Shown here in pieces: positions 1 through 64,000 of a stretch of 64,000 bases of DNA. The notes below the pieces were generated by a model. It ran no database searches, was not told where the DNA came from, and saw only the letters and a list, made by a program, of their open reading frames with translations. The DNA lies in NCBI GenBank assembly GCA_030425395.1, contig JAUIAS010000002.1:62001-126000 (forward strand), written 5' to 3'. Source of the stretch: Alphaproteobacteria bacterium. GTDB taxonomy: Bacteria; Pseudomonadota; Alphaproteobacteria; Rhodobacterales; Rhodobacteraceae. The stretch's first letter is position 1, and the number at the start of each line of letters is the position of its first letter. A program made the translations under genes and the position numbers.

Positions 1-363
1 GTCGGGCTGCCGGGAACATCGGGCTTTGTCGGTGAATTCCTGACGCTTATGGCGGTGTTCCAGGTGAATACATGGGTGGCTGCGGTTGCCACGACGGGTG
101 TGATCTTCTCCGCGGGCTATGCGCTCTGGCTGTATCGCCGGGTGGTGATGGGCGACCTGATCAAGGAATCGCTCAAGTCGATTACCGATATGACCCGCCG
201 CGAACGCGCGATCTTTGCGCCGCTGGTGGTGATGACGATCCTGCTGGGTGTCTATCCAAGCCTTGTGACCGATATCATTGGCCCCTCGGTTGAGGCGCTG
301 GTGGGTAATTATGAAACGGCGCTGGCCTCGGCAAAAGCCGCTGTCCAGCACGCATCGAACTAA
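1..363 (+). CDS. nuoM: NADH-quinone oxidoreductase subunit M, C-terminal part
   Basis: Frame 1 is open from the first base and ends at TAA 361-363, so the gene begins before the window. It opens with [13 protein letters not shown], the conserved proton-channel loop of the antiporter-like subunit NuoM of respiratory complex I. It then shows a hydrophobic helix ([24 protein letters not shown] is part of it), a basic loop with YRRVV, and another helix ending the protein. The family role is proton pumping in the membrane arm, coupled to NADH oxidation. It lies 14 bases before nuoN, as expected for the end of the nuo operon. The internal ATG at 49 is not a start. Confidence 0.95.
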
Positions 364-377
364 GGGGAGCCGGGCAC

Positions 378-1823
378 ATGATCCAGGCCGATCTGAACGT
401 CATTCTTCCCGAAATCATGCTGGCGGTCTATGCCATGGCTGCGCTGCTGGTTGCGGTCTATACCGGCAAGGACAAGCTGGCCCCGATGCTGGTCTGGCTG
501 ACCGCGGCGGGCATGGTGATCATCGCGGCAATTGTCGGGCTGTCCGGTGACGGAACCAACGTCGCCTTTGGCGGAATGTTTGTCGACGACGCGTTTTCGC
601 GCTTTGCCAAGGTAACCATCCTGCTGTCGGCGGCGGCGGTTCTGGTGATGAGCCAGGACTACATGACGCGCCGAGGGTTGTTGCGGTTCGAATATCCCAT
701 CCTTGTTGCTCTGGCATCTGTCGGCATGATGATGATGGTCAGCGCAGGCGACCTGATGGCGCTTTATATGGGGCTGGAGCTTCAGTCGCTGGCGCTCTAC
801 GTGGTCGCGTCCCTGCGTCGGGACAGCGCGAAATCGACCGAAGCCGGCCTGAAGTATTTCGTCTTGGGCGCGCTCAGCTCGGGCTTGCTGCTCTACGGTG
901 CCTCGCTGGTTTACGGGTATTCGGGCACGACACTGTTCTCGGGGATCATTCAGGCCGCCCAACATGGCGAGGTATCGCTGGGGATGCTGTTCGGGTTGAT
1001 CTTTGTGATCTCGGGGCTCGCGTTCAAGGTATCTGCCGTGCCGTTCCACATGTGGACGCCGGACGTTTATGAGGGGTCGCCCACGCCAGTGACGGCGTTC
1101 TTTGCCACGGCACCGAAAATGGCGGCCATGGGCCTGTTTGCGCGGGTGGCTCACGATGCCTTTGGCGGGATTGTTGCGGACTGGAGCCAGGTGATTGCGT
1201 TGCTGTCTCTTCTGTCGATGTTCCTCGGCGCGGTTGCGGCCATCGGGCAGACCAACATCAAACGGCTGATGGCCTATTCGTCGATCGCCCACATGGGATA
1301 TGCATTGATGGGGCTTGCCGCGGGGACCGCCTTTGGCGTTCAGGCGTTGCTGGTTTACATGGTGATCTATGTGACGATGAACGTCGGCACATTTGCCTTT
1401 ATCCTGATGATGGAAAAAGACGGCCAGCCGGTCACGGATATCCGGTCGCTGGGAATGTATTCCAAGCGCGAACCGGGACGTGCGCTGGCGATGTTGGTTC
1501 TGCTGTTCAGCCTTGCCGGTGTGCCGCCGATGCTGGGCTTTTTTGGCAAGCTTTACGTGCTGCGCGCGGCCTATGATGCCGGTCTGGCATGGCTGGCGAT
1601 CGCCGGTGTGGTCGCGTCGGTGATCGGGGCGTTCTACTATCTGCGCATCGTCTATTACATGTATTTCGGCGATGACGAGAGCGAGGCTCTGGATCAGGGC
1701 AGCGGCACGCCGGTTTTGTGGGGATTTCTCATGGCATCGGCGGCAGTGATGGTTCTGGGTATCATCAATATGTTCGGCGTCGAAGGCGCGGCTGCTGCTG
1801 CGGCGGCGGTTCTGGTCAATTGA
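378..1823 (+). CDS. nuoN: NADH-quinone oxidoreductase subunit N
   Basis: 481 residues, a normal length for NuoN, the third antiporter-like membrane subunit of complex I. The protein is almost wholly made of hydrophobic helices. It carries the conserved family segments [16 protein letters not shown] (about residue 157 on) and [20 protein letters not shown] (about residue 218 on), with the lysines and glutamate used in proton translocation. A GGGGAG ribosome site lies 10 or so bases before the ATG, directly after the nuoM stop. It is the last nuo gene. The next 70 bases carry a copy of the extragenic repeat described at 1851-1885, and birA follows on the same strand. Confidence 0.97.
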
Positions 1824-1850
1824 CCCAGCGCCGCGCCCGCGGCACCGTCG

Positions 1851-1885
1851 GGCTGGGGTATTTGGAACGAGAAAGAAACAGGGGG
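1851..1885 (+). repeat. Extragenic repeat copy A
   Basis: Between nuoN and birA lies GGGGTATTTGGAACGAGAAAG followed by AAACAGGGGG. The same core occurs on the other strand at 26404-26429 with about one mismatch in 26 bases. It reads in the same direction as nuoN, 27 bases after its stop. Related copies are listed at 15288, 21578, 22752, 29164, 29254 and 41751. Confidence 0.7.
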
Positions 1886-1893
1886 CCGGTCGC

Positions 1894-2649
1894 ATGAGCG
1901 GCTGGCCCCAAGGCTATGGGCTGCATGTTCTTGATGAAGTGGACAGCACCCTGAACGAAGCCGCGCGGATTGCCCCGCGCTCGCCCGGTCCGGTCTGGAT
2001 CATGGCGCGGCGGCAAACGGCGGCGCGCGGGCGGCGCGGACGCGCGTGGGCGGCCCCGGAGGGCAACCTGAGTGCGACCCTGCTGATGCGCCCCGAGGGT
2101 CCGGCGGGGCAGGTCGCGTTGCGGTCCTTTGTTGCGGCGCTGGCGCTTTTCGATGCCTGTGCCGAAGTGACGGGGCGGCGCGAGGGACTGTCGCTGAAAT
2201 GGCCGAATGACGTTCTTTTGAACGGTGGCAAGTTGGCGGGCATTTTGCTTGAAAGCAGCGGGATCGCGGGGCAAGGCGTCATGGCGCTGTCGATCGGTAT
2301 CGGTGTGAACCTGGCCGAGGCCCCGCCCGCTGAGGCGGTTGAGACGCGCGCCTTGCGTCCGGTGTCATTGGCCGGTGAGACCGGGATCGCCATTGCGCCC
2401 GAGACGTTTCTGGAGGCGCTGGCGCGGGCGTATGACCTGCACGAGCGGGCCTTTGTTGCCTTTGGGTTCGATCCGATCCGCACCGCGTGGCTGGCGCGGG
2501 CGGCGCGGTTGGGCGCGGTGATTACCGCGCGTCTGGGCACAGAAGAAATCACCGGCACGTTTGATACCGTGGACGGCGACGGCAATCTCGTGCTGATCCT
2601 GGCGGGTGGCGTCACGCGCCGCGTTCCGGCAGCCGACATATTTTTCTGA
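1894..2649 (+). CDS. birA: Biotin--[acetyl-CoA-carboxylase] ligase
   Basis: 251 residues. The protein joins biotin to the carrier lysine of acetyl-CoA carboxylase and related enzymes through biotinyl-AMP. The catalytic loop appears as ARGRRGRAW (about residues 44-52) and the ATP/biotin motif as KWPNDVLLNGGKLAGILLE (about 107-125). A small SH3-like C-terminal domain follows (VDGDGNLVLILAGGVTRRV). There is no N-terminal winged-helix domain, so this is a group I ligase without the repressor function of E. coli BirA. The start at the ATG has a G-rich stretch (GGGGGCCGG) before it. coaX begins 12 bases later, and the birA-coaX-rnj order is typical of Rhodobacteraceae. Confidence 0.94.
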   Translation: MSGWPQGYGLHVLDEVDSTLNEAARIAPRSPGPVWIMARRQTAARGRRGRAWAAPEGNLSATLLMRPEGPAGQVALRSFVAALALFDACAEVTGRREGLSLKWPNDVLLNGGKLAGILLESSGIAGQGVMALSIGIGVNLAEAPPAEAVETRALRPVSLAGETGIAIAPETFLEALARAYDLHERAFVAFGFDPIRTAWLARAARLGAVITARLGTEEITGTFDTVDGDGNLVLILAGGVTRRVPAADIFF

Positions 2650-2661
2650 GGGGGATGGAAC

Positions 2662-3444
2662 ATGCTTCTGGCGATTGATTGTGGCAACACCAATACGGTG
2701 TTCGCGATATGGGACGGCGAGCAGTTCCTGGGCACGTGGCGCATGGCCACCAATCCTCAGCGCACGGCGGATGAGTATCACGTCTGGCTGAGCACATTGA
2801 TGGAATTGCAGAATGTAGAGGTGAAGATCACGGATGTGATCATCTCGTCCACGGTGCCGCGCGTCGTGTTCAACCTGCGGGTTCTGAGCGACCGTTACTT
2901 TGGCACGCGTCCCATTGTCGTGGGCAAGCCGGAGTGCCTGTTGCCCATTGACGTGCGCGTGGATGCGGGCACCGCGGTGGGGCCGGACCGGCTGGTCAAT
3001 TCGGTCGCGGGACATGATCTGTTTGGTGGCGATCTCGTGATCGTCGATTTCGGCACCGCCACCACATTTGACGTCGTGGATGCGGACGGGGCTTATATCG
3101 GGGGCGTGATCGCGCCGGGGGTAAACCTGAGCCTTGAGGCGTTGCACCTTGCGGCGGCGGCCTTGCCCCATGTGGATATTTCCAAACCTGAGCACGTCGT
3201 GGGCACCAATACGGTTGCCTGTATGCAGTCAGGTGTGTTTTGGGGGTATGTGGGGCTGGTGCGGGAAATCTGCACCCGGATCCGGGAAGAACGGAACCGG
3301 CCCATGCGGATCGTATCTACCGGTGGACTGGCACCGTTGTTCCAGCAGAGCGTCGACCTGTTCGACGATTTCGAAGACGATTTGACGATACATGGCCTCA
3401 AGGTCATCTACACCTACAACAAGGAAAGAAGCGAAACGCAATGA
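2662..3444 (+). CDS. coaX: Type III pantothenate kinase
   Basis: 260 residues. CoaX phosphorylates pantothenate in the first step of coenzyme A synthesis. It belongs to the acetate and sugar kinase fold, not to the CoaA family. The phosphate-binding motif LAIDCGNTNTVFAIWDG sits at the N-terminus. The family signature GPDRLVNSVAG is near residue 110, and DFGTATTFDVV (about 129-139) carries the second phosphate loop. The C-terminal STGGLAPLF closes the fold. A GAGGGGGATGG ribosome site precedes the ATG. The stop overlaps the start of rnj by four bases (ATGA), which suggests translational coupling. Confidence 0.96.
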   Translation: MLLAIDCGNTNTVFAIWDGEQFLGTWRMATNPQRTADEYHVWLSTLMELQNVEVKITDVIISSTVPRVVFNLRVLSDRYFGTRPIVVGKPECLLPIDVRVDAGTAVGPDRLVNSVAGHDLFGGDLVIVDFGTATTFDVVDADGAYIGGVIAPGVNLSLEALHLAAAALPHVDISKPEHVVGTNTVACMQSGVFWGYVGLVREICTRIREERNRPMRIVSTGGLAPLFQQSVDLFDDFEDDLTIHGLKVIYTYNKERSETQ

Positions 3445-5108
3445 GCAGCGAGCGCATGATCTACCTGCCCCTTGGCGGGGCCGGTGAAATCGGAATGAAC
3501 GCCTATGTCTATGGCTATGGGGCTCCGGGCAAGGAACGGCTGATCCTGGTCGACCTGGGGGTTACCTTTCCGGATATGGATGGCACGCCGGGTGTCGATC
3601 TGATCCTGCCGGATATGACATGGCTCAAGGAAAACGCCCATCGGTTGGAGGCGATCTTCATCACCCACGCCCACGAGGACCATGTTGGCGCTGTTGCGCA
3701 TTTCTATGAGGATCTCGGCGCTCCGGTCTATGCGCGGGTGTTCACCGCCAATATCGCGCGGCGCAAGATGGAAGAACACGGCCTGCCCGGTGAGGCCGTG
3801 CGGACCGTCAGCGCCTGGCCCGAACAGATCGAGGCCGGGCCGTTCAAGGTCTCATTCCTGCCGATCTCCCATTCGATCCCCGAAAGTGCATCTCTGGTCA
3901 TTGATGGGCCGGACGGACGCATCGTGCATTCGGGGGATTTCAAGCTGGATCCCGAACCGGTGGTGGGCGAAGCCTTTGACCCCGAATTGTGGGCCGATGT
4001 CTGCAAGGACGGGGTCAAGGTTCTGGTCTGCGACAGCACCAACGTCTTTTCGCCTCATGCGGGTCGGTCGGAAAGCACCTTGTCGGATGACATCACGTCG
4101 CTTGTGGCCGGGGCCAAGGGCATGGTGGTGGCCACGACCTTTGCCTCCAACGTGGCGCGGGTCAAGACGCTGGCCATCGCGGGCAAGCGGGCAGGGCGGT
4201 CGGTTGTTCTGCTGGGCCGCGCGATGCGGCGCATGGTCGAAGCGGCGGTGGAAACCGGCGTGTTGCGCGATTTTCCCAAAGTGGTCAGCCCCGAAGACGC
4301 GCAATCCATCCCGCGTGAAAACCTGCTTTTGCTGGTGACCGGCAGCCAGGGCGAACGGCGCGCGGCCTCTGCCCAACTGGCGCGGGGGAAATATCTCGGG
4401 CTGCAGATGAAGGAAGGCGACCTGTTCCTGTTTTCGTCCAAGACGATTCCGGGCAACGAGCGCGGCGTTTTGCGCATCGTGAACCAATTTTCCGAAAAAG
4501 GCGTTGATGTCGTGGACGACAGCAGCGGCCTTTATCACGTGTCGGGCCACGCCAACCGCCCCGATCTGGAACGCCTGCATGAGATCGTCAAGCCGCAGAT
4601 CCTGATCCCGATGCACGGCGAACACCGCCACCTGCGCGAACATGCCAAACTGGCCGAAGCGCGGGGCATTGCCTCTATGGTCGTGGTCAATGGCATGATG
4701 GTCGAGCTGTCCGGTAATGCGCCCAAGGTGGCAGAATACATCGAAACCGGGCGCACCTATCTGGATGGCCGGGTCAAGATCGGCGCGATGGACGGCATCG
4801 TGCGGGATCGTATCCGCATGGCGCTGAACGGGCATGTGATGGTCAATATCATCATGGATGAAGCCGATGAACCGCTGGGCGAGCCTTGGGTTGAACTGAT
4901 GGGGCTGGCCGAGATCGGGACATCCGGGGCTCCGCTGACGGACATTCTGGAAGAGGATCTCAACCAGTTCCTGATGCGGGCCAAAGCCAGGACACGGGCC
5001 GATGACGATGCGCTTGAGGATGCGCTGCGCAAGATCGTGCGGCAGTCCTCGCAAGGGGAAATCGGCAAGAAGCCCGAAGTCACGATCGTGATCAGCAGAT
5101 TGAGCTGA
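3441..5108 (+). CDS. rnj: Ribonuclease J
   Basis: 555 residues from the ATG that overlaps the coaX stop. An open frame continues upstream inside coaX, but the conserved N-terminus MIYLPLGGAGEIGMN begins here. RNase J is a metallo-beta-lactamase/beta-CASP enzyme with 5'-3' exonuclease and endonuclease activity on mRNA and rRNA. The zinc motif HAHEDH is at 76-81. Later metal ligands are seen in ISHSIPES, HSGDFKLD and CDSTN, and the beta-CASP motifs in VTGSQGE and HVSGHA, with IPMHGEHRH near residue 392. A short C-terminal domain follows, as in other RNase J proteins. The stop overlaps the next start by one base. Confidence 0.96.
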   Translation: MSSERMIYLPLGGAGEIGMNAYVYGYGAPGKERLILVDLGVTFPDMDGTPGVDLILPDMTWLKENAHRLEAIFITHAHEDHVGAVAHFYEDLGAPVYARVFTANIARRKMEEHGLPGEAVRTVSAWPEQIEAGPFKVSFLPISHSIPESASLVIDGPDGRIVHSGDFKLDPEPVVGEAFDPELWADVCKDGVKVLVCDSTNVFSPHAGRSESTLSDDITSLVAGAKGMVVATTFASNVARVKTLAIAGKRAGRSVVLLGRAMRRMVEAAVETGVLRDFPKVVSPEDAQSIPRENLLLLVTGSQGERRAASAQLARGKYLGLQMKEGDLFLFSSKTIPGNERGVLRIVNQFSEKGVDVVDDSSGLYHVSGHANRPDLERLHEIVKPQILIPMHGEHRHLREHAKLAEARGIASMVVVNGMMVELSGNAPKVAEYIETGRTYLDGRVKIGAMDGIVRDRIRMALNGHVMVNIIMDEADEPLGEPWVELMGLAEIGTSGAPLTDILEEDLNQFLMRAKARTRADDDALEDALRKIVRQSSQGEIGKKPEVTIVISRLS

Positions 5109-5629
5109 TGCAGGGGGCCTATACCGATATCCTCAGTCGTATTGACGAACCGCCGGCGTGGTTTGACGATAACGGCGTGCCTCGGTATGGCCCCTTCAGC
5201 CCTGACATGGTGACGTGTATTCATGCGAACGAGATCGTCCTGATCCGGATTGAATGTCAGGGCTGTCAGACAAGTTTTGATGTCGCAATGACGGTTCCAC
5301 GCGCGTCTCAGCCCCTCAAGGACGGCCCGGACGCGCCAATGCTGCGCGATTATATTGCGCAGCGTGCCCTGCACTATGGTGATCCGCCAAACATCCTGTG
5401 TTGTGATCCGGGGCCCAGCATGAATTCGATCCCACGGGTGGTGTTGGAATATTGGTTCCGGCCGGTGGCGATGGGCTATGGGCTCGGGTGTCACTGGCCA
5501 CGGCGCGTGGATGACGATGGCGTGCCCTATGCGCCGTCGACCGCGCTTTTGAATCCGCGCTATGCGATGAATTTTCAAAGAGACCCGGCCATGGAAGGCA
5601 TCGACCTGACCCCGGATTGGGCGGTCTAG
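5108..5629 (+). CDS. Hypothetical protein downstream of rnj
   Basis: 173 residues, family not recognised. The ATG shares one base with the rnj stop (TGATG), so it is probably translated by coupling with rnj. No signal peptide or membrane helix is visible. The protein has a CxxC pair (ECQGCQTSFDVAM, about residues 45-57) and a CC doublet in ILCCDPGP, which could bind a metal, but this is only a guess. It is rich in Pro, Asp and Trp. Codon use looks like that of its neighbours, which supports a real gene. The role is unknown. Confidence 0.75.
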   Translation: MQGAYTDILSRIDEPPAWFDDNGVPRYGPFSPDMVTCIHANEIVLIRIECQGCQTSFDVAMTVPRASQPLKDGPDAPMLRDYIAQRALHYGDPPNILCCDPGPSMNSIPRVVLEYWFRPVAMGYGLGCHWPRRVDDDGVPYAPSTALLNPRYAMNFQRDPAMEGIDLTPDWAV

Positions 5630-5799
5630 CGTCGTTCCTCGGCTGCGTCCTGAAAAAGCCGGGCGCATGATCGAGCTGCGAGACGAGGTGTCTGAGACAG
5701 CTTGCAGCGCCCGCGCCGTGACAGACCGCAGTTTGCCCCGGATGTTCGCGACTGACGCCCCGAGATCACGAGGCGTTGGTCCCGGTCTCCTATTGCGGA

Positions 5800-6360
5800 T
5801 CAAGCGGCTGCTTCTATCCGCGTCACGGTCGTGGCAAGCCTGTCGGTCAGCGGGCCGGGAAGACGGGCGCAGAGCGCCTCGGCCAAGCCGCGATAATACC
5901 ACAAGGTTCCATCACGCCCGGCTGTAAAGCGGTCAAAAACCGCCGGGCCATCGGTTTCCAGATCATTGAGAATGGCGGTGGCATTGTGCAGCTTGTCACA
6001 GGCCGTGACCAACACCGCATCGTCGTCCTTTTCCGCGATACCGGCGAGATACCGATCCTTGCGGACCTTCCATGGTTCGGTGGTCTGGTCGGTGCTGTCG
6101 GAACAGGCCAGAACGATGGCCGCGACCCGCGCGCCGAACCTGTCGGAAATGGTTGCGAGCATGGCGTCGCCGCCCTGATCCTCAACCGCGTCGTGCAGGA
6201 GGGCGGCAATCGCCTGATCTTCGTCGCCACCGTGATCCAGAACAAGGGAACAGACGCCGAGCAGGTGTGAAATATAGGGGATGCGCGTTGCTTTGCGCCA
6301 CTGATCCCGGTGGGATCGCGCAGCGAATTGCAGCGCATCGTCGAAACGATGAGTCAGCAT
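5800..6360 (-). CDS. SpoT-like HD domain hydrolase, small type
   Basis: 186 residues. The arrangement of metal-binding residues matches the (p)ppGpp 3'-pyrophosphohydrolase domain: PYISHLLGV (about 28-36), ALLHDAVEDQGGD (about 53-65, the HD pair followed by ED) and CDKLHNATAIL (about 120-130). There is no synthetase, TGS or ACT domain, so it resembles stand-alone small alarmone hydrolases (MESH1 type). It probably acts on (p)ppGpp or a related nucleotide in the cytoplasm, but the substrate is inferred. It converges with the preceding hypothetical gene; the 170-base gap between them holds no feature I recognise. rhlE lies upstream on the same strand. Confidence 0.85.
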   Translation of the reverse strand: MLTHRFDDALQFAARSHRDQWRKATRIPYISHLLGVCSLVLDHGGDEDQAIAALLHDAVEDQGGDAMLATISDRFGARVAAIVLACSDSTDQTTEPWKVRKDRYLAGIAEKDDDAVLVTACDKLHNATAILNDLETDGPAVFDRFTAGRDGTLWYYRGLAEALCARLPGPLTDRLATTVTRIEAAA

Positions 6361-6490
6361 GGCTGTAGGTCTTTCGATTTTTGGGAAAAATGTGCGTCAT
6401 GCACGCTCGGATGGTGCGCAGGATCGCAGCAAAAAGCAAGCGACGCGGTGTCGCAGCGTCGATTGTCAGGCAATATCAGCGTGAGAAGGC

Positions 6491-6517
6491 CCCGAGACGG
6501 TGTTTTCCGTCTCAGGG
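6491..6517 (-). terminator. Stem-loop after rhlE
   Basis: A perfect 7-base stem GAGACGG / CCGTCTC with a 6-base loop lies at 6494-6513. CCC and GGG flank it and extend the stem across one bulged A. It begins 8 bases after the helicase stop, reading on the minus strand. There is no clean U-tract, so termination efficiency is uncertain. Confidence 0.55.
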
Positions 6518-6524
6518 TCAGGGT

Positions 6525-8057
6525 TCAGCCCGCGCGGCGTTCGTCAAAGCTCAGCGCGATAAAGCTGGGCAGATGATCGCCCATTCCAACAACCTTGTTG
6601 TCATGGCCGCGCCCGGATTTGCCCCGGCCACGGCTATTGTTGTTGCCGTTGTCGGATCGCTGGCGTGATCGGCCGGCGTCGCGTTTGTCGTCTGCGGGGG
6701 CCGGTTGTCTGGCTTCCTGCTGGACGGGGGCCGCCTCTTCTGCCGGTTGTTGCGCGGCAGGTGGAGTGGCCTCTGCCGGTGCGGCGGGCTCTTCGGTTTT
6801 CTTGGACCGCGAACGCGTGGATTTCGCGCGGCTGGCGCGGGGCTTTTCCGCATCCTCCGCGGTTTTGGCATCCTCGCCTTTGGAGGCGTCCGCCTTGGCG
6901 GCACCGCTGGCCAGCGGGTTGTCCATCCGCGGGATCGGCATTTGCACCAGAGCTTCGATCCCGTCAAAGTTCTTTTCGTCGCGCGGCGTGCAGATCATCA
7001 TCGCCGTGCCCGAACGCCCCGCGCGCCCGGTGCGGCCGATGCGGTGCACGTAGTCTTCCGAGTGGCTGGGAACGTCAAAGTTGAACACGTGGCTGACGTT
7101 GGGAATATCCAGCCCGCGCGCCGCGACATCAGAGGCGATCAGAAACCGGATCGACCCTTCGCGGAACCCGTCAAGCGTGCGCATACGCTGGCTCTGTTCC
7201 AGATCGCCATGGATCGGGGCCGCGTCATACCCATATTTCTTGAGAGATTTCGCAACAATATCAACATCCGTCTTGCGGTTGCAGAAGATAATCGCGTTTG
7301 TGCATTTTTCGCCTTCGCCATCAATCATGGTGCGCAGCAGCTTGCGCTTTTCGCTGGCTTCCCGGTCGCGGCGCGAGGCTTTGAACATCACCACATGCTG
7401 GGTAATGGTTTCGCTTGCGGTGGCCTGACGGGCCACTTCGATGCGGGCGGGGGCGGACAGGAACGTATTGGTGATGCGTTCGATTTCGGGGGCCATCGTG
7501 GCCGAAAAGAACAGCGTCTGTCGCGTGAATGGCGTCAGCGAAAAGATGCGTTCGATATCGGGGATGAACCCCATGTCCAGCATCCGGTCAGCTTCGTCGA
7601 CAACCATGATCTGAACCCCGGTCAGCAACAGCTTGCCGCGTTCGAAATGGTCCAGCAGCCGTCCCGGCGTCGCGATCAGAACGTCCACGCCCCGGTCGAT
7701 CAATGCGTCCTGTTCTTTGAAGCTGACACCGCCGATCAGCAGCGCCTTGGTCAGCTTGAGATGCTTTGTATATGTGTCAAAGTTCTCGGCGACCTGCGCG
7801 GCCAGTTCCCGCGTCGGGCACAGCACAAGGCTGCGGGGCATGCGCGCGCGCGCGCGGCCACGGGCCAGCATCGTGATCATGGGAAGGGTAAAGCTTGCCG
7901 TTTTGCCGGTGCCGGTCTGGGCGATTCCCAGAACGTCGCGGCCTTCCAGAGCGGGGGGGATGGCACCCGCCTGAATAGGGGTGGGTGTTTCGTAGCCAGC
8001 TTCGTCGATGGCCTTGAGAACCTTGGGGTTCAGGTTCAAATCAGAGAATTTGGTCAT
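6525..8057 (-). CDS. rhlE: DEAD-box ATP-dependent RNA helicase, RhlE type
   Basis: 510 residues from the ATG giving MTKFSDLNLNPKVLKAI; the frame stays open upstream, but homology starts here. It unwinds RNA, in the family for ribosome assembly or mRNA decay. All core motifs are visible: Q-motif (GYETPTPIQ), motif I AQTGTGKT 46-53, PTREL 81-85, DEAD 154-157, SAT 185-187, then the helicase C domain with DVAARGLDIPNV and HRIGRTGRAG. The tail (about 390-510) is low-complexity, Ala/Pro/Lys-rich and then Arg/Gly-rich, typical for RNA binding in RhlE. The gene stands alone between a glycosyltransferase and the HD hydrolase. Confidence 0.95.
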   Translation of the reverse strand: MTKFSDLNLNPKVLKAIDEAGYETPTPIQAGAIPPALEGRDVLGIAQTGTGKTASFTLPMITMLARGRARARMPRSLVLCPTRELAAQVAENFDTYTKHLKLTKALLIGGVSFKEQDALIDRGVDVLIATPGRLLDHFERGKLLLTGVQIMVVDEADRMLDMGFIPDIERIFSLTPFTRQTLFFSATMAPEIERITNTFLSAPARIEVARQATASETITQHVVMFKASRRDREASEKRKLLRTMIDGEGEKCTNAIIFCNRKTDVDIVAKSLKKYGYDAAPIHGDLEQSQRMRTLDGFREGSIRFLIASDVAARGLDIPNVSHVFNFDVPSHSEDYVHRIGRTGRAGRSGTAMMICTPRDEKNFDGIEALVQMPIPRMDNPLASGAAKADASKGEDAKTAEDAEKPRASRAKSTRSRSKKTEEPAAPAEATPPAAQQPAEEAAPVQQEARQPAPADDKRDAGRSRQRSDNGNNNSRGRGKSGRGHDNKVVGMGDHLPSFIALSFDERRAG

Positions 8058-8209
8058 GTATGTCCGTTCGTTGCGGACACTGAACTTGGCCCGCCGTATT
8101 GAAAACCGGCCCGGATGGCCCGTGCGGCACGCGATCCGTGCCGGTGCTGCCACATAGCACTCCGGCAGGTTTGGGTCAAATGATCCGCGATGCGGCCAAT
8201 CCGCCCGTT

Positions 8210-9157
8210 TCAATCTTTCTGTGGCGCGATATCGGGAAAGTGGCGGGCGCGCTTGGTATCGAGATCGAGATCGTGCAGCCGGAGCAGCCCCTCGGCACCC
8301 AACGCCGCGCGGTGGTCGGAGGTATCGGCGCAGACCGTATCGTAAAACGCGCGCAGGGCCGCTTCGCCGTCCTGTGCCTCGATGCGGGAAAACAGTTCGT
8401 GCAGGGTCATGCCGCCCCGCTCGCGGGGAATGGCTGGCGACAGATCAGAGCGGTAAGACCCCGATTGCAACCGATACCGATAGGACGCGATCCAGGTGTC
8501 CCAATCCTTGGCGTGGCGGTGCAGCAGGCAAATCCGGCTTTCGTCGGTTTCATCGGGTTTGGCGTCGTCGGGCAAGAAGGCGTTGTGGATGCGCACCGAC
8601 AGGTCCGGCAATCCCGTCCGCAAGAACAGCTTGCCCGCGACGTGGCTCAGGAACCCGCCCTTTATATGATCGCCAAACTCGGGATAGAGCCGCGAAACCG
8701 TTGCGCGGCGGGCAGGGCCGGGGGGAATGAACGCCTTGTAGGCGGTGCCGTCGCCACCGGCCAGTGCCTCTGCGGGCCGCAGGCGGGCGGCCTGAACGGT
8801 ATCGGGCAGGCCCGCAAGACAACCGCCGATATCCGCGTCGCACCACAGAAATTCATCCACATCCATGTGGATCAGCCATTCCAGATCGTGGGCCTTGCGG
8901 CGATAGGCCTGCGTGGCGTTGCGGGTCTGGCGGACCTGATGTTTCGCGGGTCTGCGGCCGCGCTTGGCCCAGAACGCGTCATCGCACAGGGTCACGGAAA
9001 TGGCGGGATGCGCCGACAGGATCGCGCCCTGATCGGCGCGCGCGTCGTCCAGATACAGCAAGAGACGCGCCGCCCCGAGATCAAGATGGTGGGCGCAAAA
9101 CCGCAAGATTTCCTCGGTCGGTGCCTTGATCGTTGCGGTGATCCCCCAGCGCGTCAC
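8210..9157 (-). CDS. Glycosyltransferase family 2 protein, DVDEF type
   Basis: 315 residues. The fold resembles the Glyco_tranf_2_4 group: an N-terminal alpha/beta region and a DxD-like metal/sugar-nucleotide motif HMDVDEFLW at about 98-105. No signal peptide or membrane helix is seen. The start is GTG, five bases after the prfC stop, so it is probably co-transcribed with prfC. Three relatives lie together at 36-40.6 kb, but this one is more divergent and lacks their NEAxFLLEW opening. Donor, acceptor and product are unknown; a surface polysaccharide role is the usual assumption. The 152 bases between its end and the upstream start of rhlE hold no recognised feature. Confidence 0.8.
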   Translation of the reverse strand: MTRWGITATIKAPTEEILRFCAHHLDLGAARLLLYLDDARADQGAILSAHPAISVTLCDDAFWAKRGRRPAKHQVRQTRNATQAYRRKAHDLEWLIHMDVDEFLWCDADIGGCLAGLPDTVQAARLRPAEALAGGDGTAYKAFIPPGPARRATVSRLYPEFGDHIKGGFLSHVAGKLFLRTGLPDLSVRIHNAFLPDDAKPDETDESRICLLHRHAKDWDTWIASYRYRLQSGSYRSDLSPAIPRERGGMTLHELFSRIEAQDGEAALRAFYDTVCADTSDHRAALGAEGLLRLHDLDLDTKRARHFPDIAPQKD

Positions 9158-9161
9158 CGGA

Positions 9162-10769
9162 TCAGACCATCATTTCCTTGGTCGCCGACAGGGTCACGTC
9201 CGGGTAATCCCGTTCGATCCGGTCGATGTCCCATTGTAGCCGGGTCAGATACACGACGTCGCCGTCGTGGTCATGGCTGATGTGCTGTTTGTTGGCGTTC
9301 ACGAACTTGTCCACGGCGAGCTTTTCACCGCTGACCCAGCGGGCCGAGGTGAATTGCGACGGCTCAAAGCGCACGGGCAGGCCGTATTCCATCTCGATCC
9401 GGCTGGCCAGCACTTCGAATTGCAGCGCGCCGACAACGCCAACGATAAAGCCCGACCCGATTGACGGCTTGAACACCTTTGCCGCGCCCTCTTCGGCAAA
9501 TTGCATCAACGCCTTTTCAAGGTGCTTGGCCTTCATCGGGTCGCCTGCGCGCACGCCTTGCAACAGTTCGGGCGCAAAGCTGGGGATGCCACTGACGCGC
9601 AGGGTTTCGCCTTCGGTCAGGGTGTCGCCGATGCGCAGTTGCCCGTGGTTGGGGATACCGATGATGTCACCGGCCCATGCCTCATCCGCCAGTTCCCTGT
9701 CAGAGGCCAGAAACAACACGGGATTGGAAATCGCCATCGGTTTCTTAGACCGGACATGGGTCAGCTTCATGCCACGTTTGAAATGACCCGACGCCATGCG
9801 CACAAAAGCCACACGGTCGCGGTGTTTCGGGTCCATGTTGGCCTGAACCTTGAATACGAACCCGGTCACCTTCTTTTCCTCGGGCGCGATCTTGCGCGGC
9901 TGGGCGTTCTGGATTTGGGGTTCGGGTCCATAGGTGCCGATCCCGTCCATCAGTTCCTTGACCCCGAATGAATTGATGGCCGATCCAAACCAGATCGGCG
10001 TCATGTGTCCCTCCAGAACCGCCTTTGGGTCCAGCGCCGGCAACAGTTCGCGGGCCATTTCCAGTTCCTCGCGGAGCTGGTCAAGCTGGGCCTGTGGCAC
10101 ATGGTCCGCAAGGCGCGGATCGTCCAGACCGTTGATTTCGATAGATTCGGCAACCTTGTTGCGGTCGGCGCGGTCCATCAGTTCAAGCCGGTCGCGCAGA
10201 ATGTCGTAACAGCCGATGAAATCGCGCCCCTGACCGATGGGCCAGCTTGCCGGGGTCACGTCGATTGCCAGGTTTTCCTGAATTTCGTCGATGATCTCGA
10301 AGGTATCGCGGCTTTCGCGGTCCATCTTGTTGCAGAAGGTCAGGATCGGCAGATCGCGCAGGCGGCACACTTCGAACAGCTTGCGGGTCTGGCTTTCCAC
10401 ACCCTTGGCACCGTCGATCACCATCACAGCAGCATCCACAGCCGTCAGCGTGCGATAGGTGTCTTCGGAAAAATCCGAGTGGCCGGGCGTGTCCACCAGA
10501 TTGAACCGAAAGTTGCGGAAATCGAACGACATGGCCGAGGCGGACACCGAAATGCCCCGGTCCTTTTCCATCTGCATGAAATCCGACCGGGTGCGACGTG
10601 CCTCGCCCTTGGCCCGGACCTGTCCGGCCATCTGGATCGCGCCGCCAAAGAGAAGGAACTTCTCGGTCAGCGTGGTCTTGCCCGCATCCGGATGCGAAAT
10701 GATCGCAAAGGTGCGGCGCCGCGCGATTTCGGGCGGCAATTCGGGGCGGTTCTGAGCGGTGTCCAACAT
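9162..10769 (-). CDS. prfC: Peptide chain release factor 3
   Basis: 535 residues from the ATG giving MLDTAQNRPELPPEIARR; an open frame runs 52 codons further upstream, but E. coli RF3 is 529 residues. RF3 is a translational GTPase that recycles RF1/RF2 from the ribosome after termination. G1 is SHPDAGKT at 25-32. The switch II region is VDTPGHSDFSEDTYR, and G4 is NKMD. The segment RDFIGCYDIL followed by DRLEL is typical of RF3 and separates it from EF-G. The C-terminal domain VVGALQFEVL is intact. The 204 bases between this gene and the Hint gene carry no recognised feature. Confidence 0.96.
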   Translation of the reverse strand: MLDTAQNRPELPPEIARRRTFAIISHPDAGKTTLTEKFLLFGGAIQMAGQVRAKGEARRTRSDFMQMEKDRGISVSASAMSFDFRNFRFNLVDTPGHSDFSEDTYRTLTAVDAAVMVIDGAKGVESQTRKLFEVCRLRDLPILTFCNKMDRESRDTFEIIDEIQENLAIDVTPASWPIGQGRDFIGCYDILRDRLELMDRADRNKVAESIEINGLDDPRLADHVPQAQLDQLREELEMARELLPALDPKAVLEGHMTPIWFGSAINSFGVKELMDGIGTYGPEPQIQNAQPRKIAPEEKKVTGFVFKVQANMDPKHRDRVAFVRMASGHFKRGMKLTHVRSKKPMAISNPVLFLASDRELADEAWAGDIIGIPNHGQLRIGDTLTEGETLRVSGIPSFAPELLQGVRAGDPMKAKHLEKALMQFAEEGAAKVFKPSIGSGFIVGVVGALQFEVLASRIEMEYGLPVRFEPSQFTSARWVSGEKLAVDKFVNANKQHISHDHDGDVVYLTRLQWDIDRIERDYPDVTLSATKEMMV

Positions 10770-10973
10770 GATCGCGCGTATAGGTGAGGGCAGGGCCGGA
10801 CGCAATATAGACGCGTCTTGCCACGCTGAAACAGTTTTCTCAGCCTCGCTCGGGCGCAGGCTGGCAAGGCGCACGTATCGCGCGTGTTTTTTCAGGCGGC
10901 CCCTGCCAGTGATCCCGCGATGCATGGCGTTGGCCGGTTTACCGTCATGTCCGAGGTGTCCTGCCGCCTTGGG

Positions 10974-11984
10974 TCAGCGCAGCGACGACAGCCGCAGCAG
11001 GTCCACAGCGTCGGGACGATCCAGAAGGTTTTCCTGCACGTCCAGCCCGTGCCGGTCACCACGCCCATGGCCCTTGGGGTTGGTCCCCATCTGCGCCAAA
11101 AGCTCGGCCGGCAGAACCGATTGCGTGCGCGGATCCACCAACATGGATTCCGCCGCGATCCCTTCGGCATAGATGATGTGATGGCGGTCAAACAGGATCT
11201 GGTAATATTCGACAAATCCGCCCGCCACGACGCGCACGCTGTCACCGTTGACCAGATGCCGCGCCTTGACCAGAATTTCCGACTGTCCCGCGCCGATGCG
11301 ATCCTGTCGCTGATAGACGAACAGCCGGTGGTCGGGGCTGACCAGCAGATCATTGGCATTGTTGAGGGCACCGGCCTCGATCAGGATGGGGGCAAAGCCA
11401 CCCACCGCCCGCACCGTGGAATGCCCCACCCAGCGGATTTCGTGGGGCCCGTCGTCGCGGGTCAGGACCCGGTCGCCGGGGCGCAGGTCTTCGACCGGGC
11501 GCTGTTGGCCGGTGCTCATGGTGATGTGGGTGCCGCGGGTGAAATAGACGCAGGCAAACTGCGCGAACCGCGCCCGCACGCCATCGCGATCCACGCCCAC
11601 CAGCCTGTATTCCACCTTGGGATCCAGCGGTGCCAGAGGAAGAAGGTGAACACCCGCCAAGCCACCGGCGTCATCCACCTCTGCCAGAACGATGGCGTCC
11701 TGCGTGGTTCCGTCCTCCGTCATGAAGGTCATGACGCAATCGAGATGCACATGCGCACCCGGAGTTCCGATTTCGGTCGCAATGCTCAGCCGGAAATGCC
11801 CGGCGGTTTCGGCGATGATCGCCATCTTGCGTGCTGTGGCCCCCGGTTCCAGAAGATAGATGTCGTCCACTGCCAGATCATCGTGGATCGACACCCCATC
11901 CCCCATATTCGCCCCGATGGACACGCGGAAATCGCTGGCGGCATACACCGACAAAGTCTGAACCGATGGGGTTTGATCGCTCAC
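10974..11984 (-). CDS. Hint-domain protein (Hint_2) with altered nucleophile position
   Basis: 336 residues, GTG start with an AAGGA ribosome site. An N-terminal domain of about 140 residues of unknown fold is followed by a Hedgehog/intein-like domain. FTRGTHI (148-154), QRPVEDLRPGDRVLTRDDG (about 161-179), IRWVGH and VSPDHRLFV (about 215-223) match the Hint_2 pattern common in Rhodobacteraceae. Canonical members have Cys directly before the FTxGT segment; here that position is Tyr147, and the nearest Cys is 145, two residues earlier. If Tyr147 is the true equivalent, autoprocessing would be impaired or use Cys145. No signal peptide is seen. It is divergent from the SDR gene at 12133. Function is unknown. 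Confidence 0.82.
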   Translation of the reverse strand: MSDQTPSVQTLSVYAASDFRVSIGANMGDGVSIHDDLAVDDIYLLEPGATARKMAIIAETAGHFRLSIATEIGTPGAHVHLDCVMTFMTEDGTTQDAIVLAEVDDAGGLAGVHLLPLAPLDPKVEYRLVGVDRDGVRARFAQFACVYFTRGTHITMSTGQQRPVEDLRPGDRVLTRDDGPHEIRWVGHSTVRAVGGFAPILIEAGALNNANDLLVSPDHRLFVYQRQDRIGAGQSEILVKARHLVNGDSVRVVAGGFVEYYQILFDRHHIIYAEGIAAESMLVDPRTQSVLPAELLAQMGTNPKGHGRGDRHGLDVQENLLDRPDAVDLLRLSSLR

Positions 11985-12132
11985 TGAACCTATCCTTGTC
12001 GTCGCATCGTCTCTGCTTCGACCGGTCTAGCTTAGGAATGTGGCAATCACCGGTCAACGCTTGGTCTTTCTCTGGCAATAATCATGCCATCGGGTTACCT
12101 CTTGGGCAGAATCTTGAAAAAAGGGGAACAAG

Positions 12133-12912
12133 ATGGATCTTGGTATCGCGGGCAAACGCGCGCTGGTGTGCGCAGGAAGCAAGGGGCTGGGTCGCGGCTG
12201 TGCCGAAGCATTGGCCGCTGCAGGTGTCGATCTGGTGCTCAATGCGCGCGGAGCCGAGGCCCTGTCCCAAACCGCCGAATCCATCCGCAAGGCGCATGGC
12301 GTAACCGTGACCGAAGTTGCCGCCGACGTGACCACGCCGGATGGGCAGGCGGCGGTGCTGGCGGCCGCGGGCGGTGTGGATATCCTTGTCACCAACGCGG
12401 GCGGCCCCCCGCCGGGTATGTGGCATGACTGGTCGCGCGACGATTTCATTCGCGCGCTGGATGCCAACATGCTGACGCCCATCGCGTTCATGACGGCCCT
12501 GCTGCCAACGATGATGGACAACGGCTGGGGCCGGGTGGTCAACATCACGTCGCAATCGGTCAAGGCACCGATTCCGCAGCTTGGCCTGTCCAATTCCGCC
12601 CGCGCGGGCCTGACCGGCTTTGTCGCGGGAACCGCGCGTCAGGTCGCGGGCAAAGGTGTGACGATCAACAATCTGCTGCCCGGAATTCACGCCACGGATC
12701 GCGCGCAGGCACTGGACGGCCCCGTCGCTGAAAAGGAAGGCATCTCGATCGAGGAGGCCCGCGCGCGGCGTTCGGCAACCATTCCTGCAGGGCGTTACGG
12801 CACAGCCGAGGAGTTTGGCGCGACCTGCGCGTTCCTGTGTTCGATGCACGCGGGCTTTATCGTCGGCCAGAACATCGTTCTGGATGGCGGCGCACTGAAC
12901 GCGACCATCTGA
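12133..12912 (+). CDS. SDR family oxidoreductase, atypical BKR-like subgroup
   Basis: 259 residues of the Rossmann-fold short-chain dehydrogenase family, with an AAAAGGGGAAC ribosome site. The nucleotide-binding turn reads CAGSKGLGRGCAEAL (about 13-27). The usual YxxxK catalytic pair is absent: the aligned segment is LGLSNSARAGLTGFV, so Tyr becomes Ser and Lys becomes Arg. This pattern is known in a conserved BKR-like SDR subgroup that departs from the catalytic tetrad, so it is not decay. The substrate is unknown. The alkC-like gene starts four bases downstream, so the two are probably one transcript. The 148-base gap to the divergent Hint gene should hold both promoters; I could not pick convincing boxes. 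Confidence 0.88.
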   Translation: MDLGIAGKRALVCAGSKGLGRGCAEALAAAGVDLVLNARGAEALSQTAESIRKAHGVTVTEVAADVTTPDGQAAVLAAAGGVDILVTNAGGPPPGMWHDWSRDDFIRALDANMLTPIAFMTALLPTMMDNGWGRVVNITSQSVKAPIPQLGLSNSARAGLTGFVAGTARQVAGKGVTINNLLPGIHATDRAQALDGPVAEKEGISIEEARARRSATIPAGRYGTAEEFGATCAFLCSMHAGFIVGQNIVLDGGALNATI

Positions 12913-12915
12913 TCG

Positions 12916-14058
12916 GTGGCGCGCGGGCCGGACGGGCAGGGCGGCGGCGCGGGGTTCTCTCTCGCCGATCAGCTCTTTAACGCCGAAACGGTGGGCGATC
13001 TGGCCCGCGAACATGCCATCCTGCCCGGCTTTGACGCCGACGCCTTTCAGGCGCGCGCCGTGGCCGGGCTTGCCACACGCGGCCTGCTTGAGCGGCTCGA
13101 TTGGCTGGCCGATTGCCTGACGCCCTACCTGCCGGAAGATTTTCCCGCCATGGCCGATGCGCTTGAGGCGGCCATGCCGCCCCCGCTCGATCCTGCGCTG
13201 GAGGATGATGATTTCGGACGTTTCATCCATGCGCTGCCCGGCATCCTGGCCGTGCGCCACGGGCTGGACGATCACCGCGACCGCGCGCTCGATCTGCTGC
13301 ACGCGGCCACCCGGCGGTTTTCGATGGAGTTCTACATCCGCCCATTTCTGGACCGTTGGCCCGATGCCACGCTTGCGCGGCTTCACCTCTGGGCACAGGA
13401 CGACAATTACCACGTGCGCCGTCTGGTCAGCGAAGGCACCCGCCCGCGCCTTCCGTGGGCGCGCGCGGTGCGTCTGGCACCGGACCAGACCTTGCCGCTT
13501 CTGGATGCGTTGTACGCGGACCCCACCCGCTATGTGACGCGATCGGTGGCCAATCATCTCAATGACCTGTCCAAGACAAGCCCCGATGCGGTTCTTGCGC
13601 GGCTTGGCAAGTGGCGGGAACAGGGCCAACAGGACACGGCCGAGCTTGGCTGGATGACACGCCACGCGCTGCGCACGCGGGTCAAGGACGGGCATCCCGG
13701 CAGCCTTCGGTTTCTGGGCTTTGATCCTGACGCACCGGTGGCCTGTTCCGTGGCGCTAACCGGCCCGGCCCGGATCGGCGGAACGCTGGATTTTCGCGTC
13801 ACTCTGGACAGCGCGCAGGCTCTGCCGGTCGTGGTGGACTATGTGCTTGAGACCCCCACCCCCGCCGGAGCCATGCGCCGCAAGGTGTTCAAGCTGAAAC
13901 AGACCCGGCTGGATGCGGGCGGCACACTGATGTTGACCAAATCTCACCGGCTCAAGGCGGGGGCGTCCACCTTTACCCTGCTTGCCGGTGCGGGCCGTCT
14001 GACCATTCAGGTCAACGGCGTGGCGCGCGCGGCCTGCGATCTGACGCTGTCTGTCTGA
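12916..14058 (+). CDS. DNA alkylation repair protein, AlkC-like glycosylase
   Basis: 380 residues, GTG start four bases after the SDR stop. The central region (about 60-270) is a HEAT-like helical array. The signature LHLWAQDDNYHVRRLVSEGTR (about 153-173) and RYVTRSVANHLNDLSKTSPD match the AlkC/AlkD family of DNA glycosylases, which remove 3-methyladenine and, for AlkC, 3-methylcytosine from DNA. The last 110 residues are beta-rich (VACSVALTGPARIGGTLDFRV is part of it), consistent with the Ig-like domain described for some AlkC proteins. I assign it to AlkC rather than AlkD because of length and this tail. Pairing with an SDR gene is unusual and gives no clue to regulation. Confidence 0.85.
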   Translation: MARGPDGQGGGAGFSLADQLFNAETVGDLAREHAILPGFDADAFQARAVAGLATRGLLERLDWLADCLTPYLPEDFPAMADALEAAMPPPLDPALEDDDFGRFIHALPGILAVRHGLDDHRDRALDLLHAATRRFSMEFYIRPFLDRWPDATLARLHLWAQDDNYHVRRLVSEGTRPRLPWARAVRLAPDQTLPLLDALYADPTRYVTRSVANHLNDLSKTSPDAVLARLGKWREQGQQDTAELGWMTRHALRTRVKDGHPGSLRFLGFDPDAPVACSVALTGPARIGGTLDFRVTLDSAQALPVVVDYVLETPTPAGAMRRKVFKLKQTRLDAGGTLMLTKSHRLKAGASTFTLLAGAGRLTIQVNGVARAACDLTLSV

Positions 14059-14107
14059 CAACCCCTCCGGAACACGGTGCCTCAACGCTTGCACCCGCGC
14101 GCGGGGA

Positions 14108-15259
14108 TTGGTATCTGCCTCAACGCCCGAGTGTTTTTATCGGGAACCCAAGCCGCGCGAGGCCGCCTTGCCCACACCCGACACGACACCGCCCCCCAGG
14201 CTCGAGATTCGCAACATCACCCGCCATATCGACGGGCGGCGCGTGGTCGATGATGTGTCCTTGTCGATCCACGCAGGCGAAGTCACCTGCCTGCTCGGGC
14301 CATCGGGCTGCGGAAAATCCACGACCCTGCGCATGATCGCCGGGGTGGAAATGCAGGATAGCGGTGAAATCTGGGTCGATGGAGAGTTGATCTGCGACAC
14401 CGTCTTTCGTGTGCCGCCGGAAAAACGCGGTATTGGGTTGATGTTTCAGGATTTCGCCCTGTTTCCTCACCTCAGCGTGGCGGACAACGTGGCCTTCGGT
14501 CTTCGTGGCTCGCGCGAGGAAAAGCGCGCCCGCGTGCTGGAACTGCTGACCAAGGTGGATCTCGACCGCTTTATCGACGGCTTTCCGCATCAGTTGTCGG
14601 GCGGCGAACAACAACGCGTTGCGCTGGCCCGCGCGCTGGCACCGCGTCCACGGATCATGCTGATGGATGAGCCGTTCTCGGGCCTCGACAACCGGTTGCG
14701 CGATGGCATCCGCGACGAAACGTTGACCCTGCTCAAGCAGGAAGATACCGCGGTTCTTCTGGTCACGCATGAACCCGAAGAAGCCATGCGCATGGCCGAC
14801 CAGATCGCGCTCATGCGCGATGGGCAGATCGTTCAGCGCGGCGCACCCTACAACGTCTACACCCGCCCGGTGGATCGCGCCGCGGTGGCGTTTTTCTCGG
14901 ATACCAACGTGCTGCGCGCACGGGTTGAGGGGGCCTTGGCGATGACACCGTTCGGCCGGTTTCTGGCCCCCGGCATCGCGGATGGGACCGAGGTTGATAT
15001 CGTGTTCCGGCCCCAGCACGTGCGCATCGACTTTGACCGCAACGGCAAGGGCCCGGCCCCCACCGCCTCCGAAGGATCACCAGCGCGCGGGGTGGTCGAG
15101 CGCGCCCGCTTCATGGGCAACGAAAGCCTTGTGGAGTTCCGCATGGATTTTGACGGCGCCATGCTCAAGGTTACGGTGCCCGGTGTGTTCATGCCGCGCG
15201 CGGGCAAGGTCATGTGGCTGACCGTGCGCCGGGACAAGTGTTTCATCTTCCCGGCCTGA
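14108..15259 (+). CDS. ABC transporter ATP-binding protein, FbpC/PotA-like
   Basis: Up to 383 residues. The ATPase domain (about 30-265) has Walker A GPSGCGKST, Q-loop MFQDFALFPH, signature LSGGEQQRVALARALA, Walker B IMLMDEPFSGLD and the H-switch VTHEPEE. A C-terminal TOBE-like domain (about 285-383) includes DIVFRPQHVRID. This layout fits importers for ferric iron, polyamine, sulfate or sugar; the best resemblance is to ferric-iron FbpC. No permease or binding protein is adjacent, so its partners must lie elsewhere. The start is uncertain: TTG at 14108, or TTG at 14168 giving a protein 20 residues shorter. It converges with the DUF815 gene. Confidence 0.85.
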   Translation: MVSASTPECFYREPKPREAALPTPDTTPPPRLEIRNITRHIDGRRVVDDVSLSIHAGEVTCLLGPSGCGKSTTLRMIAGVEMQDSGEIWVDGELICDTVFRVPPEKRGIGLMFQDFALFPHLSVADNVAFGLRGSREEKRARVLELLTKVDLDRFIDGFPHQLSGGEQQRVALARALAPRPRIMLMDEPFSGLDNRLRDGIRDETLTLLKQEDTAVLLVTHEPEEAMRMADQIALMRDGQIVQRGAPYNVYTRPVDRAAVAFFSDTNVLRARVEGALAMTPFGRFLAPGIADGTEVDIVFRPQHVRIDFDRNGKGPAPTASEGSPARGVVERARFMGNESLVEFRMDFDGAMLKVTVPGVFMPRAGKVMWLTVRRDKCFIFPA

Positions 15260-15287
15260 ACCGCACCTGAAAGGTATGGCGCGTCCG

Positions 15288-15323
15288 CCCCTTCTTCTGG
15301 CCAAAAATACTCCCGCCGGAGGC
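15288..15323 (-). repeat. Extragenic repeat copy B, possible terminator
   Basis: Read on the minus strand this is GCCTCCGGCGGGAGTATTTT followed by TGGCCAGAAGAAGGGG. A short CTCC/GGAG stem is followed by a U-rich run, so it could work as a terminator. It lies about 20 bases after the DUF815 stop in the right orientation. Nearly the same sequence occurs at 21578-21610 on the plus strand. Confidence 0.75.
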
Positions 15324-15342
15324 ACGCGCCCGCAAGGGCGCG

Positions 15343-16188
15343 TTATCCGACGTTGACCCCGTGGCGCCCGGCCAGATCGACAAAGAACTGCCATGCCACC
15401 CGGCCTGACCGCGCGCCGCGCGTGGCCTGCCATTCGATTGCTTCGGCACGCAGGGTATCGGCATCCACATCGACGCCCCACGCTGCGCAATACCCGTCGA
15501 TCATCGACAGGTATTCGTCTTGCGTGCAGGGGTGAAAGCCCAGCCACAGCCCGAACCGATCAGAGAGCGAGACCTTCTCTTCCACGGCTTCGGACGGGTT
15601 GATCGCGCTGGAGCGTTCGTTTTCGATCATGTCCCGCGGCATCAGGTGGCGGCGGTTTGATGTGGCGTAAAGAACCACGTTGTCGGGGCGTCCTTCGATC
15701 CCGCCGTCCAGCACGGCTTTGAGGCTTTTATAGTGCTGATCGTCGTGGCTAAAGGAAAGATCATCACAAAACAGCACAAAACGCATGTCGGGGGCCGCGC
15801 GCAAGTGGGTCAGCAGCCGTCCTACCGATGGCAGGTCCTCACGTTGCAGCTCCACGATCTTGAGCGCCGGAAATTCCGCCTGAAGAGTGCCGTGTATCGC
15901 TTTGACAAGGCTGGATTTCCCCATGCCCCGCGCGCCCCAGAGAAGCGCGTTGTTAGCGCTCAGCCCTGCGGCAAAGCGGCGGGTGTTGTCCAGAAGGGTA
16001 TCGCGTGACCGGTTCACGCCGATCAGCAGGTCAAGCGCGATCCGCGACACCTGCGGAACCGGTTCCAGCCGATCCGGTTCGACGTGCCAGACAAAGGCCG
16101 GGGCCGCCGCAAAGTCGGGTGCGGCCAGCGGCGCGGGTGCGATACGCTCCAGCGCCGCCGCGATGCGGTTCAAGGCATCTTCGGTCAC
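15343..16188 (-). CDS. DUF815-family ATP-binding protein
   Basis: 281 residues. This is an AAA-type P-loop ATPase of the DUF815 family: Walker A is LLWGARGMGKSSLVKA (about 82-97), Walker B is FVLFCDDLSFS (about 136-146), and YATSNRRHLMPRDMIENE (about 173-190) carries the sensor 1 Asn. The role of the family is not established. Its ATG overlaps the tatC stop by four bases, so it is the last gene of a tatA-tatB-tatC-DUF815 run. This suggests co-expression with the Tat translocase but does not show a functional link. A repeat copy with terminator-like form follows its stop. Confidence 0.9.
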   Translation of the reverse strand: MTEDALNRIAAALERIAPAPLAAPDFAAAPAFVWHVEPDRLEPVPQVSRIALDLLIGVNRSRDTLLDNTRRFAAGLSANNALLWGARGMGKSSLVKAIHGTLQAEFPALKIVELQREDLPSVGRLLTHLRAAPDMRFVLFCDDLSFSHDDQHYKSLKAVLDGGIEGRPDNVVLYATSNRRHLMPRDMIENERSSAINPSEAVEEKVSLSDRFGLWLGFHPCTQDEYLSMIDGYCAAWGVDVDADTLRAEAIEWQATRGARSGRVAWQFFVDLAGRHGVNVG

Positions 16189-17162
16189 GATTTGCGGTCC
16201 TTCCCGTCGGTCGTGTCGTCCTCGTCGTCGAACTCGTCCATCAGTGGATCGTGATCGTGAAGAGGATCATAGTCCGGGTCCGGCCCGGTTTCGGGACCAG
16301 CAGAGGACGTATCGGTGTTGTCGTCCTCATCGTCCTCGAACCAAAGGCCCTGGGCACGCAATTCGGCTTCGCGCTTTTTCTCGACACGGCGCACGAGGAA
16401 GATCGAGATTTCATAAAGCCCGTAAACCACCACAAACAGGATCACCTGCGTGATCACATCTGGCGGTGTCACCAGAGCCGCAAGCACGAGGATGGCCACA
16501 ACCGCGTATTTGCGCACGTTGCCCAGTCCTTCGGCACTGACCAGCCCGGCCTTGCCCATCAGGGTCAGCAGAACCGGCAACTGAAAGCACATACCAAAGG
16601 CCACGATGAACTTGATCGTCAGGTTCAGGTATTCCTGTGCCGATCCCTGAAACACCACGGAAAGCGGGGGCGCGGCCCCGCTTGCCTCAAGGGCTTCGCC
16701 TTCGGCTCCGAATTGCTGGAAGCCAAGGAAGAAGTCATAGGCCAGCGGCGTCACCACATAGAATGCAAAGGACGCCCCCAGAATGAACATGAAGGGCGAG
16801 GCCACGAGAAACGGCAGAAATGCACCTTTTTCGGACTTGTAGAGACCGGGAGCCACAAAGCGCCAAAGCTGATTGGCAATAAACGGAAACCCGAGGATAA
16901 AGCCGCCGAGGAAGGAGACCTTGATCGCAACAAAGAAGCCTTCCTGCGGGCTGATGAAGATCAGCGCGCAATCCTGTCCGCGCGTTTCCAGCACCTGACA
17001 CAGCGGGTCGGTGAGAAAATTGAAGATCGGCGTGGCAAACCCGAAACAGATCACCATGCCGATCACGAAATAGACGACGCACCAAATGAGCCGCGATCGC
17101 AGCTCAGTCAGGTGTTCGATCAGCGGGGCGGACGAATCGTCGATTTCGTCTGTCTGGCTCAT
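16185..17162 (-). CDS. tatC: Sec-independent protein translocase TatC
   Basis: 325 residues. TatC is the receptor for twin-arginine signal peptides in the inner membrane. The N-terminal cytoplasmic segment [12 protein letters not shown] (about 14-25), the glutamate-containing periplasmic and cytoplasmic loops ([33 protein letters not shown]) and six hydrophobic helices are all visible. The C-terminal tail of about 75 residues after the last helix is highly acidic (Asp/Glu-rich), longer than in E. coli TatC. The start overlaps the tatB stop by four bases. The formate dehydrogenase alpha subunit at 46-49 kb has a Tat signal and would be a client. Confidence 0.97.
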
Positions 17163-17656
17163 GTTTTGGAGTCTCCGGGTGCGTCCTTGGACGCGTCTTG
17201 TGGCGCAGGTGTCGGCTCGGCCGGGGTCTCATAGGACCGGGCAAGGGCTTCCGCCTCTTCGGCTTCACGGGCCTTGCGCTCTGCGGCTTTGCGCGCGGTG
17301 GCGGCCTGGATTTTTCGGACCTGTTCGGCGCGTTCCGCGGCCAGCTTGCCGGTTTCGCTGTCAGGGTCGAATTTCGTCGGGTCGATGGCGGCGGTCAGGT
17401 CCTTGGTGGCGGATTTCACGCCGTCCATTGCGCTGCCAACCGGATTGGTCGCCGCCTTGAGACCTTTGGCCATTTCCTTGACGCCGGATTCGTCGGCGGC
17501 ATCGTTCATGGCGCGGCTGAATTCGCGCGCCATTCCCTTGGCCTTGCCCACAAAGCGGCCCACGTTGCGAAACAGCATCGGCAAATCCTTGGGCCCCACC
17601 ACAATGAGTGCGACCACGCCGATTACCAAAAGCTCCGACCAGCCCAGATCGAACAT
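17159..17656 (-). CDS. tatB: Sec-independent protein translocase TatB
   Basis: 165 residues. It opens with [20 protein letters not shown], the single membrane helix of TatB with the conserved Glu, then the [13 protein letters not shown] amphipathic helix and a charged, Ala/Glu/Lys-rich tail. TatB works with TatC in signal-peptide binding. The motif FDLGW distinguishes it from TatA. It lies six bases after tatA and overlaps tatC by four bases. The tail from about residue 100 on is low-complexity and coiled-coil-like. Confidence 0.95.
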
Positions 17657-17662
17657 GGCGGT

Positions 17663-17881
17663 TTATGCCTTGTCTTTGTCGGTCTCGGGGGTCACGTCGC
17701 GCGCTTCGTCTGCGGCGGCCTGGTCCTCGATTTCGTCAGCGCTGTCCTTGACGCCCTTTTTGAACGCGGTGATGCCTTTGCCGACCTCGCCCATGAGCGA
17801 GCTGATCTTGCCGCGTCCGAAGAGAACCAGAACCACGACGGCGATGAGAAGGATGCCGGGAAGGCCGATGTTGTTCAACAT
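17663..17881 (-). CDS. tatA: Sec-independent protein translocase TatA
   Basis: 72 residues from the ATG at 17881; a longer open frame upstream is not used because TatA begins with its membrane helix. The helix ([20 protein letters not shown]) is followed by [21 protein letters not shown], the amphipathic helix with the conserved FGRGK and FKKG features, then a short acidic tail. TatA forms the protein-conducting assembly. An AAGGAGAC ribosome site lies upstream of the ATG. It is the first gene of the tat run, and the 214 bases up to the divergent YafY-type gene should hold its promoter. Confidence 0.95.
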
Positions 17882-18035
17882 TATGAAGTCTCCTTGATTG
17901 CCCCGGCGGTCAAATCGCCGATTGTTGGCTTTGGTCCGTTCTAGGCGAAGGGGCGGGGCGGGGAAAAGGGCGGCGCGGCCCGACAGATGGCTCTGAGGTC
18001 CAAAATTGCTGGGTTTGGATGGGCATTTGTTCGCT

Positions 18036-18055
18036 ACTGACAGTTTGGTGTCAGT
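18036..18055. promoter_or_regulatory. Candidate operator: perfect 7-base inverted repeat
   Basis: ACTGACA, a 6-base spacer, then TGTCAGT form a perfect dyad of 20 bases. It lies 40 bases before the YafY-type regulator start and 154 bases before tatA on the other strand. A TATATC hexamer overlaps its right edge and could be a -10 box. This placement fits autoregulation, but the assignment is inference. Confidence 0.5.
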
Positions 18056-18095
18056 ATATCTTGCCCAATCGGGGAAAATGCTGATAACTCGCCCC

Positions 18096-18752
18096 ATGGC
18101 CCGACCCGACCGCCTGTTTGAGATTTTGCAGCTTTTGCGCGGTGGGGCGGTCCACCGGGCGGACGATCTGGCGCACCGTCTTGGTGTGTCGCCGCGCACG
18201 CTCTATCGTGACATGGCGCGTCTTGCGGCCAACGGGGTGCCCGTTACGGGCACGCCGGGGGCAGGGTACAGGTTGCGCGACGAAACCGTTCTGCCGCCAC
18301 TGAGCCTTGATCAGGCAGAGCTGGAGGCGCTGAACCTTGGCATTGCCATCGTGGCCGAGGCGGACGATCCGGACCTCAAGGCCGCCGCGGCGCGGCTTGC
18401 TGACAAACTGGACGCCGCTCTGCCGCTGGACGGGGGACAGGTGCCGGTGCCGATCCCGCCCGAGGCCGCGCCCTTTGCCTGCATGGCGCGGGGGTTTGGC
18501 CATATGGCGATGCTGCGCGCCGCGATCCGCGCCCGCCAGAAGGTCGAACTGACCGAAGCGGCGGGGAACGCGCCTTGGGTCATCCATCCCCATGCGCTGG
18601 ACTATCTGGGGCGGATCTGGACGTTGCGCGGCTGGTCCGAGACCCACGCCCGTTCGCGCGCGGTCAGGCTGGACACGATTGTTCAGGCGCGCGCGCTGCC
18701 TGCGTTCTTTTCCGGGTCATCGGAGGCGGACGCCACCGGCGGCGCGCCTTAG
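18096..18752 (+). CDS. YafY-family (HTH plus WYL-like) transcriptional regulator
   Basis: 218 residues from ATG 18096. The N-terminal helix-turn-helix of the HTH_11 kind is clear: [20 protein letters not shown], then [14 protein letters not shown]-like residues ([15 protein letters not shown], about 33-47) and GTPGAGYRL. The remainder resembles a WYL-type ligand domain, with [24 protein letters not shown] (about 162-185) in place of the WYL motif. Members act as repressors or activators sensing unknown ligands. An alternative start at ATG 18078 adds six residues. The perfect dyad at 18036-18055 is the obvious candidate operator. The stop abuts the convergent NlpD-like gene without a gap. Confidence 0.87.
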
Positions 18753-19991
18753 TTATTCCAGATAGGGGGTCGGATCGACGCTGTCGAAGCCTTCGCGCAC
18801 CTCGAAATGCAAATAGGCATCATCGCCAGAGCGCAGGCGGGCAATCGTCTGGCCGCGCGCGACGGTGTCGCCCTTGGACACGGTGATGCCGTCAACATTG
18901 GCATAGACGGTCAGGATGTTGTCGGCGTGGCGCACCACGATGATTGGCACCTGTTCAGCGTCCGACGTGATGGCGGCGATTGTGCCGTCGCGGGCTGCGC
19001 GCACTGCGGCACCGGGGGTGCCCGCGATGTCGAGGCCATCGTTACGACCTTTGGCAAAAGTGCGGATGATGCGCCCTTCGACCGGCATGTCCATGGCTGC
19101 ATTGCTCCGGGCGCTGCCCAACGGCGCATCGGGATTGGCTATGGGTGTGTTGGCCGGGGCGACGTCCTCATCAGGCAGAGGGCGCGAAGCGCTGGGTGGT
19201 GTCGGTGTCGCGCTGGGGCGGAGGCCGGGCCGCGTCGGGGCCGCCAGCGGCGCAGTCGAGGCGCTGCGGTTGTCCGGCGCAGTCAGCGGGATCAGCAGGT
19301 ATTGTCCTTCGCGTATGGCGAAATCCGGGCCAAGCCCATTCCAGTCTGCCAAGGCCCGGATCGGCACCTGATAAAGCCGCGCGATGGTATAGGCGGTCTC
19401 GCCACGCGCAACCCTGTGACGCAACGGCTCTCCGGGGGTGTCGGGCTGCGGCGGCGCGGTGGCGGGCGCGGGTGCCGGGTCCAGAGTTTGGGTGCTGATT
19501 GCGCTGCTGTCGGGCGGTGTCGGGGCGGCATCGTCGATGGCGCGGCCCGCAAGCGTGGACAGATCAATGGAACCGGGGGTGCCGGGGGCGGGTTCGGAGA
19601 CGCGACCCGGCAGGGCCAGCACTTCGTTGCGGCGCAGGGGCGTGTCCACGTCGATCCCGTTGAATCGTGCAATCGCCGCCGGGTCGCTGCCCAGCCGCTG
19701 GCCAATGCTGCGCACCGTGTCGCCCTGCCGGGCCACGACCACCTGGTAGTTGGGATAGGAGATCACCCCGCGCGCGTCTGGCTGCGGTCGGTCGAGCGCC
19801 GCCCCCCGCGCCGCCGTGGCGGTGGAAAACGCCCCCAGATTGCCCCGCAGGTCAAAATCCAGAGGTTCATTGCACCCCGCCAGCGCAACACACACCAGTG
19901 CCGCGCCAATGGCACGTGCCGCCGGGCCTGAGCGGTGGGCCACCGGGCCGTGGGGACCGGGTGTGACCAGATTAGGGGAAGGGCGTTTCAT
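18753..19991 (-). CDS. LysM / M23-type lipoprotein, NlpD-like with degenerate peptidase site
   Basis: 412 residues from ATG 19991, which has GAGGAC before it; a GTG at 20009 is also possible. A lipobox LVCVALAGC ends at Cys40, so it is a predicted lipoprotein. Two LysM domains follow (VVVARQGDTVRSIGQRLG and HRVARGETAYTIARLYQVP), then a Pro/Ala-rich linker and an M23 domain. The metal-site HxxxD is replaced by NDGLD, and only LHFE remains of the second motif, as in E. coli NlpD. It therefore probably activates an amidase rather than cutting peptidoglycan itself. Its place after surE and pcm mirrors the E. coli surE-pcm-nlpD order. Confidence 0.88.
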   Translation of the reverse strand: MKRPSPNLVTPGPHGPVAHRSGPAARAIGAALVCVALAGCNEPLDFDLRGNLGAFSTATAARGAALDRPQPDARGVISYPNYQVVVARQGDTVRSIGQRLGSDPAAIARFNGIDVDTPLRRNEVLALPGRVSEPAPGTPGSIDLSTLAGRAIDDAAPTPPDSSAISTQTLDPAPAPATAPPQPDTPGEPLRHRVARGETAYTIARLYQVPIRALADWNGLGPDFAIREGQYLLIPLTAPDNRSASTAPLAAPTRPGLRPSATPTPPSASRPLPDEDVAPANTPIANPDAPLGSARSNAAMDMPVEGRIIRTFAKGRNDGLDIAGTPGAAVRAARDGTIAAITSDAEQVPIIVVRHADNILTVYANVDGITVSKGDTVARGQTIARLRSGDDAYLHFEVREGFDSVDPTPYLE

Positions 19992-20084
19992 CTCGATGTC
20001 CTCGCTCACCCCATGTTGCCGGGGGATCGGTTTGTTATTGTTTCACCTGTCTGCATGACCGGTCGGTTTTTTTTCCGGCCTGCC

Positions 20085-20738
20085 TCACGCGTCCTTGCCC
20101 AGCCCTTCCAGAAGCGGGACAAATCGCACCGGGCGCAGTTCGTCATAGTGCAGCCCGTCCTCGGCCTTGTGCACGCGGATCAGGGTTTGCACGGTGTCCG
20201 ACTGCCCAACCGGCAAGACCATGATACCGCCGATCTTGAGTTGCGCCAAGAGCGGGCCGGGGGGGTCTTCTGCGGCGCAGGTCACGATGATGCGGTCAAA
20301 AGGTGCCTGATCGGGCAGGCCGAATGAACCATCCACCGTCAGCGCCGTGATATTGACAAGATCCAGCGCCTCAAAGATCTGCCGGGCTTCCTGCACCAGC
20401 CGTTTGTGACGATCCACCGTATAGACCCGGCGGGCCAGACGGCTGAGGATGGCCGCCTGATAGCCCGAGCCGGTGCCCACCTCCAGAACCTTGTCACGCG
20501 GGTTTACCTGCAAGGCCTGCGTCATCACGCCAACCACCGAAGGCTGGCTGATGGTCTGGCCACAAGCGATGGGCAGGGGCATATCCTCATAGGCGCGTTC
20601 GGAAAACAGGCCGCGCACAAAAGGACCCCGGTCGATAGATTCCATCGCCCCCAGAACCCGCGCATCCGTCACGCCCCGCGACCGCAGGGCGAACAGGAAC
20701 TGCATGCGCGTTTCCGCCGAAGGGGGGGCGTCGTTCAT
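20085..20738 (-). CDS. pcm: Protein-L-isoaspartate O-methyltransferase
   Basis: 217 residues. It methylates L-isoaspartyl residues of aged proteins using S-adenosylmethionine, for repair. The AdoMet site is [19 protein letters not shown] (about 79-97), preceded by [16 protein letters not shown], which is the family substrate-site motif. [22 protein letters not shown] and GGIMVLPVG are further family segments. The start overlaps the surE stop by four bases. The 93 bases before nlpD-like hold only a short T/A run. Confidence 0.95.
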
Positions 20739-21520
20739 TCGATCTCCCGCAGGGCATCCAGCGCGTCATGCGCCGTCAGATCGGCGCGCATCGGCGTGAC
20801 CGAGATATATCCCTCAAGGTTGACGGCCGCATCCGTATCCGGGGCGCAGGCTGCCTGCTGGTCGCCGCCGCGGATCCACAGGAAACGCCGTCCCGCCGGT
20901 GACAGGTGCGGTTCCGCGCCAAAGCGTGGCCCATCGCGAAAGCCCTGACGCACCACGCGGGTTCCGCGCACATCGGCGGCAGGCACGGGGGGGAAGTTCA
21001 CGTTGAAGAAGAGGCGGTAATCGGCACTGTCCTGAGCGGTGGCGTGGGGCAGAAGGCGGCGGATCACATCCGCGCCATGCACGGCGGCGGCTTCGAACGG
21101 ATCGCTCACACCGGCCAGCTTGGGGCCGTAATACTGCGACAGGGCAAAGGCCGGAAGGCCCTGAAGGGCCGCCTCCATCGCGCCGCCCAGCGTGCCGGAA
21201 TAAAGAGAATTCTCAGCCGAGTTGTTGCCACGGTTGACGCCTGACAAGACAAGATCGGGGCGCGCGTCGCCCATGACATCCCAGAGCGCGGCCAACACAC
21301 AATCGGCAGGCGAGCCTTCGGTGGCCCAGCGGCGTGGCCCCATTTCCGAGATCATCATCGGGTGGGTATAGCTGATGCAATGGCCAACGCCGGATTGTTC
21401 GAAGGCGGGCGCGACGACCCACACCTCGCCGTCGGGACCGGCCAGATCTGCGGCAATCGCTTCCAGCGTTTTCAACCCCGGTGCATTGATACCGTCATCG
21501 TTTGTCAGAAGAATGCGCAT
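20735..21520 (-). CDS. surE: 5'/3'-nucleotidase SurE
   Basis: 261 residues from the ATG giving [16 protein letters not shown]; 16 more codons are open upstream but lie before the conserved start. SurE is a metal-dependent nucleoside monophosphate phosphatase of stationary-phase survival. The metal site NDDG is at 7-10, and [25 protein letters not shown] (about 93-117) is the family core. The C-terminal [16 protein letters not shown] is typical. The ribosome site lies within a small hairpin (21524-21540). pcm overlaps the stop. Confidence 0.95.
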
Positions 21521-21523
21521 GTT

Positions 21524-21540
21524 CACCCCTTTTGGGGGTG
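21524..21540 (-). promoter_or_regulatory. Hairpin over the surE ribosome site
   Basis: On the minus strand CACCCC, a 5-base loop CAAAA, then GGGGTG form a perfect 6-base stem ending three bases before the surE ATG. The right arm GGGGTG is part of the likely Shine-Dalgarno sequence AAGGGGTG, so folding could limit translation. A regulatory role is inference. Confidence 0.35.
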
Positions 21541-21577
21541 TGATAGGCGAGCGGCGCGTCTGGGGCAAGCGACAGGC

Positions 21578-21610
21578 GCCTCCGGCGGGAGTATTTTGGG
21601 CCAGAAGAAG
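21578..21610 (+). repeat. Extragenic repeat copy C
   Basis: GCCTCCGGCGGGAGTATTTT then GGGCCAGAAGAAG, almost identical to copy B (15288-15323) but on the plus strand. It lies between surE and the upstream SDR gene, both on the minus strand, so here it is opposite to the direction of transcription. Confidence 0.75.
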
Positions 21611-21634
21611 CCTGTTGTGCGCCAGATGGGCGGG

Positions 21635-22276
21635 TCAGATGCTGGCGAGCAGGCGCGCGGCTTCTTCGGCGGGTGTTGCCAGATCGGGGCGGGCTTCGCC
21701 GGGATAGAACCGGGCGCGGGTGGCCGTGGGCATGGGGCGGGGCGTCAGCAGATGCACGCGCGGCCCGGTTTTGACGGTTTCAGCCGCCCATGAGCGGACC
21801 AGCGCAGCCTGTCCTGCCTTGGTCGCGCCATAAGCCCCGAAGAACTTGGCGTTGGCGGTGTCGGGATCGTCAAAGAAGACCGCGGTGCCCTCTGCGCCAA
21901 GAAGCGGGGCGACATAGGTGATCAGCATCGAGGCCGCGTTAAGGTTAACGGAGACGGATTTGTTCCAGTCCTTGGTGTCGATGTGATCGGCAGGGCTGAG
22001 CGGTGCGGCATGCACGGCACAATGCACCCAGAGCGCGATGCCGCCCCAGCGGTCATGGATACCCCGGCACAGCGTTGCCATTGCGCCGGGATCGGCGATG
22101 TCCATCGGGGCCAGGGTGGCCGCTCCGCCCTTGGCCTTGATCCGGTCGTCGAGATCCTCGAGTCCGCCCACGGTGCGCGCAACCGCCACGACGTGATGAT
22201 CGGGGGCCAGAGCTTCGGCAATGGCAAACCCCAGGCCACGCGAGGCACCGGTAACAAGGGCGATCTGATCGGTCAT
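21635..22276 (-). CDS. SDR family oxidoreductase (YciK-like)
   Basis: 213 residues from the ATG giving MTDQIALVTGASRGLGFAIAEAL; a longer open frame upstream does not match the family. The NAD(P) turn TGASRGLG is at about 9-16, and the catalytic YGATK pair is present (about 150-154). The usual catalytic Ser position reads FFDDPD, as in some YciK-like SDRs. The protein is short but complete (SDRs are about 250). Substrate unknown. The gene lies 38 bases downstream of the small GspC/PilP-like peptide and 114 bases upstream of surE. Confidence 0.87.
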   Translation of the reverse strand: MTDQIALVTGASRGLGFAIAEALAPDHHVVAVARTVGGLEDLDDRIKAKGGAATLAPMDIADPGAMATLCRGIHDRWGGIALWVHCAVHAAPLSPADHIDTKDWNKSVSVNLNAASMLITYVAPLLGAEGTAVFFDDPDTANAKFFGAYGATKAGQAALVRSWAAETVKTGPRVHLLTPRPMPTATRARFYPGEARPDLATPAEEAARLLASI

Positions 22277-22314
22277 CTGCGGCTCCTGCTGAGTGGCATG
22301 TTCTCCGGGCCGAT

Positions 22315-22620
22315 CTATGACCCGCCAGCGCCCGAATTGGAAGCCCCGCCAGCCCCCGGCATCCGCAGAACCCGTGTTTTTCCTTGGCGTTCCAGAACCA
22401 CCAGCCCGGACTCTACAGCCGCGATCCGGTCGGCGCCGACCGTGTCGCCAGCATGAACCCGCAGAATATTCCCACGCGGCGTGCGCAGCAGGGCCTGCAG
22501 CGCATCGGCTGTCCCGAAGGTCCCGAGAAGCGAGAGCGCGCGCATCGGCAGAACGGCCTCGCGTGTTGCCAGACGCGCGGCGGTGTTCGCGGCGTCGTTC
22601 AGGGTGGGTGTGTCGGACAA
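22315..22620 (-). CDS. Small GspC/PilP-like protein
   Basis: 101 residues. From about residue 28 it reads LSLLGTFGTADALQALLR, then RVHAGDTVGADRIAAVESGLVVLERQGKTRVLRMP. This pattern (a short beta sandwich with LLGT, GD-VG and a final VLRMP) resembles the homology region of type II secretion GspC and pilus PilP proteins. There is no membrane helix, and no other secretion gene is nearby, so the function is unknown. The C-terminus is Gly/Ala/Ser-rich. It probably shares a transcript with the SDR gene that follows. Confidence 0.65.
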   Translation of the reverse strand: MSDTPTLNDAANTAARLATREAVLPMRALSLLGTFGTADALQALLRTPRGNILRVHAGDTVGADRIAAVESGLVVLERQGKTRVLRMPGAGGASNSGAGGS

Positions 22621-22751
22621 GAGGAGCCTCCGGGCGTTGATGCGGCCGCCCTGCTATCACGCGGGACACCCACTGCAAGCCGTGTGGCGCGGTCCCCGGC
22701 AGACTCCCGCCGAGGCCCCCATCCGGAACCCGCCCGATATGGCGCGCTCCG

Positions 22752-22788
22752 GTCTTCTTGTGGCTGAAAACACGCCAGCCGGCGGCAT
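22752..22788 (-). repeat. Diverged extragenic repeat copy H after purF
   Basis: On the minus strand GCCGCCGGCTGGCGTGTTTT is followed by CAGCCACAAGAAGAC. It aligns with copies B and C at many positions but with several changes. It begins about 21 bases after the purF stop, in the same orientation as purF. The rest of the 189-base gap between purF and the small GspC/PilP-like gene has no recognised feature. Confidence 0.4.
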
Positions 22789-22809
22789 CCGCAGCCAGCC
22801 GTGCGCGCT

Positions 22810-24306
22810 CTATTCGGCGGCCTTCAGCTCAAAGCCTTTTTCGATCATGTCCGATGGCCGGACCGGGTATTCGCCAGAGAAACACGCGTCGCAGTACTGC
22901 GGGCTGTCAGCCTTGCGCCCGGACGCCTCGCCGACCGCGCGATAAAGCCCGTCAAGCGAGATGAACTTGAGGCTGTTCACTGCCAGATGCGAGCACATTT
23001 CCTCTTCGGTCATGGTTGCCGCCAGCAGTTTTTCGCGCTGCGGGGTATCGACCCCGTAGAAACACGGCCAGGCGGTGGGCGGCGAGGCGATACGGAAATG
23101 CACTTCGGCGGCCCCGGCATCGAGGATCATTTCCTTGATCTTGCGGCTGGTCGTGCCGCGCACCACCGAATCGTCCACGAGGATGACCCGCTTGCCTTCG
23201 ATCAGGGCGCGGTTCACGTTCAGCTTGAGCCGCACGCCCATGTTGCGGATCTGTTCGGTCGGTTCGATGAACGTCCGGCCCATGTATTGGTTGCGGATGA
23301 TGCCCATGCCATAGGGAATGCCGCTTTCATGCGCAAAACCGATGGCCGCCGGTGTGCCGCTATCTGGGACCGGGCAAACAAGGTCGGCCTCGACCGGGGC
23401 TTCGCGCGCCAGTTCCACGCCGATCTGACGGCGCGTTTCATAGACGGACCGCCCCCCGATGATCGAATCGGGGCGCGAGAAATAGACATGCTCAAAGATG
23501 CAGAACCGCGATTTTGCCGCCCGGAACGGGCGTCGGCTGTCGATGCCGTTGGCGTCGATCACCACCATTTCGCCCGGTTCGATTTCGCGCACGAACTCCG
23601 CGCCGATGATGTCCAGCGCACAGGTCTCGGAAGACAGGATATACCCGTCCCCGACCTTGCCCAGAACCAGCGGGCGCACGCCCAGCGGGTCGCGCACGCC
23701 AATCAGCTTGGTCCGGGTCATTGCCACCACGGAGAACGCGCCTTCGACGCGGCGCAGGGCGTCTTCCATGCGCTCGGGGATATTGCGTTGCAGGGAGCGC
23801 GCCATCAGGTGGATGATGCATTCACTGTCTGACGAGGATTGAAAAATCGACCCGCGTTCGATCAGTTCGCGGCGCAGGGCGTCTGCATTGGTGATGTTGC
23901 CATTATGCGCAATCGCGGCACCGCCCATTGAAAATTCGCCAAAGAATGGCTGCACGTCGCGGATCGCGGTCTGGCCCTTTGATCCGGCAGTGGAATAGCG
24001 CACATGCCCGATCGCCAGCGGCCCGGGCAGGGTCTCCATCAGCGAATGCGAGGTAAAGTTATCGCGCACATAGCCGAATCGCCGTGCCGACTGGAACCCG
24101 TGGGCGGCGTCATGGGATACGATCCCGCCCGCCTCCTGTCCGCGATGCTGCAAGGCGTGCAGACCTAGGGCCACGAAATTTGCCGCATCCTTGACGCCTA
24201 TAACGCCGTAGATACCGCATTCTTCATGAAGTTTATCATCCTCGATATCGTCGCGCACGGCGTCGAAATCAAACGGATGGGCGGGGGGCATCTTCTGTCC
24301 GGTCAC
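22810..24306 (-). CDS. purF: Amidophosphoribosyltransferase
   Basis: 498 residues, GTG start with GGAG upstream; an ATG five codons later is a possible alternative. It catalyses the first committed step of purine synthesis, PRPP plus glutamine to phosphoribosylamine. The glutaminase nucleophile is Cys30 in HEECGIYG, exposed after propeptide removal. AHNGNI, SSDSECI and DPLGVRPL follow in the N-terminal nucleophile domain. The PRTase loop is VILVDDSVVRGTTSRKI (about 363-379). The Cys-rich C-terminus YCDACFSGEYP is typical. cvpA lies just upstream, as in many bacteria. Confidence 0.97.
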   Translation of the reverse strand: MTGQKMPPAHPFDFDAVRDDIEDDKLHEECGIYGVIGVKDAANFVALGLHALQHRGQEAGGIVSHDAAHGFQSARRFGYVRDNFTSHSLMETLPGPLAIGHVRYSTAGSKGQTAIRDVQPFFGEFSMGGAAIAHNGNITNADALRRELIERGSIFQSSSDSECIIHLMARSLQRNIPERMEDALRRVEGAFSVVAMTRTKLIGVRDPLGVRPLVLGKVGDGYILSSETCALDIIGAEFVREIEPGEMVVIDANGIDSRRPFRAAKSRFCIFEHVYFSRPDSIIGGRSVYETRRQIGVELAREAPVEADLVCPVPDSGTPAAIGFAHESGIPYGMGIIRNQYMGRTFIEPTEQIRNMGVRLKLNVNRALIEGKRVILVDDSVVRGTTSRKIKEMILDAGAAEVHFRIASPPTAWPCFYGVDTPQREKLLAATMTEEEMCSHLAVNSLKFISLDGLYRAVGEASGRKADSPQYCDACFSGEYPVRPSDMIEKGFELKAAE

Positions 24307-24442
24307 GAAGGGCTCCGAATCCCGTTAACAAATCTGCCCCCTCCATAGAAGGTCCGGAAGGCTATGTCACGAAACGATCACATTACGAAGTGTCGCGGCA
24401 GCGATCCGCCGCGCGTGCGCCCCGGAAAACGTGCAACCGCCG

Positions 24443-24997
24443 TTATTTTCCGCAGGCTCCGACCAGTTCTTCGTATTGCTGTGTGATCCAGCCGAGCGCC
24501 TCTTGCGGGTCGCGTTCCTCGATCTGGCCGGTCAGACGGGAAAACACGGCTGCCGAGCGGCTTTCGTCAACGACGGTAAAGCTTTGGCCGGTAACCACCG
24601 TGTCATAGACAAAGAACGCCACCGCCACCAACAGGACACCGCGCAGCACCCCAAACAGGAAGCCAAACCCCTGGTCCAGACCGCCCAGAACCGACCGCTG
24701 CACCACCGTGGAAAACAGCGGGGTGAAAAAGCTCACCACGATCAATGCGATGGCAAAGACCACCGCAAAGGCCCCGATCATGCTCAGCTCGCAGCTGTCG
24801 GCAATGACTTCGCCCAAGACCGGGATTTCCTTGATCAGCGGTTCGACCTGAGGGGCAAAGATGAACCCCAGAACACCTGCCGCAATCCATCCGGCGATGG
24901 CCATGGCCTCGCGCACGATCCCGCGCGAATACGCCAGAAGCGCCGAAAGAACGATGATCGCGGCCACAACGCCGTCTATGATTGTGAACCCGTCCAT
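24443..24997 (-). CDS. cvpA: CvpA family membrane protein
   Basis: 184 residues with four predicted membrane helices: TIIDGVVAAIIVLSALLAYS, AMAIAGWIAAGVLGFIF, IGAFAVVFAIALIVVSFFT and VLRGVLLVAVAFFVYDTVV. The segment YSRGIVREAMAIAGW is the CvpA signature. Family members are linked to colicin V production and envelope stress, and sit next to purF. A gap of 136 bases separates it from purF; no terminator is seen. radA lies 28 bases upstream. Confidence 0.92.
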   Translation of the reverse strand: MDGFTIIDGVVAAIIVLSALLAYSRGIVREAMAIAGWIAAGVLGFIFAPQVEPLIKEIPVLGEVIADSCELSMIGAFAVVFAIALIVVSFFTPLFSTVVQRSVLGGLDQGFGFLFGVLRGVLLVAVAFFVYDTVVTGQSFTVVDESRSAAVFSRLTGQIEERDPQEALGWITQQYEELVGACGK

Positions 24998-25025
24998 GAT
25001 CGCCCGCTTTCCTCGCTATCCGTTT

Positions 25026-26390
25026 TTAACCTGCACCGAATACTTCGCCAACGAAACCGGTAAGATCGGCTGGTCTTAGCAAAGACATGGTGCTTTGCGC
25101 GCCGATCTTGCCACCCGCGGGCGCAATGGCTGACGTGAAACCAAGTTTTTGCGCCTCTTTCAACCTGTTTTCGGTCTGCGGTGCGGGGCGCAACGCCCCC
25201 GAGAGGCTGATTTCTCCGAAAACAACGGTTTCCGGGGGCAGGGCGGCGTCTTCACGCGCACTCAGCAGCGCCGCCGCCACGGCAAGATCCGCGGCCGGTT
25301 CGCTGATCTTCAGCCCCCCCGCGATATTGAGGTAAACATCCAGCCCCGCAAAGGGAATGCCGCAGCGCGCCTCAAGCACCGCAAGGATCATCGCCAGCCG
25401 CCCGCCATCCCAACCCACGACGGTGCGGCGCGCCTGAGAATGCGGTGACGGGGCCACCAGTGCTTGCACCTCGACCAGCACCGGGCGCGTGCCCTCGATT
25501 CCGGCGAACACCACCGAGCCGGGGCTGGGGGTGCCACGCTCTGACAGGAAAAGCGCAGACGGGTTGCTCACTTCGGCCAAACCGGCCCCGGTCATCTCGA
25601 ACACACCGATTTCATCCGCCGGGCCAAACCGGTTCTTGACCGCACGCAGAATTCGGAACGGGTGGCCGCGCTCGCCCTCGAAATAGAGCACCGTATCCAC
25701 CATGTGTTCCACAACCCGCGGACCCGCGATCTGGCCTTCCTTGGTCACGTGACCCACCAGCACCACGGACACGTTTCGGCTCTTGGCAAACCGGGTCAGC
25801 TCATGCGCTGCGGCGCGCACCTGCGACACGCTGCCCGGCGCGCTTTCCACACCATCCGACCACATGGTCTGAATTGAATCGATCACCGTCAGGGCAGGGC
25901 GCTCGGCGTCCAGCGTGGTCAGAATGTTGCGCAGATCGGTTTCTGCCCCCAATCGCACAGGCGCATCCGCCAACCCCAGCCGCCGCGCCCGCATGCGCAC
26001 CTGCGCGGCCGCTTCCTCGCCCGAGATATACATCACATCCAGACCGGCCTGAGCGAACCGCGCGGCCGCCTGCAACAACAAGGTGGACTTGCCGATGCCG
26101 GGGTCGCCCCCCACCAAAAGCGCCGATCCCTCGACCAGCCCGCCGCCAAGGACCCGATCCAGCTCACCCAGCCCGCAAAGGGTGCGTGGCGGCGGGGCTT
26201 CGGTGCTGGCCAGATCTCCCAGAGCGATCCCCTTGCCGCGCCGCGCCCCCAGAGCCGCCTTGCCCGGTCCCGAGGACAACGGTGCCTCTTCCACGATGCT
26301 GTTCCATTCGCCGCAGGCCTCGCACCGCCCGGCCCATTTGGACGTGACCGCCGCACAGGACGAACAAACAAATCGCGCCGCCTTCGCCAT
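25026..26390 (-). CDS. radA: DNA repair protein RadA
   Basis: 454 residues from the ATG giving MAKAARFVCSSCAAVTSKW; a longer frame upstream is not part of the family. RadA is a RecA-like branch-migration helicase in recombination. The N-terminal zinc finger has CSSC and CEAC. Walker A is GGDPGIGKST (about 92-101). The RadA-specific KNRFG motif is present in VKNRFGPADEIG, and the C-terminal Lon-like domain includes DLAVAAALLSAREDAALP. cvpA follows 28 bases downstream. Confidence 0.96.
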   Translation of the reverse strand: MAKAARFVCSSCAAVTSKWAGRCEACGEWNSIVEEAPLSSGPGKAALGARRGKGIALGDLASTEAPPPRTLCGLGELDRVLGGGLVEGSALLVGGDPGIGKSTLLLQAAARFAQAGLDVMYISGEEAAAQVRMRARRLGLADAPVRLGAETDLRNILTTLDAERPALTVIDSIQTMWSDGVESAPGSVSQVRAAAHELTRFAKSRNVSVVLVGHVTKEGQIAGPRVVEHMVDTVLYFEGERGHPFRILRAVKNRFGPADEIGVFEMTGAGLAEVSNPSALFLSERGTPSPGSVVFAGIEGTRPVLVEVQALVAPSPHSQARRTVVGWDGGRLAMILAVLEARCGIPFAGLDVYLNIAGGLKISEPAADLAVAAALLSAREDAALPPETVVFGEISLSGALRPAPQTENRLKEAQKLGFTSAIAPAGGKIGAQSTMSLLRPADLTGFVGEVFGAG

Positions 26391-26403
26391 CCCTGTCGCC
26401 TCC

Positions 26404-26429
26404 CTGCTTCTTTCTCGTTCCAAATACCC
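26404..26429 (-). repeat. Extragenic repeat copy D
   Basis: On the minus strand GGGTATTTGGAACGAGAAAG then AAGCAG, matching copy A (1851-1885) at all but about one position. It lies between mlaF and radA, about 60 bases after the mlaF stop and in the same orientation as mlaF. Confidence 0.7.
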
Positions 26430-26488
26430 AAGAATCGAACCGCGTCTCACGCGCGCCGCCCAATGTTTTTCAAACCGGCCCGCGCCGC

Positions 26489-27235
26489 TCAGCGCACCGC
26501 CGCGATCGGTCCCTCGGCCCGCCCATGGATGAACTGGTCGACATAGGCATCGCCCGATGCATCCATATCGCCCACCGGCCCGGTCCACTGGATGACCCCG
26601 TCATGCAGCATCGCCACCCGGTCGGCGATGGCGCGCACGCTGCTCATGTCATGGGTGATGGTCATCGCCGTGGCCCCCATTTCGGTCACGATCTCGCGGA
26701 TCAGATCGTTGATCACACCCGCCATGATCGGATCCAGCCCGGTGGTCGGCTCATCGAAAAAGATGATTTCCGGTTCGGCGGCGATGGCGCGCGCCAGTCC
26801 GACGCGTTTTTGCATGCCACCAGACAATTCGGCCGGCAGACGGTCGGCAACATCCGGCTTCAGCCCGACCCGGCGCAGTTTTTCGATGGCAATCTCGCGG
26901 GCCTCTTCGCGGGGCCGTTTTAGCGCGCCGCGCATCAGCCGGAAGGCCACATTGTGCCAAACCGGCAGGCTGTCGAACAGCGCCCCCCCCTGGAACAGCA
27001 TCCCGAACCGCGCCAGAAACGCGTCACGGTCGCCCTTGCCTGCATCCTGTCCATCAACAAGAATCCGCCCGGCATCGTGGCGCACAAGCCCCAATACGCA
27101 TTTGAGCGCCACCGATTTCCCGGTGCCGGATCCGCCGATGATCACCATCGACGAGCCCTTTTCAATCTCAAGGTCAACGTCGCGCAGAACACGGTTGTCG
27201 CCAAATGCCTTGGTTACGCCTTCCATCCGGATCAT
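26489..27235 (-). CDS. mlaF: ABC transporter ATP-binding protein, MlaF type
   Basis: 248 residues. It is the ATPase of a retrograde phospholipid (Mla-type) transporter. Walker A is IIGGSGTGKSVALK (about 32-45). The Q-loop MLFQGGALFDSLPVWHNVAF (about 78-97) is characteristic of MlaF. The signature is LSGGMQKRVGLARAIA, Walker B is IIFFDEPTTGLDPI, and the H-loop is TITHDMSSV. Its start overlaps the mlaE stop by four bases. No mlaD-type substrate-binding gene is adjacent. Confidence 0.93.
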   Translation of the reverse strand: MIRMEGVTKAFGDNRVLRDVDLEIEKGSSMVIIGGSGTGKSVALKCVLGLVRHDAGRILVDGQDAGKGDRDAFLARFGMLFQGGALFDSLPVWHNVAFRLMRGALKRPREEAREIAIEKLRRVGLKPDVADRLPAELSGGMQKRVGLARAIAAEPEIIFFDEPTTGLDPIMAGVINDLIREIVTEMGATAMTITHDMSSVRAIADRVAMLHDGVIQWTGPVGDMDASGDAYVDQFIHGRAEGPIAAVR

Positions 27236-28029
27236 AGCGAAAAGAACACCCCCGTGAGCATGAAGTTCGCCGCCAGGATCAACACGGCCGCCGCCTCGAC
27301 CGATCCCTTCGTCGCGCGGCCAACGCCCTGCGCCCCACGCCCCGATCCCATGCCATAATAACAGCCCATCAAGGTGGCGATCCCGCCAAAGACACAGCCC
27401 TTGACCAAGGACGAAATCACGTCCAGCGGCTCAAGGAAATCGACGGTGTTGATCAAGTAGATCGCCGCGTTGAACCCAAGGTTCTGCACCGCCACCGCAT
27501 ACCCGCCGAAAATACCGATAATATCGCCCACCGCCACCAGAAGCGGCACGCAGATCAAACCGGCAAGCACCCGCGGGACCACAAGGTATTTGATCGGATG
27601 GGTGGACAGGGTGACAAGAGCGTCAATCTGTTCGGTCACTTTCATGGTGGCGATCTCGGCGGCGATCGACGATGTGACACGCGCCGCGATCATCAACCCA
27701 ACCAGAACCGGGCCAAGCTCGCGGACCATGCCGATGGCCACGATCTGGGGGACGACGGCCTCGGCATTGAACCGCGATCCGCCCGCATAGATCTGCAATG
27801 CCAGCGCACCTCCGGTGAAAATCGCCGTCAACCCGACAACCGGCAGAGACAGCCAGCCGACATTCAGCAGCGCATTGAAAATCTCGCGCCCGTAAACCGG
27901 TGGGCGCAACATGTGCGACAGGGTGTCAAGGAAAAAGAACCCGACCCGGCCAATGGCCGCGAGCCACCCCAACACCGTCCGCCCCAACGCGCCCAACATG
28001 GCCCGCAATGATCTCCAAAGCGTGCTCAT
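27232..28029 (-). CDS. mlaE: ABC transporter permease, MlaE type
   Basis: 265 residues, about five membrane helices. The family signature [29 protein letters not shown] (about 145-173 in part) and [15 protein letters not shown] are present; the glutamate in RELGP and the VTEQIDAL segment are conserved in MlaE. It forms the membrane channel with MlaF for lipid transfer between the membranes. The start overlaps the alr stop by four bases, so alr-mlaE-mlaF is one operon. The N-terminal ~45 residues are amphipathic and precede the first helix. Confidence 0.93.
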
Positions 28030-29063
28030 CGCTTGTAAACGCGGTTGAACCGCCCGCCACCAAGATTGGTCAGCACCTCATAGCCGATGGTCCCCGCAGC
28101 CGCGGCCACCTCATCCACCCCCTGCTCGCGGCATAGAATGGACAGGGCGTCAGGCGCATCGTCGAGATCGGTAACGTCCACAGTGATCAGATCCATCGAG
28201 ATCCGCCCGACAACGGGACAGCGCAAATGCCCGGCCCAAAGATGCAGGTTCGGCCCCATGCCCCGGATCAGGCCGTCCGCATAACCAGCCGACACCGTCG
28301 CCAACCGCGTCGGACGCGTCGCGGTCCAGCTGTTGCCATATCCCACCGTTTCTCCCGGTAGGACGTCGCGTATCTGGATCACCGGCAGATCAAGGGTGAC
28401 AACAGGGTTGGCATCGGAAAACGGAAACCCGCCATATAGCCCGATGCCGGGCCTGCACAGATCGAAATGGTAGTCCCTGCCCAACAAGATGCCCCCCGTG
28501 GCCGACAACGACCGGGTGGTTTCGATCCCGTCGGTCATCTCGCGAAAGCTGCGCAACTGCTGGGCGTTCATCGCGTGGTCCGGTTCGTCCGAACACGCCA
28601 GATGCGACATGATCAACGCCGGACGCTGTTCAAGGGCAATATCGCGCAACGCGTCCCACTCGGCAGGCTCCATGCCCAATCGGTTCATGCCGCTATCCAG
28701 CTGAATGCCAAAACTGTGGCCCGGCAAAGCTTCCACATGGCGCAACATCTGGTCAATACTGTTGAGCATCGGCGTCAGGGCAAAATCCCGTATCAGCGCG
28801 GTATCACCCGCCATGTGACCGGAAAAGACATTGATCTGGGGCCAGGGGCCCAAGGCACACCGCAACGCAACCCCCTCTTCGGCAACGGCCACAAAAAACC
28901 GACGCGCCCCAGCGCGCGCCAGCGCGTCGGCGACTTGGACCGCCCCAAGCCCATAGCCATCGGCCTTCACGACAGCGGCCGTTTCGCAATTGTTCATTGC
29001 GTCAAGGCGTTTCCAGTTCGCCGCCAAGGCAGCCAGATCAATGGTCAGGGTCGCAGTGCTCAT
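28026..29063 (-). CDS. alr: Alanine racemase
   Basis: 345 residues from the ATG giving [17 protein letters not shown]. It is a PLP enzyme interconverting L- and D-alanine for peptidoglycan. The PLP lysine is Lys33 in [11 protein letters not shown]. The C-terminal catalytic Tyr lies in VSAGYADGL, and [10 protein letters not shown] is a family motif. The start is somewhat uncertain because no clear ribosome site precedes this ATG; an ATG 16 codons upstream (29111) also fits the frame. The stop overlaps mlaE by four bases. Confidence 0.93.
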
Positions 29064-29163
29064 GCCGCGTTCATGAGAGGGACGCACGCCAAGGTCAAGC
29101 CTGCCCTTCATCACACCGGCTTTTTCATGCCACCCGTGGCACGTCTGGTATGAGGGCACAAGA

Positions 29164-29229
29164 GGGGGGCGCTGCCCCCCACCGCGCTGCGCGCGGCTCC
29201 CCCCGGGATATTTCCGGCAAGAGAAAAAG
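29164..29229 (+). repeat. Extragenic repeat copy F with two hairpins
   Basis: Two perfect stems lie side by side: GGGGGGC / GCCCCCC at 29164-29180 with a 3-base loop, and CCGCGC / GCGCGG at 29182-29196 with a 3-base loop. They are followed by CCCCGGGATATTTCCGGCAA and GAGAAA, a variant of the extragenic repeat core. It reads on the plus strand, opposite to dnaB and alr. Confidence 0.6.
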
Positions 29230-29253
29230 CGCGGGCGTGCCGGGCTGAATGGC

Positions 29254-29286
29254 CTCTTTCTCGGGTCAAATACCCCCGCCGGAGGC
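29254..29286 (-). repeat. Extragenic repeat copy E
   Basis: On the minus strand GCCTCCGGCGGGGGTATTTG then ACCCGAGAAAGAG. It combines the GCCTCCGGCGGG head of copies B and C with the GAGAAAG tail of copies A and D. It lies 60 bases after the dnaB stop in the same orientation. Confidence 0.7.
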
Positions 29287-29345
29287 GGCACCGCGACGTG
29301 CGCAGCACGGCGCAAAAAAGCGTGCGCCGCAGGCGCTCCGCAAGG

Positions 29346-30836
29346 TCAGGAAATCTCGCTTCCCTGTTGCCAGGGTTTGACCAGATTGCCAAACCGCGTA
29401 AAGCGGCCCTCGAAGCTCAGTTCGACGGTGCCGATGGGGCCGTGGCGCTGTTTGCCGATCACCACCTCCGCCTTGCCATGCAGCTTTTCCATGCGCGCCT
29501 GCCACTCGGCCATTTTGTCAAGCTGATCGTCAGATGGCTTTTCCCGTTCGGCGTAATATTCTTCGCGGAACACGAACATCACCACATCGGCATCCTGTTC
29601 GATCGAACCCGATTCCCGCAGGTCGCTGAGTTGCGGGCGTTTGTCTTCGCGGTTTTCGACCTGTCGTGACAACTGGCTCAGCGCGATCACCGGAATGTCC
29701 AGTTCCTTCGCGATGGCTTTCAGGCCCTGCGTGATTTCCGACACTTCGTTCACCCGGCTGTCCTTGGCCGTCGCGGGGCGCACCAGCTGGAGATAATCCA
29801 CGATCAGCACATCCAGGCCATGGGTCCGTTTCAGTCTGCGCGCCCGTGCCGCCAGTTGCGAAATCGGCAGCGCGGGTGTGTCGTCGATATAGAGCGGGCA
29901 GCTTTCGAGCGATTTCGCGGCATCCACGAATCGGCGGAATTCGGTTTCCGTCATGTCACCGCGCCGGATCTGTTCCGAGGGCACTTCGGCGGCTTCCGAC
30001 AGGATTCGCGCGGCCAGCTGTTCTGCGCTCATTTCAAGGCTGTAAAAGCCAACGACCCCGCCTTCGATCGACCCTTCGCTTCCATCTGGCAGGCGGCCGC
30101 GCCGGTATGTCTTGGCGATGTTGAAGGCGATATTGGTGGCCAGCGACGTCTTGCCCATCGACGGGCGTCCGGCGAGAATCAGCAAGTCCGACCGATGCAG
30201 CCCGCCCAGCTTCTTGTCCATGTCGATCAGCCCGGTGGAAATCCCTGCCAGCCCGCCTTCGCGCTGGTAGGCGGCGTTGGCGACGTTCACCGCATCGGTG
30301 ACCGCCTTGAGAAAACTCTGAAAGCCGCTTTCGGTCTGGCCCTGTTCACTGAGCTTGTAGAGTTTTTGTTCGGCCTCGACGATCTGTTCGCGCGGCTCGG
30401 AGGCCACGTCGATGGTGGCCGCGCGGGTGCTTATGTCCTGACCCAGGCGCATCAGTTCGCGCCGGATTGCGAAATCATAGATCATCTGCGCATAATCGCG
30501 CACCGCAAACGCCGAGATCGCCGCACCTGCGAGGCGCACCAGATACGCCGGACCGCCCAATTCGCGCAGGCCCTCGTCTTCTTCGAGGAATGCCTTGAGC
30601 GTGACCGGTGAGGCCAGCGCGTTCTTGGCGATTCGCGCGGCGGCCACTTCATAGATGCGGGCGTGCACAGGGTCATAGAAATGCTGCGGGCCGATGATCG
30701 ACGCCACGCGGTCATAGACGTCATTATTGGTCAGGATTGCGCCAAGAAGCTGTTGTTCAGCCTCGATGGAGTGGGGCATCGTGTCGCCGGTTTCGGCCGC
30801 GTCTGCTGCTGATTTCAGCCGTGCAATCTCGTTCAT
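29346..30836 (-). CDS. dnaB: Replicative DNA helicase DnaB
   Basis: 496 residues. The N-terminal domain PHSIEAEQQLLGAILTNND (about 21-39) is typical. The RecA-like motor has Walker A AGRPSMGKTSLATNIA (about 222-237), Walker B VLIVDYLQLV (about 344-353), ALSQLSRQVENR and the arginine-finger region DLRESGSIEQDADVVMFVFREEYY. It is the hexameric helicase that unwinds DNA at replication forks. The ribosome site is AAGGGGGGC just before the ATG. A good promoter lies 60 bases upstream. alr follows after a repeat-rich gap of 282 bases. Confidence 0.97.
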   Translation of the reverse strand: MNEIARLKSAADAAETGDTMPHSIEAEQQLLGAILTNNDVYDRVASIIGPQHFYDPVHARIYEVAAARIAKNALASPVTLKAFLEEDEGLRELGGPAYLVRLAGAAISAFAVRDYAQMIYDFAIRRELMRLGQDISTRAATIDVASEPREQIVEAEQKLYKLSEQGQTESGFQSFLKAVTDAVNVANAAYQREGGLAGISTGLIDMDKKLGGLHRSDLLILAGRPSMGKTSLATNIAFNIAKTYRRGRLPDGSEGSIEGGVVGFYSLEMSAEQLAARILSEAAEVPSEQIRRGDMTETEFRRFVDAAKSLESCPLYIDDTPALPISQLAARARRLKRTHGLDVLIVDYLQLVRPATAKDSRVNEVSEITQGLKAIAKELDIPVIALSQLSRQVENREDKRPQLSDLRESGSIEQDADVVMFVFREEYYAEREKPSDDQLDKMAEWQARMEKLHGKAEVVIGKQRHGPIGTVELSFEGRFTRFGNLVKPWQQGSEIS

Positions 30837-30895
30837 CTGCCCCCCTTCGCCCGCGTTGTCGCGCCTGCGTAACCGTGCGTTTCGTTGGTCGCGGT

Positions 30896-30923
30896 ATTAT
30901 CGCGAAACGGTGATCTGATGCAA
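30896..30923 (-). promoter_or_regulatory. Candidate dnaB promoter
   Basis: On the minus strand TTGCAT (30918-30923), a 16-base spacer, then GATAAT (30896-30901). Both are close to sigma-70 consensus. The -10 box lies 60 bases before the dnaB start. Confidence 0.5.
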
Positions 30924-30935
30924 ATTGTATAAGCC

Positions 30936-30944
30936 TGTGGATAG
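30936..30944 (+). promoter_or_regulatory. Single DnaA-box-like 9-mer upstream of dnaB
   Basis: TGTGGATAG is the complement of CTATCCACA, one mismatch from TTATCCACA. It lies just upstream of the candidate dnaB -35 box, which would suit DnaA control of dnaB. A single box may also be chance. Confidence 0.3.
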
Positions 30945-30978
30945 CTTTGGTCGCGCGGGCCTGCCACAGGATAATGGG

Positions 30979-30996
30979 GGCGCGCTTCAGCGCGCC
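30979..30996 (-). terminator. Stem-loop between pyrE and dnaB
   Basis: GGCGCGCT / AGCGCGCC form a perfect 8-base stem with a 2-base loop. It lies 54 bases after the pyrE stop and before the dnaB promoter. No U-tract follows on the minus strand, so it may be a weak or Rho-assisted terminator. Confidence 0.45.
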
Positions 30997-31049
30997 ACCC
31001 TATCTTGTCCGTCACGGCGTTTGGGCCTGAGGCTTTGTCGGCCCCGGTC

Positions 31050-31736
31050 TCAGGAGGTTGCCGCGGCGCGCGCGTCTTGCCAGGCGCGCGGCGCGTTCAG
31101 AAAGGCTTCGACCTCGCGCAGGGTCTCGGCGTCAAACGCCCCGGAGGCGCGCGCCTCGGCCAGAACGTCCCACCATGTGCACAGGTGGTGCAGTTGAACC
31201 CCATGATCGCCCAGCGTTTTTTCGGTGTCCGGAAAGATGCCGTAATAGAAGATCACGGCCGTGTGCCCGCACGTGGCCCCGGTGTCGCGGATGGCGTCCA
31301 CGAAGGACAGCTTGGATCCGCCATCGGTGGTCAGATCTTCGACCAGAAGAACCCGTTCGCCTTCGCTCATGGCACCTTCGATGCGCGCGTTGCGTCCGTA
31401 TCCCTTGGGTTTCTTGCGCACATAGGTCATCGGCAGCCCCATGCGTTCCGCCACCAGCGCGGCAAATGGGATGCCTGCGGTTTCGCCGCCCGCGATGTTG
31501 TCGAACGCCTCAAAACCTGCGTTGCGCATGACCGTAACGGTCAGGAAATCCATCAACGTGGCGCGGATGCGCGGGTACGAGATAAGCTTGCGGCAGTCGA
31601 TATAGGTGGGCGACGGCAGCCCCGAGGCAAGGGTGAACGGATCGGCTGCGTTGAGGTGAACAGCCTTGATTTCTAGGAGCATCCGCGCGGTCAGCCGCGC
31701 CATTTCTTCGGGCGAAGGGTAGGAACTGGGGATCAT
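31050..31736 (-). CDS. pyrE: Orotate phosphoribosyltransferase
   Basis: 228 residues. It converts orotate and PRPP to orotidine 5'-phosphate in pyrimidine synthesis. The PRPP loop is [22 protein letters not shown] (about 109-130), with the [12 protein letters not shown] segment (about 90-101) supplying catalytic lysines. [15 protein letters not shown] is also typical. pyrC lies 39 bases upstream on the same strand, so the two pyrimidine genes are probably one transcript. Confidence 0.95.
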
Positions 31737-31775
31737 GTCTGGGGCTTTCTCAAAGGGGCGGTGGGCCGGGCGCGG

Positions 31776-32813
31776 TCAGTCGACGCGCCACAGCAAATCC
31801 ATCTGCGGGTCGAACACGGTGACCGGTCCGTCGTCCGTGTCGATCTTGGCGGGGTAGTGCACCGGTTCGCCGCGCGTCAGGGTGATGGTATCGGTATTCG
31901 CAGGCAGCCCGTAAAACGCCGGACCGTTGAGCGAACAGAACGCCTCGAGCCGGTTCAGCGCGTCTTCCTGTTCAAAGACCTGCGCCAGCACGGACATGGT
32001 GTTCGTTGCGGTGAAACATCCCGCACAGCCGCAGGCCATTTCCTTGTTTGGATCGGTGTGCGGCGCGCTGTCGGTGCCCAGGAAAAAGCACGCCTCGCCG
32101 GATGTCGCGGCAGCGCGCAGGGCGAGACGGTGTTCCTCGCGCTTGGCGACGGGAAGGCAGTAGTAGTGCGGCTTGATTCCGCCCACAAGGATATGGTTGC
32201 GGTTGATGACAAGGTGATGCGTGGTGATCGTCGCGCCAAGATCCGCGCCGCCACTGCGGGCGTATTCGGCACCCTGACGGGTGGTGATATGCTCCATGAC
32301 CACACGCAGGCCCGGCACGGATTTGCGCATCGGGTCAAGAACGGTGTCGATGAACACGGCTTCGCGATCAAAGATATCTACATCTGCGGTCGTCACCTCG
32401 CCGTGCACACACAGCGGCAGGCCGATTTCGGCCATGCGTTCCAGCACCGGGCGCACGCTGTCGATATTGCGCACGCCGCTGGCCGAGTTCGTGGTGGCCC
32501 CGGCGGGGTATAGCTTGACGGCCTTGATCAGTCCGCTGGCATGGGCGGCGGCCATGTCGTCGGGGTCTGTGTCCTCGGTCAGATAAAGGGTCATCAGCGG
32601 CTCAAAGGACATGCCGTCGGGCAAAGCGGCCAGTATGCGGTCGCGATAAGCCGCGGCATCCGATCCGCGCACCACGGGCGGCACCAGATTTGGCATGATG
32701 ATCGCGCGGCCAAAATGGCGCGCGGTTTCGGGAAGAACGGCGCGCAGCATGGCGCCATCGCGCAGATGCAGGTGCCAGTCGTCGGGGCGTCGGAGCGTGA
32801 GGCTGTATGTCAT
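31776..32813 (-). CDS. pyrC: Dihydroorotase, class II (PyrC)
   Basis: 345 residues, close to E. coli PyrC (about 347). It closes carbamoyl-aspartate to dihydroorotate. Metal ligands are visible in [10 protein letters not shown] (about 11-20); the carboxylated lysine lies in [15 protein letters not shown]; histidines in [14 protein letters not shown] and [14 protein letters not shown]; and the final Asp in LGTDSAPH. This is a zinc amidohydrolase. It precedes pyrE by 39 bases. The unknown gene at 32860 lies 46 bases upstream on the same strand. Confidence 0.96.
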
Positions 32814-32859
32814 GCGCGCGCCCTAGCACAGGCCCGCGTGCCAATCCAGACGGAACGGA

Positions 32860-33819
32860 TCAGCGCCGTGGGGCGGGAATGGTGAATTCACCCTCGGCTG
32901 CGCGGGCTTCCAGCAGATCCAGTTTGCGGCGGAACTTGGGGGCGGACCGCATTTCGGTCACTGCCCGGCACAGCACGGCGTTCAGAACGGGCCGTTCTTC
33001 GCGGTCCAGCCGATTCATGATGTTGCGCAGATAGGGCACATAATCGCGCCGGGCGCGATACATGCGGGCAAAGCTGTCGGTATCGAGGTGCCCCAGTCCC
33101 GCCGTGGCGAGCAGGCGATACAGGATCTTCATCTCGATCAGCGCGGTTTGAAGCGCCCCGCCCATGTTATTCATTCGCAGGCGGGTTACGTTCTTGCGGT
33201 AGAACAGCGCCGAATGCATCGCGTCCAGTTGTTCCGAGGGATCATAGAGCACAAAGGCGTGATCCGCCGCGTCCAGCATATCGGGCGCATAGCCATAGCG
33301 ATCGGTAAAGGATGTGCGGCGCATTTCGACAAAGCGGTCGTCCCATTCGGTCACGCGCGGATCAAGCGTGGCCTGCGGTTGGATCGCGACCACGGTCGCC
33401 CCGGGAGAAGCCACGGAATACGCGGCGGCGGCATAGCCGCACGGCCCTGCGCCGTAAAAGATCACCCTTTCGAAATCCTCGAAGAAGCCGTCGTCAATCA
33501 ACTGATCGAAGAACGCATAGATGGTGGGATCGCGAAACCATGTGTCACCGTCGGACATGATGCACAGATGTGACCACCCCAGCGCCTTGACCATGTCCCA
33601 CCCCAAGGGGTGCGCGGTGGGCGACAGCGTGCGGATCCCCTCCATGCTTTCAAAAGTGACGATCAGGGTGGATTGTTCGTCAATGAACGTGGCGCAATGG
33701 CGTTTCCCCAAGGGCTGAAACATGCCCGCCTCTTCGGCGATTCGGGCAATCTCGGATTTCCACTCGGCCTTGGACAAACCCGCGAGGGATTGCTCAATGG
33801 AATTGGGCACATCGTGCAT
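32860..33819 (-). CDS. Hypothetical protein (alpha/beta-fold, Roseobacter-type)
   Basis: 319 residues, function not known. Relatives in Rhodobacteraceae are often labelled phosphoadenosine phosphosulfate reductase, but none of the PAPS reductase motifs are seen. The segment VIFYGAGPCGYAAAAYSVASPGATVVAIQPQ (about 119-149 in part) has an alpha/beta turn with GAGPCGYAA, like a hydrolase nucleophile elbow with Cys in place of Ser. No signal peptide or membrane helix. The C-terminal half is helical with many Arg. It is on the same strand as pyrC, 46 bases upstream. Confidence 0.75.
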   Translation of the reverse strand: MHDVPNSIEQSLAGLSKAEWKSEIARIAEEAGMFQPLGKRHCATFIDEQSTLIVTFESMEGIRTLSPTAHPLGWDMVKALGWSHLCIMSDGDTWFRDPTIYAFFDQLIDDGFFEDFERVIFYGAGPCGYAAAAYSVASPGATVVAIQPQATLDPRVTEWDDRFVEMRRTSFTDRYGYAPDMLDAADHAFVLYDPSEQLDAMHSALFYRKNVTRLRMNNMGGALQTALIEMKILYRLLATAGLGHLDTDSFARMYRARRDYVPYLRNIMNRLDREERPVLNAVLCRAVTEMRSAPKFRRKLDLLEARAAEGEFTIPAPRR

Positions 33820-34110
33820 TTGCTCGTCCTCATTCTCCAGCCACTTTGCGGACTGGTTTGGAAACAGGATCTAGGCGCAGAATGGGGCAAAATTTGGAAA
33901 GGGTTGCGGCGGTTTGGGGTCGGACGGCCAGCGCGGGCAATGAAACGGGGCCCCAGTGACCCAGTTCACAGACAACGAATCATCCCGCAAGTAGAGTGTT
34001 AACAGTCGGTAAATCCTGAGCGGATCGGGGACCAAGACAGCACCGGCAGTAATAATTGCCAGATTCCGCTTGGGACCAGAACAGATCCGACACTTTGGGA
34101 GGATTTGAAC
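33820..34110. other. Intergenic region without recognised gene
   Basis: 291 bases between two divergent genes. It is lower in GC than its surroundings towards the right side. No convincing promoter, repeat or RNA was identified; GGGAGGA at 34097-34103 is the ribosome site for the next gene. Confidence 0.6.
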
Positions 34111-35121
34111 ATGCCACAGAAAGTCGACCTGACACCCGAACAGGAGGCGATGGTAAAGGATTTGCTGGCGCGGGCTGAGAAAAAGACGCAAAAGCACATG
34201 AATGAACTGGCCGACCGGTTTCACAAGCGGTTTCGCAGCATCACCATCATCCATAGCGATTGCCAGAAAAACCGCGCCGAGCATCCCAATCTCTGGCCCA
34301 TCATGGAAACGATGGGCGGCGCATCAATGCCAAAAGAAGCGCTTTATACCCGCAGCCACAAGGCGATGGCCAAATTGCGGTCCGAGATCAGAGGCCGCAA
34401 ATGGCTGACCTTGCAGAAAACCATTTTTGCGGCGGAAAAGGCGATCAATGCCTATGACGTCGCGGTCACCGATTACGTGAACAGGGTGGTGAAGGGATCG
34501 AACCGAAGCGTGTCGGCGCTCAAGTTCACCAAGACTGCCGGTATGGTCGCGCTGGGCGTTCTTTGCGTGACCTTTGCAGCGCCTGCGGCCACCGGGGCAT
34601 TGGCCAAGGCGGGTTTGATCAGTGAGTTGGCGCAGGGTGCCGTTTCCACGGCGGTGATCCATGGAACGCTTGGGGCCTTCCTTGCCACTCAGGTCAAGGG
34701 TCTGGCATCCGCGACTGGCAAGATCGCCGTGGGCGACGCCAAGAAGATCTCGCCCAGCAAGCATCTCATCGACACCGCTTATCAAACGGTGATGGGCATG
34801 GTCGGTGGTGGTTCGGCCAGCAAGCTGAACCCCAAACTCGCCAGTTTCTTTGGCAAGAACCCCGGCGCGCTGGGAACCCAGGTCCGCACCCGCCTGACCT
34901 TTGGCACGGTCAAGGCTGCGCTGGAGAATATCGGGGGGACCATCACCAAACGCGCCCCCGCAGTGGCCAAGGCCACCGCGAAAAACATGACGGGGCGCGA
35001 AACCCCGGCCGAGTTCGAGGCGTTGCTGATCATGCAGCTTGCGCAGGATCCGGTGGTGCGCAAGGACCTTGCGGAACAGCTGATGAAGCAGCGCGAAATG
35101 GGACCGTTCCCCAAGAAATGA
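34111..35121 (+). CDS. Unknown protein with central hydrophobic hairpin
   Basis: 336 residues from the ATG at 34111, which has a strong GGGAGGA seven bases before it; a TTG two codons earlier is less likely. Family not recognised. The first 140 residues are charged and helical (coiled-coil-like, Lys/Glu-rich). Two hydrophobic stretches follow at about 143-167 and 174-200, then a Gly/Lys/Ala-rich basic half ending in GPFPKK. There is no signal peptide. The pattern could suit a membrane-inserting effector or a structural protein, but nothing proves this. It converges with the next unknown gene with 28 bases between stops; both have lower GC than neighbours. Confidence 0.75.
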   Translation: MPQKVDLTPEQEAMVKDLLARAEKKTQKHMNELADRFHKRFRSITIIHSDCQKNRAEHPNLWPIMETMGGASMPKEALYTRSHKAMAKLRSEIRGRKWLTLQKTIFAAEKAINAYDVAVTDYVNRVVKGSNRSVSALKFTKTAGMVALGVLCVTFAAPAATGALAKAGLISELAQGAVSTAVIHGTLGAFLATQVKGLASATGKIAVGDAKKISPSKHLIDTAYQTVMGMVGGGSASKLNPKLASFFGKNPGALGTQVRTRLTFGTVKAALENIGGTITKRAPAVAKATAKNMTGRETPAEFEALLIMQLAQDPVVRKDLAEQLMKQREMGPFPKK

Positions 35122-35149
35122 GGGGCGCGGTCATCCGCATCTTGAGGTG

Positions 35150-35884
35150 CTATTTCTTGGGTGTTTTGGCGCGCCGGTTCTTCGCAAGGTCGGCCGTCTT
35201 TTTCTTTCTCAGTTCCAGCGCCCAGCCAATCCAAAGACCATTGGTATTCGCCATCTCGTTTCCTTCGGCATAGGCCTTGGCGTTCTTTTCCTTGATCTTT
35301 TTGAAGAGCGAAGCCAGCGTCTGATACTGCCCGGCCAGATGAAGCGCATCCTGCGACAGGCCAAAGAATTCGGAATTCTGGCCGGTGCCAAAGGGGCTGG
35401 GTATTTTTGTGCAGGCCATGAACGCCTTGTTCAGAATACGGGCATAGGCTTCGAGGTTTTCGGCGGCCTCGATCCGGGGACCGAATTTCTTTTTCGCGTC
35501 CTCCATCACGGTAATCACAGGGATAATGGCGTTGTGATATTTTCGCAGCGACACCAAATAGTCATCGAATGCTGCCTGAGCCTGCTTGCTGTCATGGCCA
35601 TGCTTGTCGGAAAGCTTGAGCATTTTTTCAAACGCGCGATCGGTAATGCGAGCGGGCCAGACGATCTTGGTTGCTAGAACCGCTTCGGCCTTTGTGATGT
35701 CGGCGGCGACGTTCTTCTTGATCTTGTTCATGACGGGATCGCCAAAGAAATTCACGTCATCCCAAGTCAGCTTTTTCTTCTTGCTGATCTTCTTGCTGTA
35801 ATCGGACAGCTTTTTGACCGTCCCGACATCGCCATATGCACTCTTTACCTTGAAAAAGGTGTTGATCTTTTTCGCCCAATCCAT
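35150..35884 (-). CDS. Unknown lysine-rich soluble protein
   Basis: 244 residues from the ATG with GGGGGGAA upstream; 14 more codons are open but lack this site. Family not recognised. It is predicted all-helical and Lys-rich, with KKISKKKKLTWDD near residue 31 and a basic tail RKKKTADLAKNRRAKTPKK. There is no signal peptide or membrane helix. Base composition is visibly less GC-rich than the flanking genes, a sign of recent acquisition. It converges with the gene at 34111. The two may be a functional pair, but convergent orientation gives no operon support. Confidence 0.75.
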   Translation of the reverse strand: MDWAKKINTFFKVKSAYGDVGTVKKLSDYSKKISKKKKLTWDDVNFFGDPVMNKIKKNVAADITKAEAVLATKIVWPARITDRAFEKMLKLSDKHGHDSKQAQAAFDDYLVSLRKYHNAIIPVITVMEDAKKKFGPRIEAAENLEAYARILNKAFMACTKIPSPFGTGQNSEFFGLSQDALHLAGQYQTLASLFKKIKEKNAKAYAEGNEMANTNGLWIGWALELRKKKTADLAKNRRAKTPKK

Positions 35885-36011
35885 CGCAGATTCCCCCCAT
35901 CGGCTGACGCGTTGTGCGCGCCCCAAGGTTTACCTAGCGTCAATTTGGAAGATCGTCTGTGAACCGGATCACAGCCTGCTTGCGCGGCAGGGTGGGGAAC
36001 AGGATCGTGGA

Positions 36012-37070
36012 TCAGCTTTCATCGTCTGTCGCGCGTGCGCGGCCCTGCATCCCGTAGCGCCATAGCACCTTGGCTGCGTCGCGGCTCACCGGGCGCGAGG
36101 GCGGCGTCATCAGCAACCGGCCGAACAGTGCGCGGTAGGGTTCTTCCAGCATCAGTTCGGCAAAACGGTCGTGCCGCCATGCAACAGCCCGAGCATGCAG
36201 CGCGGCCAATTCCGGGTCCGCGTGCAACTCTTGCAATATCGGCGCGCTGAGCGGTTTCAGCCCGTGAATACTGGTGTCCTCATGGGTGTTGAAATTCCGC
36301 TCTACCCAGTAATCCACATCGAGCATGTGATCGGAGTGCACCGCACGCCCCCGCGCGGCCTTGAGCACATAGCTCTCCATCGCGCCAAGCGGGTAGTGGT
36401 TCAGTTGCGCCAGCCCATGGTTGGACTTGCCATAGTTCGAGAAAATCCGCCGTGTGCGGAATTGCGCGTCAAGTTCGCGGCCCTCGCCGTCGAACCAGCG
36501 CGCCGCGTCCACGCGGGATTTGTCGGGCGCGCGGGGGCGGTGCACGCCGGGTTTGGCATAGGTGCCGTCGTTGCGATAGAGCGTCTTGAACATCGCCGAC
36601 CGCCACGGCCATGGCATGTCCAGCGGTGCCGCCTGCGTAAAGGTTTCGGTAACCGGCGCGTCGGTAAACTGCACCACTTCGCCATTTCCAAAGAGCCGCC
36701 ACGTCAGGGTGATCGCCGTTGCCTCGGGCAGCGCGGCAATCAAGTCGGGCAGGGTGCGCGCGCCCACATGCACGTTGACAAATTCATCCACGTCCAGCGG
36801 CAGGATCCAGTCGGCAGCCTTGGTCAGCGGATGCTTGGCCGCCATGTTCAGCGCGGTGAACTGAATGCCGCGATGGTCGTGCGGGCCATCGTTGCGTTGG
36901 TGCTGGACCAGCCCCATCGCCTCCAGCCGGTCAAGCATCAGGTCGGTGCCATCTTCGCACGCGTTCGAGTATATCAGGAAATCGCTTACCCCGCAGGCCC
37001 TGTGATGGGCCAGCCATTCCAGAAGGAATGCGGCCTCGTTTCGAACCGTAAGAATGGCAAGTATTTTCAA
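36012..37070 (-). CDS. Glycosyltransferase family 2 protein, DVDEF type (third of three)
   Basis: 352 residues, TTG start; homologues begin with the same MKILAILTVRNEAAFLLEW segment, which supports it. The GT-A fold nucleotide site includes TVRNE (8-12), YSNACEDGTD (34-43) and DVDEF at 93-97. FGNGEV, YGKSNHGLAQLNHY and RGRAVHSDH are shared with the two neighbouring proteins. There is no membrane helix. It lies 30 bases after the large fusion protein and probably ends the operon. Sugar donor and acceptor are unknown. Confidence 0.86.
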   Translation of the reverse strand: MKILAILTVRNEAAFLLEWLAHHRACGVSDFLIYSNACEDGTDLMLDRLEAMGLVQHQRNDGPHDHRGIQFTALNMAAKHPLTKAADWILPLDVDEFVNVHVGARTLPDLIAALPEATAITLTWRLFGNGEVVQFTDAPVTETFTQAAPLDMPWPWRSAMFKTLYRNDGTYAKPGVHRPRAPDKSRVDAARWFDGEGRELDAQFRTRRIFSNYGKSNHGLAQLNHYPLGAMESYVLKAARGRAVHSDHMLDVDYWVERNFNTHEDTSIHGLKPLSAPILQELHADPELAALHARAVAWRHDRFAELMLEEPYRALFGRLLMTPPSRPVSRDAAKVLWRYGMQGRARATDDES

Positions 37071-37100
37071 TTGACTACGCCTGAAACCTTAACCAAAACA

Positions 37101-39596
37101 TCAGCTTTCCATATCCAGAGCCAGCGCATAGGCCACCCGCTCGGTTTCGGTCAGTTGCACCTTGAGCGCCTGATCATAAAGCTCCTGAAACTCGGGCATA
37201 CCGTGCAATTCCTGCGCCTTGGCCTGATGCCATGCGAACCCGTCGCGGTGCAGCCCTGCCAGTGTTTCATCCTGCATCAGCCTGTCATATTCGGCGCGCA
37301 CCCGTGGCAGGTTCCGCTTGATCGTCACATCGCGGTGCACCGACCAGTCCATGCGCACCCAATAGTTGATCCCGATGGACCGGTCCACATGCAGCGCGCG
37401 GCCCCTCTGACGTTTTATCAGGAAACTGTCAGCCGACCGAAGCGCATAATGATTGAGTTGTAACAGGTCGTAACCAATGGATTTCTTGGAACTGCGCCAG
37501 CCGTTGTCGATGGCCTCGTCGGTCATGTCCTTGCCCGAACCGTTCACCCAGCGCACCTTTGGTTTGGCCGCCTCATCCAGTTTGTTGGGGCGGTGGCACG
37601 ACAGTTTCGCATAGGCACCGATATTGCGGAACATGGTCTTGAATCCCCAGACCGTGTGCGGTTTGGGGCAATAGCTGGGCGCGCAGGTATCGAACTGGTC
37701 GATAACCAGATCGTCGCGCAGCTCGGTCACTCCGTTATGGCCAAACAGCCGCCATGTCATCGCGACATTGGTCGCATCGGGCACCCGGTCAAAGAAATCG
37801 TCAAGGGTGCCATTTCCGCAGCGCACGTTGATGAATTCGTCCACGTCAATGTGAATGATCCATTCGGCATTGAGGATCACCGGTTCCTTGAGCGCATTGT
37901 TCAACGCGTATTGCTGCGGAGAGTTCCCCTTCCAGTCATCATTGTTACGATGCTGAAGCACGCCCATTTCCTGCAACCGATCAAGAATTTCCGACGTCCC
38001 GTCGGAGCAATCGTTGGTATAGATCAGGAAATTGTCCACCCCGATGGCGCGATGATAAGCGACCCATTCCACGATATAGGGGGCCTCGTTCTTCATGCAG
38101 CCGACGATGACGCGACCGGAATTTTCGGGCGGCAGATCGCGCAGAGGCTCGGGCAAGAACGCAGCACCAAGCGCCTCTTCGTTGACCGCGCCCAGCCTGT
38201 TATGCGGGGCAAATCTTGATGTCTGGAGTTTCTCGAAATTCTGCACGGCCAGCGGAGGCATGATCGCACGGGCGGCTTCGGTCAATTCCGTTTGCCGTTC
38301 TGCTTGCGGGCGTGGTGTCGCGGTGGGCACGGTCCCTGCGGGCAAAACCGCTGGTGTTTCCGGGTTTGCGGCCTGCCGTCGTGCGGCAATGCCCGGAGGC
38401 AGGGGAGCCTGCGGGGCCGGCGGCGCGGGCTGCTGGCTGTCCGCTGGCACAGTGGTGGCATTGGCCTGCTTGGCGTCGCGTGCGGCACGGCGGGCCTCCC
38501 GCGTGGCCTTGTCGATCCGCCATTGTCCGGCCAGCAGGTATTGCGACGCGCGAAAGCCGCCCGTCGTTTCCGGTTCAACCCACGGTTTGCGCGGGCGTGG
38601 GGCCTTGAAATGCGCGGTCTCCAGCCCGTCATGCGCGCGCACCAGCGCGGCGTTGGCCGCCCGAAACCGCCGCGTGACATCGGCAAGCGTGGCGGGGTTC
38701 ACCGGATCGCCGTCGATCGCGAATTCGTCAAGCATCTGCGTCCACAAGGCACCGGGCACGATGGCGCGCCGAACCTCCATATAGCGCAACACCAGCGCGT
38801 TGAACTGCCGCGCGCGGGTCACCCATTCGGCAGACATCTGCGCCAGCAGGGGGGCCGGCGTGCTCTTGCCCAATGTCGGGTCGATCCCGAACATGCGCCG
38901 CGCGATATCGGGCACGCCGTCACCTTCCAGCGCGTCGCGGTCCAGCCCGGCAAAACGCACGGTGTCCGCGCCAAACACGGCCTCCCATTCCTTTTGCAGT
39001 CGCGTGAAATCCAGCCAGAACGGCGGGGCCTGTGTTTCGATGAACTGGCCCCGGTCGGGGCGGATCTCGGGGGCATGATCAAGGCAGGTGTCCCACCAAT
39101 CCGCGTCACCGGTGGCGATGTCCAGTTCCATCGAGAGCGGCGCTGCGCGGCCCTGTTGAACCTGATGACCATAGACCTCGGCCAGCATGGCCGCGGGCTC
39201 TCCGATCTGGGCGGTGATGGCGATGTCGTCGCTGAACCCGCGCAGCCAATCGTGCAGCCTTTGCAATTCGGCGCGCCGATGGAGCGACGATCCCATCTGC
39301 CATGCCGACAGCAACAGGATTTCGGGTTTGTCTGTCCCGATTTCGCGGGCCAGTTCCAACGCCAGAGTATCGCGCAGAACCGCCTGTGCGGCCCCGTCCA
39401 CGCCCCTGTTATAGCGATGCGGGTCCACGTGATCGCCATCCAGCATCGCCATATACAGGCCGGTATGGTTCGTGCGCCCAAGGGCCGAGGGGAAAAGCAC
39501 CCCTTTGGCGCGCAGTTGCGCCCGTTTGTCGGCCAGAACCTGTTGCACACGCAGGGCGGCGGCGCGGGTGGGGCCGATATGCAGGACGATTTTCAT
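37101..39596 (-). CDS. Fusion of a degenerate sulfotransferase-like domain and a family 2 glycosyltransferase
   Basis: 831 residues. Residues 1 to about 320 resemble bacterial sulfotransferases (LHIGPTRAAALRVQQVLADK, then RAKGVLFPSALG), but the PAPS P-loop normally reading KTGTT is TRAAAL here, so sulfate transfer is doubtful. A Pro/Ala-rich linker follows (about 390-440). The C-terminal domain from about 495 is a glycosyltransferase: VGCMKNEAPYIVEW, YTNDCSDGTSEILD, DVDEF at about 583-587, WRLFGHNG and LLQLNHYALRSADSF. The start overlaps the previous gene stop by four bases (ATGA), so it belongs to a three-gene operon. Product unknown. Confidence 0.84.
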   Translation of the reverse strand: MKIVLHIGPTRAAALRVQQVLADKRAQLRAKGVLFPSALGRTNHTGLYMAMLDGDHVDPHRYNRGVDGAAQAVLRDTLALELAREIGTDKPEILLLSAWQMGSSLHRRAELQRLHDWLRGFSDDIAITAQIGEPAAMLAEVYGHQVQQGRAAPLSMELDIATGDADWWDTCLDHAPEIRPDRGQFIETQAPPFWLDFTRLQKEWEAVFGADTVRFAGLDRDALEGDGVPDIARRMFGIDPTLGKSTPAPLLAQMSAEWVTRARQFNALVLRYMEVRRAIVPGALWTQMLDEFAIDGDPVNPATLADVTRRFRAANAALVRAHDGLETAHFKAPRPRKPWVEPETTGGFRASQYLLAGQWRIDKATREARRAARDAKQANATTVPADSQQPAPPAPQAPLPPGIAARRQAANPETPAVLPAGTVPTATPRPQAERQTELTEAARAIMPPLAVQNFEKLQTSRFAPHNRLGAVNEEALGAAFLPEPLRDLPPENSGRVIVGCMKNEAPYIVEWVAYHRAIGVDNFLIYTNDCSDGTSEILDRLQEMGVLQHRNNDDWKGNSPQQYALNNALKEPVILNAEWIIHIDVDEFINVRCGNGTLDDFFDRVPDATNVAMTWRLFGHNGVTELRDDLVIDQFDTCAPSYCPKPHTVWGFKTMFRNIGAYAKLSCHRPNKLDEAAKPKVRWVNGSGKDMTDEAIDNGWRSSKKSIGYDLLQLNHYALRSADSFLIKRQRGRALHVDRSIGINYWVRMDWSVHRDVTIKRNLPRVRAEYDRLMQDETLAGLHRDGFAWHQAKAQELHGMPEFQELYDQALKVQLTETERVAYALALDMES

Positions 39597-40624
39597 GCAG
39601 GAACCCCCAGATCGCGCAACAACGCCTCTTCCTGAGGGGGCAGGGTGCTGGCGGCGGTCAACGTGTCATACATGTCGCGGTAGGCGGGCTGGTCCATCAA
39701 CGCATCGCGGCGGGCGCGGTGCAGTCGGACCGCCTCATCGTGCAGCGCGGCGATCTCGGGGTCCGACTTCATGTCTGCCAGGGCCGCGTTCAGCGCGGGC
39801 AGGTGCCGCTGGATCGTCAGATCCTGCATCGCGGCATCGTTGCGTTCGCGCCAATACGTATCGTCAAAGGCGCGATGTTCGCGGTTCACGTCGCCCCGGT
39901 CGTTCTTGACCAGATAGCTGTCCAGCGACCGCAACGCGTAATGGTTCAGCGTGGCATGCACCCGCGCGCCCCGCACGGGGAATTTGCGGATGCGGCGCGG
40001 GTTGGCCGCGATCACAAAGCGGTGCGGCACCGCGCGCCCCGCGCCATCGGTCCAGGCGGGCCGCTTGCCCTTGGGCAGGGATTTGCGAAAGAACGGGCGG
40101 TGCGCGCCGAAATACTGAAGCGGGAAATCGTGACGCATCAAGGTTTTGACCTCGATCGCGCTTTCGCCGCACCACAGGTCCGGATTGTGGGTTTGGGTGA
40201 ACTGTTCGATCACCGGACGGTCTTTGAAATCGCGGATGCCGCCGCTGGCAAAGAACTGAAAGCTCAGCGAAATCGCCTGTGGGTTGCCACAGGCGTCGAT
40301 GAGCGCGGGAATGCTGTGATCACCGGCGCGGATGTTGAGAAATTCATCCACATCGGCGACCCAGATCCAATCGGCACCGGTCACGATATCTTCGCGCGCC
40401 GCCGCCTTGAGAGCCTCCATCTGGTAATTGCGCCCCTCCGCGGGATTGGGCAGATGCTGCACCATACCGCGTGCGGCCAAAGCATCGAGAAGCGTATCGG
40501 TGCCATCGGTGCAATCGTTGGAATAAAACAGGAAATCCGTCACCCCGATCAACCGGTTGAACGCGATCCATTCCAGCAGGAACGGCCCTTCGTTCTTGAC
40601 GCATGTAACTGCGGTTATACGCAT
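39593..40624 (-). CDS. Glycosyltransferase family 2 protein, DVDEF type (first of three)
   Basis: 343 residues from ATG 40624, preceded by GGGGTGG; a GTG three codons upstream is possible. It opens with MRITAVTCVKNEGPFLLEW, has YSNDCTDGTDTLLD (34-47) and DVDEF at 91-95, and ends without membrane helices. The motif ATLNHYALRSLDSYLVKNDRG aligns with the other two. It is the first gene of the cluster; the 202 bases before it and moxR, read divergently, contain the promoter region, but I saw no clear boxes. Donor and acceptor are unknown. Confidence 0.86.
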   Translation of the reverse strand: MRITAVTCVKNEGPFLLEWIAFNRLIGVTDFLFYSNDCTDGTDTLLDALAARGMVQHLPNPAEGRNYQMEALKAAAREDIVTGADWIWVADVDEFLNIRAGDHSIPALIDACGNPQAISLSFQFFASGGIRDFKDRPVIEQFTQTHNPDLWCGESAIEVKTLMRHDFPLQYFGAHRPFFRKSLPKGKRPAWTDGAGRAVPHRFVIAANPRRIRKFPVRGARVHATLNHYALRSLDSYLVKNDRGDVNREHRAFDDTYWRERNDAAMQDLTIQRHLPALNAALADMKSDPEIAALHDEAVRLHRARRDALMDQPAYRDMYDTLTAASTLPPQEEALLRDLGVPA

Positions 40625-40836
40625 GACGGCCACCCCGCTGCGCGTGTGCTGTTGCCCATCTGCCTCATGTCCTTTCCGGGCCTTGTCGTGGCGCGTGTCC
40701 CAAGATGCGCGTCAAACCCGCTGTTTTCTTGCCAGATTGATGCCACCAGTGGCCGCGCGCGTCAATGTTTAGCACCTTTGGACCGGTTGACCGCGCCGCC
40801 TGCCCGTGGCTTTGTCTCTGCAACAGGAGAGTTAAG

Positions 40837-41745
40837 ATGACCACACCCGCTTCCATTGACGCCGTGCAACAGACACTCGCCGACCAGAATTATGTCTGTG
40901 GGCGGGCGCTGGCCACGGTGGTGTTCCTGTCGCTCAAACTGGGCAGGCCGCTGTTTCTCGAAGGGGAGGCGGGCGTCGGCAAGACCGAGATCGCCAAAGC
41001 CATCGCGGCAGCCCTGGGGCGCCGCCTGATCCGGTTGCAATGCTACGAGGGGCTTGATGCGGCCTCTGCGGTCTATGAGTGGAACTTTGCCGCCCAGATG
41101 GTTGCGATCCGCACCGCCGAAGCCTCGGGCGGGGCCGAACGCAGCGCGCTGCAAGAGGAACTCTTCGGCCCTGATTACCTTGTCGAACGCCCGCTTCTTC
41201 AGGCCATGCGCCCTGATCCCGCGGGGGCACCGGTGCTGCTTATTGACGAACTCGACCGCACCGACGAACCATTCGAGGCTTTCCTGCTCGAAGCCCTGAG
41301 TGATTTTCAGGTCACTATCCCGGAAATCGGCACCATCAAGGCCCCCGAACCACCTATCGTGATCCTGACCTCGAACCGCACCCGCGAGGTGCACGATGCG
41401 CTCAAGCGGCGCTGCCTCTACCATTGGGTCGACTATCCTGATTTCACCCGGGAACTCGACATCCTGCACGCCCGCGCGCCCGAAGCCGCCGACACGCTCA
41501 GCCGCGAGGTGGTGGCCTTCGTGCAGAAACTGCGCACCGAAGACCTGTTCAAGAAACCCGGCGTCGCAGAAACCATCGACTGGGCGAAATGCCTGCTGGC
41601 GCTCGACGTGGTCGATCTGTCGCCCGAGGTGATCGCGGACACGCTCGGTGCGATCCTGAAATATCAGGACGATATCGCGAAAATTCAGGGGTCCGAGGCC
41701 AAGCGTATCCTCGACGATGCCCGCGCAACGCTGGATCCGGCATGA
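40837..41745 (+). CDS. MoxR/CoxD-type AAA ATPase
   Basis: 302 residues from the ATG with AGGAGAG before it; 24 more codons are open upstream. It is a MoxR-family AAA ATPase: Walker A FLEGEAGVGKTEIAKA (about 42-57), Walker B VLLIDELDRTDEPFEAFLLEAL (about 123-144 in part), sensor 1 ILTSNRTREVHDALKRRCLYHW. MoxR proteins act as chaperones that load cofactors or remodel enzymes with a VWA partner. CoxD and CoxE are needed for metal-site maturation of carbon monoxide dehydrogenase. The VWA gene follows. A formate dehydrogenase locus begins about 1.3 kb downstream, though on the other strand. Confidence 0.92.
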   Translation: MTTPASIDAVQQTLADQNYVCGRALATVVFLSLKLGRPLFLEGEAGVGKTEIAKAIAAALGRRLIRLQCYEGLDAASAVYEWNFAAQMVAIRTAEASGGAERSALQEELFGPDYLVERPLLQAMRPDPAGAPVLLIDELDRTDEPFEAFLLEALSDFQVTIPEIGTIKAPEPPIVILTSNRTREVHDALKRRCLYHWVDYPDFTRELDILHARAPEAADTLSREVVAFVQKLRTEDLFKKPGVAETIDWAKCLLALDVVDLSPEVIADTLGAILKYQDDIAKIQGSEAKRILDDARATLDPA

Positions 41746-41750
41746 TGGGG

Positions 41751-41805
41751 CCCCCTCTTCTGGCCAAAAATACTCTGCGGGGGTCCGGGGGTGCAAAACC
41801 CCCGG
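41751..41805 (-). repeat. Extragenic repeat copy G with hairpin
   Basis: On the minus strand a perfect CCGGGGG / CCCCCGG stem (41785-41805, loop TTTTGCA) precedes ACCCCCGCAGAGTATTTTTG and GCCAGAAGAGGGG. It lies between moxR and the VWA gene, opposite to their direction, and ends ten bases before the VWA start codon. Confidence 0.7.
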
Positions 41806-41814
41806 CGGCCGGCC

Positions 41815-43071
41815 ATGGCTGAATACGCCCCGCTCGATCTTCCCGACGATCCCAAACTCGCCCAGAACATCATCCATTTCGCCCGCGCCCTGCGCAAGGC
41901 GGGCCTGCCCATCGGGCCGGGCCGGGTGATTGATGCGATCCGCGCGGTGCAGGCGGCGGGTTTCACCGAAAAGCAGGATTTCTACTGGACGCTGCACGCG
42001 TGCTTTGTAAACCGTCCGGAACATCGCATTATCTTTGCACAGGTGTTCCGGCTGTATTGGCGCGATCCGCGGTTCATGGAACATATGATGGCGATGATGC
42101 TGCCCGCCGTGCGCGGCGTGCAGGAGGATCGCGCGGCTCAGGCCGGAGAGAAACGCGCCGCAGAGGCGCTGTTGGATGGGGTGCAGCCCGACGATCTGCC
42201 CCAGCCCGAAGACGAGGGCGACGAGGGCACCCAGATCGAGGTTGACGCCTCGATGACCATGTCGTCCGAAGAAAAGCTGCGCACGCTGGATTTCGAACAG
42301 ATGAGCACCGATGAAATCGCGCAGGCCAAACGAATGCTGGCGCGGCTCAGCCTGCCGGTCAAGCCACTGGCCTCGCGCCGGTTGCAGGCGGCGGTCAAGG
42401 GCGCGCGCGTGGACCGGGCCCGGACCCTGCGCGCCTCCATGCGACAGGGCGGCGAGCTACACGCCATTTCTCAGGCCCGGCGACGCGAAAGGTGGCCGAA
42501 CCTTGTGGTGCTTTGCGATATTTCCGGTTCAATGAGCCAATACAGCCGGGTTATCCTGCATTTTCTCCATGCTGTGTCCAATGCCAAAGGGGCGGGATGG
42601 GCCAAGGTGCACGCGTTTACCTTTGGCACACGGCTGACCAATATCACCCGCCATCTGCGTCAACGCGATGTCGACGCGGCCCTTGCCGCCGCCGGAGCCG
42701 AGGCGCAGGATTGGGAGGGCGGCACCCGTATAGGCACCTGTCTTCACGCGTTCAACCGCGATTGGTCACGCCGGGTGTTGGGGCAGGGTGCGGTCGTCTT
42801 GTTGATCACGGATGGTCTGGATCGCGACGGTCCGGACGCCCTGTCACACGAGATGAAGCGCCTGCATCTTTCCACTCGCCGTCTGATCTGGCTCAACCCG
42901 TTGCTGCGCTGGGAAGGGTTTGCGCCCCGCGCGCAGGGGATCGCGGCAATGTTGCCCCATGTGGACAGCTTTCGCGCAGGCCATTCCATCGCGTCGCTCG
43001 AAGAACTGGCCGGCGTGATTTCGCGGCGTGACGACAGCGGCGACAAGGCGCGGTTGATGGCCATGCTCTGA
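41815..43071 (+). CDS. VWA domain protein, CoxE-like
   Basis: 418 residues from the ATG at 41815; eight more codons are open upstream but lie in the extragenic repeat. The protein opens with MAEYAPLDLPDDPKLAQNI and has a helical N-terminal part with an acidic stretch (about 130-150). The C-terminal VWA domain carries the MIDAS motif VVLCDISGSMSQYS (about 232-245), with later Thr and Asp in GGTRIGTCL and LITDGLDRDG. CoxE-type proteins partner MoxR ATPases. No signal peptide. It ends convergently with the small membrane peptide at 43109. GCCTCCGGCGG at 43082-43092 in the gap may be a decayed repeat. Confidence 0.9.
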   Translation: MAEYAPLDLPDDPKLAQNIIHFARALRKAGLPIGPGRVIDAIRAVQAAGFTEKQDFYWTLHACFVNRPEHRIIFAQVFRLYWRDPRFMEHMMAMMLPAVRGVQEDRAAQAGEKRAAEALLDGVQPDDLPQPEDEGDEGTQIEVDASMTMSSEEKLRTLDFEQMSTDEIAQAKRMLARLSLPVKPLASRRLQAAVKGARVDRARTLRASMRQGGELHAISQARRRERWPNLVVLCDISGSMSQYSRVILHFLHAVSNAKGAGWAKVHAFTFGTRLTNITRHLRQRDVDAALAAAGAEAQDWEGGTRIGTCLHAFNRDWSRRVLGQGAVVLLITDGLDRDGPDALSHEMKRLHLSTRRLIWLNPLLRWEGFAPRAQGIAAMLPHVDSFRAGHSIASLEELAGVISRRDDSGDKARLMAML

Positions 43072-43108
43072 ACCGGGTCTTGCCTCCGGCGGTCGTAACC
43101 AGAATGCG

Positions 43109-43234
43109 CTAGTTCAGGCGCACGGCGCTGCCGCTGGTTTGGTCTGCTGCGCTAAAGCCCAGTTCGCCGAGGCCATACCAGGCCCCGACCGAAATAACGG
43201 CGATTGCGACAAATGCGGTCATCATGGCTTTCAT
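43109..43234 (-). CDS. Small single-helix membrane peptide of the formate dehydrogenase locus
   Basis: 41 residues: MKAMMTAFVAIAVISVGAWY then GLGELGFSAADQTSGSAVRLN. The first 20 residues form a membrane helix or uncleaved signal; the remainder is polar. A strong AGGAAGA ribosome site lies seven bases before the ATG and supports a real gene, although it is below usual gene-calling lengths. It follows the WD40-cytochrome c gene by 58 bases on the same strand. A small accessory subunit of the formate dehydrogenase or of a cytochrome is possible; I do not know its function. Confidence 0.7.
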   Translation of the reverse strand: MKAMMTAFVAIAVISVGAWYGLGELGFSAADQTSGSAVRLN

Positions 43235-43292
43235 CGTGTGTCTTCCTGTTCGGGTTTGATCGCCTTTGCGGGGCGATGTTCGGGGTTGGCCT

Positions 43293-44564
43293 TTATCGGG
43301 TCGCCTGACGCAGATACGTGATCAGATCGTCCCTGTCTTCTGGATTGACGATCCGCTGCATCGGCATCTTGCTTCCGGGGATGTAGTGATCCGGTCCCAG
43401 ATCGAAAAGGGCGTCGATGCTGTCTTCGGTCCATATGATATCGGACCCGGCCAGCGTGTCGGAATAGGTATAATCGCTCACCGTTCCCGCCTGTCGACCG
43501 AACACACCAAAAAGCGTTGGTCCCGCGCGCCGGGCGCTGGATTCGGTCAGGCTGTGGCAGATCGAGCATTTGCGTTGGAACTGGCGTTCGCCGTTTTCCA
43601 TGTCCTCGGGCGGCCTGAGAAAACTATGCGCTTGCTGGCCCATGCGGTCATGCGCATCCATCGTGGCCACCGGCCAGCTGTACATCACCGGATCAAGCCC
43701 GCCCGCGTGAATGTTGGTGCCATCCCTTGAAAAGGCCAGCGCCCAGACCGGGCCGCGGCGGGTGGCGCGAAAGTCGCGTGTGATCCGCCATGCCCCGGTG
43801 TCGATGACCATGATATAGCCTTCGCCGTCGCCCACCGCCAATTGGCTGCGATCCGGCGACAGGGCCAGCGACAGGATCGGGCGGCGTTGCAGGCTGAAAT
43901 CGGCGATCTGCGCGCCGGTGTCGGCGTCGATGATGCGGGTCACCCCATCCACCGCGCCATAGGCGATCCAGCCGTCGGTTTCGTTCAGGACCATTTCGTT
44001 GATGCCGAACCCATGGCCAAGAATCTGGCGAATTTCGGTCCCGGCTTTCACGTCCCAAAGGCGCAGGGTGCCATCGGATGAGGCAGAATACAGCCGCGCG
44101 CCGTCGCCGGAGAAGGCCACCGCGTTTACGCCCGCGTCATGTCCGGTCAGAAACCGGGCTGGGGTGCCGGCGGTCAGTGGCCACAGGCCGATGCTGCCAT
44201 CCCAGCTCGCTGATGCAATGAGGTTCTGGCTATGGTCGATGCCCATGACCTTGCCCTGATGACGGCCCAGAACCGTCCCGCCGGGCCATTGTCTGACCGT
44301 AAAGTCATCGGCCCCCGACACCATCGACCCATGGGCGAAATGCACGGTGTTTACGGCCGCTTCGTGTCCGTCGTGCCATGCTGGCACACCGGTATCGGAC
44401 CAGAGCCCCACGGCATTGTCAAAGCTGGCCGTGGCGATCTGGTCGTTCGGGGATACGGCAATGCCCATGATCGGTCCGCCGTGCCCCTTGAGGGTAAAAA
44501 ACTCCTCTGCCGCACCGCTGTGCGGCAGAGCCAGTATCGCAAGCGCAAGAAGCGGTCGCACCAT
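43293..44564 (-). CDS. WD40 beta-propeller fused to a cytochrome c
   Basis: 423 residues from the ATG giving MVRPLLALAILALPHSGAAE, a cleavable signal peptide, so it is periplasmic. Residues 23 to about 305 form WD40 repeats (LASASWDGSIGLW-like units such as IATASFDNAVGLW, LYSASSDGTLRLWDV). Residues 325-423 are a class I cytochrome c with CSICH at 333-337 and the likely axial Met in GSKMPM (about 398-402). It starts five bases after the cytochrome b gene stop, and a longer upstream frame lies inside that gene. Probably it accepts electrons from, or docks a partner to, formate dehydrogenase; this is inference. Confidence 0.9.
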   Translation of the reverse strand: MVRPLLALAILALPHSGAAEEFFTLKGHGGPIMGIAVSPNDQIATASFDNAVGLWSDTGVPAWHDGHEAAVNTVHFAHGSMVSGADDFTVRQWPGGTVLGRHQGKVMGIDHSQNLIASASWDGSIGLWPLTAGTPARFLTGHDAGVNAVAFSGDGARLYSASSDGTLRLWDVKAGTEIRQILGHGFGINEMVLNETDGWIAYGAVDGVTRIIDADTGAQIADFSLQRRPILSLALSPDRSQLAVGDGEGYIMVIDTGAWRITRDFRATRRGPVWALAFSRDGTNIHAGGLDPVMYSWPVATMDAHDRMGQQAHSFLRPPEDMENGERQFQRKCSICHSLTESSARRAGPTLFGVFGRQAGTVSDYTYSDTLAGSDIIWTEDSIDALFDLGPDHYIPGSKMPMQRIVNPEDRDDLITYLRQATR

Positions 44565-44569
44565 CGGTT

Positions 44570-45781
44570 TTACTCGGCAGGGGATGCCGCGCCTTTGCTT
44601 GCGCGGACTTCCTCGACCCAAAGGCCATGGTGCTCCTTGGCCCATTGCTCTTCGACCTCGCCGGATCCCATGGCGTCAAAGGCACCTTCCATCCCGATGG
44701 ACCCGAGATAGATATGCGCAAAGATCATTGCCATGAACACGAATGCCACGATGGTGTGCCAAAGCTGGGCAAACTGCATTTCCTCGTGCGGGGCCATCTG
44801 TTCGGGCAAGGTGCCAAGGCCCAGCATTTGTGAAATGCCGAATTCGTTCAGCGTGGCGAAGGTTGACGCGAACATTGGCAATTCAAACGGGAACAAGAGC
44901 GACACGCCCGATGCCGAAATCGAAAGGCCCAGAACCACGCAGCCCCAGAAGATCATCTTCTGGCCCGCGTTGAACTTGCGCGCGGGCGGGTGGACGCCCT
45001 TGGAAAACAGTCCGCCTGCGACCGCCAGCCACTTCAGATCGTGCTTGTTGGGGATGTTGTGGACCGTCCAGTTCACGATGATGATGATCAGCCCCAGCAT
45101 GAACGCCCAAGCGACGTTGTTGTGGGCCCATTTCGACGCAGAGGCGAGCAGCGCAAAGCTGTCCTTGCCGAACAGCGGGATCATCACCGTGCGCCCGAAC
45201 AGGGTGATCAGACCCGTGGCACCAAGGATCAGGAAACTGCCCGCGAACAGCCAGTGTCCAAAGCGTTCAAAGCTGTTGAAGCGGGTGATCGTGCGGCCGG
45301 TCTTGGGGCCGTCGATGCGAATGCGTCCGCGCAGCAGGTAGAACACCGCCAGCGCCACCAATGTGCCACCCAAGAGCCACGCACCGTATTTCGACAGCGG
45401 GCCCTTGCGGAACTCCAGCCACCACATGCCCCGGTCCTGAATCAGAACGGCGGAGGCTGGCCCATTGTTGGACACGGTGACATCGGCAGTGCCATAGCGC
45501 AGGGATCGGAACACCTCGGAATCGGATGATCCGCCAAGCGTGCCAAGTTGTTCGGTGATCCCCGCGGCTGCTGTGCCGCCCGATTGTTTGCGGTGTGAAA
45601 AATCCGTGGTTTCGCCGCGTTGGCGGGCCAGGATATCTTCCAGGGTCGGGGCACCGCCTGTTGCGGCGCGCGGGTTTGTTTCGGTTGCCGTTTCAGCAGC
45701 CGTTTGGGCCGTCACGGGCCCGGCAAGGCCGGATACGGCGAAAATGGTCGTCAGGATCAGAGCAAATATTGCGCGAAGCAT
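44570..45781 (-). CDS. fdoI: Formate dehydrogenase gamma subunit, cytochrome b
   Basis: 403 residues. It begins with a signal-like segment (AIFALILTTIFAVSGLAG) and an extension of about 100 residues outside the membrane. Then come at least four helices: GAWLLGGTLVALAVFYLLRG, a helix at FGHWLFAGSFLILGATGL, WAFMLGLIIIIVNW and LWHTIVAFVFMAMIFAHIYLG. The histidines in FGHW, WAHNN, LWHT and FAHIY are likely heme b ligands. It passes electrons from the beta subunit to quinone. The N-terminal extension is typical of the long FdoI form found outside enterics. A strong hairpin separates it from the beta subunit gene. Confidence 0.93.
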   Translation of the reverse strand: MLRAIFALILTTIFAVSGLAGPVTAQTAAETATETNPRAATGGAPTLEDILARQRGETTDFSHRKQSGGTAAAGITEQLGTLGGSSDSEVFRSLRYGTADVTVSNNGPASAVLIQDRGMWWLEFRKGPLSKYGAWLLGGTLVALAVFYLLRGRIRIDGPKTGRTITRFNSFERFGHWLFAGSFLILGATGLITLFGRTVMIPLFGKDSFALLASASKWAHNNVAWAFMLGLIIIIVNWTVHNIPNKHDLKWLAVAGGLFSKGVHPPARKFNAGQKMIFWGCVVLGLSISASGVSLLFPFELPMFASTFATLNEFGISQMLGLGTLPEQMAPHEEMQFAQLWHTIVAFVFMAMIFAHIYLGSIGMEGAFDAMGSGEVEEQWAKEHHGLWVEEVRASKGAASPAE

Positions 45782-45871
45782 TTGTCTTTCGTCCCTGTTG
45801 TAAATGACATGAATAGGGGCCGGGCACGCCCGGACCGCTGCTCTAGACCGTTCGTCCGGTCAAGGAAAGGT

Positions 45872-45900
45872 GCTCCGCCGCCGGGATCCGGCGGCGGAGC
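45872..45900 (-). terminator. Strong stem-loop between formate dehydrogenase beta and gamma genes
   Basis: GCTCCGCCGCCGG / CCGGCGGCGGAGC form a perfect 13-base stem with a 3-base loop, 16 bases after the beta stop. No U-tract follows on the minus strand. Inside an operon such a stem often attenuates transcription or stabilises the upstream mRNA. Confidence 0.65.
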
Positions 45901-45915
45901 GGTCAAAGGTGCGGA

Positions 45916-46509
45916 TCAGCCGCCCTTTTGTTCATAGGCGGTTCCCCAGCCCCAGGCACCGGATCCGAAACCGCGCGCCACGACGCGTTCGCGGTAGATC
46001 GCGGAAACGGTGTCACCGTCGCCTGCCAACAGCGCCTTGGTCGAACACATCTCGGCGCAGATGGGCAGTTTGCCCTCGGCGATCCGGTTGCGGCCGTACT
46101 TGGCGAATTCGGCGGTGGAGTGGGTTTCCTCGGGACCACCGGCGCAGAAGGTACATTTGTCCATCTTGCCGCGGCTTCCGAAGTTGCCTGCCTGCGGGAA
46201 CTGCGGCGCGCCAAAGGGGCACGCATAGAAGCAGTAGCCGCAACCGATGCAGAGATCCTTGGAGTGCAGCACCACACCGTCTTCGGTCTGGTAGAAGCAG
46301 TCCACGGGACAGACCGCCATACAGGGCGCATCCGAACAATGCATACAGGCCACCGAAATCGAGCGTTCGCCCGGTGTCCCGTCATTGATCGTCACGACCC
46401 GGCGGCGGTTGATGCCCCACGGAACCTCGTGTTCGTTCTTACAGGCCGTCACACATGCATTGCATTCGATGCAGCGCTCGGCATCACAGAGAAACTTAGC
46501 TCGTGCCAT
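45916..46509 (-). CDS. fdoH: Formate dehydrogenase beta subunit, iron-sulfur protein (Fdh3B type)
   Basis: 197 residues with four cysteine clusters for 4Fe-4S centres: CIECNACVTACKNE (about 13-26), CMHCSDAPCMAVCPVD (about 55-70), CIGCGYCFYACPFG (about 87-100) and CTFC with later CAEMC. It wires electrons from the alpha subunit to cytochrome b. It has no C-terminal membrane helix, unlike E. coli FdnH, so it is shorter and resembles the Fdh3B group. It lies 14 bases after the alpha gene. Confidence 0.95.
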   Translation of the reverse strand: MARAKFLCDAERCIECNACVTACKNEHEVPWGINRRRVVTINDGTPGERSISVACMHCSDAPCMAVCPVDCFYQTEDGVVLHSKDLCIGCGYCFYACPFGAPQFPQAGNFGSRGKMDKCTFCAGGPEETHSTAEFAKYGRNRIAEGKLPICAEMCSTKALLAGDGDTVSAIYRERVVARGFGSGAWGWGTAYEQKGG

Positions 46510-46523
46510 ATCTCATATCCTCC

Positions 46524-49418
46524 TTACGCTGACCAAATTTTGCACAGAGTCGCTTTGGTCTCTTGCATTTGTGTGACCGAGTCGTAGCCATAGGTTTGTG
46601 CCGTGTTGGTGGATTCACCAAGCACATAGGGATCGGCACCGTCGGGATATTTGTCCCGAAGATCCTTGCCCTCGAAATGGCCACCAAAGTGGAACGGCAT
46701 GAAGGCCACCCCGCTTCCGACCCGTTCGGTCACCATAGCCATAACCTTGACCTTGGCACCTTCGGGGCCTTCGACCCAGACCTGAGCCCCATCGCGCACA
46801 CCCAGATTGTTGGCGTCGCGTGGGTTGATCTCGACGAACATGTCCTGCTGAAGCTCGGCCAGCCACGGGTTGGAACGTGTTTCGTCCCCGCCGCCTTCAT
46901 ACTCGACCAGACGTCCCGAGGTGAGAACCATGGGATAGTCCTTGGAGAAGTCCTGCTTCTGGATGGACGCATACATGGTCGGCAAGCGATAGAACTTGCG
47001 GTCCTCGTATGTCGGATAGTCCGCCACCAGATCGCGCCGCGGCGTATAGAGCGGCTCGCGGTGGACCGGAACCGGATCCGGGAACGTCCAGACAACGGCA
47101 CGGGCCTTGGCATTGCCGAAGGGCGCACAGCCGTGCTTGATCGCGACCCGCTGGATACCGCCGGAAAGGTCGGTTTTCCAGTTGGTCTTGGGGCCGGCCA
47201 CCGCGTCGATCGCGGCACGTTCGTCCGCGGTCAGGTCGCCATCCCATCCCAGGTCCATCAGCATCTGCATGGTAAATTCGGGATATCCGTCCTGGATTTC
47301 CGAACCCACCGAATAGACGCCTTCGGCCAGCAGGTTGTCGCCATCGCGTTCCACACCGAAACGGGCGCGGAAGGTCAGGCCGCCTTCGGCCACCGGTTTG
47401 GACATGTCATAGAGATTGGGCGTGCCCGGGTGGTTCATCTCGGGCGTGCCCCAGCTTGGCCACGGCAGACCGTAGTAATCCCCATCGGCAGGCCCGCCAA
47501 TCGCCTGAAGCGTGGTCCGGTCAAAGGTATGCTGGTTTGCCATGTGCATCTTCAGGCGCTCCGGCGACTGGCCGGTATACCCGATGGTCCACATGCCGCG
47601 ATTGATCTCGCGCAGCGTGTCTTCGACGTTGGGCGTGTTTTCATCGTCCATCTTGATGTTGCGGAACAAACGGTCGGCAAAGCCGAACTTGTTCGCAAGC
47701 AGGCCGATGATTTCGTGATCGGGCTTGGACTCAAAGAGCGGGTCCACGACCTTTTCACGCCACTGGATGGACCGGTTCGACGCGGTCACCGAACCGCTGG
47801 TTTCGAACTGCGTGCACGCTGGCAGCAGGTAAACCCCGTCGGTGCGGTCATGAAGCACGGCGGAAACGGTGGGATACGGGTCGATCACGACCAGCATGTC
47901 CAGCTTTTCCATCGCTGTCTTCATTTCCTTCATCCGGGTCTGCGAGTTGGGCGCGTGGCCCCACAGAACCATGGCACGGACGTTGTTGGGCTGGTCCATG
48001 TTGTCGGCATCTTCAAGAACACCGTCGATCCAGCGGGACACAGGAATGCCCGTCAGGTTCATCAGGTTCTTTTCCTTGCCGTCCTTGGCGGTGACGGTAG
48101 CGAACTGACCCTTGAGCCAGTCGATATCCTCACCCCAGACGCGGGACCAGTGTGCCCAGGCTCCGCCGGACAGACCATAGTAACCCGGCAGCGTGTGCGA
48201 CAGAACACCAAGGTCCGTGGCACCCTGAACGTTGTCATGGCCGCGGAAGATGTTGGTGCCGCCACCCGACGTGCCCATGTTGCCAAGGGCCAGCTGCAGA
48301 ACGCAGTAGGCGCGGGTGTTGTTGTTGCCGTTGGTGTGCTGCGTGCCACCCATGCACCAGATCACGGTGCCGGGGCGGTTGTTGGCCATGGTCCGGGCCA
48401 CGCGGCGCAGTTGCGACCCGGGCGCACCGGTGACGCGTTCCACCTCTTCGGGGGTCCACTTGGCCACTTCTTCCTTGATCTGGTCCATACCCCAGACACG
48501 GGTGCGGATGAACTCTTTGTCCTCCCAGCCGTTTTCAAAGATGTGCCACAGGATACCCCAGACCAGCGCCACGTCGGTGCCGGGACGGAACCGGACGTAT
48601 TCATCCGCATGCGCCGCCGTGCGGGTAAAGCGCGGGTCGCAGACGATCACGGGCGCGTTGTTCTGTTCCTTGGCCTTGAGCAGGTGCAGGAGCGAAACCG
48701 GGTGCGCCTCGGCGGGGTTGCCGCCGATGATGAAGATGGCCTTGGAATTGTGGATGTCGTTGTAGGAATTGGTCATGGCGCCGTAGCCCCATGTATTCGC
48801 AACACCCGCAACCGTGGTCGAGTGACAGATACGGGCCTGGTGATCCACGTTGTTCGTGCCCCAGTAGGCGGCGAACTTGCGGAACAGATAGGCCTGTTCG
48901 TTGTTGTGCTTGGCCGAACCCAGCCAATAGACGCTGTCGGGTCCGCTTTCCTTGCGGATGTCCATCATGCCGTCGCCGATCTCGTTGATCGCCTGTTCCC
49001 AGCTGATGCGCTTCCACTCGCCGCCTTCCTTTTTCATCGGATACTTGAGGCGGCGTTCGCCGTGGGCGTGTTCACGCACCGCGGCACCCTTGGCGCAATG
49101 CGCGCCCATGTTGAACGGGCTGTCCCAGCCGGGTTCTTGCCCGACCCAGACACCGCTCTGAACTTCGGCAACAACCGTGCAGCCGACAGAACAATGTGTG
49201 CAGACGGATTTCACCGTCTCGACCGCACCCGCCGCCGCTGTTGCGGCGCTGGCCTTGGTCACCGTCCCGCCCGTTGCGCTGATCGCTGCCAGGCCACCGA
49301 TGGCCAGGCCCGATCCCCGCAGGAACGTGCGGCGGTCTACCGATTTCTCGGAGACCTCAGACAGGATACTTGCCCGCTGGGGGCGTCGCGCAACCCCGTT
49401 GGTCTTTTTCCTTAGCAT
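46524..49418 (-). CDS. fdoG: Formate dehydrogenase alpha subunit, Mo/W-bis-PGD catalytic subunit
   Basis: 964 residues with a long N-region and Tat signal (DRRTFLRGSGLAIGG, twin Arg at 29-30), so it is exported folded to the periplasm. The proximal 4Fe-4S cluster is held by Cys73, 76, 80 and 108. The active-site motif is HQARICHSTTVAGVANTWGYG, with the metal ligand Cys198 followed by the catalytic His199. E. coli FdnG has selenocysteine there; this enzyme uses Cys. The molybdopterin domains are complete to the C-terminus. A strong AAGGAAGG site precedes the ATG. It oxidises formate to CO2. Confidence 0.96.
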   Translation of the reverse strand: MLRKKTNGVARRPQRASILSEVSEKSVDRRTFLRGSGLAIGGLAAISATGGTVTKASAATAAAGAVETVKSVCTHCSVGCTVVAEVQSGVWVGQEPGWDSPFNMGAHCAKGAAVREHAHGERRLKYPMKKEGGEWKRISWEQAINEIGDGMMDIRKESGPDSVYWLGSAKHNNEQAYLFRKFAAYWGTNNVDHQARICHSTTVAGVANTWGYGAMTNSYNDIHNSKAIFIIGGNPAEAHPVSLLHLLKAKEQNNAPVIVCDPRFTRTAAHADEYVRFRPGTDVALVWGILWHIFENGWEDKEFIRTRVWGMDQIKEEVAKWTPEEVERVTGAPGSQLRRVARTMANNRPGTVIWCMGGTQHTNGNNNTRAYCVLQLALGNMGTSGGGTNIFRGHDNVQGATDLGVLSHTLPGYYGLSGGAWAHWSRVWGEDIDWLKGQFATVTAKDGKEKNLMNLTGIPVSRWIDGVLEDADNMDQPNNVRAMVLWGHAPNSQTRMKEMKTAMEKLDMLVVIDPYPTVSAVLHDRTDGVYLLPACTQFETSGSVTASNRSIQWREKVVDPLFESKPDHEIIGLLANKFGFADRLFRNIKMDDENTPNVEDTLREINRGMWTIGYTGQSPERLKMHMANQHTFDRTTLQAIGGPADGDYYGLPWPSWGTPEMNHPGTPNLYDMSKPVAEGGLTFRARFGVERDGDNLLAEGVYSVGSEIQDGYPEFTMQMLMDLGWDGDLTADERAAIDAVAGPKTNWKTDLSGGIQRVAIKHGCAPFGNAKARAVVWTFPDPVPVHREPLYTPRRDLVADYPTYEDRKFYRLPTMYASIQKQDFSKDYPMVLTSGRLVEYEGGGDETRSNPWLAELQQDMFVEINPRDANNLGVRDGAQVWVEGPEGAKVKVMAMVTERVGSGVAFMPFHFGGHFEGKDLRDKYPDGADPYVLGESTNTAQTYGYDSVTQMQETKATLCKIWSA

Positions 49419-49526
49419 GTTTCGTTTCCTTCCTTGCTGACCGGGTTATCCGGTTTGCTTGGTGCTCTTGCAACCGGCGTCAGGGCGTCACGCAACCGTC
49501 TGCCGGGGTCGACGTCGTCCGGGTCT

Positions 49527-49718
49527 TCAGAACCGGGCGCTGTCCAGATATGCGCGCGTATGCGCGGTGTCCTGAATCCGGGTTTCGCCGGTGGGCAGCT
49601 CTGCTGCCTCCGCCTGTGTCCCGGTCAGGGCTGCTGCGGCCACGGCAGCGGGTGCTGCGGTGCCGGCCAGCTTGAGGAAATCCCGACGCGATGCGCCGTT
49701 TTCCGTCTTGGTGCTCAT
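49527..49718 (-). CDS. Small twin-arginine signal protein of the formate dehydrogenase operon
   Basis: 63 residues. MSTKTENGASRRDFLKLAGT is a Tat signal (SRRDFLK), followed by a hydrophobic Ala-rich stretch to about residue 38 and a short mature part of about 25 residues. A GGAAGGAG site fits this ATG (spacing about 10) better than the ATG three codons upstream. Proteins of this kind sit just ahead of formate dehydrogenase alpha genes in many alpha- and betaproteobacteria. The role is uncertain, perhaps helping export or assembly. The alpha gene follows after 108 bases. Confidence 0.82.
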   Translation of the reverse strand: MSTKTENGASRRDFLKLAGTAAPAAVAAAALTGTQAEAAELPTGETRIQDTAHTRAYLDSARF

Positions 49719-49804
49719 GGGAAACATACTCCTTCCCCCTGTTGCGTTGAGGCCCGGCGCACTGCCGGACCGGCTCTGGTAACGGTCTGGTCCCGGATCG
49801 GGGC

Positions 49805-50428
49805 TCAGTCCGCCGTCATTCGGAAACCCTCGCGCTCGATCTCCATGAAGGCCCGGCCGGCAGTGCCGACCGATGCATAGAGAACCGAATTCTTGGCGGC
49901 TTCCAAATCCGAATAAAAATGACCGGCCCAAGGGCCGATATGCTTGTTCCAGAAAGTCTTCTGCTTATCGAGCGTGGCAGGTTCGCCAAAGCGGCCCACG
50001 ATCATCCCGGCCATCATCTCCATCAGAGAGGCAATGTTGTCTTCTGGTTCATAGACATTCGGCGCGCGGGTGATGCCGCGCGCGGCCATGTCATTGCGCA
50101 GTTGCGCCAGTGGTTTTTCGTTGAGAAACCCGGTCAGGTAATAGGACGCATAGGGCAAAAGCTCGCCGCGCCCCAAGCCGATGAACAGCGCGTTGAATTC
50201 GCGTTCCGCAGCGGCAGGTTTGGTCACTTTGGCAACACGGGCAAGGGCGGTTATCGCCTGTCCCAGATCGCTGTCGTCGCCCTCCAGACCGGCGGTTTGG
50301 TCAAGGATCATCTGATCCGGCGGACCGGCAAGAAGCAGGCCGAGGAAATTATAGAAATCCGCGCGCAGGCGGTCTTCTTCGGATACGGCGGTTTCGGTCA
50401 CGTCTGTCCTTTGCTGGGGCATGCTCAT
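49805..50428 (-). CDS. TorD-family molecular chaperone for formate dehydrogenase
   Basis: 207 residues, all-helical. The signature EPEDNIASLMEMMAGMI (about 130-146) matches the E(P)xDH-like motif of TorD/DmsD/NarJ chaperones, which bind Tat signal peptides and hold molybdoenzymes until the cofactor is inserted. PYASYYLTGFLNEKPLAQLR is also typical. It overlaps the DUF3306 gene by four bases and is two genes ahead of the catalytic subunit, so its client is almost surely the alpha subunit. Confidence 0.92.
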   Translation of the reverse strand: MSMPQQRTDVTETAVSEEDRLRADFYNFLGLLLAGPPDQMILDQTAGLEGDDSDLGQAITALARVAKVTKPAAAEREFNALFIGLGRGELLPYASYYLTGFLNEKPLAQLRNDMAARGITRAPNVYEPEDNIASLMEMMAGMIVGRFGEPATLDKQKTFWNKHIGPWAGHFYSDLEAAKNSVLYASVGTAGRAFMEIEREGFRMTAD

Positions 50429-51159
50429 GTCGAACTGTCCTCGAATGCGAACCGCAGACGGCGCCGGGGCAGGGCGGTCATCTCGGGGTCCTGCGTGTCA
50501 ATCTGGTATGGTGGTGGTGTGTCTTGGGGCGCGGCGGTCTCTGCGGTGGCCGGCGCAGGCATGTGATCCGCGGATTGGTCATGCGTTGTCTCGGGCGCGG
50601 TGTCCGCCAATGTTTCCGGCGGCAGTGTTTCCGGCGGCACATTTTCCGGCTGCACGTCTTCGCCGGGCAGGGTGGCTTTGCCAGTCGTGTCGTCGGCCTG
50701 AGCTTCGGCAACCACCCCGGTTGCGCCCGCTTCGGCTTCGGCTTCGGCCTCGGCGGCCTGCCGGGCCATTTCCTCGACGTGGCGCAGCATTCCCTTGCCA
50801 ACCTGATACGCGGTCTGGAGATTTTCGACCACGGTCGCGGCATCGGTGAAATCCTCACCGTAGTCCACCAGCCCATCGACATTGGCCAGCACCGGATTGA
50901 TCCGCCAGAGACGCCGAAGCGCCCGACGCCGCAACCGATCGGGAACAGCGGCCTTCATGAAATCCGCAACATCCGTTCCGGGTTCCAGCGTGTCGGGGTC
51001 GGGCAGACCAAGCTCGGCAAGGATTTCCTCGTCGGACTTTTCCTCCAGCTCGGCGCGGTCCTCGGCGATCTTGCGCGCCTCTATGGCCTTTTCCTCAGCC
51101 TCCCGTTCGGACTGAACCGCGGCCTTGCGTCTGGCCCAGAAATCGCCCCGCGCCGTCAT
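50425..51159 (-). CDS. DUF3306 family protein
   Basis: 244 residues. The N-terminal part FWARRKAAVQSEREAEEK is a charged helix; the core PDRLRRRALRRLWRINPVLANVDGLVDYGEDFTDAATV (about 74-111 in part) is the DUF3306 signature. The C-terminal half is low-complexity (Ala/Glu, then Pro/Thr). The family occurs with DUF3305 and TorD-type genes at formate dehydrogenase loci; its biochemical role is not established. It overlaps both neighbours by four bases, so translation is coupled. Confidence 0.88.
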   Translation of the reverse strand: MTARGDFWARRKAAVQSEREAEEKAIEARKIAEDRAELEEKSDEEILAELGLPDPDTLEPGTDVADFMKAAVPDRLRRRALRRLWRINPVLANVDGLVDYGEDFTDAATVVENLQTAYQVGKGMLRHVEEMARQAAEAEAEAEAGATGVVAEAQADDTTGKATLPGEDVQPENVPPETLPPETLADTAPETTHDQSADHMPAPATAETAAPQDTPPPYQIDTQDPEMTALPRRRLRFAFEDSST

Positions 51160-51713
51160 TGCACGACCTTCTTGCGTGGGGCGCGATAGACGTCGGACAC
51201 TTGGGAAATCCGCGCGTCACCAATCCCGTCCTGCACCAGATCGGTCCGCTTGCGGTCACGCTTGCGCTTGATGAATTCTTCGGTTTCGTAATGTTCAAAG
51301 GCGAAATCCCGCACCCACGCCGCCAGACCTTCGGTCATCGGCACCTTTTCGACGAGATCCTCGCCATTGTCGGCATAGTCCTGACCCTCGTAGGGAGACG
51401 CGGTCGCCACGGTGATTTCAAACGGATGATCGTCATCGGACTCGCGCATCACGACATAGATCGAAGGGATCGTATCGGCGAGATTGGCCAGATAGGCTTC
51501 GGCCTCGGCCGCCCAGAGCGTCAGATCGACCGTGCCCGCATGATATTCCACCGCCTCGCCCTCACGGCGCAATTCACGCCATTCGGCCGGGCCAGCTCCG
51601 GGAAGGACGGCCACGGGTTTCCAGCACCACTTCGCCCAGCGGGTTACGCCGGGCATTTTTCTCACAACAATGCCCAAAGGCATGTCAATGTGTATTGCCG
51701 CCGAAGCCGTCAA
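51156..51713 (-). CDS. DUF3305 family protein
   Basis: 185 residues from TTG 51713, or 175 from ATG 51683. I favour the TTG because GGGAGGAA lies at the right distance before it and the ATG lacks a ribosome site. The core is MPLGIVVRKMPGVTRWAKWCWKPVAVLPGAGP, the DUF3305 signature, followed by an acidic middle and a basic end (FIKRKRDRKRTDLVQ). The role is unknown; it is conserved with formate dehydrogenase. It is the first gene of the minus-strand operon, and overlaps DUF3306 by four bases. Confidence 0.83.
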   Translation of the reverse strand: MTASAAIHIDMPLGIVVRKMPGVTRWAKWCWKPVAVLPGAGPAEWRELRREGEAVEYHAGTVDLTLWAAEAEAYLANLADTIPSIYVVMRESDDDHPFEITVATASPYEGQDYADNGEDLVEKVPMTEGLAAWVRDFAFEHYETEEFIKRKRDRKRTDLVQDGIGDARISQVSDVYRAPRKKVVQ

Positions 51714-51849
51714 GCATTCCTCCCGCGCGCCGGAAGCAGATACGACACGCCCTTGCTTGCCAGTATGCAACGGTGTGCGGTTAGCGCCAAGCATAAATCC
51801 CGGTATTGGTCAGAAAAATTGGCCGCTGGCGTGGACAAATTTGAAAAAC

Positions 51850-51868
51850 ATGCATAGCAAATACGCAT
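51850..51868. promoter_or_regulatory. Candidate operator in the divergent formate dehydrogenase control region
   Basis: ATGCATA, five bases, then TACGCAT form an imperfect dyad (6 of 7 bases match). Its overall spacing would suit a LysR-type regulator. It lies in the 300-base gap between the divergent DUF3305 and poly-ferredoxin genes, within an AT-rich stretch, so it could control both. No regulator gene is adjacent. Confidence 0.35.
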
Positions 51869-52013
51869 TATAGCGCGGCCACTTCGGCATTTCGGCCTAT
51901 ATCCTTGGATGCTGCGGTGCGGCGCGAATCTGCGGGGAAAATCCCGTTGTGTGAGGGCTTTACCTTGCCCAACCTATATGCGTTCTTGTGCGCGCGACCG
52001 GGAGAGTGACGAA

Positions 52014-53969
52014 ATGCCTAGAAAATTGATCCTGTGTGATTGCGCAGGCAGCCAGACTCTTAATCCTGAGGAAATTGGTCAAAGTGGTGATATCGCTTGC
52101 AGCCGCGTGTACACTGCGCTCTGTACCGCGCAGGTGGATCGGGCCGCCGAAGAGATCAAGCAAGGCGATGCGATCCTTGCCTGCCAACAGGAAAGAGCCG
52201 TGTTCGAGGAACTGGCCGCGGACCTTGGTGTCGAGGCCCCCGGCTTTGTGGATCTGCGCGACCGCGCGGGCTGGTCCGATCAGGCCGCTGCCGCAGGCCC
52301 CAAAATGGCCGCTCTGGCCGCCGAGGCGCTGCTGCCATCGGCGCAGGCAAAGACAGTCGATGTTGTGTCCGAGGGATTGTGCCTGATCGTGGGGGCGGGC
52401 GATGTCGCGCTGCCGCTGGCCGAAATGCTCAAGGATCTTCTTGCGGTCACGGTTCTGGCAACCGACGCCGCCGAGCCTCCTTTGGATCGCGACATCGAAG
52501 TCGTGCATGGCCGTGTCCGCCGGGTGACCGGTGCGCTGGGCGGGTTCGAAGTGCACATTGACGGGTTGCGCCAGATTGATCCAGCGGGGCGCGGCGGGTT
52601 CTCGATGTCCGAACCGCGCGATGGCGGGCGCACCGCCTGCGATATCTTTATCGACCTGACCGGCGACACGCCTTTCGTGCCCGCCCCGCAAAAACGCGAA
52701 GGTTACCTGTGTGCCGATCCGCGCGACGCCCGCGCGGTGGCACGGCTGGCGCTGGAAGCGTCCCAGCTGACGGGCACCTTTGAAAAGCCGTTGTATATCC
52801 GGCTCGATGAATCGCTTTGCGCCCATTCGCGGGCGTCCAAGGCGGGCTGTTCGCGGTGCCTTGATATCTGTCCCACCGGGGCGATCACGTCCGCTGGCGA
52901 CCACGTGGCCATTGACCCGATGGTGTGTGCGGGCTGCGGGGCGTGCGCTGCGCTGTGCCCGTCCACGGCGATCACTTATGACGATCCGCCTTTGGGTCAT
53001 GTGCTCCGCCGGATGCAGGTGCTGGCCTCGACCTTCCGCAGCGCGGGCGGTTCCGCGCCGCGCCTTCTGGTGCATGACGGCCACGGGGCGGAGATGATCC
53101 GCCTTGCCGCTCGGTTCGGTCGCGGTCTTCCCGCGGATGTGGTGCCGCTGGAACTGGCCGTCATATCCGGGTTTGGCCATGCCGAGATGCTGGCCGCGCT
53201 GGCGCATGGTTTTGCCAGCGTTCAGGTGCTGCTTGCCCCCACGACCGAACGTGACGCGCTTGAGCGCGAAACGGCTCTGGCCACGGCCATTGCAGGCGCG
53301 CAGAAGGCCGGACTTCTGGATATGGACGACCCGGACGCCCTTTCCGATGCGCTTTACGGCACCACGCCGCCCGCGCCGGTGGCGACGCCGGTCCTGCCGC
53401 TGGGCAATCGCCGTCAGGTGGCGCGGCTGGCCGCGCAGGCGCTCAACCCCGATGCGACCGAGCCTCTGGCGCTGCCGCAGGGGGCACCTTACGGGGCCAC
53501 GCTGGTGGATACGGACGCCTGCACCTTGTGCCTGTCGTGCGTGTCATTGTGCCCCTCGGGTGCTTTGGTGGAAAACCCCGACAAGCCGCAGTTGCGCTTT
53601 CAGGAGGATGCCTGTCTGCAATGCGGGCTGTGCACCGAGGTGTGCCCGGAAAACGCGATCGCCCTCAAGCCGCAGCTTGACCTGACCGATGCGGCCCTGA
53701 CCCAGCGCGTCCTGAACGAGGAAGACCCCTTTGCCTGTATCGAATGCGGGTCGCTGTTCGGCGTGCGGTCCACCGTGGAACGGATCATGGAAAAGCTGTC
53801 CGGCAGCCACCCGATGTTCGCCACCTCAGAACAGGCAAAAATGATCCAGATGTGTGATAATTGCCGCGTGAATGCGCAGTTCCATTCGCAGAACAACCCC
53901 TTCGCGGGCAAGGAACGCCCGCGCGTGCGCACCACCGAAGACTATTACTCAGATCGCAAGGATCATTGA
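52014..53969 (+). CDS. 4Fe-4S poly-ferredoxin protein of the formate dehydrogenase locus
   Basis: 651 residues from the ATG with GGGAGAG before it; 35 more codons are open upstream. It has four 4Fe-4S motifs in two pairs: CSRCLDICPTG and CAGCGACAALCPS (about 279-315), then CTLCLSCVSLCPSG and CLQCGLCTEVCPEN (about 503-545), with further CIECG (about 577) and CDNC (about 612). No signal peptide or membrane helix, so it is cytoplasmic. It is divergent from the DUF3305-fdo operon and converges, with a seven-base overlap, with the cytochrome c gene. It may donate electrons for enzyme maturation; this is unproven. Confidence 0.88.
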   Translation: MPRKLILCDCAGSQTLNPEEIGQSGDIACSRVYTALCTAQVDRAAEEIKQGDAILACQQERAVFEELAADLGVEAPGFVDLRDRAGWSDQAAAAGPKMAALAAEALLPSAQAKTVDVVSEGLCLIVGAGDVALPLAEMLKDLLAVTVLATDAAEPPLDRDIEVVHGRVRRVTGALGGFEVHIDGLRQIDPAGRGGFSMSEPRDGGRTACDIFIDLTGDTPFVPAPQKREGYLCADPRDARAVARLALEASQLTGTFEKPLYIRLDESLCAHSRASKAGCSRCLDICPTGAITSAGDHVAIDPMVCAGCGACAALCPSTAITYDDPPLGHVLRRMQVLASTFRSAGGSAPRLLVHDGHGAEMIRLAARFGRGLPADVVPLELAVISGFGHAEMLAALAHGFASVQVLLAPTTERDALERETALATAIAGAQKAGLLDMDDPDALSDALYGTTPPAPVATPVLPLGNRRQVARLAAQALNPDATEPLALPQGAPYGATLVDTDACTLCLSCVSLCPSGALVENPDKPQLRFQEDACLQCGLCTEVCPENAIALKPQLDLTDAALTQRVLNEEDPFACIECGSLFGVRSTVERIMEKLSGSHPMFATSEQAKMIQMCDNCRVNAQFHSQNNPFAGKERPRVRTTEDYYSDRKDH

Positions 53970-54694
53970 TATTGCAGCGGCGCGCCCAGATCGGCTGCGG
54001 GCACCGTGGCCACATAGGCCAGTATTGCCTCAAGATCGTCCACGGTCATCTCGACCGGGACGATGGGCGACGGGCGCGCAGGGTCGAACGGGTCGGTGAC
54101 GTCGATCACCTGGGTAAAGGCCGGATGCGGGGCCAGCACATAGAAGATCTGGAACTTGGTGTCCCAGTCAGGCAGCGTGCGGAGCACGGCAAAGGATGGG
54201 GTCGACCCGATGCTGTTCTTGGCGTTCTGCGGACCGATCACGTGACACCGTCCGCACAGCATCAGCGACGCCTGCGCGCCCCGTTCGACATCGCCTTCGA
54301 ACCGCGGTCCGGTCTCTTCCTCGACAATCCTGATGGTGCTGCTGAACACCTTCGCGCCGTCGATCTCGAATGCGTCCACCGTGCGCCGCCCGATATCCGA
54401 CACCAGCCAATCCGAGAACCGCTGCGCGCGCGGATCGTCCGGGATCGACAGGTAATAGACCGTGCCGTCGCGTTCAAAAACCGGCGTGCCGGGCGTTGTT
54501 TCGGTCAGCCGGATCGCACCCGCGCTGTCCTCGGCCAGACGAATACCGGTTTTCAAAGAGAAACGCGGCAATATATATCGCAAGAGACCCGTGTCGCTGA
54601 CGCTCTGCGGAGCGGACAGGCCAAGCGGGGCTTCCTGGGCGGCCAGCGGCACACACCCCAGAAGACACGACAGGAAAACGGCAAGACATCGCAT
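53963..54694 (-). CDS. Periplasmic cytochrome c with a long N-terminal domain
   Basis: 243 residues from the ATG giving MRCLAVFLSCLLGCVPLAAQ, a signal peptide (it could also be a lipoprotein). About 100 residues of unknown fold follow (SDTGLLRYILPRFSLKTGIRL resembles part of a substrate-binding protein), then a single cytochrome c domain with CGRCH at 147-151. Longer upstream reading frames lie on the opposite strand of the next gene. The gene overlaps the poly-ferredoxin stop by seven bases and is divergent from DUF6494. It is a likely electron carrier for formate dehydrogenase. Confidence 0.85.
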   Translation of the reverse strand: MRCLAVFLSCLLGCVPLAAQEAPLGLSAPQSVSDTGLLRYILPRFSLKTGIRLAEDSAGAIRLTETTPGTPVFERDGTVYYLSIPDDPRAQRFSDWLVSDIGRRTVDAFEIDGAKVFSSTIRIVEEETGPRFEGDVERGAQASLMLCGRCHVIGPQNAKNSIGSTPSFAVLRTLPDWDTKFQIFYVLAPHPAFTQVIDVTDPFDPARPSPIVPVEMTVDDLEAILAYVATVPAADLGAPLQYQ

Positions 54695-54764
54695 GATGTC
54701 ACGATAGTGTCCGCCATCACGTGCGGTCAATGAAATTGAGACAAGGCAGCAAGAGGGGAAACAC

Positions 54765-54959
54765 ATGAACGATGAATTCAACATGTCGATGCGCAAGTTC
54801 CTGAAACAGGTGGGCGTGACCAGCCAGCAGGCAATCGAAAAGGCCCTGCGGGACGCCGACGCGCAACCCGGCCAGAGCTTTGAAGCCAAGGTCGTGCTGA
54901 CCATCGACGGGCTGGATGTGCGCCATGAGGTAAACGGAACCATCAAGGGTGTGGAATAA
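54765..54959 (+). CDS. DUF6494 family small protein
   Basis: 64 residues: a helical N-terminal part (MSMRKFLKQVGVTSQQAIEKA) then a short beta part (FEAKVVLTIDGLDVRHEVNG). It looks like a small DUF6494 protein. AAGAGGGGA is a good ribosome site. mrp starts three bases after the stop, so they are one operon. Function unknown; its repeated occurrence near formate dehydrogenase and Mrp genes suggests a role in the assembly of the enzyme. Confidence 0.82.
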   Translation: MNDEFNMSMRKFLKQVGVTSQQAIEKALRDADAQPGQSFEAKVVLTIDGLDVRHEVNGTIKGVE

Positions 54960-54962
54960 GAC

Positions 54963-56027
54963 ATGGCCGATCGCGAAGCGGTTCTTGCGGAACTGAAGAA
55001 AATTACCGATCCCGGCACAGGCCAGGATATCGTATCGGCGGGCATGGTGCGCGCGCTCACCGTTGAGGATGGCACCGTCCGATTCGTGATTGAAATCGAC
55101 CCCTCGCGCGCCCAGCAGCTTGAGCCGGTCCGCGCCGAGGCCGAAGCCCGCGTCAAGGCTCTGCCGGGGATCGACAAGGTCAGCGCGATGATGACCGCCC
55201 ATTCCACCAAGGCACCGCCGCCCGACCTGAAGCCCGGACGCAAGGCCGAACCGTCCGGCCCCCAGCCGGTGCCGGGTGTGGACCGCATCGTGGCCATCGC
55301 CTCGGGCAAGGGTGGGGTCGGAAAATCCACGGTTTCGGCCAATCTCGCCTGCGCACTGGCCGCCGAGGGGCGCCGCGTCGGCCTTCTGGATGCCGATGTC
55401 TATGGTCCGTCCCAGCCGCGTATGCTGGGCGTGTCGGGCCGGCCCGCCAGCCCGGATGGCAAGACCATTCTGCCGATGCGCAACCACGGCGTGACGATGA
55501 TGTCGCTGGGTCTGATGACCAACGAAGATCAGGCCGTTGTCTGGCGTGGGCCGATGCTCATGGGCGCGTTGCAACAGATGATGATGCAGGTGCAATGGGG
55601 CGCGCTTGACGTGCTGCTGATCGACCTGCCGCCCGGAACCGGGGATGTGCAGCTGACCCTGACCCAGAAATTCGCCGTTGATGGCGCGGTGATCGTCTCC
55701 ACGCCGCAGGATGTGGCGCTGCTCGATGCGCGCAAGGGCATCGACATGTTCAACCAGATGAAAACGCCGATCCTCGGTCTGATCGAGAACATGTCCACCC
55801 ATATCTGTTCCAACTGTGGACACGAAGAGCACATCTTTGGCCATGGTGGCGTTGCCGCCGAAGCGGCCAAGCTGGGCGTGCCGCTGCTGGCGGAAATTCC
55901 GCTGCATCTGGATATCCGCGTGGCGTCTGACGGGGGTGCCCCTGTGGTGGTGTCCAAGCCCGACAGCCCGCAGGCGGGGGCATTTCGTGCAGTGGCCCGT
56001 GATCTGATCTCCAAGGGGCTGGCGTGA
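54963..56027 (+). CDS. mrp: Mrp/NBP35-type iron-sulfur carrier ATPase
   Basis: 354 residues. An N-terminal MIP18-like (DUF59) domain (about 5-80) is followed by the ATPase with a deviant Walker A GKGGVGKST at 115-123, LLDADVYGPSQPRMLG, and the CxxC motif CSNCGH near residue 280 that binds the transferable Fe-S cluster. It carries Fe-S clusters to target proteins. It sits between DUF6494 and a DUF4444 ligase gene, next to an Fe-S-rich formate dehydrogenase, which suggests it supplies clusters to that enzyme. Its stop overlaps the next gene. Confidence 0.93.
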   Translation: MADREAVLAELKKITDPGTGQDIVSAGMVRALTVEDGTVRFVIEIDPSRAQQLEPVRAEAEARVKALPGIDKVSAMMTAHSTKAPPPDLKPGRKAEPSGPQPVPGVDRIVAIASGKGGVGKSTVSANLACALAAEGRRVGLLDADVYGPSQPRMLGVSGRPASPDGKTILPMRNHGVTMMSLGLMTNEDQAVVWRGPMLMGALQQMMMQVQWGALDVLLIDLPPGTGDVQLTLTQKFAVDGAVIVSTPQDVALLDARKGIDMFNQMKTPILGLIENMSTHICSNCGHEEHIFGHGGVAAEAAKLGVPLLAEIPLHLDIRVASDGGAPVVVSKPDSPQAGAFRAVARDLISKGLA

Positions 56028-56758
56028 TGTCACTGTCAGGAGCGGGGTCCGACGCAGGAGAGCTGACCTTTCCGCCGCTCTTGTCCGGGGTTGCGGTTCA
56101 CGGACCGGAAGACCCGTTTGAAAAGGCCTGCGCGCTTGCCGCGCTGGGCTGTGATGCGGGCACGGTCGTCTACAACCTGTCGGCCAATAATGTGGCCGCG
56201 GCCATCGTCTTTGCGCCCGAGGTCGGGCGTGAGGACGCCATGGCCATGCTGCCGCTCTGTGGTGTGGGGCTGCAAAACGCGCTGGGCGCGCTGGCTCCGC
56301 CCGAAGTTGCGGTGCATCTGGCCTGGGACGGGGGCATTCGTGTGAACGGTGCCGATTGCGGCCGCTTTCGCGTGGCCGCGGCAGACAGCCAGAGCGACGA
56401 CGCCCCGGACTGGCTGGTTGTCGGGTGGACCATACCTTTGATGATGACCCTCGATCCGGGGGAAAACCCCGGTATCACAGCCCTTTATGAAGAAGGCTGT
56501 GCGGACGTGGATGCCGGTCAGCTTGTCGAAAGCTGGGCACGCCATGCGCTGGTGTGGATCAACCGATGGACCGAGGCGGGCAACCGTCCGCTGCACGCGG
56601 AATGGCTGGGCCTTGTGCCGGATGTCGGCGAAGATATCCGTATTCTTGGCCGCAGCGGCACCTTTGTCGGAACCGATGATCGGTTCGGAATGCTGCTGCG
56701 CGAAGGCACGAAAACAAATGTGATCGCGCTGAGCGCGCTTTTGGGAGACACGCCATGA
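56027..56758 (+). CDS. Biotin/lipoate ligase-like protein with DUF4444 domain
   Basis: 243 residues from the ATG sharing a base with the mrp stop; a GTG one codon upstream is possible. The first 180 residues resemble the biotin/lipoate protein ligase fold (FPPLLSGVAVHG, YNLSANNVAAAIVFAPE, WLVVGWTIPLMM). The C-terminal segment (about 185-243, DRFGMLLREGTKTNVIAL) resembles DUF4444. The GRGRRGR and KWPNDV motifs of true BirA are absent, unlike the gene at 1894, so it may not be a biotin ligase. Partner and substrate are unknown. It overlaps the DUF6505 gene by four bases. Confidence 0.8.
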   Translation: MSLSGAGSDAGELTFPPLLSGVAVHGPEDPFEKACALAALGCDAGTVVYNLSANNVAAAIVFAPEVGREDAMAMLPLCGVGLQNALGALAPPEVAVHLAWDGGIRVNGADCGRFRVAAADSQSDDAPDWLVVGWTIPLMMTLDPGENPGITALYEEGCADVDAGQLVESWARHALVWINRWTEAGNRPLHAEWLGLVPDVGEDIRILGRSGTFVGTDDRFGMLLREGTKTNVIALSALLGDTP

Positions 56759-57234
56759 AACTGGCCCGCGCCATTCATTTCGACGAAAGCGACATGAACG
56801 TCTTTCATTCCCCCGCGCGCACCGGTGAATGGTGCATATCGGGCGGGTTCGAATTCTCCAACTGGTCAGAAGGCGATCTGACCGGCAAGGCGCGACAGGC
56901 TTTTGCCAACGGCTGGTTGGGGCTGGAAACCTTCGGGCGGGTGACGTTCGTCGCCGTAACCCAGATCGAGGAAGCCGAGCGCGCCGCATTGGAAACCGCA
57001 TTGGCCGGGCATTTTGTGGAAGTCTACGGCGCCCCCTCCGCCGAGGCGGCACTGCCCGTCGCGCGCGAGGAAATCGCCCAGATGATCGAACTTTGCGACG
57101 ATCACGATGCCAACACCCTGCTGACCGTTGCACGCGAACTCAGCGATGCGGGCGTGCGCGAAAGCTATCGCACGATCATCGCACAAGAGGCGGACATGGC
57201 CCAGTTCGCCATCCACGGATCGCTTGACGAATAG
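56755..57234 (+). CDS. DUF6505 family protein
   Basis: 159 residues, soluble, no signal. MKLARAIHFDESDMNVFHSP and EWCISGGFEFSNWSEGDL mark the N-terminal region; the C-terminal third is helical and acidic. The family assignment is from overall pattern. It starts four bases inside the end of the DUF4444 gene and is the last gene of the DUF6494-mrp-DUF4444-DUF6505 operon. The role is unknown and probably concerns formate dehydrogenase assembly. The 55 bases to the convergent aldo/keto reductase gene show no clear terminator. Confidence 0.8.
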   Translation: MKLARAIHFDESDMNVFHSPARTGEWCISGGFEFSNWSEGDLTGKARQAFANGWLGLETFGRVTFVAVTQIEEAERAALETALAGHFVEVYGAPSAEAALPVAREEIAQMIELCDDHDANTLLTVARELSDAGVRESYRTIIAQEADMAQFAIHGSLDE

Positions 57235-57289
57235 GACGCGGTTTTAAGGGCCGCGCCCAACGCGCCTGCCGGTCGTTTCTTGATTGCCG

Positions 57290-58288
57290 TCAGCAATACC
57301 GTTCGGGGCCGATCCACTGGGCCTCGGAATAGCGGTCGCCATGCGCCCAGCCCACCGGCAGAACCTTTTCGATCCGGTCCAGATCGTCTTGCGACAGGGT
57401 CACGTCGCCACCGGCCAAGCATTCGCGCAGGTGGTCCACCGACCGGGTGCCGGGGATCGGGATGACATGCGGCCCGCGGCTCAGCAGCCACGCATTGGCA
57501 AGACCCGCCGCCGGGAGACCCATTTCAGCGGCCAGCGCGCGGAACTCATCGGTAATGCGCAGGTTTTCCGACAGGTTGGGCTCAACAAACCTTGGGTTCT
57601 GCGCCAGAAAATCAAGCGATGGGATGCGTTCGCGCGGGATCGGGTGATCGGTCAGCAGTGACCGCCCCACCGGTGAAAAGGCAACCATGGCAACCCCAAG
57701 CTCCGCGCATGTCTGCACCAGCCCAAGATCGGGAAAGCGGGTCGAGAGCGAATATTCCGACTGCACCGCCGCGATCGGATAGGCGGCCATTGCCCGGCGC
57801 AGGGTGGTCGGGGCAACCTCGGACAGCCCGATGGCGCGGGTCTTGCCCTTGTCCACCAGCCGTCCGAGATTGGCGGCGGTTTCCTCGGGGGTAAAGCGGG
57901 GGTCGCGGCGATGGGCATAGAACAGATCCACGCAATCCACGCCAAGACGGGCCAGCGACTTGTCCAGTTCCGCCTCAAGGTGGTCAGCGGAATTGTCGAA
58001 GGTCCGGTTCCCGTCGGCGTCGCGGGTGATCGTGGCCTTGGTCGCAATGACAAATTCGTCCCGCGCGCCGGGGTTGCTGCGCAGGTATGATCCGATGGCG
58101 TTTTCGGATTTACCCATCCCATAGACGTTGGCGCTGTCGATATGGGTCACGCCCATATCGCGGCAGGCGTTCAGGATCGCATGGCTTTCGGTCTCGTTCG
58201 TGGGACCGTACATATCCGAAAAGGACATCGCCCCATATCCGATTGCCCCGATCTCCGGCCCGTTTCGTCCCAAGGTGCGCGTTTTCAT
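57290..58288 (-). CDS. Aldo/keto reductase
   Basis: 332 residues from the ATG giving MKTRTLGRNGPEIGAIGYGAM; an ATG ten codons upstream lacks a ribosome site. The NADPH-dependent TIM-barrel reductase has catalytic Asp and Tyr in HIDSANVYGMGKSE (about 50-63), Lys in IATKATI and His in LFYAHRRDP. NAD(P) binding is in PIPGTRSVDHLRE. Substrate unknown. It follows the desaturase on the same strand after a strong hairpin. Confidence 0.93.
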   Translation of the reverse strand: MKTRTLGRNGPEIGAIGYGAMSFSDMYGPTNETESHAILNACRDMGVTHIDSANVYGMGKSENAIGSYLRSNPGARDEFVIATKATITRDADGNRTFDNSADHLEAELDKSLARLGVDCVDLFYAHRRDPRFTPEETAANLGRLVDKGKTRAIGLSEVAPTTLRRAMAAYPIAAVQSEYSLSTRFPDLGLVQTCAELGVAMVAFSPVGRSLLTDHPIPRERIPSLDFLAQNPRFVEPNLSENLRITDEFRALAAEMGLPAAGLANAWLLSRGPHVIPIPGTRSVDHLRECLAGGDVTLSQDDLDRIEKVLPVGWAHGDRYSEAQWIGPERYC

Positions 58289-58331
58289 GATGTGCCCTGT
58301 CCCCGCTTGTTGTTTCATATGGATAACAAGG

Positions 58332-58368
58332 CAATCACCGCCCGTCCATCACTGGAGGGCGGTGATTG
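58332..58368 (-). terminator. Stem-loop after the desaturase gene
   Basis: CAATCACCGCCC / GGGCGGTGATTG form a perfect 12-base stem with a 13-base loop, 52 bases after the desaturase stop. CCTTGTTATCC follows on the minus strand, so it lacks a full U-tract but is probably a terminator. Confidence 0.65.
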
Positions 58369-58420
58369 TTGATCTTGCATAGATGGCGGGGGATGGTCGG
58401 CACGGCCGCTGGCCGCACCC

Positions 58421-59443
58421 TTATTTCACGTCGGCAAACGCCAGAAGCCGGTGGTTTTCTTCATCCCACAGATGCAGCCGCGCGCTTTGCAGGCTCTCGC
58501 GGATGGTCATGCGGTTCGACGTGGCCAGTTCGGGATGGTCACGCAGCACCTCGGGCAGCCGATAAAACGGGATGCGGCTATAGAGATGGTGAACGTGGTG
58601 AATGCCGATATTCGCGGTCAGCCATTGCAGCATCGGCGGCAGCACGTAATGCGAACTGCCGTGCAGGGCGGCGTTGTGCATGTCCCATTCGCCCTCGTCG
58701 GACCAATGCGTGTCTTCGAACTGGTGCTGGACATAGAACAACCACATGCCCGCAGTCGCCGCCAAAAGGGTGGTCGGCAAGAAGATCAGCACGATCGGCA
58801 TGAGCCCACCGAACCAGTAGATCACCCCAAGCGCTGCCAGCAGGGCAACATTTGTCCCCAGCGCGCTGACCCAGAAACGGGCATTGTCGGTCAGCCCGTA
58901 AGGAATGCGGTTCTGGAGAAAGAACAGATAGGCCGGCCCCAGCCCGAACAAAACGGCGGGATGGCGATACAGGCGGTAGGTGATACGCTCGAACCAGCCT
59001 GCGGCCTTGTATTCGGCAACGGTCATGGTGTGCACATCGCCGATCCCGCGCCGCCCCAGATGCCCGTGCGAACTGTGGTGGATCGAGTGGGTGCGCCGCC
59101 AGACGTCATAGGGCGTCAGGGTCAGGACCCCGAAAACGCGCCCGATCCAGTCGCTGACAAATCGGTTGGAAAACAGCGATCCATGGCCGCAATCGTGCTG
59201 GATCGTAAAGATGCGCAACAGGAACGCGGCGTTGACCGCCGAGATTGCCACGGTCAGCACATAGCTGACTGACATTGACCACCAGGCCAGCGCCCACAAC
59301 AAGACAAATACGCCCAGTGTCACGGCAACTTCAAAAGAGCTACGCGCTGTGTTGGCTTCACGGTACTTGGCAAGCACCTTGACCCATTCTTTCGCGGCTC
59401 GTGTTTCGGAGGAGGGTCCAGCGGAGCCGGAAATATCAAACAT
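58421..59443 (-). CDS. Membrane fatty acid desaturase
   Basis: 340 residues. Three histidine boxes of a di-iron acyl desaturase are present: HDCGHGS (about 83-89), HSIHHSSHGH (about 119-128) and HHVHH (about 279-283). Several membrane helices occur (VAVTLGVFVLLWALAWW, LTVAISAVNAAFLLR, GGLMPIVLIFLPTTLLA). It resembles delta-12/omega-6 desaturases, which add a double bond to membrane lipid acyl chains. The role may be cold or membrane adaptation. The 232 bases upstream hold two small hairpins (59512-59531 and 59531-59546) and no gene. Confidence 0.92.
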   Translation of the reverse strand: MFDISGSAGPSSETRAAKEWVKVLAKYREANTARSSFEVAVTLGVFVLLWALAWWSMSVSYVLTVAISAVNAAFLLRIFTIQHDCGHGSLFSNRFVSDWIGRVFGVLTLTPYDVWRRTHSIHHSSHGHLGRRGIGDVHTMTVAEYKAAGWFERITYRLYRHPAVLFGLGPAYLFFLQNRIPYGLTDNARFWVSALGTNVALLAALGVIYWFGGLMPIVLIFLPTTLLAATAGMWLFYVQHQFEDTHWSDEGEWDMHNAALHGSSHYVLPPMLQWLTANIGIHHVHHLYSRIPFYRLPEVLRDHPELATSNRMTIRESLQSARLHLWDEENHRLLAFADVK

Positions 59444-59675
59444 TCAGAGGCATTTCTTTTTTCGTCGTATGGTTCCAATACACGATAAGACCTGTGCCGC
59501 AAACGGTTATCGGTGGGGCATTTCGCCCACCCGCGCCAAAGCGCGGTCAAACCTGTGGCGATGCACCCGGTAGGTGTGTGCTGTGCGCCTGAATCGCGTC
59601 GGGCCCGACGTGCTTGTTTACGTGGTTGGTGGCGGCGGCGGTCAGGCGCGCGGCATCGCCCGGTCGTCTGCGGGT

Positions 59676-60179
59676 TCAGGCGTCCCGGCCAAGGAACCCG
59701 CCGTATTGCCCTTGCTTGAAGATCAACCCACGCCCCGGCCTGTGGGCGGCGCGGATCACACGGCCTACGATGATCGAATGATCGCCGCCATCATGCACCG
59801 CATCGGTGGCGCACTCAAACCGGGCAAGGCAGCCATCAAGGATCGGCAGGTTCTCTTCGGACAGATGCCAATCCACCGCGCCGAACCCGTCGCCTTGCTG
59901 GGCAAAGTGGCGCGCCAGCGCATCCTGATCCTCGGCCATGATGTGAATCGCGAAATGGGACGCGTTGGCAAAGATCGTGTGGCGTCGCGATGTCTTGGCG
60001 GGCGACCACAGCACCAGCGCCGGGTCCAGCGATACCGATGCAAAGGAATTCGCCGTCATGCCCATGGGGCCATCGGGTGACATGGTGGTGACCACCGTGA
60101 CCCCGGTGCCATAGCAGCCCAACGCATCGCGGAAGTCGCGCGCACTGTCTGGGCCGGGGGTAAATGTGGTTTCCGACAT
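59676..60179 (-). CDS. Flavin reductase family protein
   Basis: 167 residues from the ATG giving MSETTFTPGPDSARDFRDALG; 23 more codons are open upstream. It binds FMN or FAD and reduces it with NAD(P)H, supplying reduced flavin to a monooxygenase. TGVTVVTTMSPDGPMGMTANSFASVSLDPALVLW (about 25-58 in part) is the family core, with FAIHIMAEDQ following. No monooxygenase partner is adjacent. The 141 bases between it and the exonuclease gene carry no recognised feature. Confidence 0.92.
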   Translation of the reverse strand: MSETTFTPGPDSARDFRDALGCYGTGVTVVTTMSPDGPMGMTANSFASVSLDPALVLWSPAKTSRRHTIFANASHFAIHIMAEDQDALARHFAQQGDGFGAVDWHLSEENLPILDGCLARFECATDAVHDGGDHSIIVGRVIRAAHRPGRGLIFKQGQYGGFLGRDA

Positions 60180-60320
60180 GATCGCTCGGGACTCCTGTTC
60201 GCGGCCTCGTCGTGCCACGTCCGTCCGTGTTTGTCCAATGACTTGCATGCCTGCCCACCGCTTTTTGCTTCTGGGGCAGAGGTAATCCGCAGCGCGCCAA
60301 GGGCAAGCGCCCGGTTTGGG

Positions 60321-61742
60321 TCAGTTGAGATCTTCGAGCAATCTGCCGTGCCGCCGGGTTTCTGCGATGACCTCGCCAAAGGTGGTCATACCCCGCGCGG
60401 TCAGCATCGGCAGGAGCTTGCACAGAACCTCGGCCGTGGCGCGCGCATCGCCAAGCGCGGTGTGCCTGAGATGATCGGGAATGGTGATATCCAACCGCTC
60501 GCACAGCGCGTCGAGGGTGTGGGTTTCGCCCGCCCCAAAGATCACGGCGGACAACAGCACCGTGTCCAGCACGGGATGCGGCCACTCCACGCCCATCTTC
60601 TCGGCATCACGGTGCATGAACGCCATATCGAAAGGGGCATTATGCGCCACGATCACCGCATCCGTGCAAAACCTGTGGAACTGGCGACCCGCCGTGATGA
60701 AATCCGGCGCGTTTTTGACCATGGCGTCGCTGATGCCATGAACCTTGGTCGATGCGGGGGGAATCGGCCTTCCGGGATCGACCAGAACGTCGATCTCCTC
60801 GCCGTCGATGATGCGTCCGCCCAGAACCCGCACCGCGCCGATCTGGACCACATCGTCCTTGTGTGGCAGCAATCCGGTGGTTTCGGTGTCGAACACCACA
60901 AAGGCCAGATCACCCAGAGGCATGGACGCGATATCCGTGCCCAGATCCGCAACCGTGTCGAGCAGATCGAAATCATAGATCAGGGGGCGGGCCGCTTCGG
61001 GGGAAATCGTGGCGTGCGCGTCATCAATCGTCAGCATATAGCCCGGCGCGCCGCTGATCGGGGACAGGCGCAAATCATAGCTTTGCTGCCCATCCGCCCC
61101 GGCAACGGTGGCGGCGATATCCTTGCCAGCCTTGGCAAAACGCCCGTGCGCCTGCATCAGGGCACTGCGGTCGAAATAGTCGAAAATGGACGCGCCCAGC
61201 CGCGGATGGGCGATCTGTGCCAGAACCGCAGCCGCCTGACCGTCATAAAGAACGATCCGGTGGGTCGGCCCGACCAAGACCATGGCCACCGGAACTTCGG
61301 TCAGCAGCGCACTGAGCCGCGCGCGGTCGGCCTCAAGCTGCTGGGTGGCGCGTGCCACGGCGGCCGTTGCGTCCTGTGTGCTTTGCGACAACTGGCCCGC
61401 CATCGCCGCGGCAGCCGGGGCCAGATCCCCCAGATACCGCGCGGCCTCGATATCCAGCCCGCCCTGAACACCTGCGTGGGCGCGCGCGCGCATCCCCGCG
61501 GCCAGACGGTCGATGGGGCGGGCCACGTTTTCATCAAACAGCAGCCACACACCGACAACCAGCCCCAGCCAGAGAAACCCGATGGTGATCCCGGCAAAGA
61601 TGAAACCGCCCATTGCCTCGGGGATGCCTGCGCGGCCAAACCCGGCGTAAAGCCCGCCTGCCGCAATCGCGATCCCACCTGCGGCGAGCAGGCAAAAGAA
61701 CAGGAAAATCCGCAGTCGCAAGCCAAGCCGGTTCAGCATCAC
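60321..61742 (-). CDS. Membrane-anchored PAS-like / DEDDh 3'-5' exonuclease
   Basis: 473 residues. Two membrane helices lie near the N-terminus (about 12-34 and 45-69), then a HAMP-like linker and a PAS-like domain (about 140-245, with MVLVGPTHRIVLYDG). The C-terminal domain is a DnaQ-type exonuclease with all catalytic residues: Asp285 and Glu287 (FDTETTG), Asp372 (HNAPFD), His427 and Asp432 (HTALGDA). Such DnaQ proteins degrade DNA or RNA; here the sensory and membrane parts suggest signalling. The start overlaps the unknown membrane gene by four bases, and the CBS/DUF294 gene lies just beyond. Confidence 0.9.
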   Translation of the reverse strand: MMLNRLGLRLRIFLFFCLLAAGGIAIAAGGLYAGFGRAGIPEAMGGFIFAGITIGFLWLGLVVGVWLLFDENVARPIDRLAAGMRARAHAGVQGGLDIEAARYLGDLAPAAAAMAGQLSQSTQDATAAVARATQQLEADRARLSALLTEVPVAMVLVGPTHRIVLYDGQAAAVLAQIAHPRLGASIFDYFDRSALMQAHGRFAKAGKDIAATVAGADGQQSYDLRLSPISGAPGYMLTIDDAHATISPEAARPLIYDFDLLDTVADLGTDIASMPLGDLAFVVFDTETTGLLPHKDDVVQIGAVRVLGGRIIDGEEIDVLVDPGRPIPPASTKVHGISDAMVKNAPDFITAGRQFHRFCTDAVIVAHNAPFDMAFMHRDAEKMGVEWPHPVLDTVLLSAVIFGAGETHTLDALCERLDITIPDHLRHTALGDARATAEVLCKLLPMLTARGMTTFGEVIAETRRHGRLLEDLN

Positions 61743-62260
61743 GACACCTCGCAGCCGGTACGGATCATCGGATCCTCCGGACCCGCAGCAAACCAGCGGG
61801 CGTTGGTTATGGCCCCGTCGTCGCCGAACTCGGCCCCATCCGCCAGCGCCGCGCGCCGCCCATTGGCGCAGTCGATCAGAACCGGCATCCGGTTCACCGG
61901 CGACCAGCGGCCATAGAAATACGCATCGAACAGACGCATGTCGGGTTGCTCGGCATTTTCGCGCAGGCTCGCCTCGTCCAGCGCGACAAACCGGTTCACA
62001 TAGGGCACCACGTAGGTCCAGGGTTGGTAGAAGCTCTTCTTTTCAACCGCATCCGCAAGGATCAGCCCCTCCGGCAGGGTCGCCATGGTGCGCGGATACC
62101 AGCTGTATTCATTGGCAATGGTGGTGCCGATCATGCCCAGACCGGCGGCTACCGGCATGATCCAGCGCGGCAGCCGGCGACCGGTCGCGATATTGAGAAG
62201 TGCGGCCACCCCGGCCAGCGCAAGGCCAGCGATACAGGTGGCGATCAGTTCCAGAAACAT
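61739..62260 (-). CDS. Unknown small membrane protein
   Basis: 173 residues with two hydrophobic helices near the N-terminus (LIATCIAGLALAGVAALL and a second at WIMPVAAGLGMIGTTIA) and a soluble C-terminal part containing Cys residues (VLIDCANGRRAAL, RTGCEVS). Family not recognised. It overlaps the exonuclease gene by four bases and lies 54 bases after the CBS/DUF294 gene, so all three are probably one transcript. Related gene groups in Rhodobacteraceae sit with solute symporters, but none is within the window. Confidence 0.78.
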   Translation of the reverse strand: MFLELIATCIAGLALAGVAALLNIATGRRLPRWIMPVAAGLGMIGTTIANEYSWYPRTMATLPEGLILADAVEKKSFYQPWTYVVPYVNRFVALDEASLRENAEQPDMRLFDAYFYGRWSPVNRMPVLIDCANGRRAALADGAEFGDDGAITNARWFAAGPEDPMIRTGCEVS

Positions 62261-62314
62261 CTTTCTCTCCCTTTTGCGGGGGCGGGGGCATCTCTGCGGT
62301 GCCCCTGCGCCCGC

Positions 62315-64000
62315 TTAACTCAGCATTCCGCGGCCCTGTCCCACGGCGGATTGCAGGGTCTTGATCACGACAAATGCGTCGCGCATATGGCTGCGCTCAA
62401 AATCCGACAAGGCCGAGGGGGCAAGGAAATTGTCCGGTTTCCGCCCGGAGCGGATCAGCCGCGTCTGATGCTCCAGCCGCGTCTCGGCGATCACGTCATA
62501 GGCATCCAGAAGATCGCGCGCGCCCGATGTGCTCAGCACGCCCGCCTTGCCCGCGGCCTCGATGCGGGCGCGGGTGTTGACGGTGGCCAGACGACCTTGC
62601 AACGCGTAGACCCGGCCAAGATCGACAACCGGCACAACCCCGTTGTGCTTGAGATCCAGCGTATTGCGGTGTTCGCCCGACCGGATCGTGGCGATCCCGC
62701 GCAACAGGCCCAGCGGCGGCGCATGTTTCAGCGAATTCGACACCATATGCGCCACAAAGATGGAATTGGCGCTGGCCGCGCGCAGGGTTTCGGCCTGCAG
62801 CCCGTCAAACAACCGATGATCGCCGCCAATGGGGCGCAGGTCGAACATTACGGATGCCAGCATCTGGGCCATCGGGTCCGGCGTGGCAATCCAGCCTTTG
62901 AAATAGCCGCGCCAGACGCTGAGCGGCTGACACCAACGCGGATTGGTGGCCATCATGTCACCGGGGCAATAGACATATCCGCAGGTATCCAGCCCGTCAC
63001 AGACAAACGCCGCGAGCTTTTCGAAATAGGGCATCTGTTCCCTTGTCACCGCGTCATCAAGGATCAGGCAGTTGTCCTGATCGCTGACACCGGTCTGTTC
63101 CTGACGTCCCTGCGATCCGCAGGCCAGCCACAGATAGGGCACAGGGGCCGGGCCGAGGTCTTGCTCGGCCAGAGCCAGCAGCCTGCGGGTGACGCAATCT
63201 GCGATATCGGTGATCAGGCGGGTGGTGACCTCGTGACGGTTGCCACCGGCGACAAGCTGCACCAGAAGCTGCGGGATCTCGGCGGTGACGCGGGCCATTT
63301 CGGCGGCGGTCTGCGCCTCGGCGATGCGCGACACCAATTCCGCCGAACTGACCGCCTGAAACCGGGTCAGGTCGGTCTGGGTGACGATGCCGACCAGACG
63401 GCCCGCATCCACGATGGGAATATGCCCGATGCGCCGTTCCATCATCGCGTGCAGGACATCCGACCCGATCGCGGACGGGGCCAGCGTCAGGGGATCAGGG
63501 GTCATGATCCGCGACAGGGCGGTGTCACCCGGCAGGCCGCCCGCGACGACCTTGCCCGAGATATCGCGCAGCGTGACGATCCCGGCGAGCGCGTCGCCAT
63601 CCATCACACAGACCGAGGATATCCGGCGGTCGCGCATCTTTTGCGCGGCGCTGCGCGCATCGTCATCCAGCCCGCAGGTTTCCGGGGTCGTGGCCATCAG
63701 GGTTTCGACCCGGCTGGTGGCCAGATCATTGGCGCGGGGCTGGGTGCTTCTGGTGCGGTCAAAGAACCGCGCCACGGCGGGGTAGGTGGCAACCACATCA
63801 TGGAACACGTCGCGCGGCAGCATCATCAGCGTTGTGGGCTTGATCGCAACCGCCGTCGTCACGGCTGTGCCATCCCGCATCAGCCCGCGTTCCCCGAATG
63901 AGTTGCGCGGCCCGAGCAGCGACACCGGAGTGCCGCTTTCGTCAAACACGTCGATTGCCCCGTCATGGACGATATACAGCCCTTCGAGCGTATCGCCAAA
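62315..64000 (-). CDS. cNMP-binding / CBS / DUF294 nucleotidyltransferase-like protein, truncated by the window
   Basis: At least 561 residues; the frame is open to the last base of the window, so the N-terminus is missing. It begins with the end of a cyclic-nucleotide-binding domain (LYIVHDGAIDVFD, then LLGPRNSFGERGLM). A CBS pair follows (VCVMDGDALAGIVTLRDIS and IPIVDAGRLVGIVTQTDL). The C-terminal domains are DUF294 nucleotidyltransferase-like (WLACGSQGRQEQTGVSDQDN, with GSxGRxExxxxSDxDN) and a DUF294_C helix bundle. Such proteins are thought to regulate symporters, but the reaction is not established. Confidence 0.9.
   Translation of the reverse strand, partial: FGDTLEGLYIVHDGAIDVFDESGTPVSLLGPRNSFGERGLMRDGTAVTTAVAIKPTTLMMLPRDVFHDVVATYPAVARFFDRTRSTQPRANDLATSRVETLMATTPETCGLDDDARSAAQKMRDRRISSVCVMDGDALAGIVTLRDISGKVVAGGLPGDTALSRIMTPDPLTLAPSAIGSDVLHAMMERRIGHIPIVDAGRLVGIVTQTDLTRFQAVSSAELVSRIAEAQTAAEMARVTAEIPQLLVQLVAGGNRHEVTTRLITDIADCVTRRLLALAEQDLGPAPVPYLWLACGSQGRQEQTGVSDQDNCLILDDAVTREQMPYFEKLAAFVCDGLDTCGYVYCPGDMMATNPRWCQPLSVWRGYFKGWIATPDPMAQMLASVMFDLRPIGGDHRLFDGLQAETLRAASANSIFVAHMVSNSLKHAPPLGLLRGIATIRSGEHRNTLDLKHNGVVPVVDLGRVYALQGRLATVNTRARIEAAGKAGVLSTSGARDLLDAYDVIAETRLEHQTRLIRSGRKPDNFLAPSALSDFERSHMRDAFVVIKTLQSAVGQGRGMLS

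Follow-up and report, generated by a model that had tools for sequence, protein, structure and literature searches.

What does a WD40 propeller fused to a cytochrome c do at the end of a formate dehydrogenase operon, and does it lead electrons around the quinone pool? The gene in question, WDcyt, lies in the window (the whole stretch of 64,000 nucleotides analysed here, from an alphaproteobacterium of the Rhodobacteraceae). The operon reads, in order, DUF3305, DUF3306, TorD-like protein, small Tat protein, fdhA, fdhB, fdhC, WDcyt and a 41-aa peptide, with a divergent Fe-S gene upstream. The features are the following.

51909..53969, plus strand: 4Fe-4S "polyferredoxin-like" protein, divergent, in the wider FDH3 cluster
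51156..51794, minus strand: DUF3305 protein (Pfam)
50425..51159, minus strand: DUF3306 protein (Pfam)
49805..50428, minus strand: TorD-like maturation chaperone (PF02613)
49527..49727, minus strand: small Tat-signal protein of FDH3 operons, 66 aa, RRDFLKLAG (start chosen by eye; annotated equivalent in a public record)
46524..49418, minus strand: fdhA, alpha, molybdopterin subunit, Tat signal RRTFLRGSG (PF00384, 186 bits)
45916..46509, minus strand: fdhB, FDH3 beta, 4Fe-4S subunit (NF038355, 347.4 bits vs cut-off 240)
44570..45781, minus strand: fdhC, gamma, cytochrome b subunit with N-terminal signal and periplasmic arm (TIGR01583, 130.3 bits vs cut-off 115.85)
43293..44564, minus strand: WDcyt, the WD40–cytochrome c fusion, 423 aa (start 44564, stop 43293)
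WDcyt residues ~1-20: signal peptide, Sec-type
WDcyt residues ~21-312: 7-bladed WD40 propeller
WDcyt residues ~320-422: class-I cytochrome c domain, C-terminal
43109..43234, minus strand: hydrophobic 41-aa peptide downstream of WDcyt, conserved at other loci (consensus C-terminus GFSaa...VRLD)

By the scores of its beta and gamma subunits, both above cut-off, the operon encodes an FDH3-type formate dehydrogenase, and formate oxidation is its predicted reaction. FDH3 (NF038355) is a type that we take to be named after Methylobacterium extorquens fdh3ABC. The window shares with it fdhA, an fdhB above cut-off, fdhC as gamma, the TorD chaperone, DUF3305/3306 and the small Tat protein, and differs from it by the extra WD40–cytochrome c gene at the 3′ end. 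FdhA scores below the cut-off of TIGR01591, the Fdh-alpha equivalog (495.5 vs 666.25 bits), and is hence not filed there; its equivalent in a public record with the same operon is named formate dehydrogenase subunit alpha.

Two minor elements flank this core. The 41-aa peptide has a tblastn match at 45 of 114 loci, many of the 114 being too short or diverged, and its pattern was not seen in the 25 loci lacking a close WDcyt (L164-L188); a count of small ORFs at the loci gave at least 37 of 109. Its equivalent is a hypothetical CDS in the Sagittula annotation. At the other end, a protein with a single CGRCH heme motif and no Pfam match (53963-54703, minus strand) adjoins the divergent Fe-S gene, and ORFs with one heme motif occupy the same place in several other loci.

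A sequence-only reading of the locus had placed the fusion at 43293-44564, which is exact, though it did not give the strand (minus). It had also described a signal peptide, WD40 repeats and one CSICH heme domain in a single chain, five bases behind the cytochrome b gene, and all of this is borne out: fdhC stops at 44570, Pfam recognizes both domains, and there is one CxxCH. The Sec-type signal peptide (assigned by eye) is MVRPLLALAILALPHSGAAEE, from which we infer export by Sec. The propeller exceeds the gathering score of WD40 PF00400 (124.7 bits vs 27), and residues 323-421 that of Cytochrom_C PF00034 (40.4 bits vs 21.3). The heme motif is at 333-337 and the candidate Met ligand is M400, in PGSKMP; all 39 diverse homologues compared have C333, C336, H337 and M400, within the family signature LF..GP....PG.KMP.Q. 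Among 25 distant homologues, the cytochrome is better conserved relative to the window protein (mean identity 52%) than the propeller (32%). An AlphaFold2 model built on a 49-sequence alignment (mean pLDDT 89.5, pTM 0.86) has strands giving seven blades, as counted by eye from the strand list, and after them the helices of the cytochrome; confidence is low in the Met loop (390-402), and the model contains no heme. Its best solved match in Foldseek is the bacterial WD40 domain of PkwA (5yzv, TM-score 0.90 by target length). In sequence, the nearest relatives of the cytochrome domain are electron carriers of the mitochondrial and c-550 types. Its best NCBIfam match, the Bradyrhizobium c-550 CycA (NF043008), is far below cut-off (59.6 vs 240 bits).

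The distribution of WDcyt follows that of FDH3. In a draw of 149 genomes of the family, WDcyt (E ≤ 1e-40) is present in 50 and FDH3-beta in 74, and all 50 have both; in a class draw of 289 genomes (E ≤ 1e-25) the numbers are 31 and 39, with an overlap of 29/31; and in a phylum draw of 299 genomes they are 17 and 41, with an overlap of 17/17. Fisher tests give p = 1.3e-21, 4.5e-29 and 7.0e-17, respectively, values that are indicative only, the genomes being related. In the phylum draw, WDcyt is confined to Alphaproteobacteria (17 genomes of 17); the FDH3 genomes from other classes, 20 in number, all lack it. The two exceptions in the class draw are G275, a partial match to WD40 only with no FDH3-beta overlap, and G375, an 80% complete genome in which fdhC is on the WDcyt contig and FDH3-beta was not detected. 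For 5 of the 31 class matches (G205, G235, G275, G347 and G373), the search output covered the cytochrome alone or part of the propeller alone. Homologues in the 50 family genomes cover nearly the full length of WDcyt, so the architecture is not due to chance. The sequence-only reading would by its own terms have been refuted had the fusion been absent elsewhere, and proposed a search of other formate dehydrogenase loci; that search found it in all three draws and at 80 named loci.

The reverse dependence does not hold. WDcyt was not found in 24 of the 74 FDH3 genomes of the family; one of these (G036, locus L183) has a divergent full-length copy with 30% identity, under the threshold of that search, and 22 of the 24 genomes were examined (all but G029 and G130). 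Because FDH3 is found without WDcyt in many genomes, the enzyme must work without it. When the cytochrome alone was searched in the class draw, 79 of 289 genomes had matches at E ≤ 1e-17, and among these 29 score at least 87 bits, the other cytochromes reaching at most 80.7. Of the 29, 28 have FDH3 (with a partial FDH3-beta match in G149) and the last is G375. The step in bit score is imperfect, as the WDcyt of G304 and the second one of G173 score 78-79 bits by the cytochrome alone. By these searches, the WDcyt cytochrome subfamily is FDH3-specific.

Gene order gives the same picture. Of the 50 WDcyt genes of the family draw, 47 follow fdhB on its strand at a distance of no more than 3.4 kb (40 of them at no more than 2.5 kb); the others are 3 Mb away (G140) or on another contig (G062 and G101). 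A further unlinked copy, in G183, is about 85 kb from the FDH3 locus. FdhC is encoded upstream of WDcyt at all 80 named loci. These were the top 80 among 121 confirmed matches to a query taken from the window, and so favour close relatives; they include Ruegeria, Sedimentitalea, Sulfitobacter, Roseovarius, Roseibium and Defluviicoccus. At 101 loci where it could be measured, some genomes being counted twice, the gap between fdhC and WDcyt is at most 30 bp in 97, with values of 0 in 46 and -4 in 11. In six genomes (G082, G004, G132, G133, G002 and G279), long open frames of 553 to 1170 codons suggested an in-frame fusion of FdhC and WDcyt, which was rejected: the two are in different frames in 6/6, and the long frames are thus artefacts of G+C-rich DNA.

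The pairing with fdhC persists where fdhB is elsewhere. Four loci (L099, L083, L223 and L279, in genomes G706, G707, G062 and G101) have fdhC and WDcyt without a nearby fdhB. Whole-genome searches place FDH3-beta on another contig in each, with a single fdhC match, which adjoins WDcyt. The assemblies of G707 and G101 are fragmentary there and a contig break is possible, whereas the sites in G062 and G706 are well inside contigs. Since the sole fdhC stays with WDcyt away from fdhB, FdhC is likely its partner. The link to formate dehydrogenase made by the sequence-only reading is thus strongly supported by co-occurrence, synteny and displacement shared with fdhC, and by co-occurrence and gene order WDcyt appears dedicated to the alphaproteobacterial FDH3.

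Some lineages have the two domains as separate genes. A WD40 protein with a signal peptide and a separate, adjoining, convergent cytochrome c are found in G235 (L190), G347 (L191) and G373 (L264), and split pairs also occur in G350 (L197) and G276 (L199); in G192 (L193) the WD40 protein is alone, no cytochrome being seen beside it. Four of the five pairs adjoin FDH3 genes; the fifth, L264, is separated from the FDH3 locus of G373, which is on a different contig. In a cytochrome tree of 38 rows, the fused cytochromes form one clade (support 98/94), which L190, L191 and L264 join (98/97) and outside which L197 and L199 fall. In the WD40 tree, whose bootstrap is not fully settled, all six split WD40 proteins group together in a single clade (98/90). 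The simplest reading suggested by these trees, whose root is not fixed, is a single fusion event.

Does WDcyt then take electrons that would otherwise go to quinone? In Escherichia coli Fdn-N, the four heme-b histidines and the quinone-site positions of gamma (1kqf chain C) align with those of FdhC, and we presume that the residues have the same roles here; the window FdhC differs by its signal peptide, its periplasmic arm and an extra membrane helix. Fdn-N is not known to have a cytochrome c partner. Among 188 distinct full-length FdhC sequences, 109 come from WDcyt loci, 48 from loci without it and 31 from neither group. The heme-b histidines H176, H220, H342 and H356 are kept in 109/109 and 48/48. 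The quinone-site residues N271, G273 and K275 are present in 109/109 and Q274 in 108/109 of the sequences from WDcyt loci; at loci without WDcyt, N271, G273 and K275 are each present in 47/48, and Q274 in 33/48 (15 have E). Loss of the quinone site in WDcyt carriers is therefore rejected, and the earlier proposal that a link to a c-type carrier would bypass quinone does not find support. Since these residues are kept, quinone reduction is presumably intact, and our proposal is a branch running parallel to quinone, not a bypass of it.

The periplasmic arm of FdhC might be a docking module specific to WDcyt; this was rejected, as the arm is alike in length with and without WDcyt (median 170 vs 170 residues before H176), and its identity to the window declines in step with that of the membrane part, leaving no specific signal. 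A conserved charged patch on the cytochrome was likewise rejected: among 149 domains no consistent net charge was found (K+R-D-E, mean -0.1, range -6 to +12), and with such variation a conserved electrostatic docking surface is not evident. Co-divergence was measured as the residual correlation after removing TorD and DUF3305 distances. Over 71 loci, the cytochrome correlates with the FdhC arm (0.40), FdhB (0.40), the FdhC membrane part (0.31) and FdhA (0.27), and the propeller with the same four at 0.17, 0.15, 0.15 and 0.01. Over 61 close loci, the values are 0.25, 0.31, 0.45 and 0.04 for the cytochrome and 0.18, 0.20, 0.31 and 0.18 for the propeller. The cytochrome may thus lean to FdhC and FdhB over FdhA, a trend that is suggestive only, being weak and different between the locus sets. 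The method is blunt, as the known pair FdhA–FdhB gives 0.64 (71 loci) and 0.14 (61 close loci).

WDcyt is very probably an unrecognised part of the electron wiring of FDH3. Our tentative choice, held at a little under even probability, is that it is a dedicated periplasmic accessory subunit that would give FDH3 a c-type exit parallel to quinone. The propeller would dock WDcyt on the periplasmic face of FdhC/FdhB, and the single His/Met heme c would take electrons from the clusters of FdhB or from the periplasmic heme b of FdhC and pass them to the c-type cytochrome pool and a terminal oxidase; this route would be a second exit beside the quinone site and not its replacement. Class-I cytochromes with His/Met ligation are normally at high potential, so transfer from formate to heme c would be downhill and the reverse implausible. 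The dependence of WDcyt on FDH3 and the adjacency to fdhC count for this reading, as do the stronger conservation of the cytochrome, the FDH3-specificity of its subfamily, the split gene pairs and the residual co-divergence with FdhC and FdhB. Against it count FDH3 without WDcyt elsewhere, the intact quinone site, the unlinked copies of G140 and G183, the weak co-divergence and the inconsistent charge. In its fullest form, which is possible rather than probable, the alphaproteobacterial FDH3 would have a fourth, periplasmic WD40–cytochrome c subunit bound to the cytochrome b subunit, and formate electrons would go either to quinone, conserving energy, or, without passing through bc1, straight to the cytochrome c pool and oxidase.

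The main rival, which we consider unlikely, is that WDcyt serves above all to assemble, stabilise or anchor FdhC–FdhAB; the propeller would then do the work, and the heme would have a structural role or act as a redox check. In favour of this are the general use of WD40 propellers for docking, the tie of WDcyt to fdhC together with the absence of WDcyt from FDH3 in other lineages, and the solitary WD40 neighbour of G192. Against it, the cytochrome outconserves the propeller, with heme and Met ligands kept throughout the 39 diverse sequences, and split lineages retain the cytochrome as a gene of its own. Rather improbable is a place downstream of the quinone pool, with FDH3 reducing quinone only and WDcyt receiving its electrons, close to the enzyme, from cytochrome bc1 or the c pool, e.g., sensing respiratory state; the intact quinone site of FdhC and the resemblance to mitochondrial-type and c-550 carriers are consistent with this, but a general carrier would not be expected to depend strictly on FDH3 or to adjoin fdhC. 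That WDcyt is a coincidental neighbour or general cytochrome, as the few unlinked copies might suggest, is highly improbable, since it accompanies FDH3 and keeps its gene order in three draws and at the 80 named loci (the top-scoring ones among 121), and since the cytochrome subfamily is rare without FDH3 (28/29 class genomes at ≥ 87 bits have it).

How does the accessory subunit proposed here compare with known systems? A propeller and a cytochrome c in one exported, periplasmic chain are known from cytochrome cd1 and quinohemoprotein alcohol dehydrogenases, whose propellers are not WD40 but eight-bladed and cofactor-bearing, whereas that of WDcyt is a seven-bladed WD40. No description of WDcyt was found in searches of the literature on FDH/FDH3, prokaryotic WD40 proteins, cytochrome c-553 and Ruegeria, most subscription papers lying outside their scope, nor in passages of PMC5934484, PMC12445348, PMC12542740 and PMC10385643. 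The partners of formate dehydrogenases include quinones, NAD, F420, ferredoxin, cytochrome b and cytochromes c, according to passages of PMC13397495, in which the term "WD40" was not found. As described there, Desulfovibrio FdhABC3 is a formate dehydrogenase with a tetraheme cytochrome c subunit; it resembles the present system as a periplasmic enzyme with a dedicated c-type cytochrome subunit, and differs in that here the class-I cytochrome has a single heme and is joined to WD40, and a membrane cytochrome b is still present. In public annotation, 17 plasmid records have a WDcyt match: the gene is called "c-type cytochrome" in 10 (7 Rhodobacterales-type and 3 Bradyrhizobium) and "hypothetical protein" in 4 from Sinorhizobium, and 3 are without annotation; where the context was looked at, the gene lies beside fdh3B.

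FDH3, a periplasmic enzyme of the quinone type, is present in about half of the sampled Rhodobacteraceae-type family (74/149) and elsewhere in the Alphaproteobacteria. In these bacteria the known wiring of formate oxidation is incomplete, for the membrane subunit is linked to a conserved WD40–cytochrome c partner that has no name. If the branch exists, the energy yield of formate could be switched from one exit to the other, and bioelectrocatalysis would gain in FDH3 a natural wire with a single heme.

Other variants of the FDH3 locus were seen. An NtrC-type regulator follows fdhC, or the module replacing it, in 11 of the 22 FDH3 genomes examined among those lacking WDcyt above threshold (L168, L170-L175 and L178-L181), often with an sCache histidine kinase; at L171:10140-13453 and equivalents, the response regulator and kinase come directly after fdhC and are perhaps formate-responsive. 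In another variant (L038:4807-7963, L281, L282, L172, L177, L178 and L179), a second type of FdhC precedes two further genes, one for a NarI-like cytochrome b and one for a CCG-domain (DsrK/HdrD-like) Fe-S protein, the NarI-like gene not being picked up at L172. These two genes form an alternative electron module for FDH3, and at L038, L281 and L282 they lie between fdhC and WDcyt (L038 and L281, between which these genes do not differ, count as one). Finally, at L073:5513-6484, a gene with glycine/aspartate-rich, calcium-binding-like repeats lies between fdhB and fdhC.
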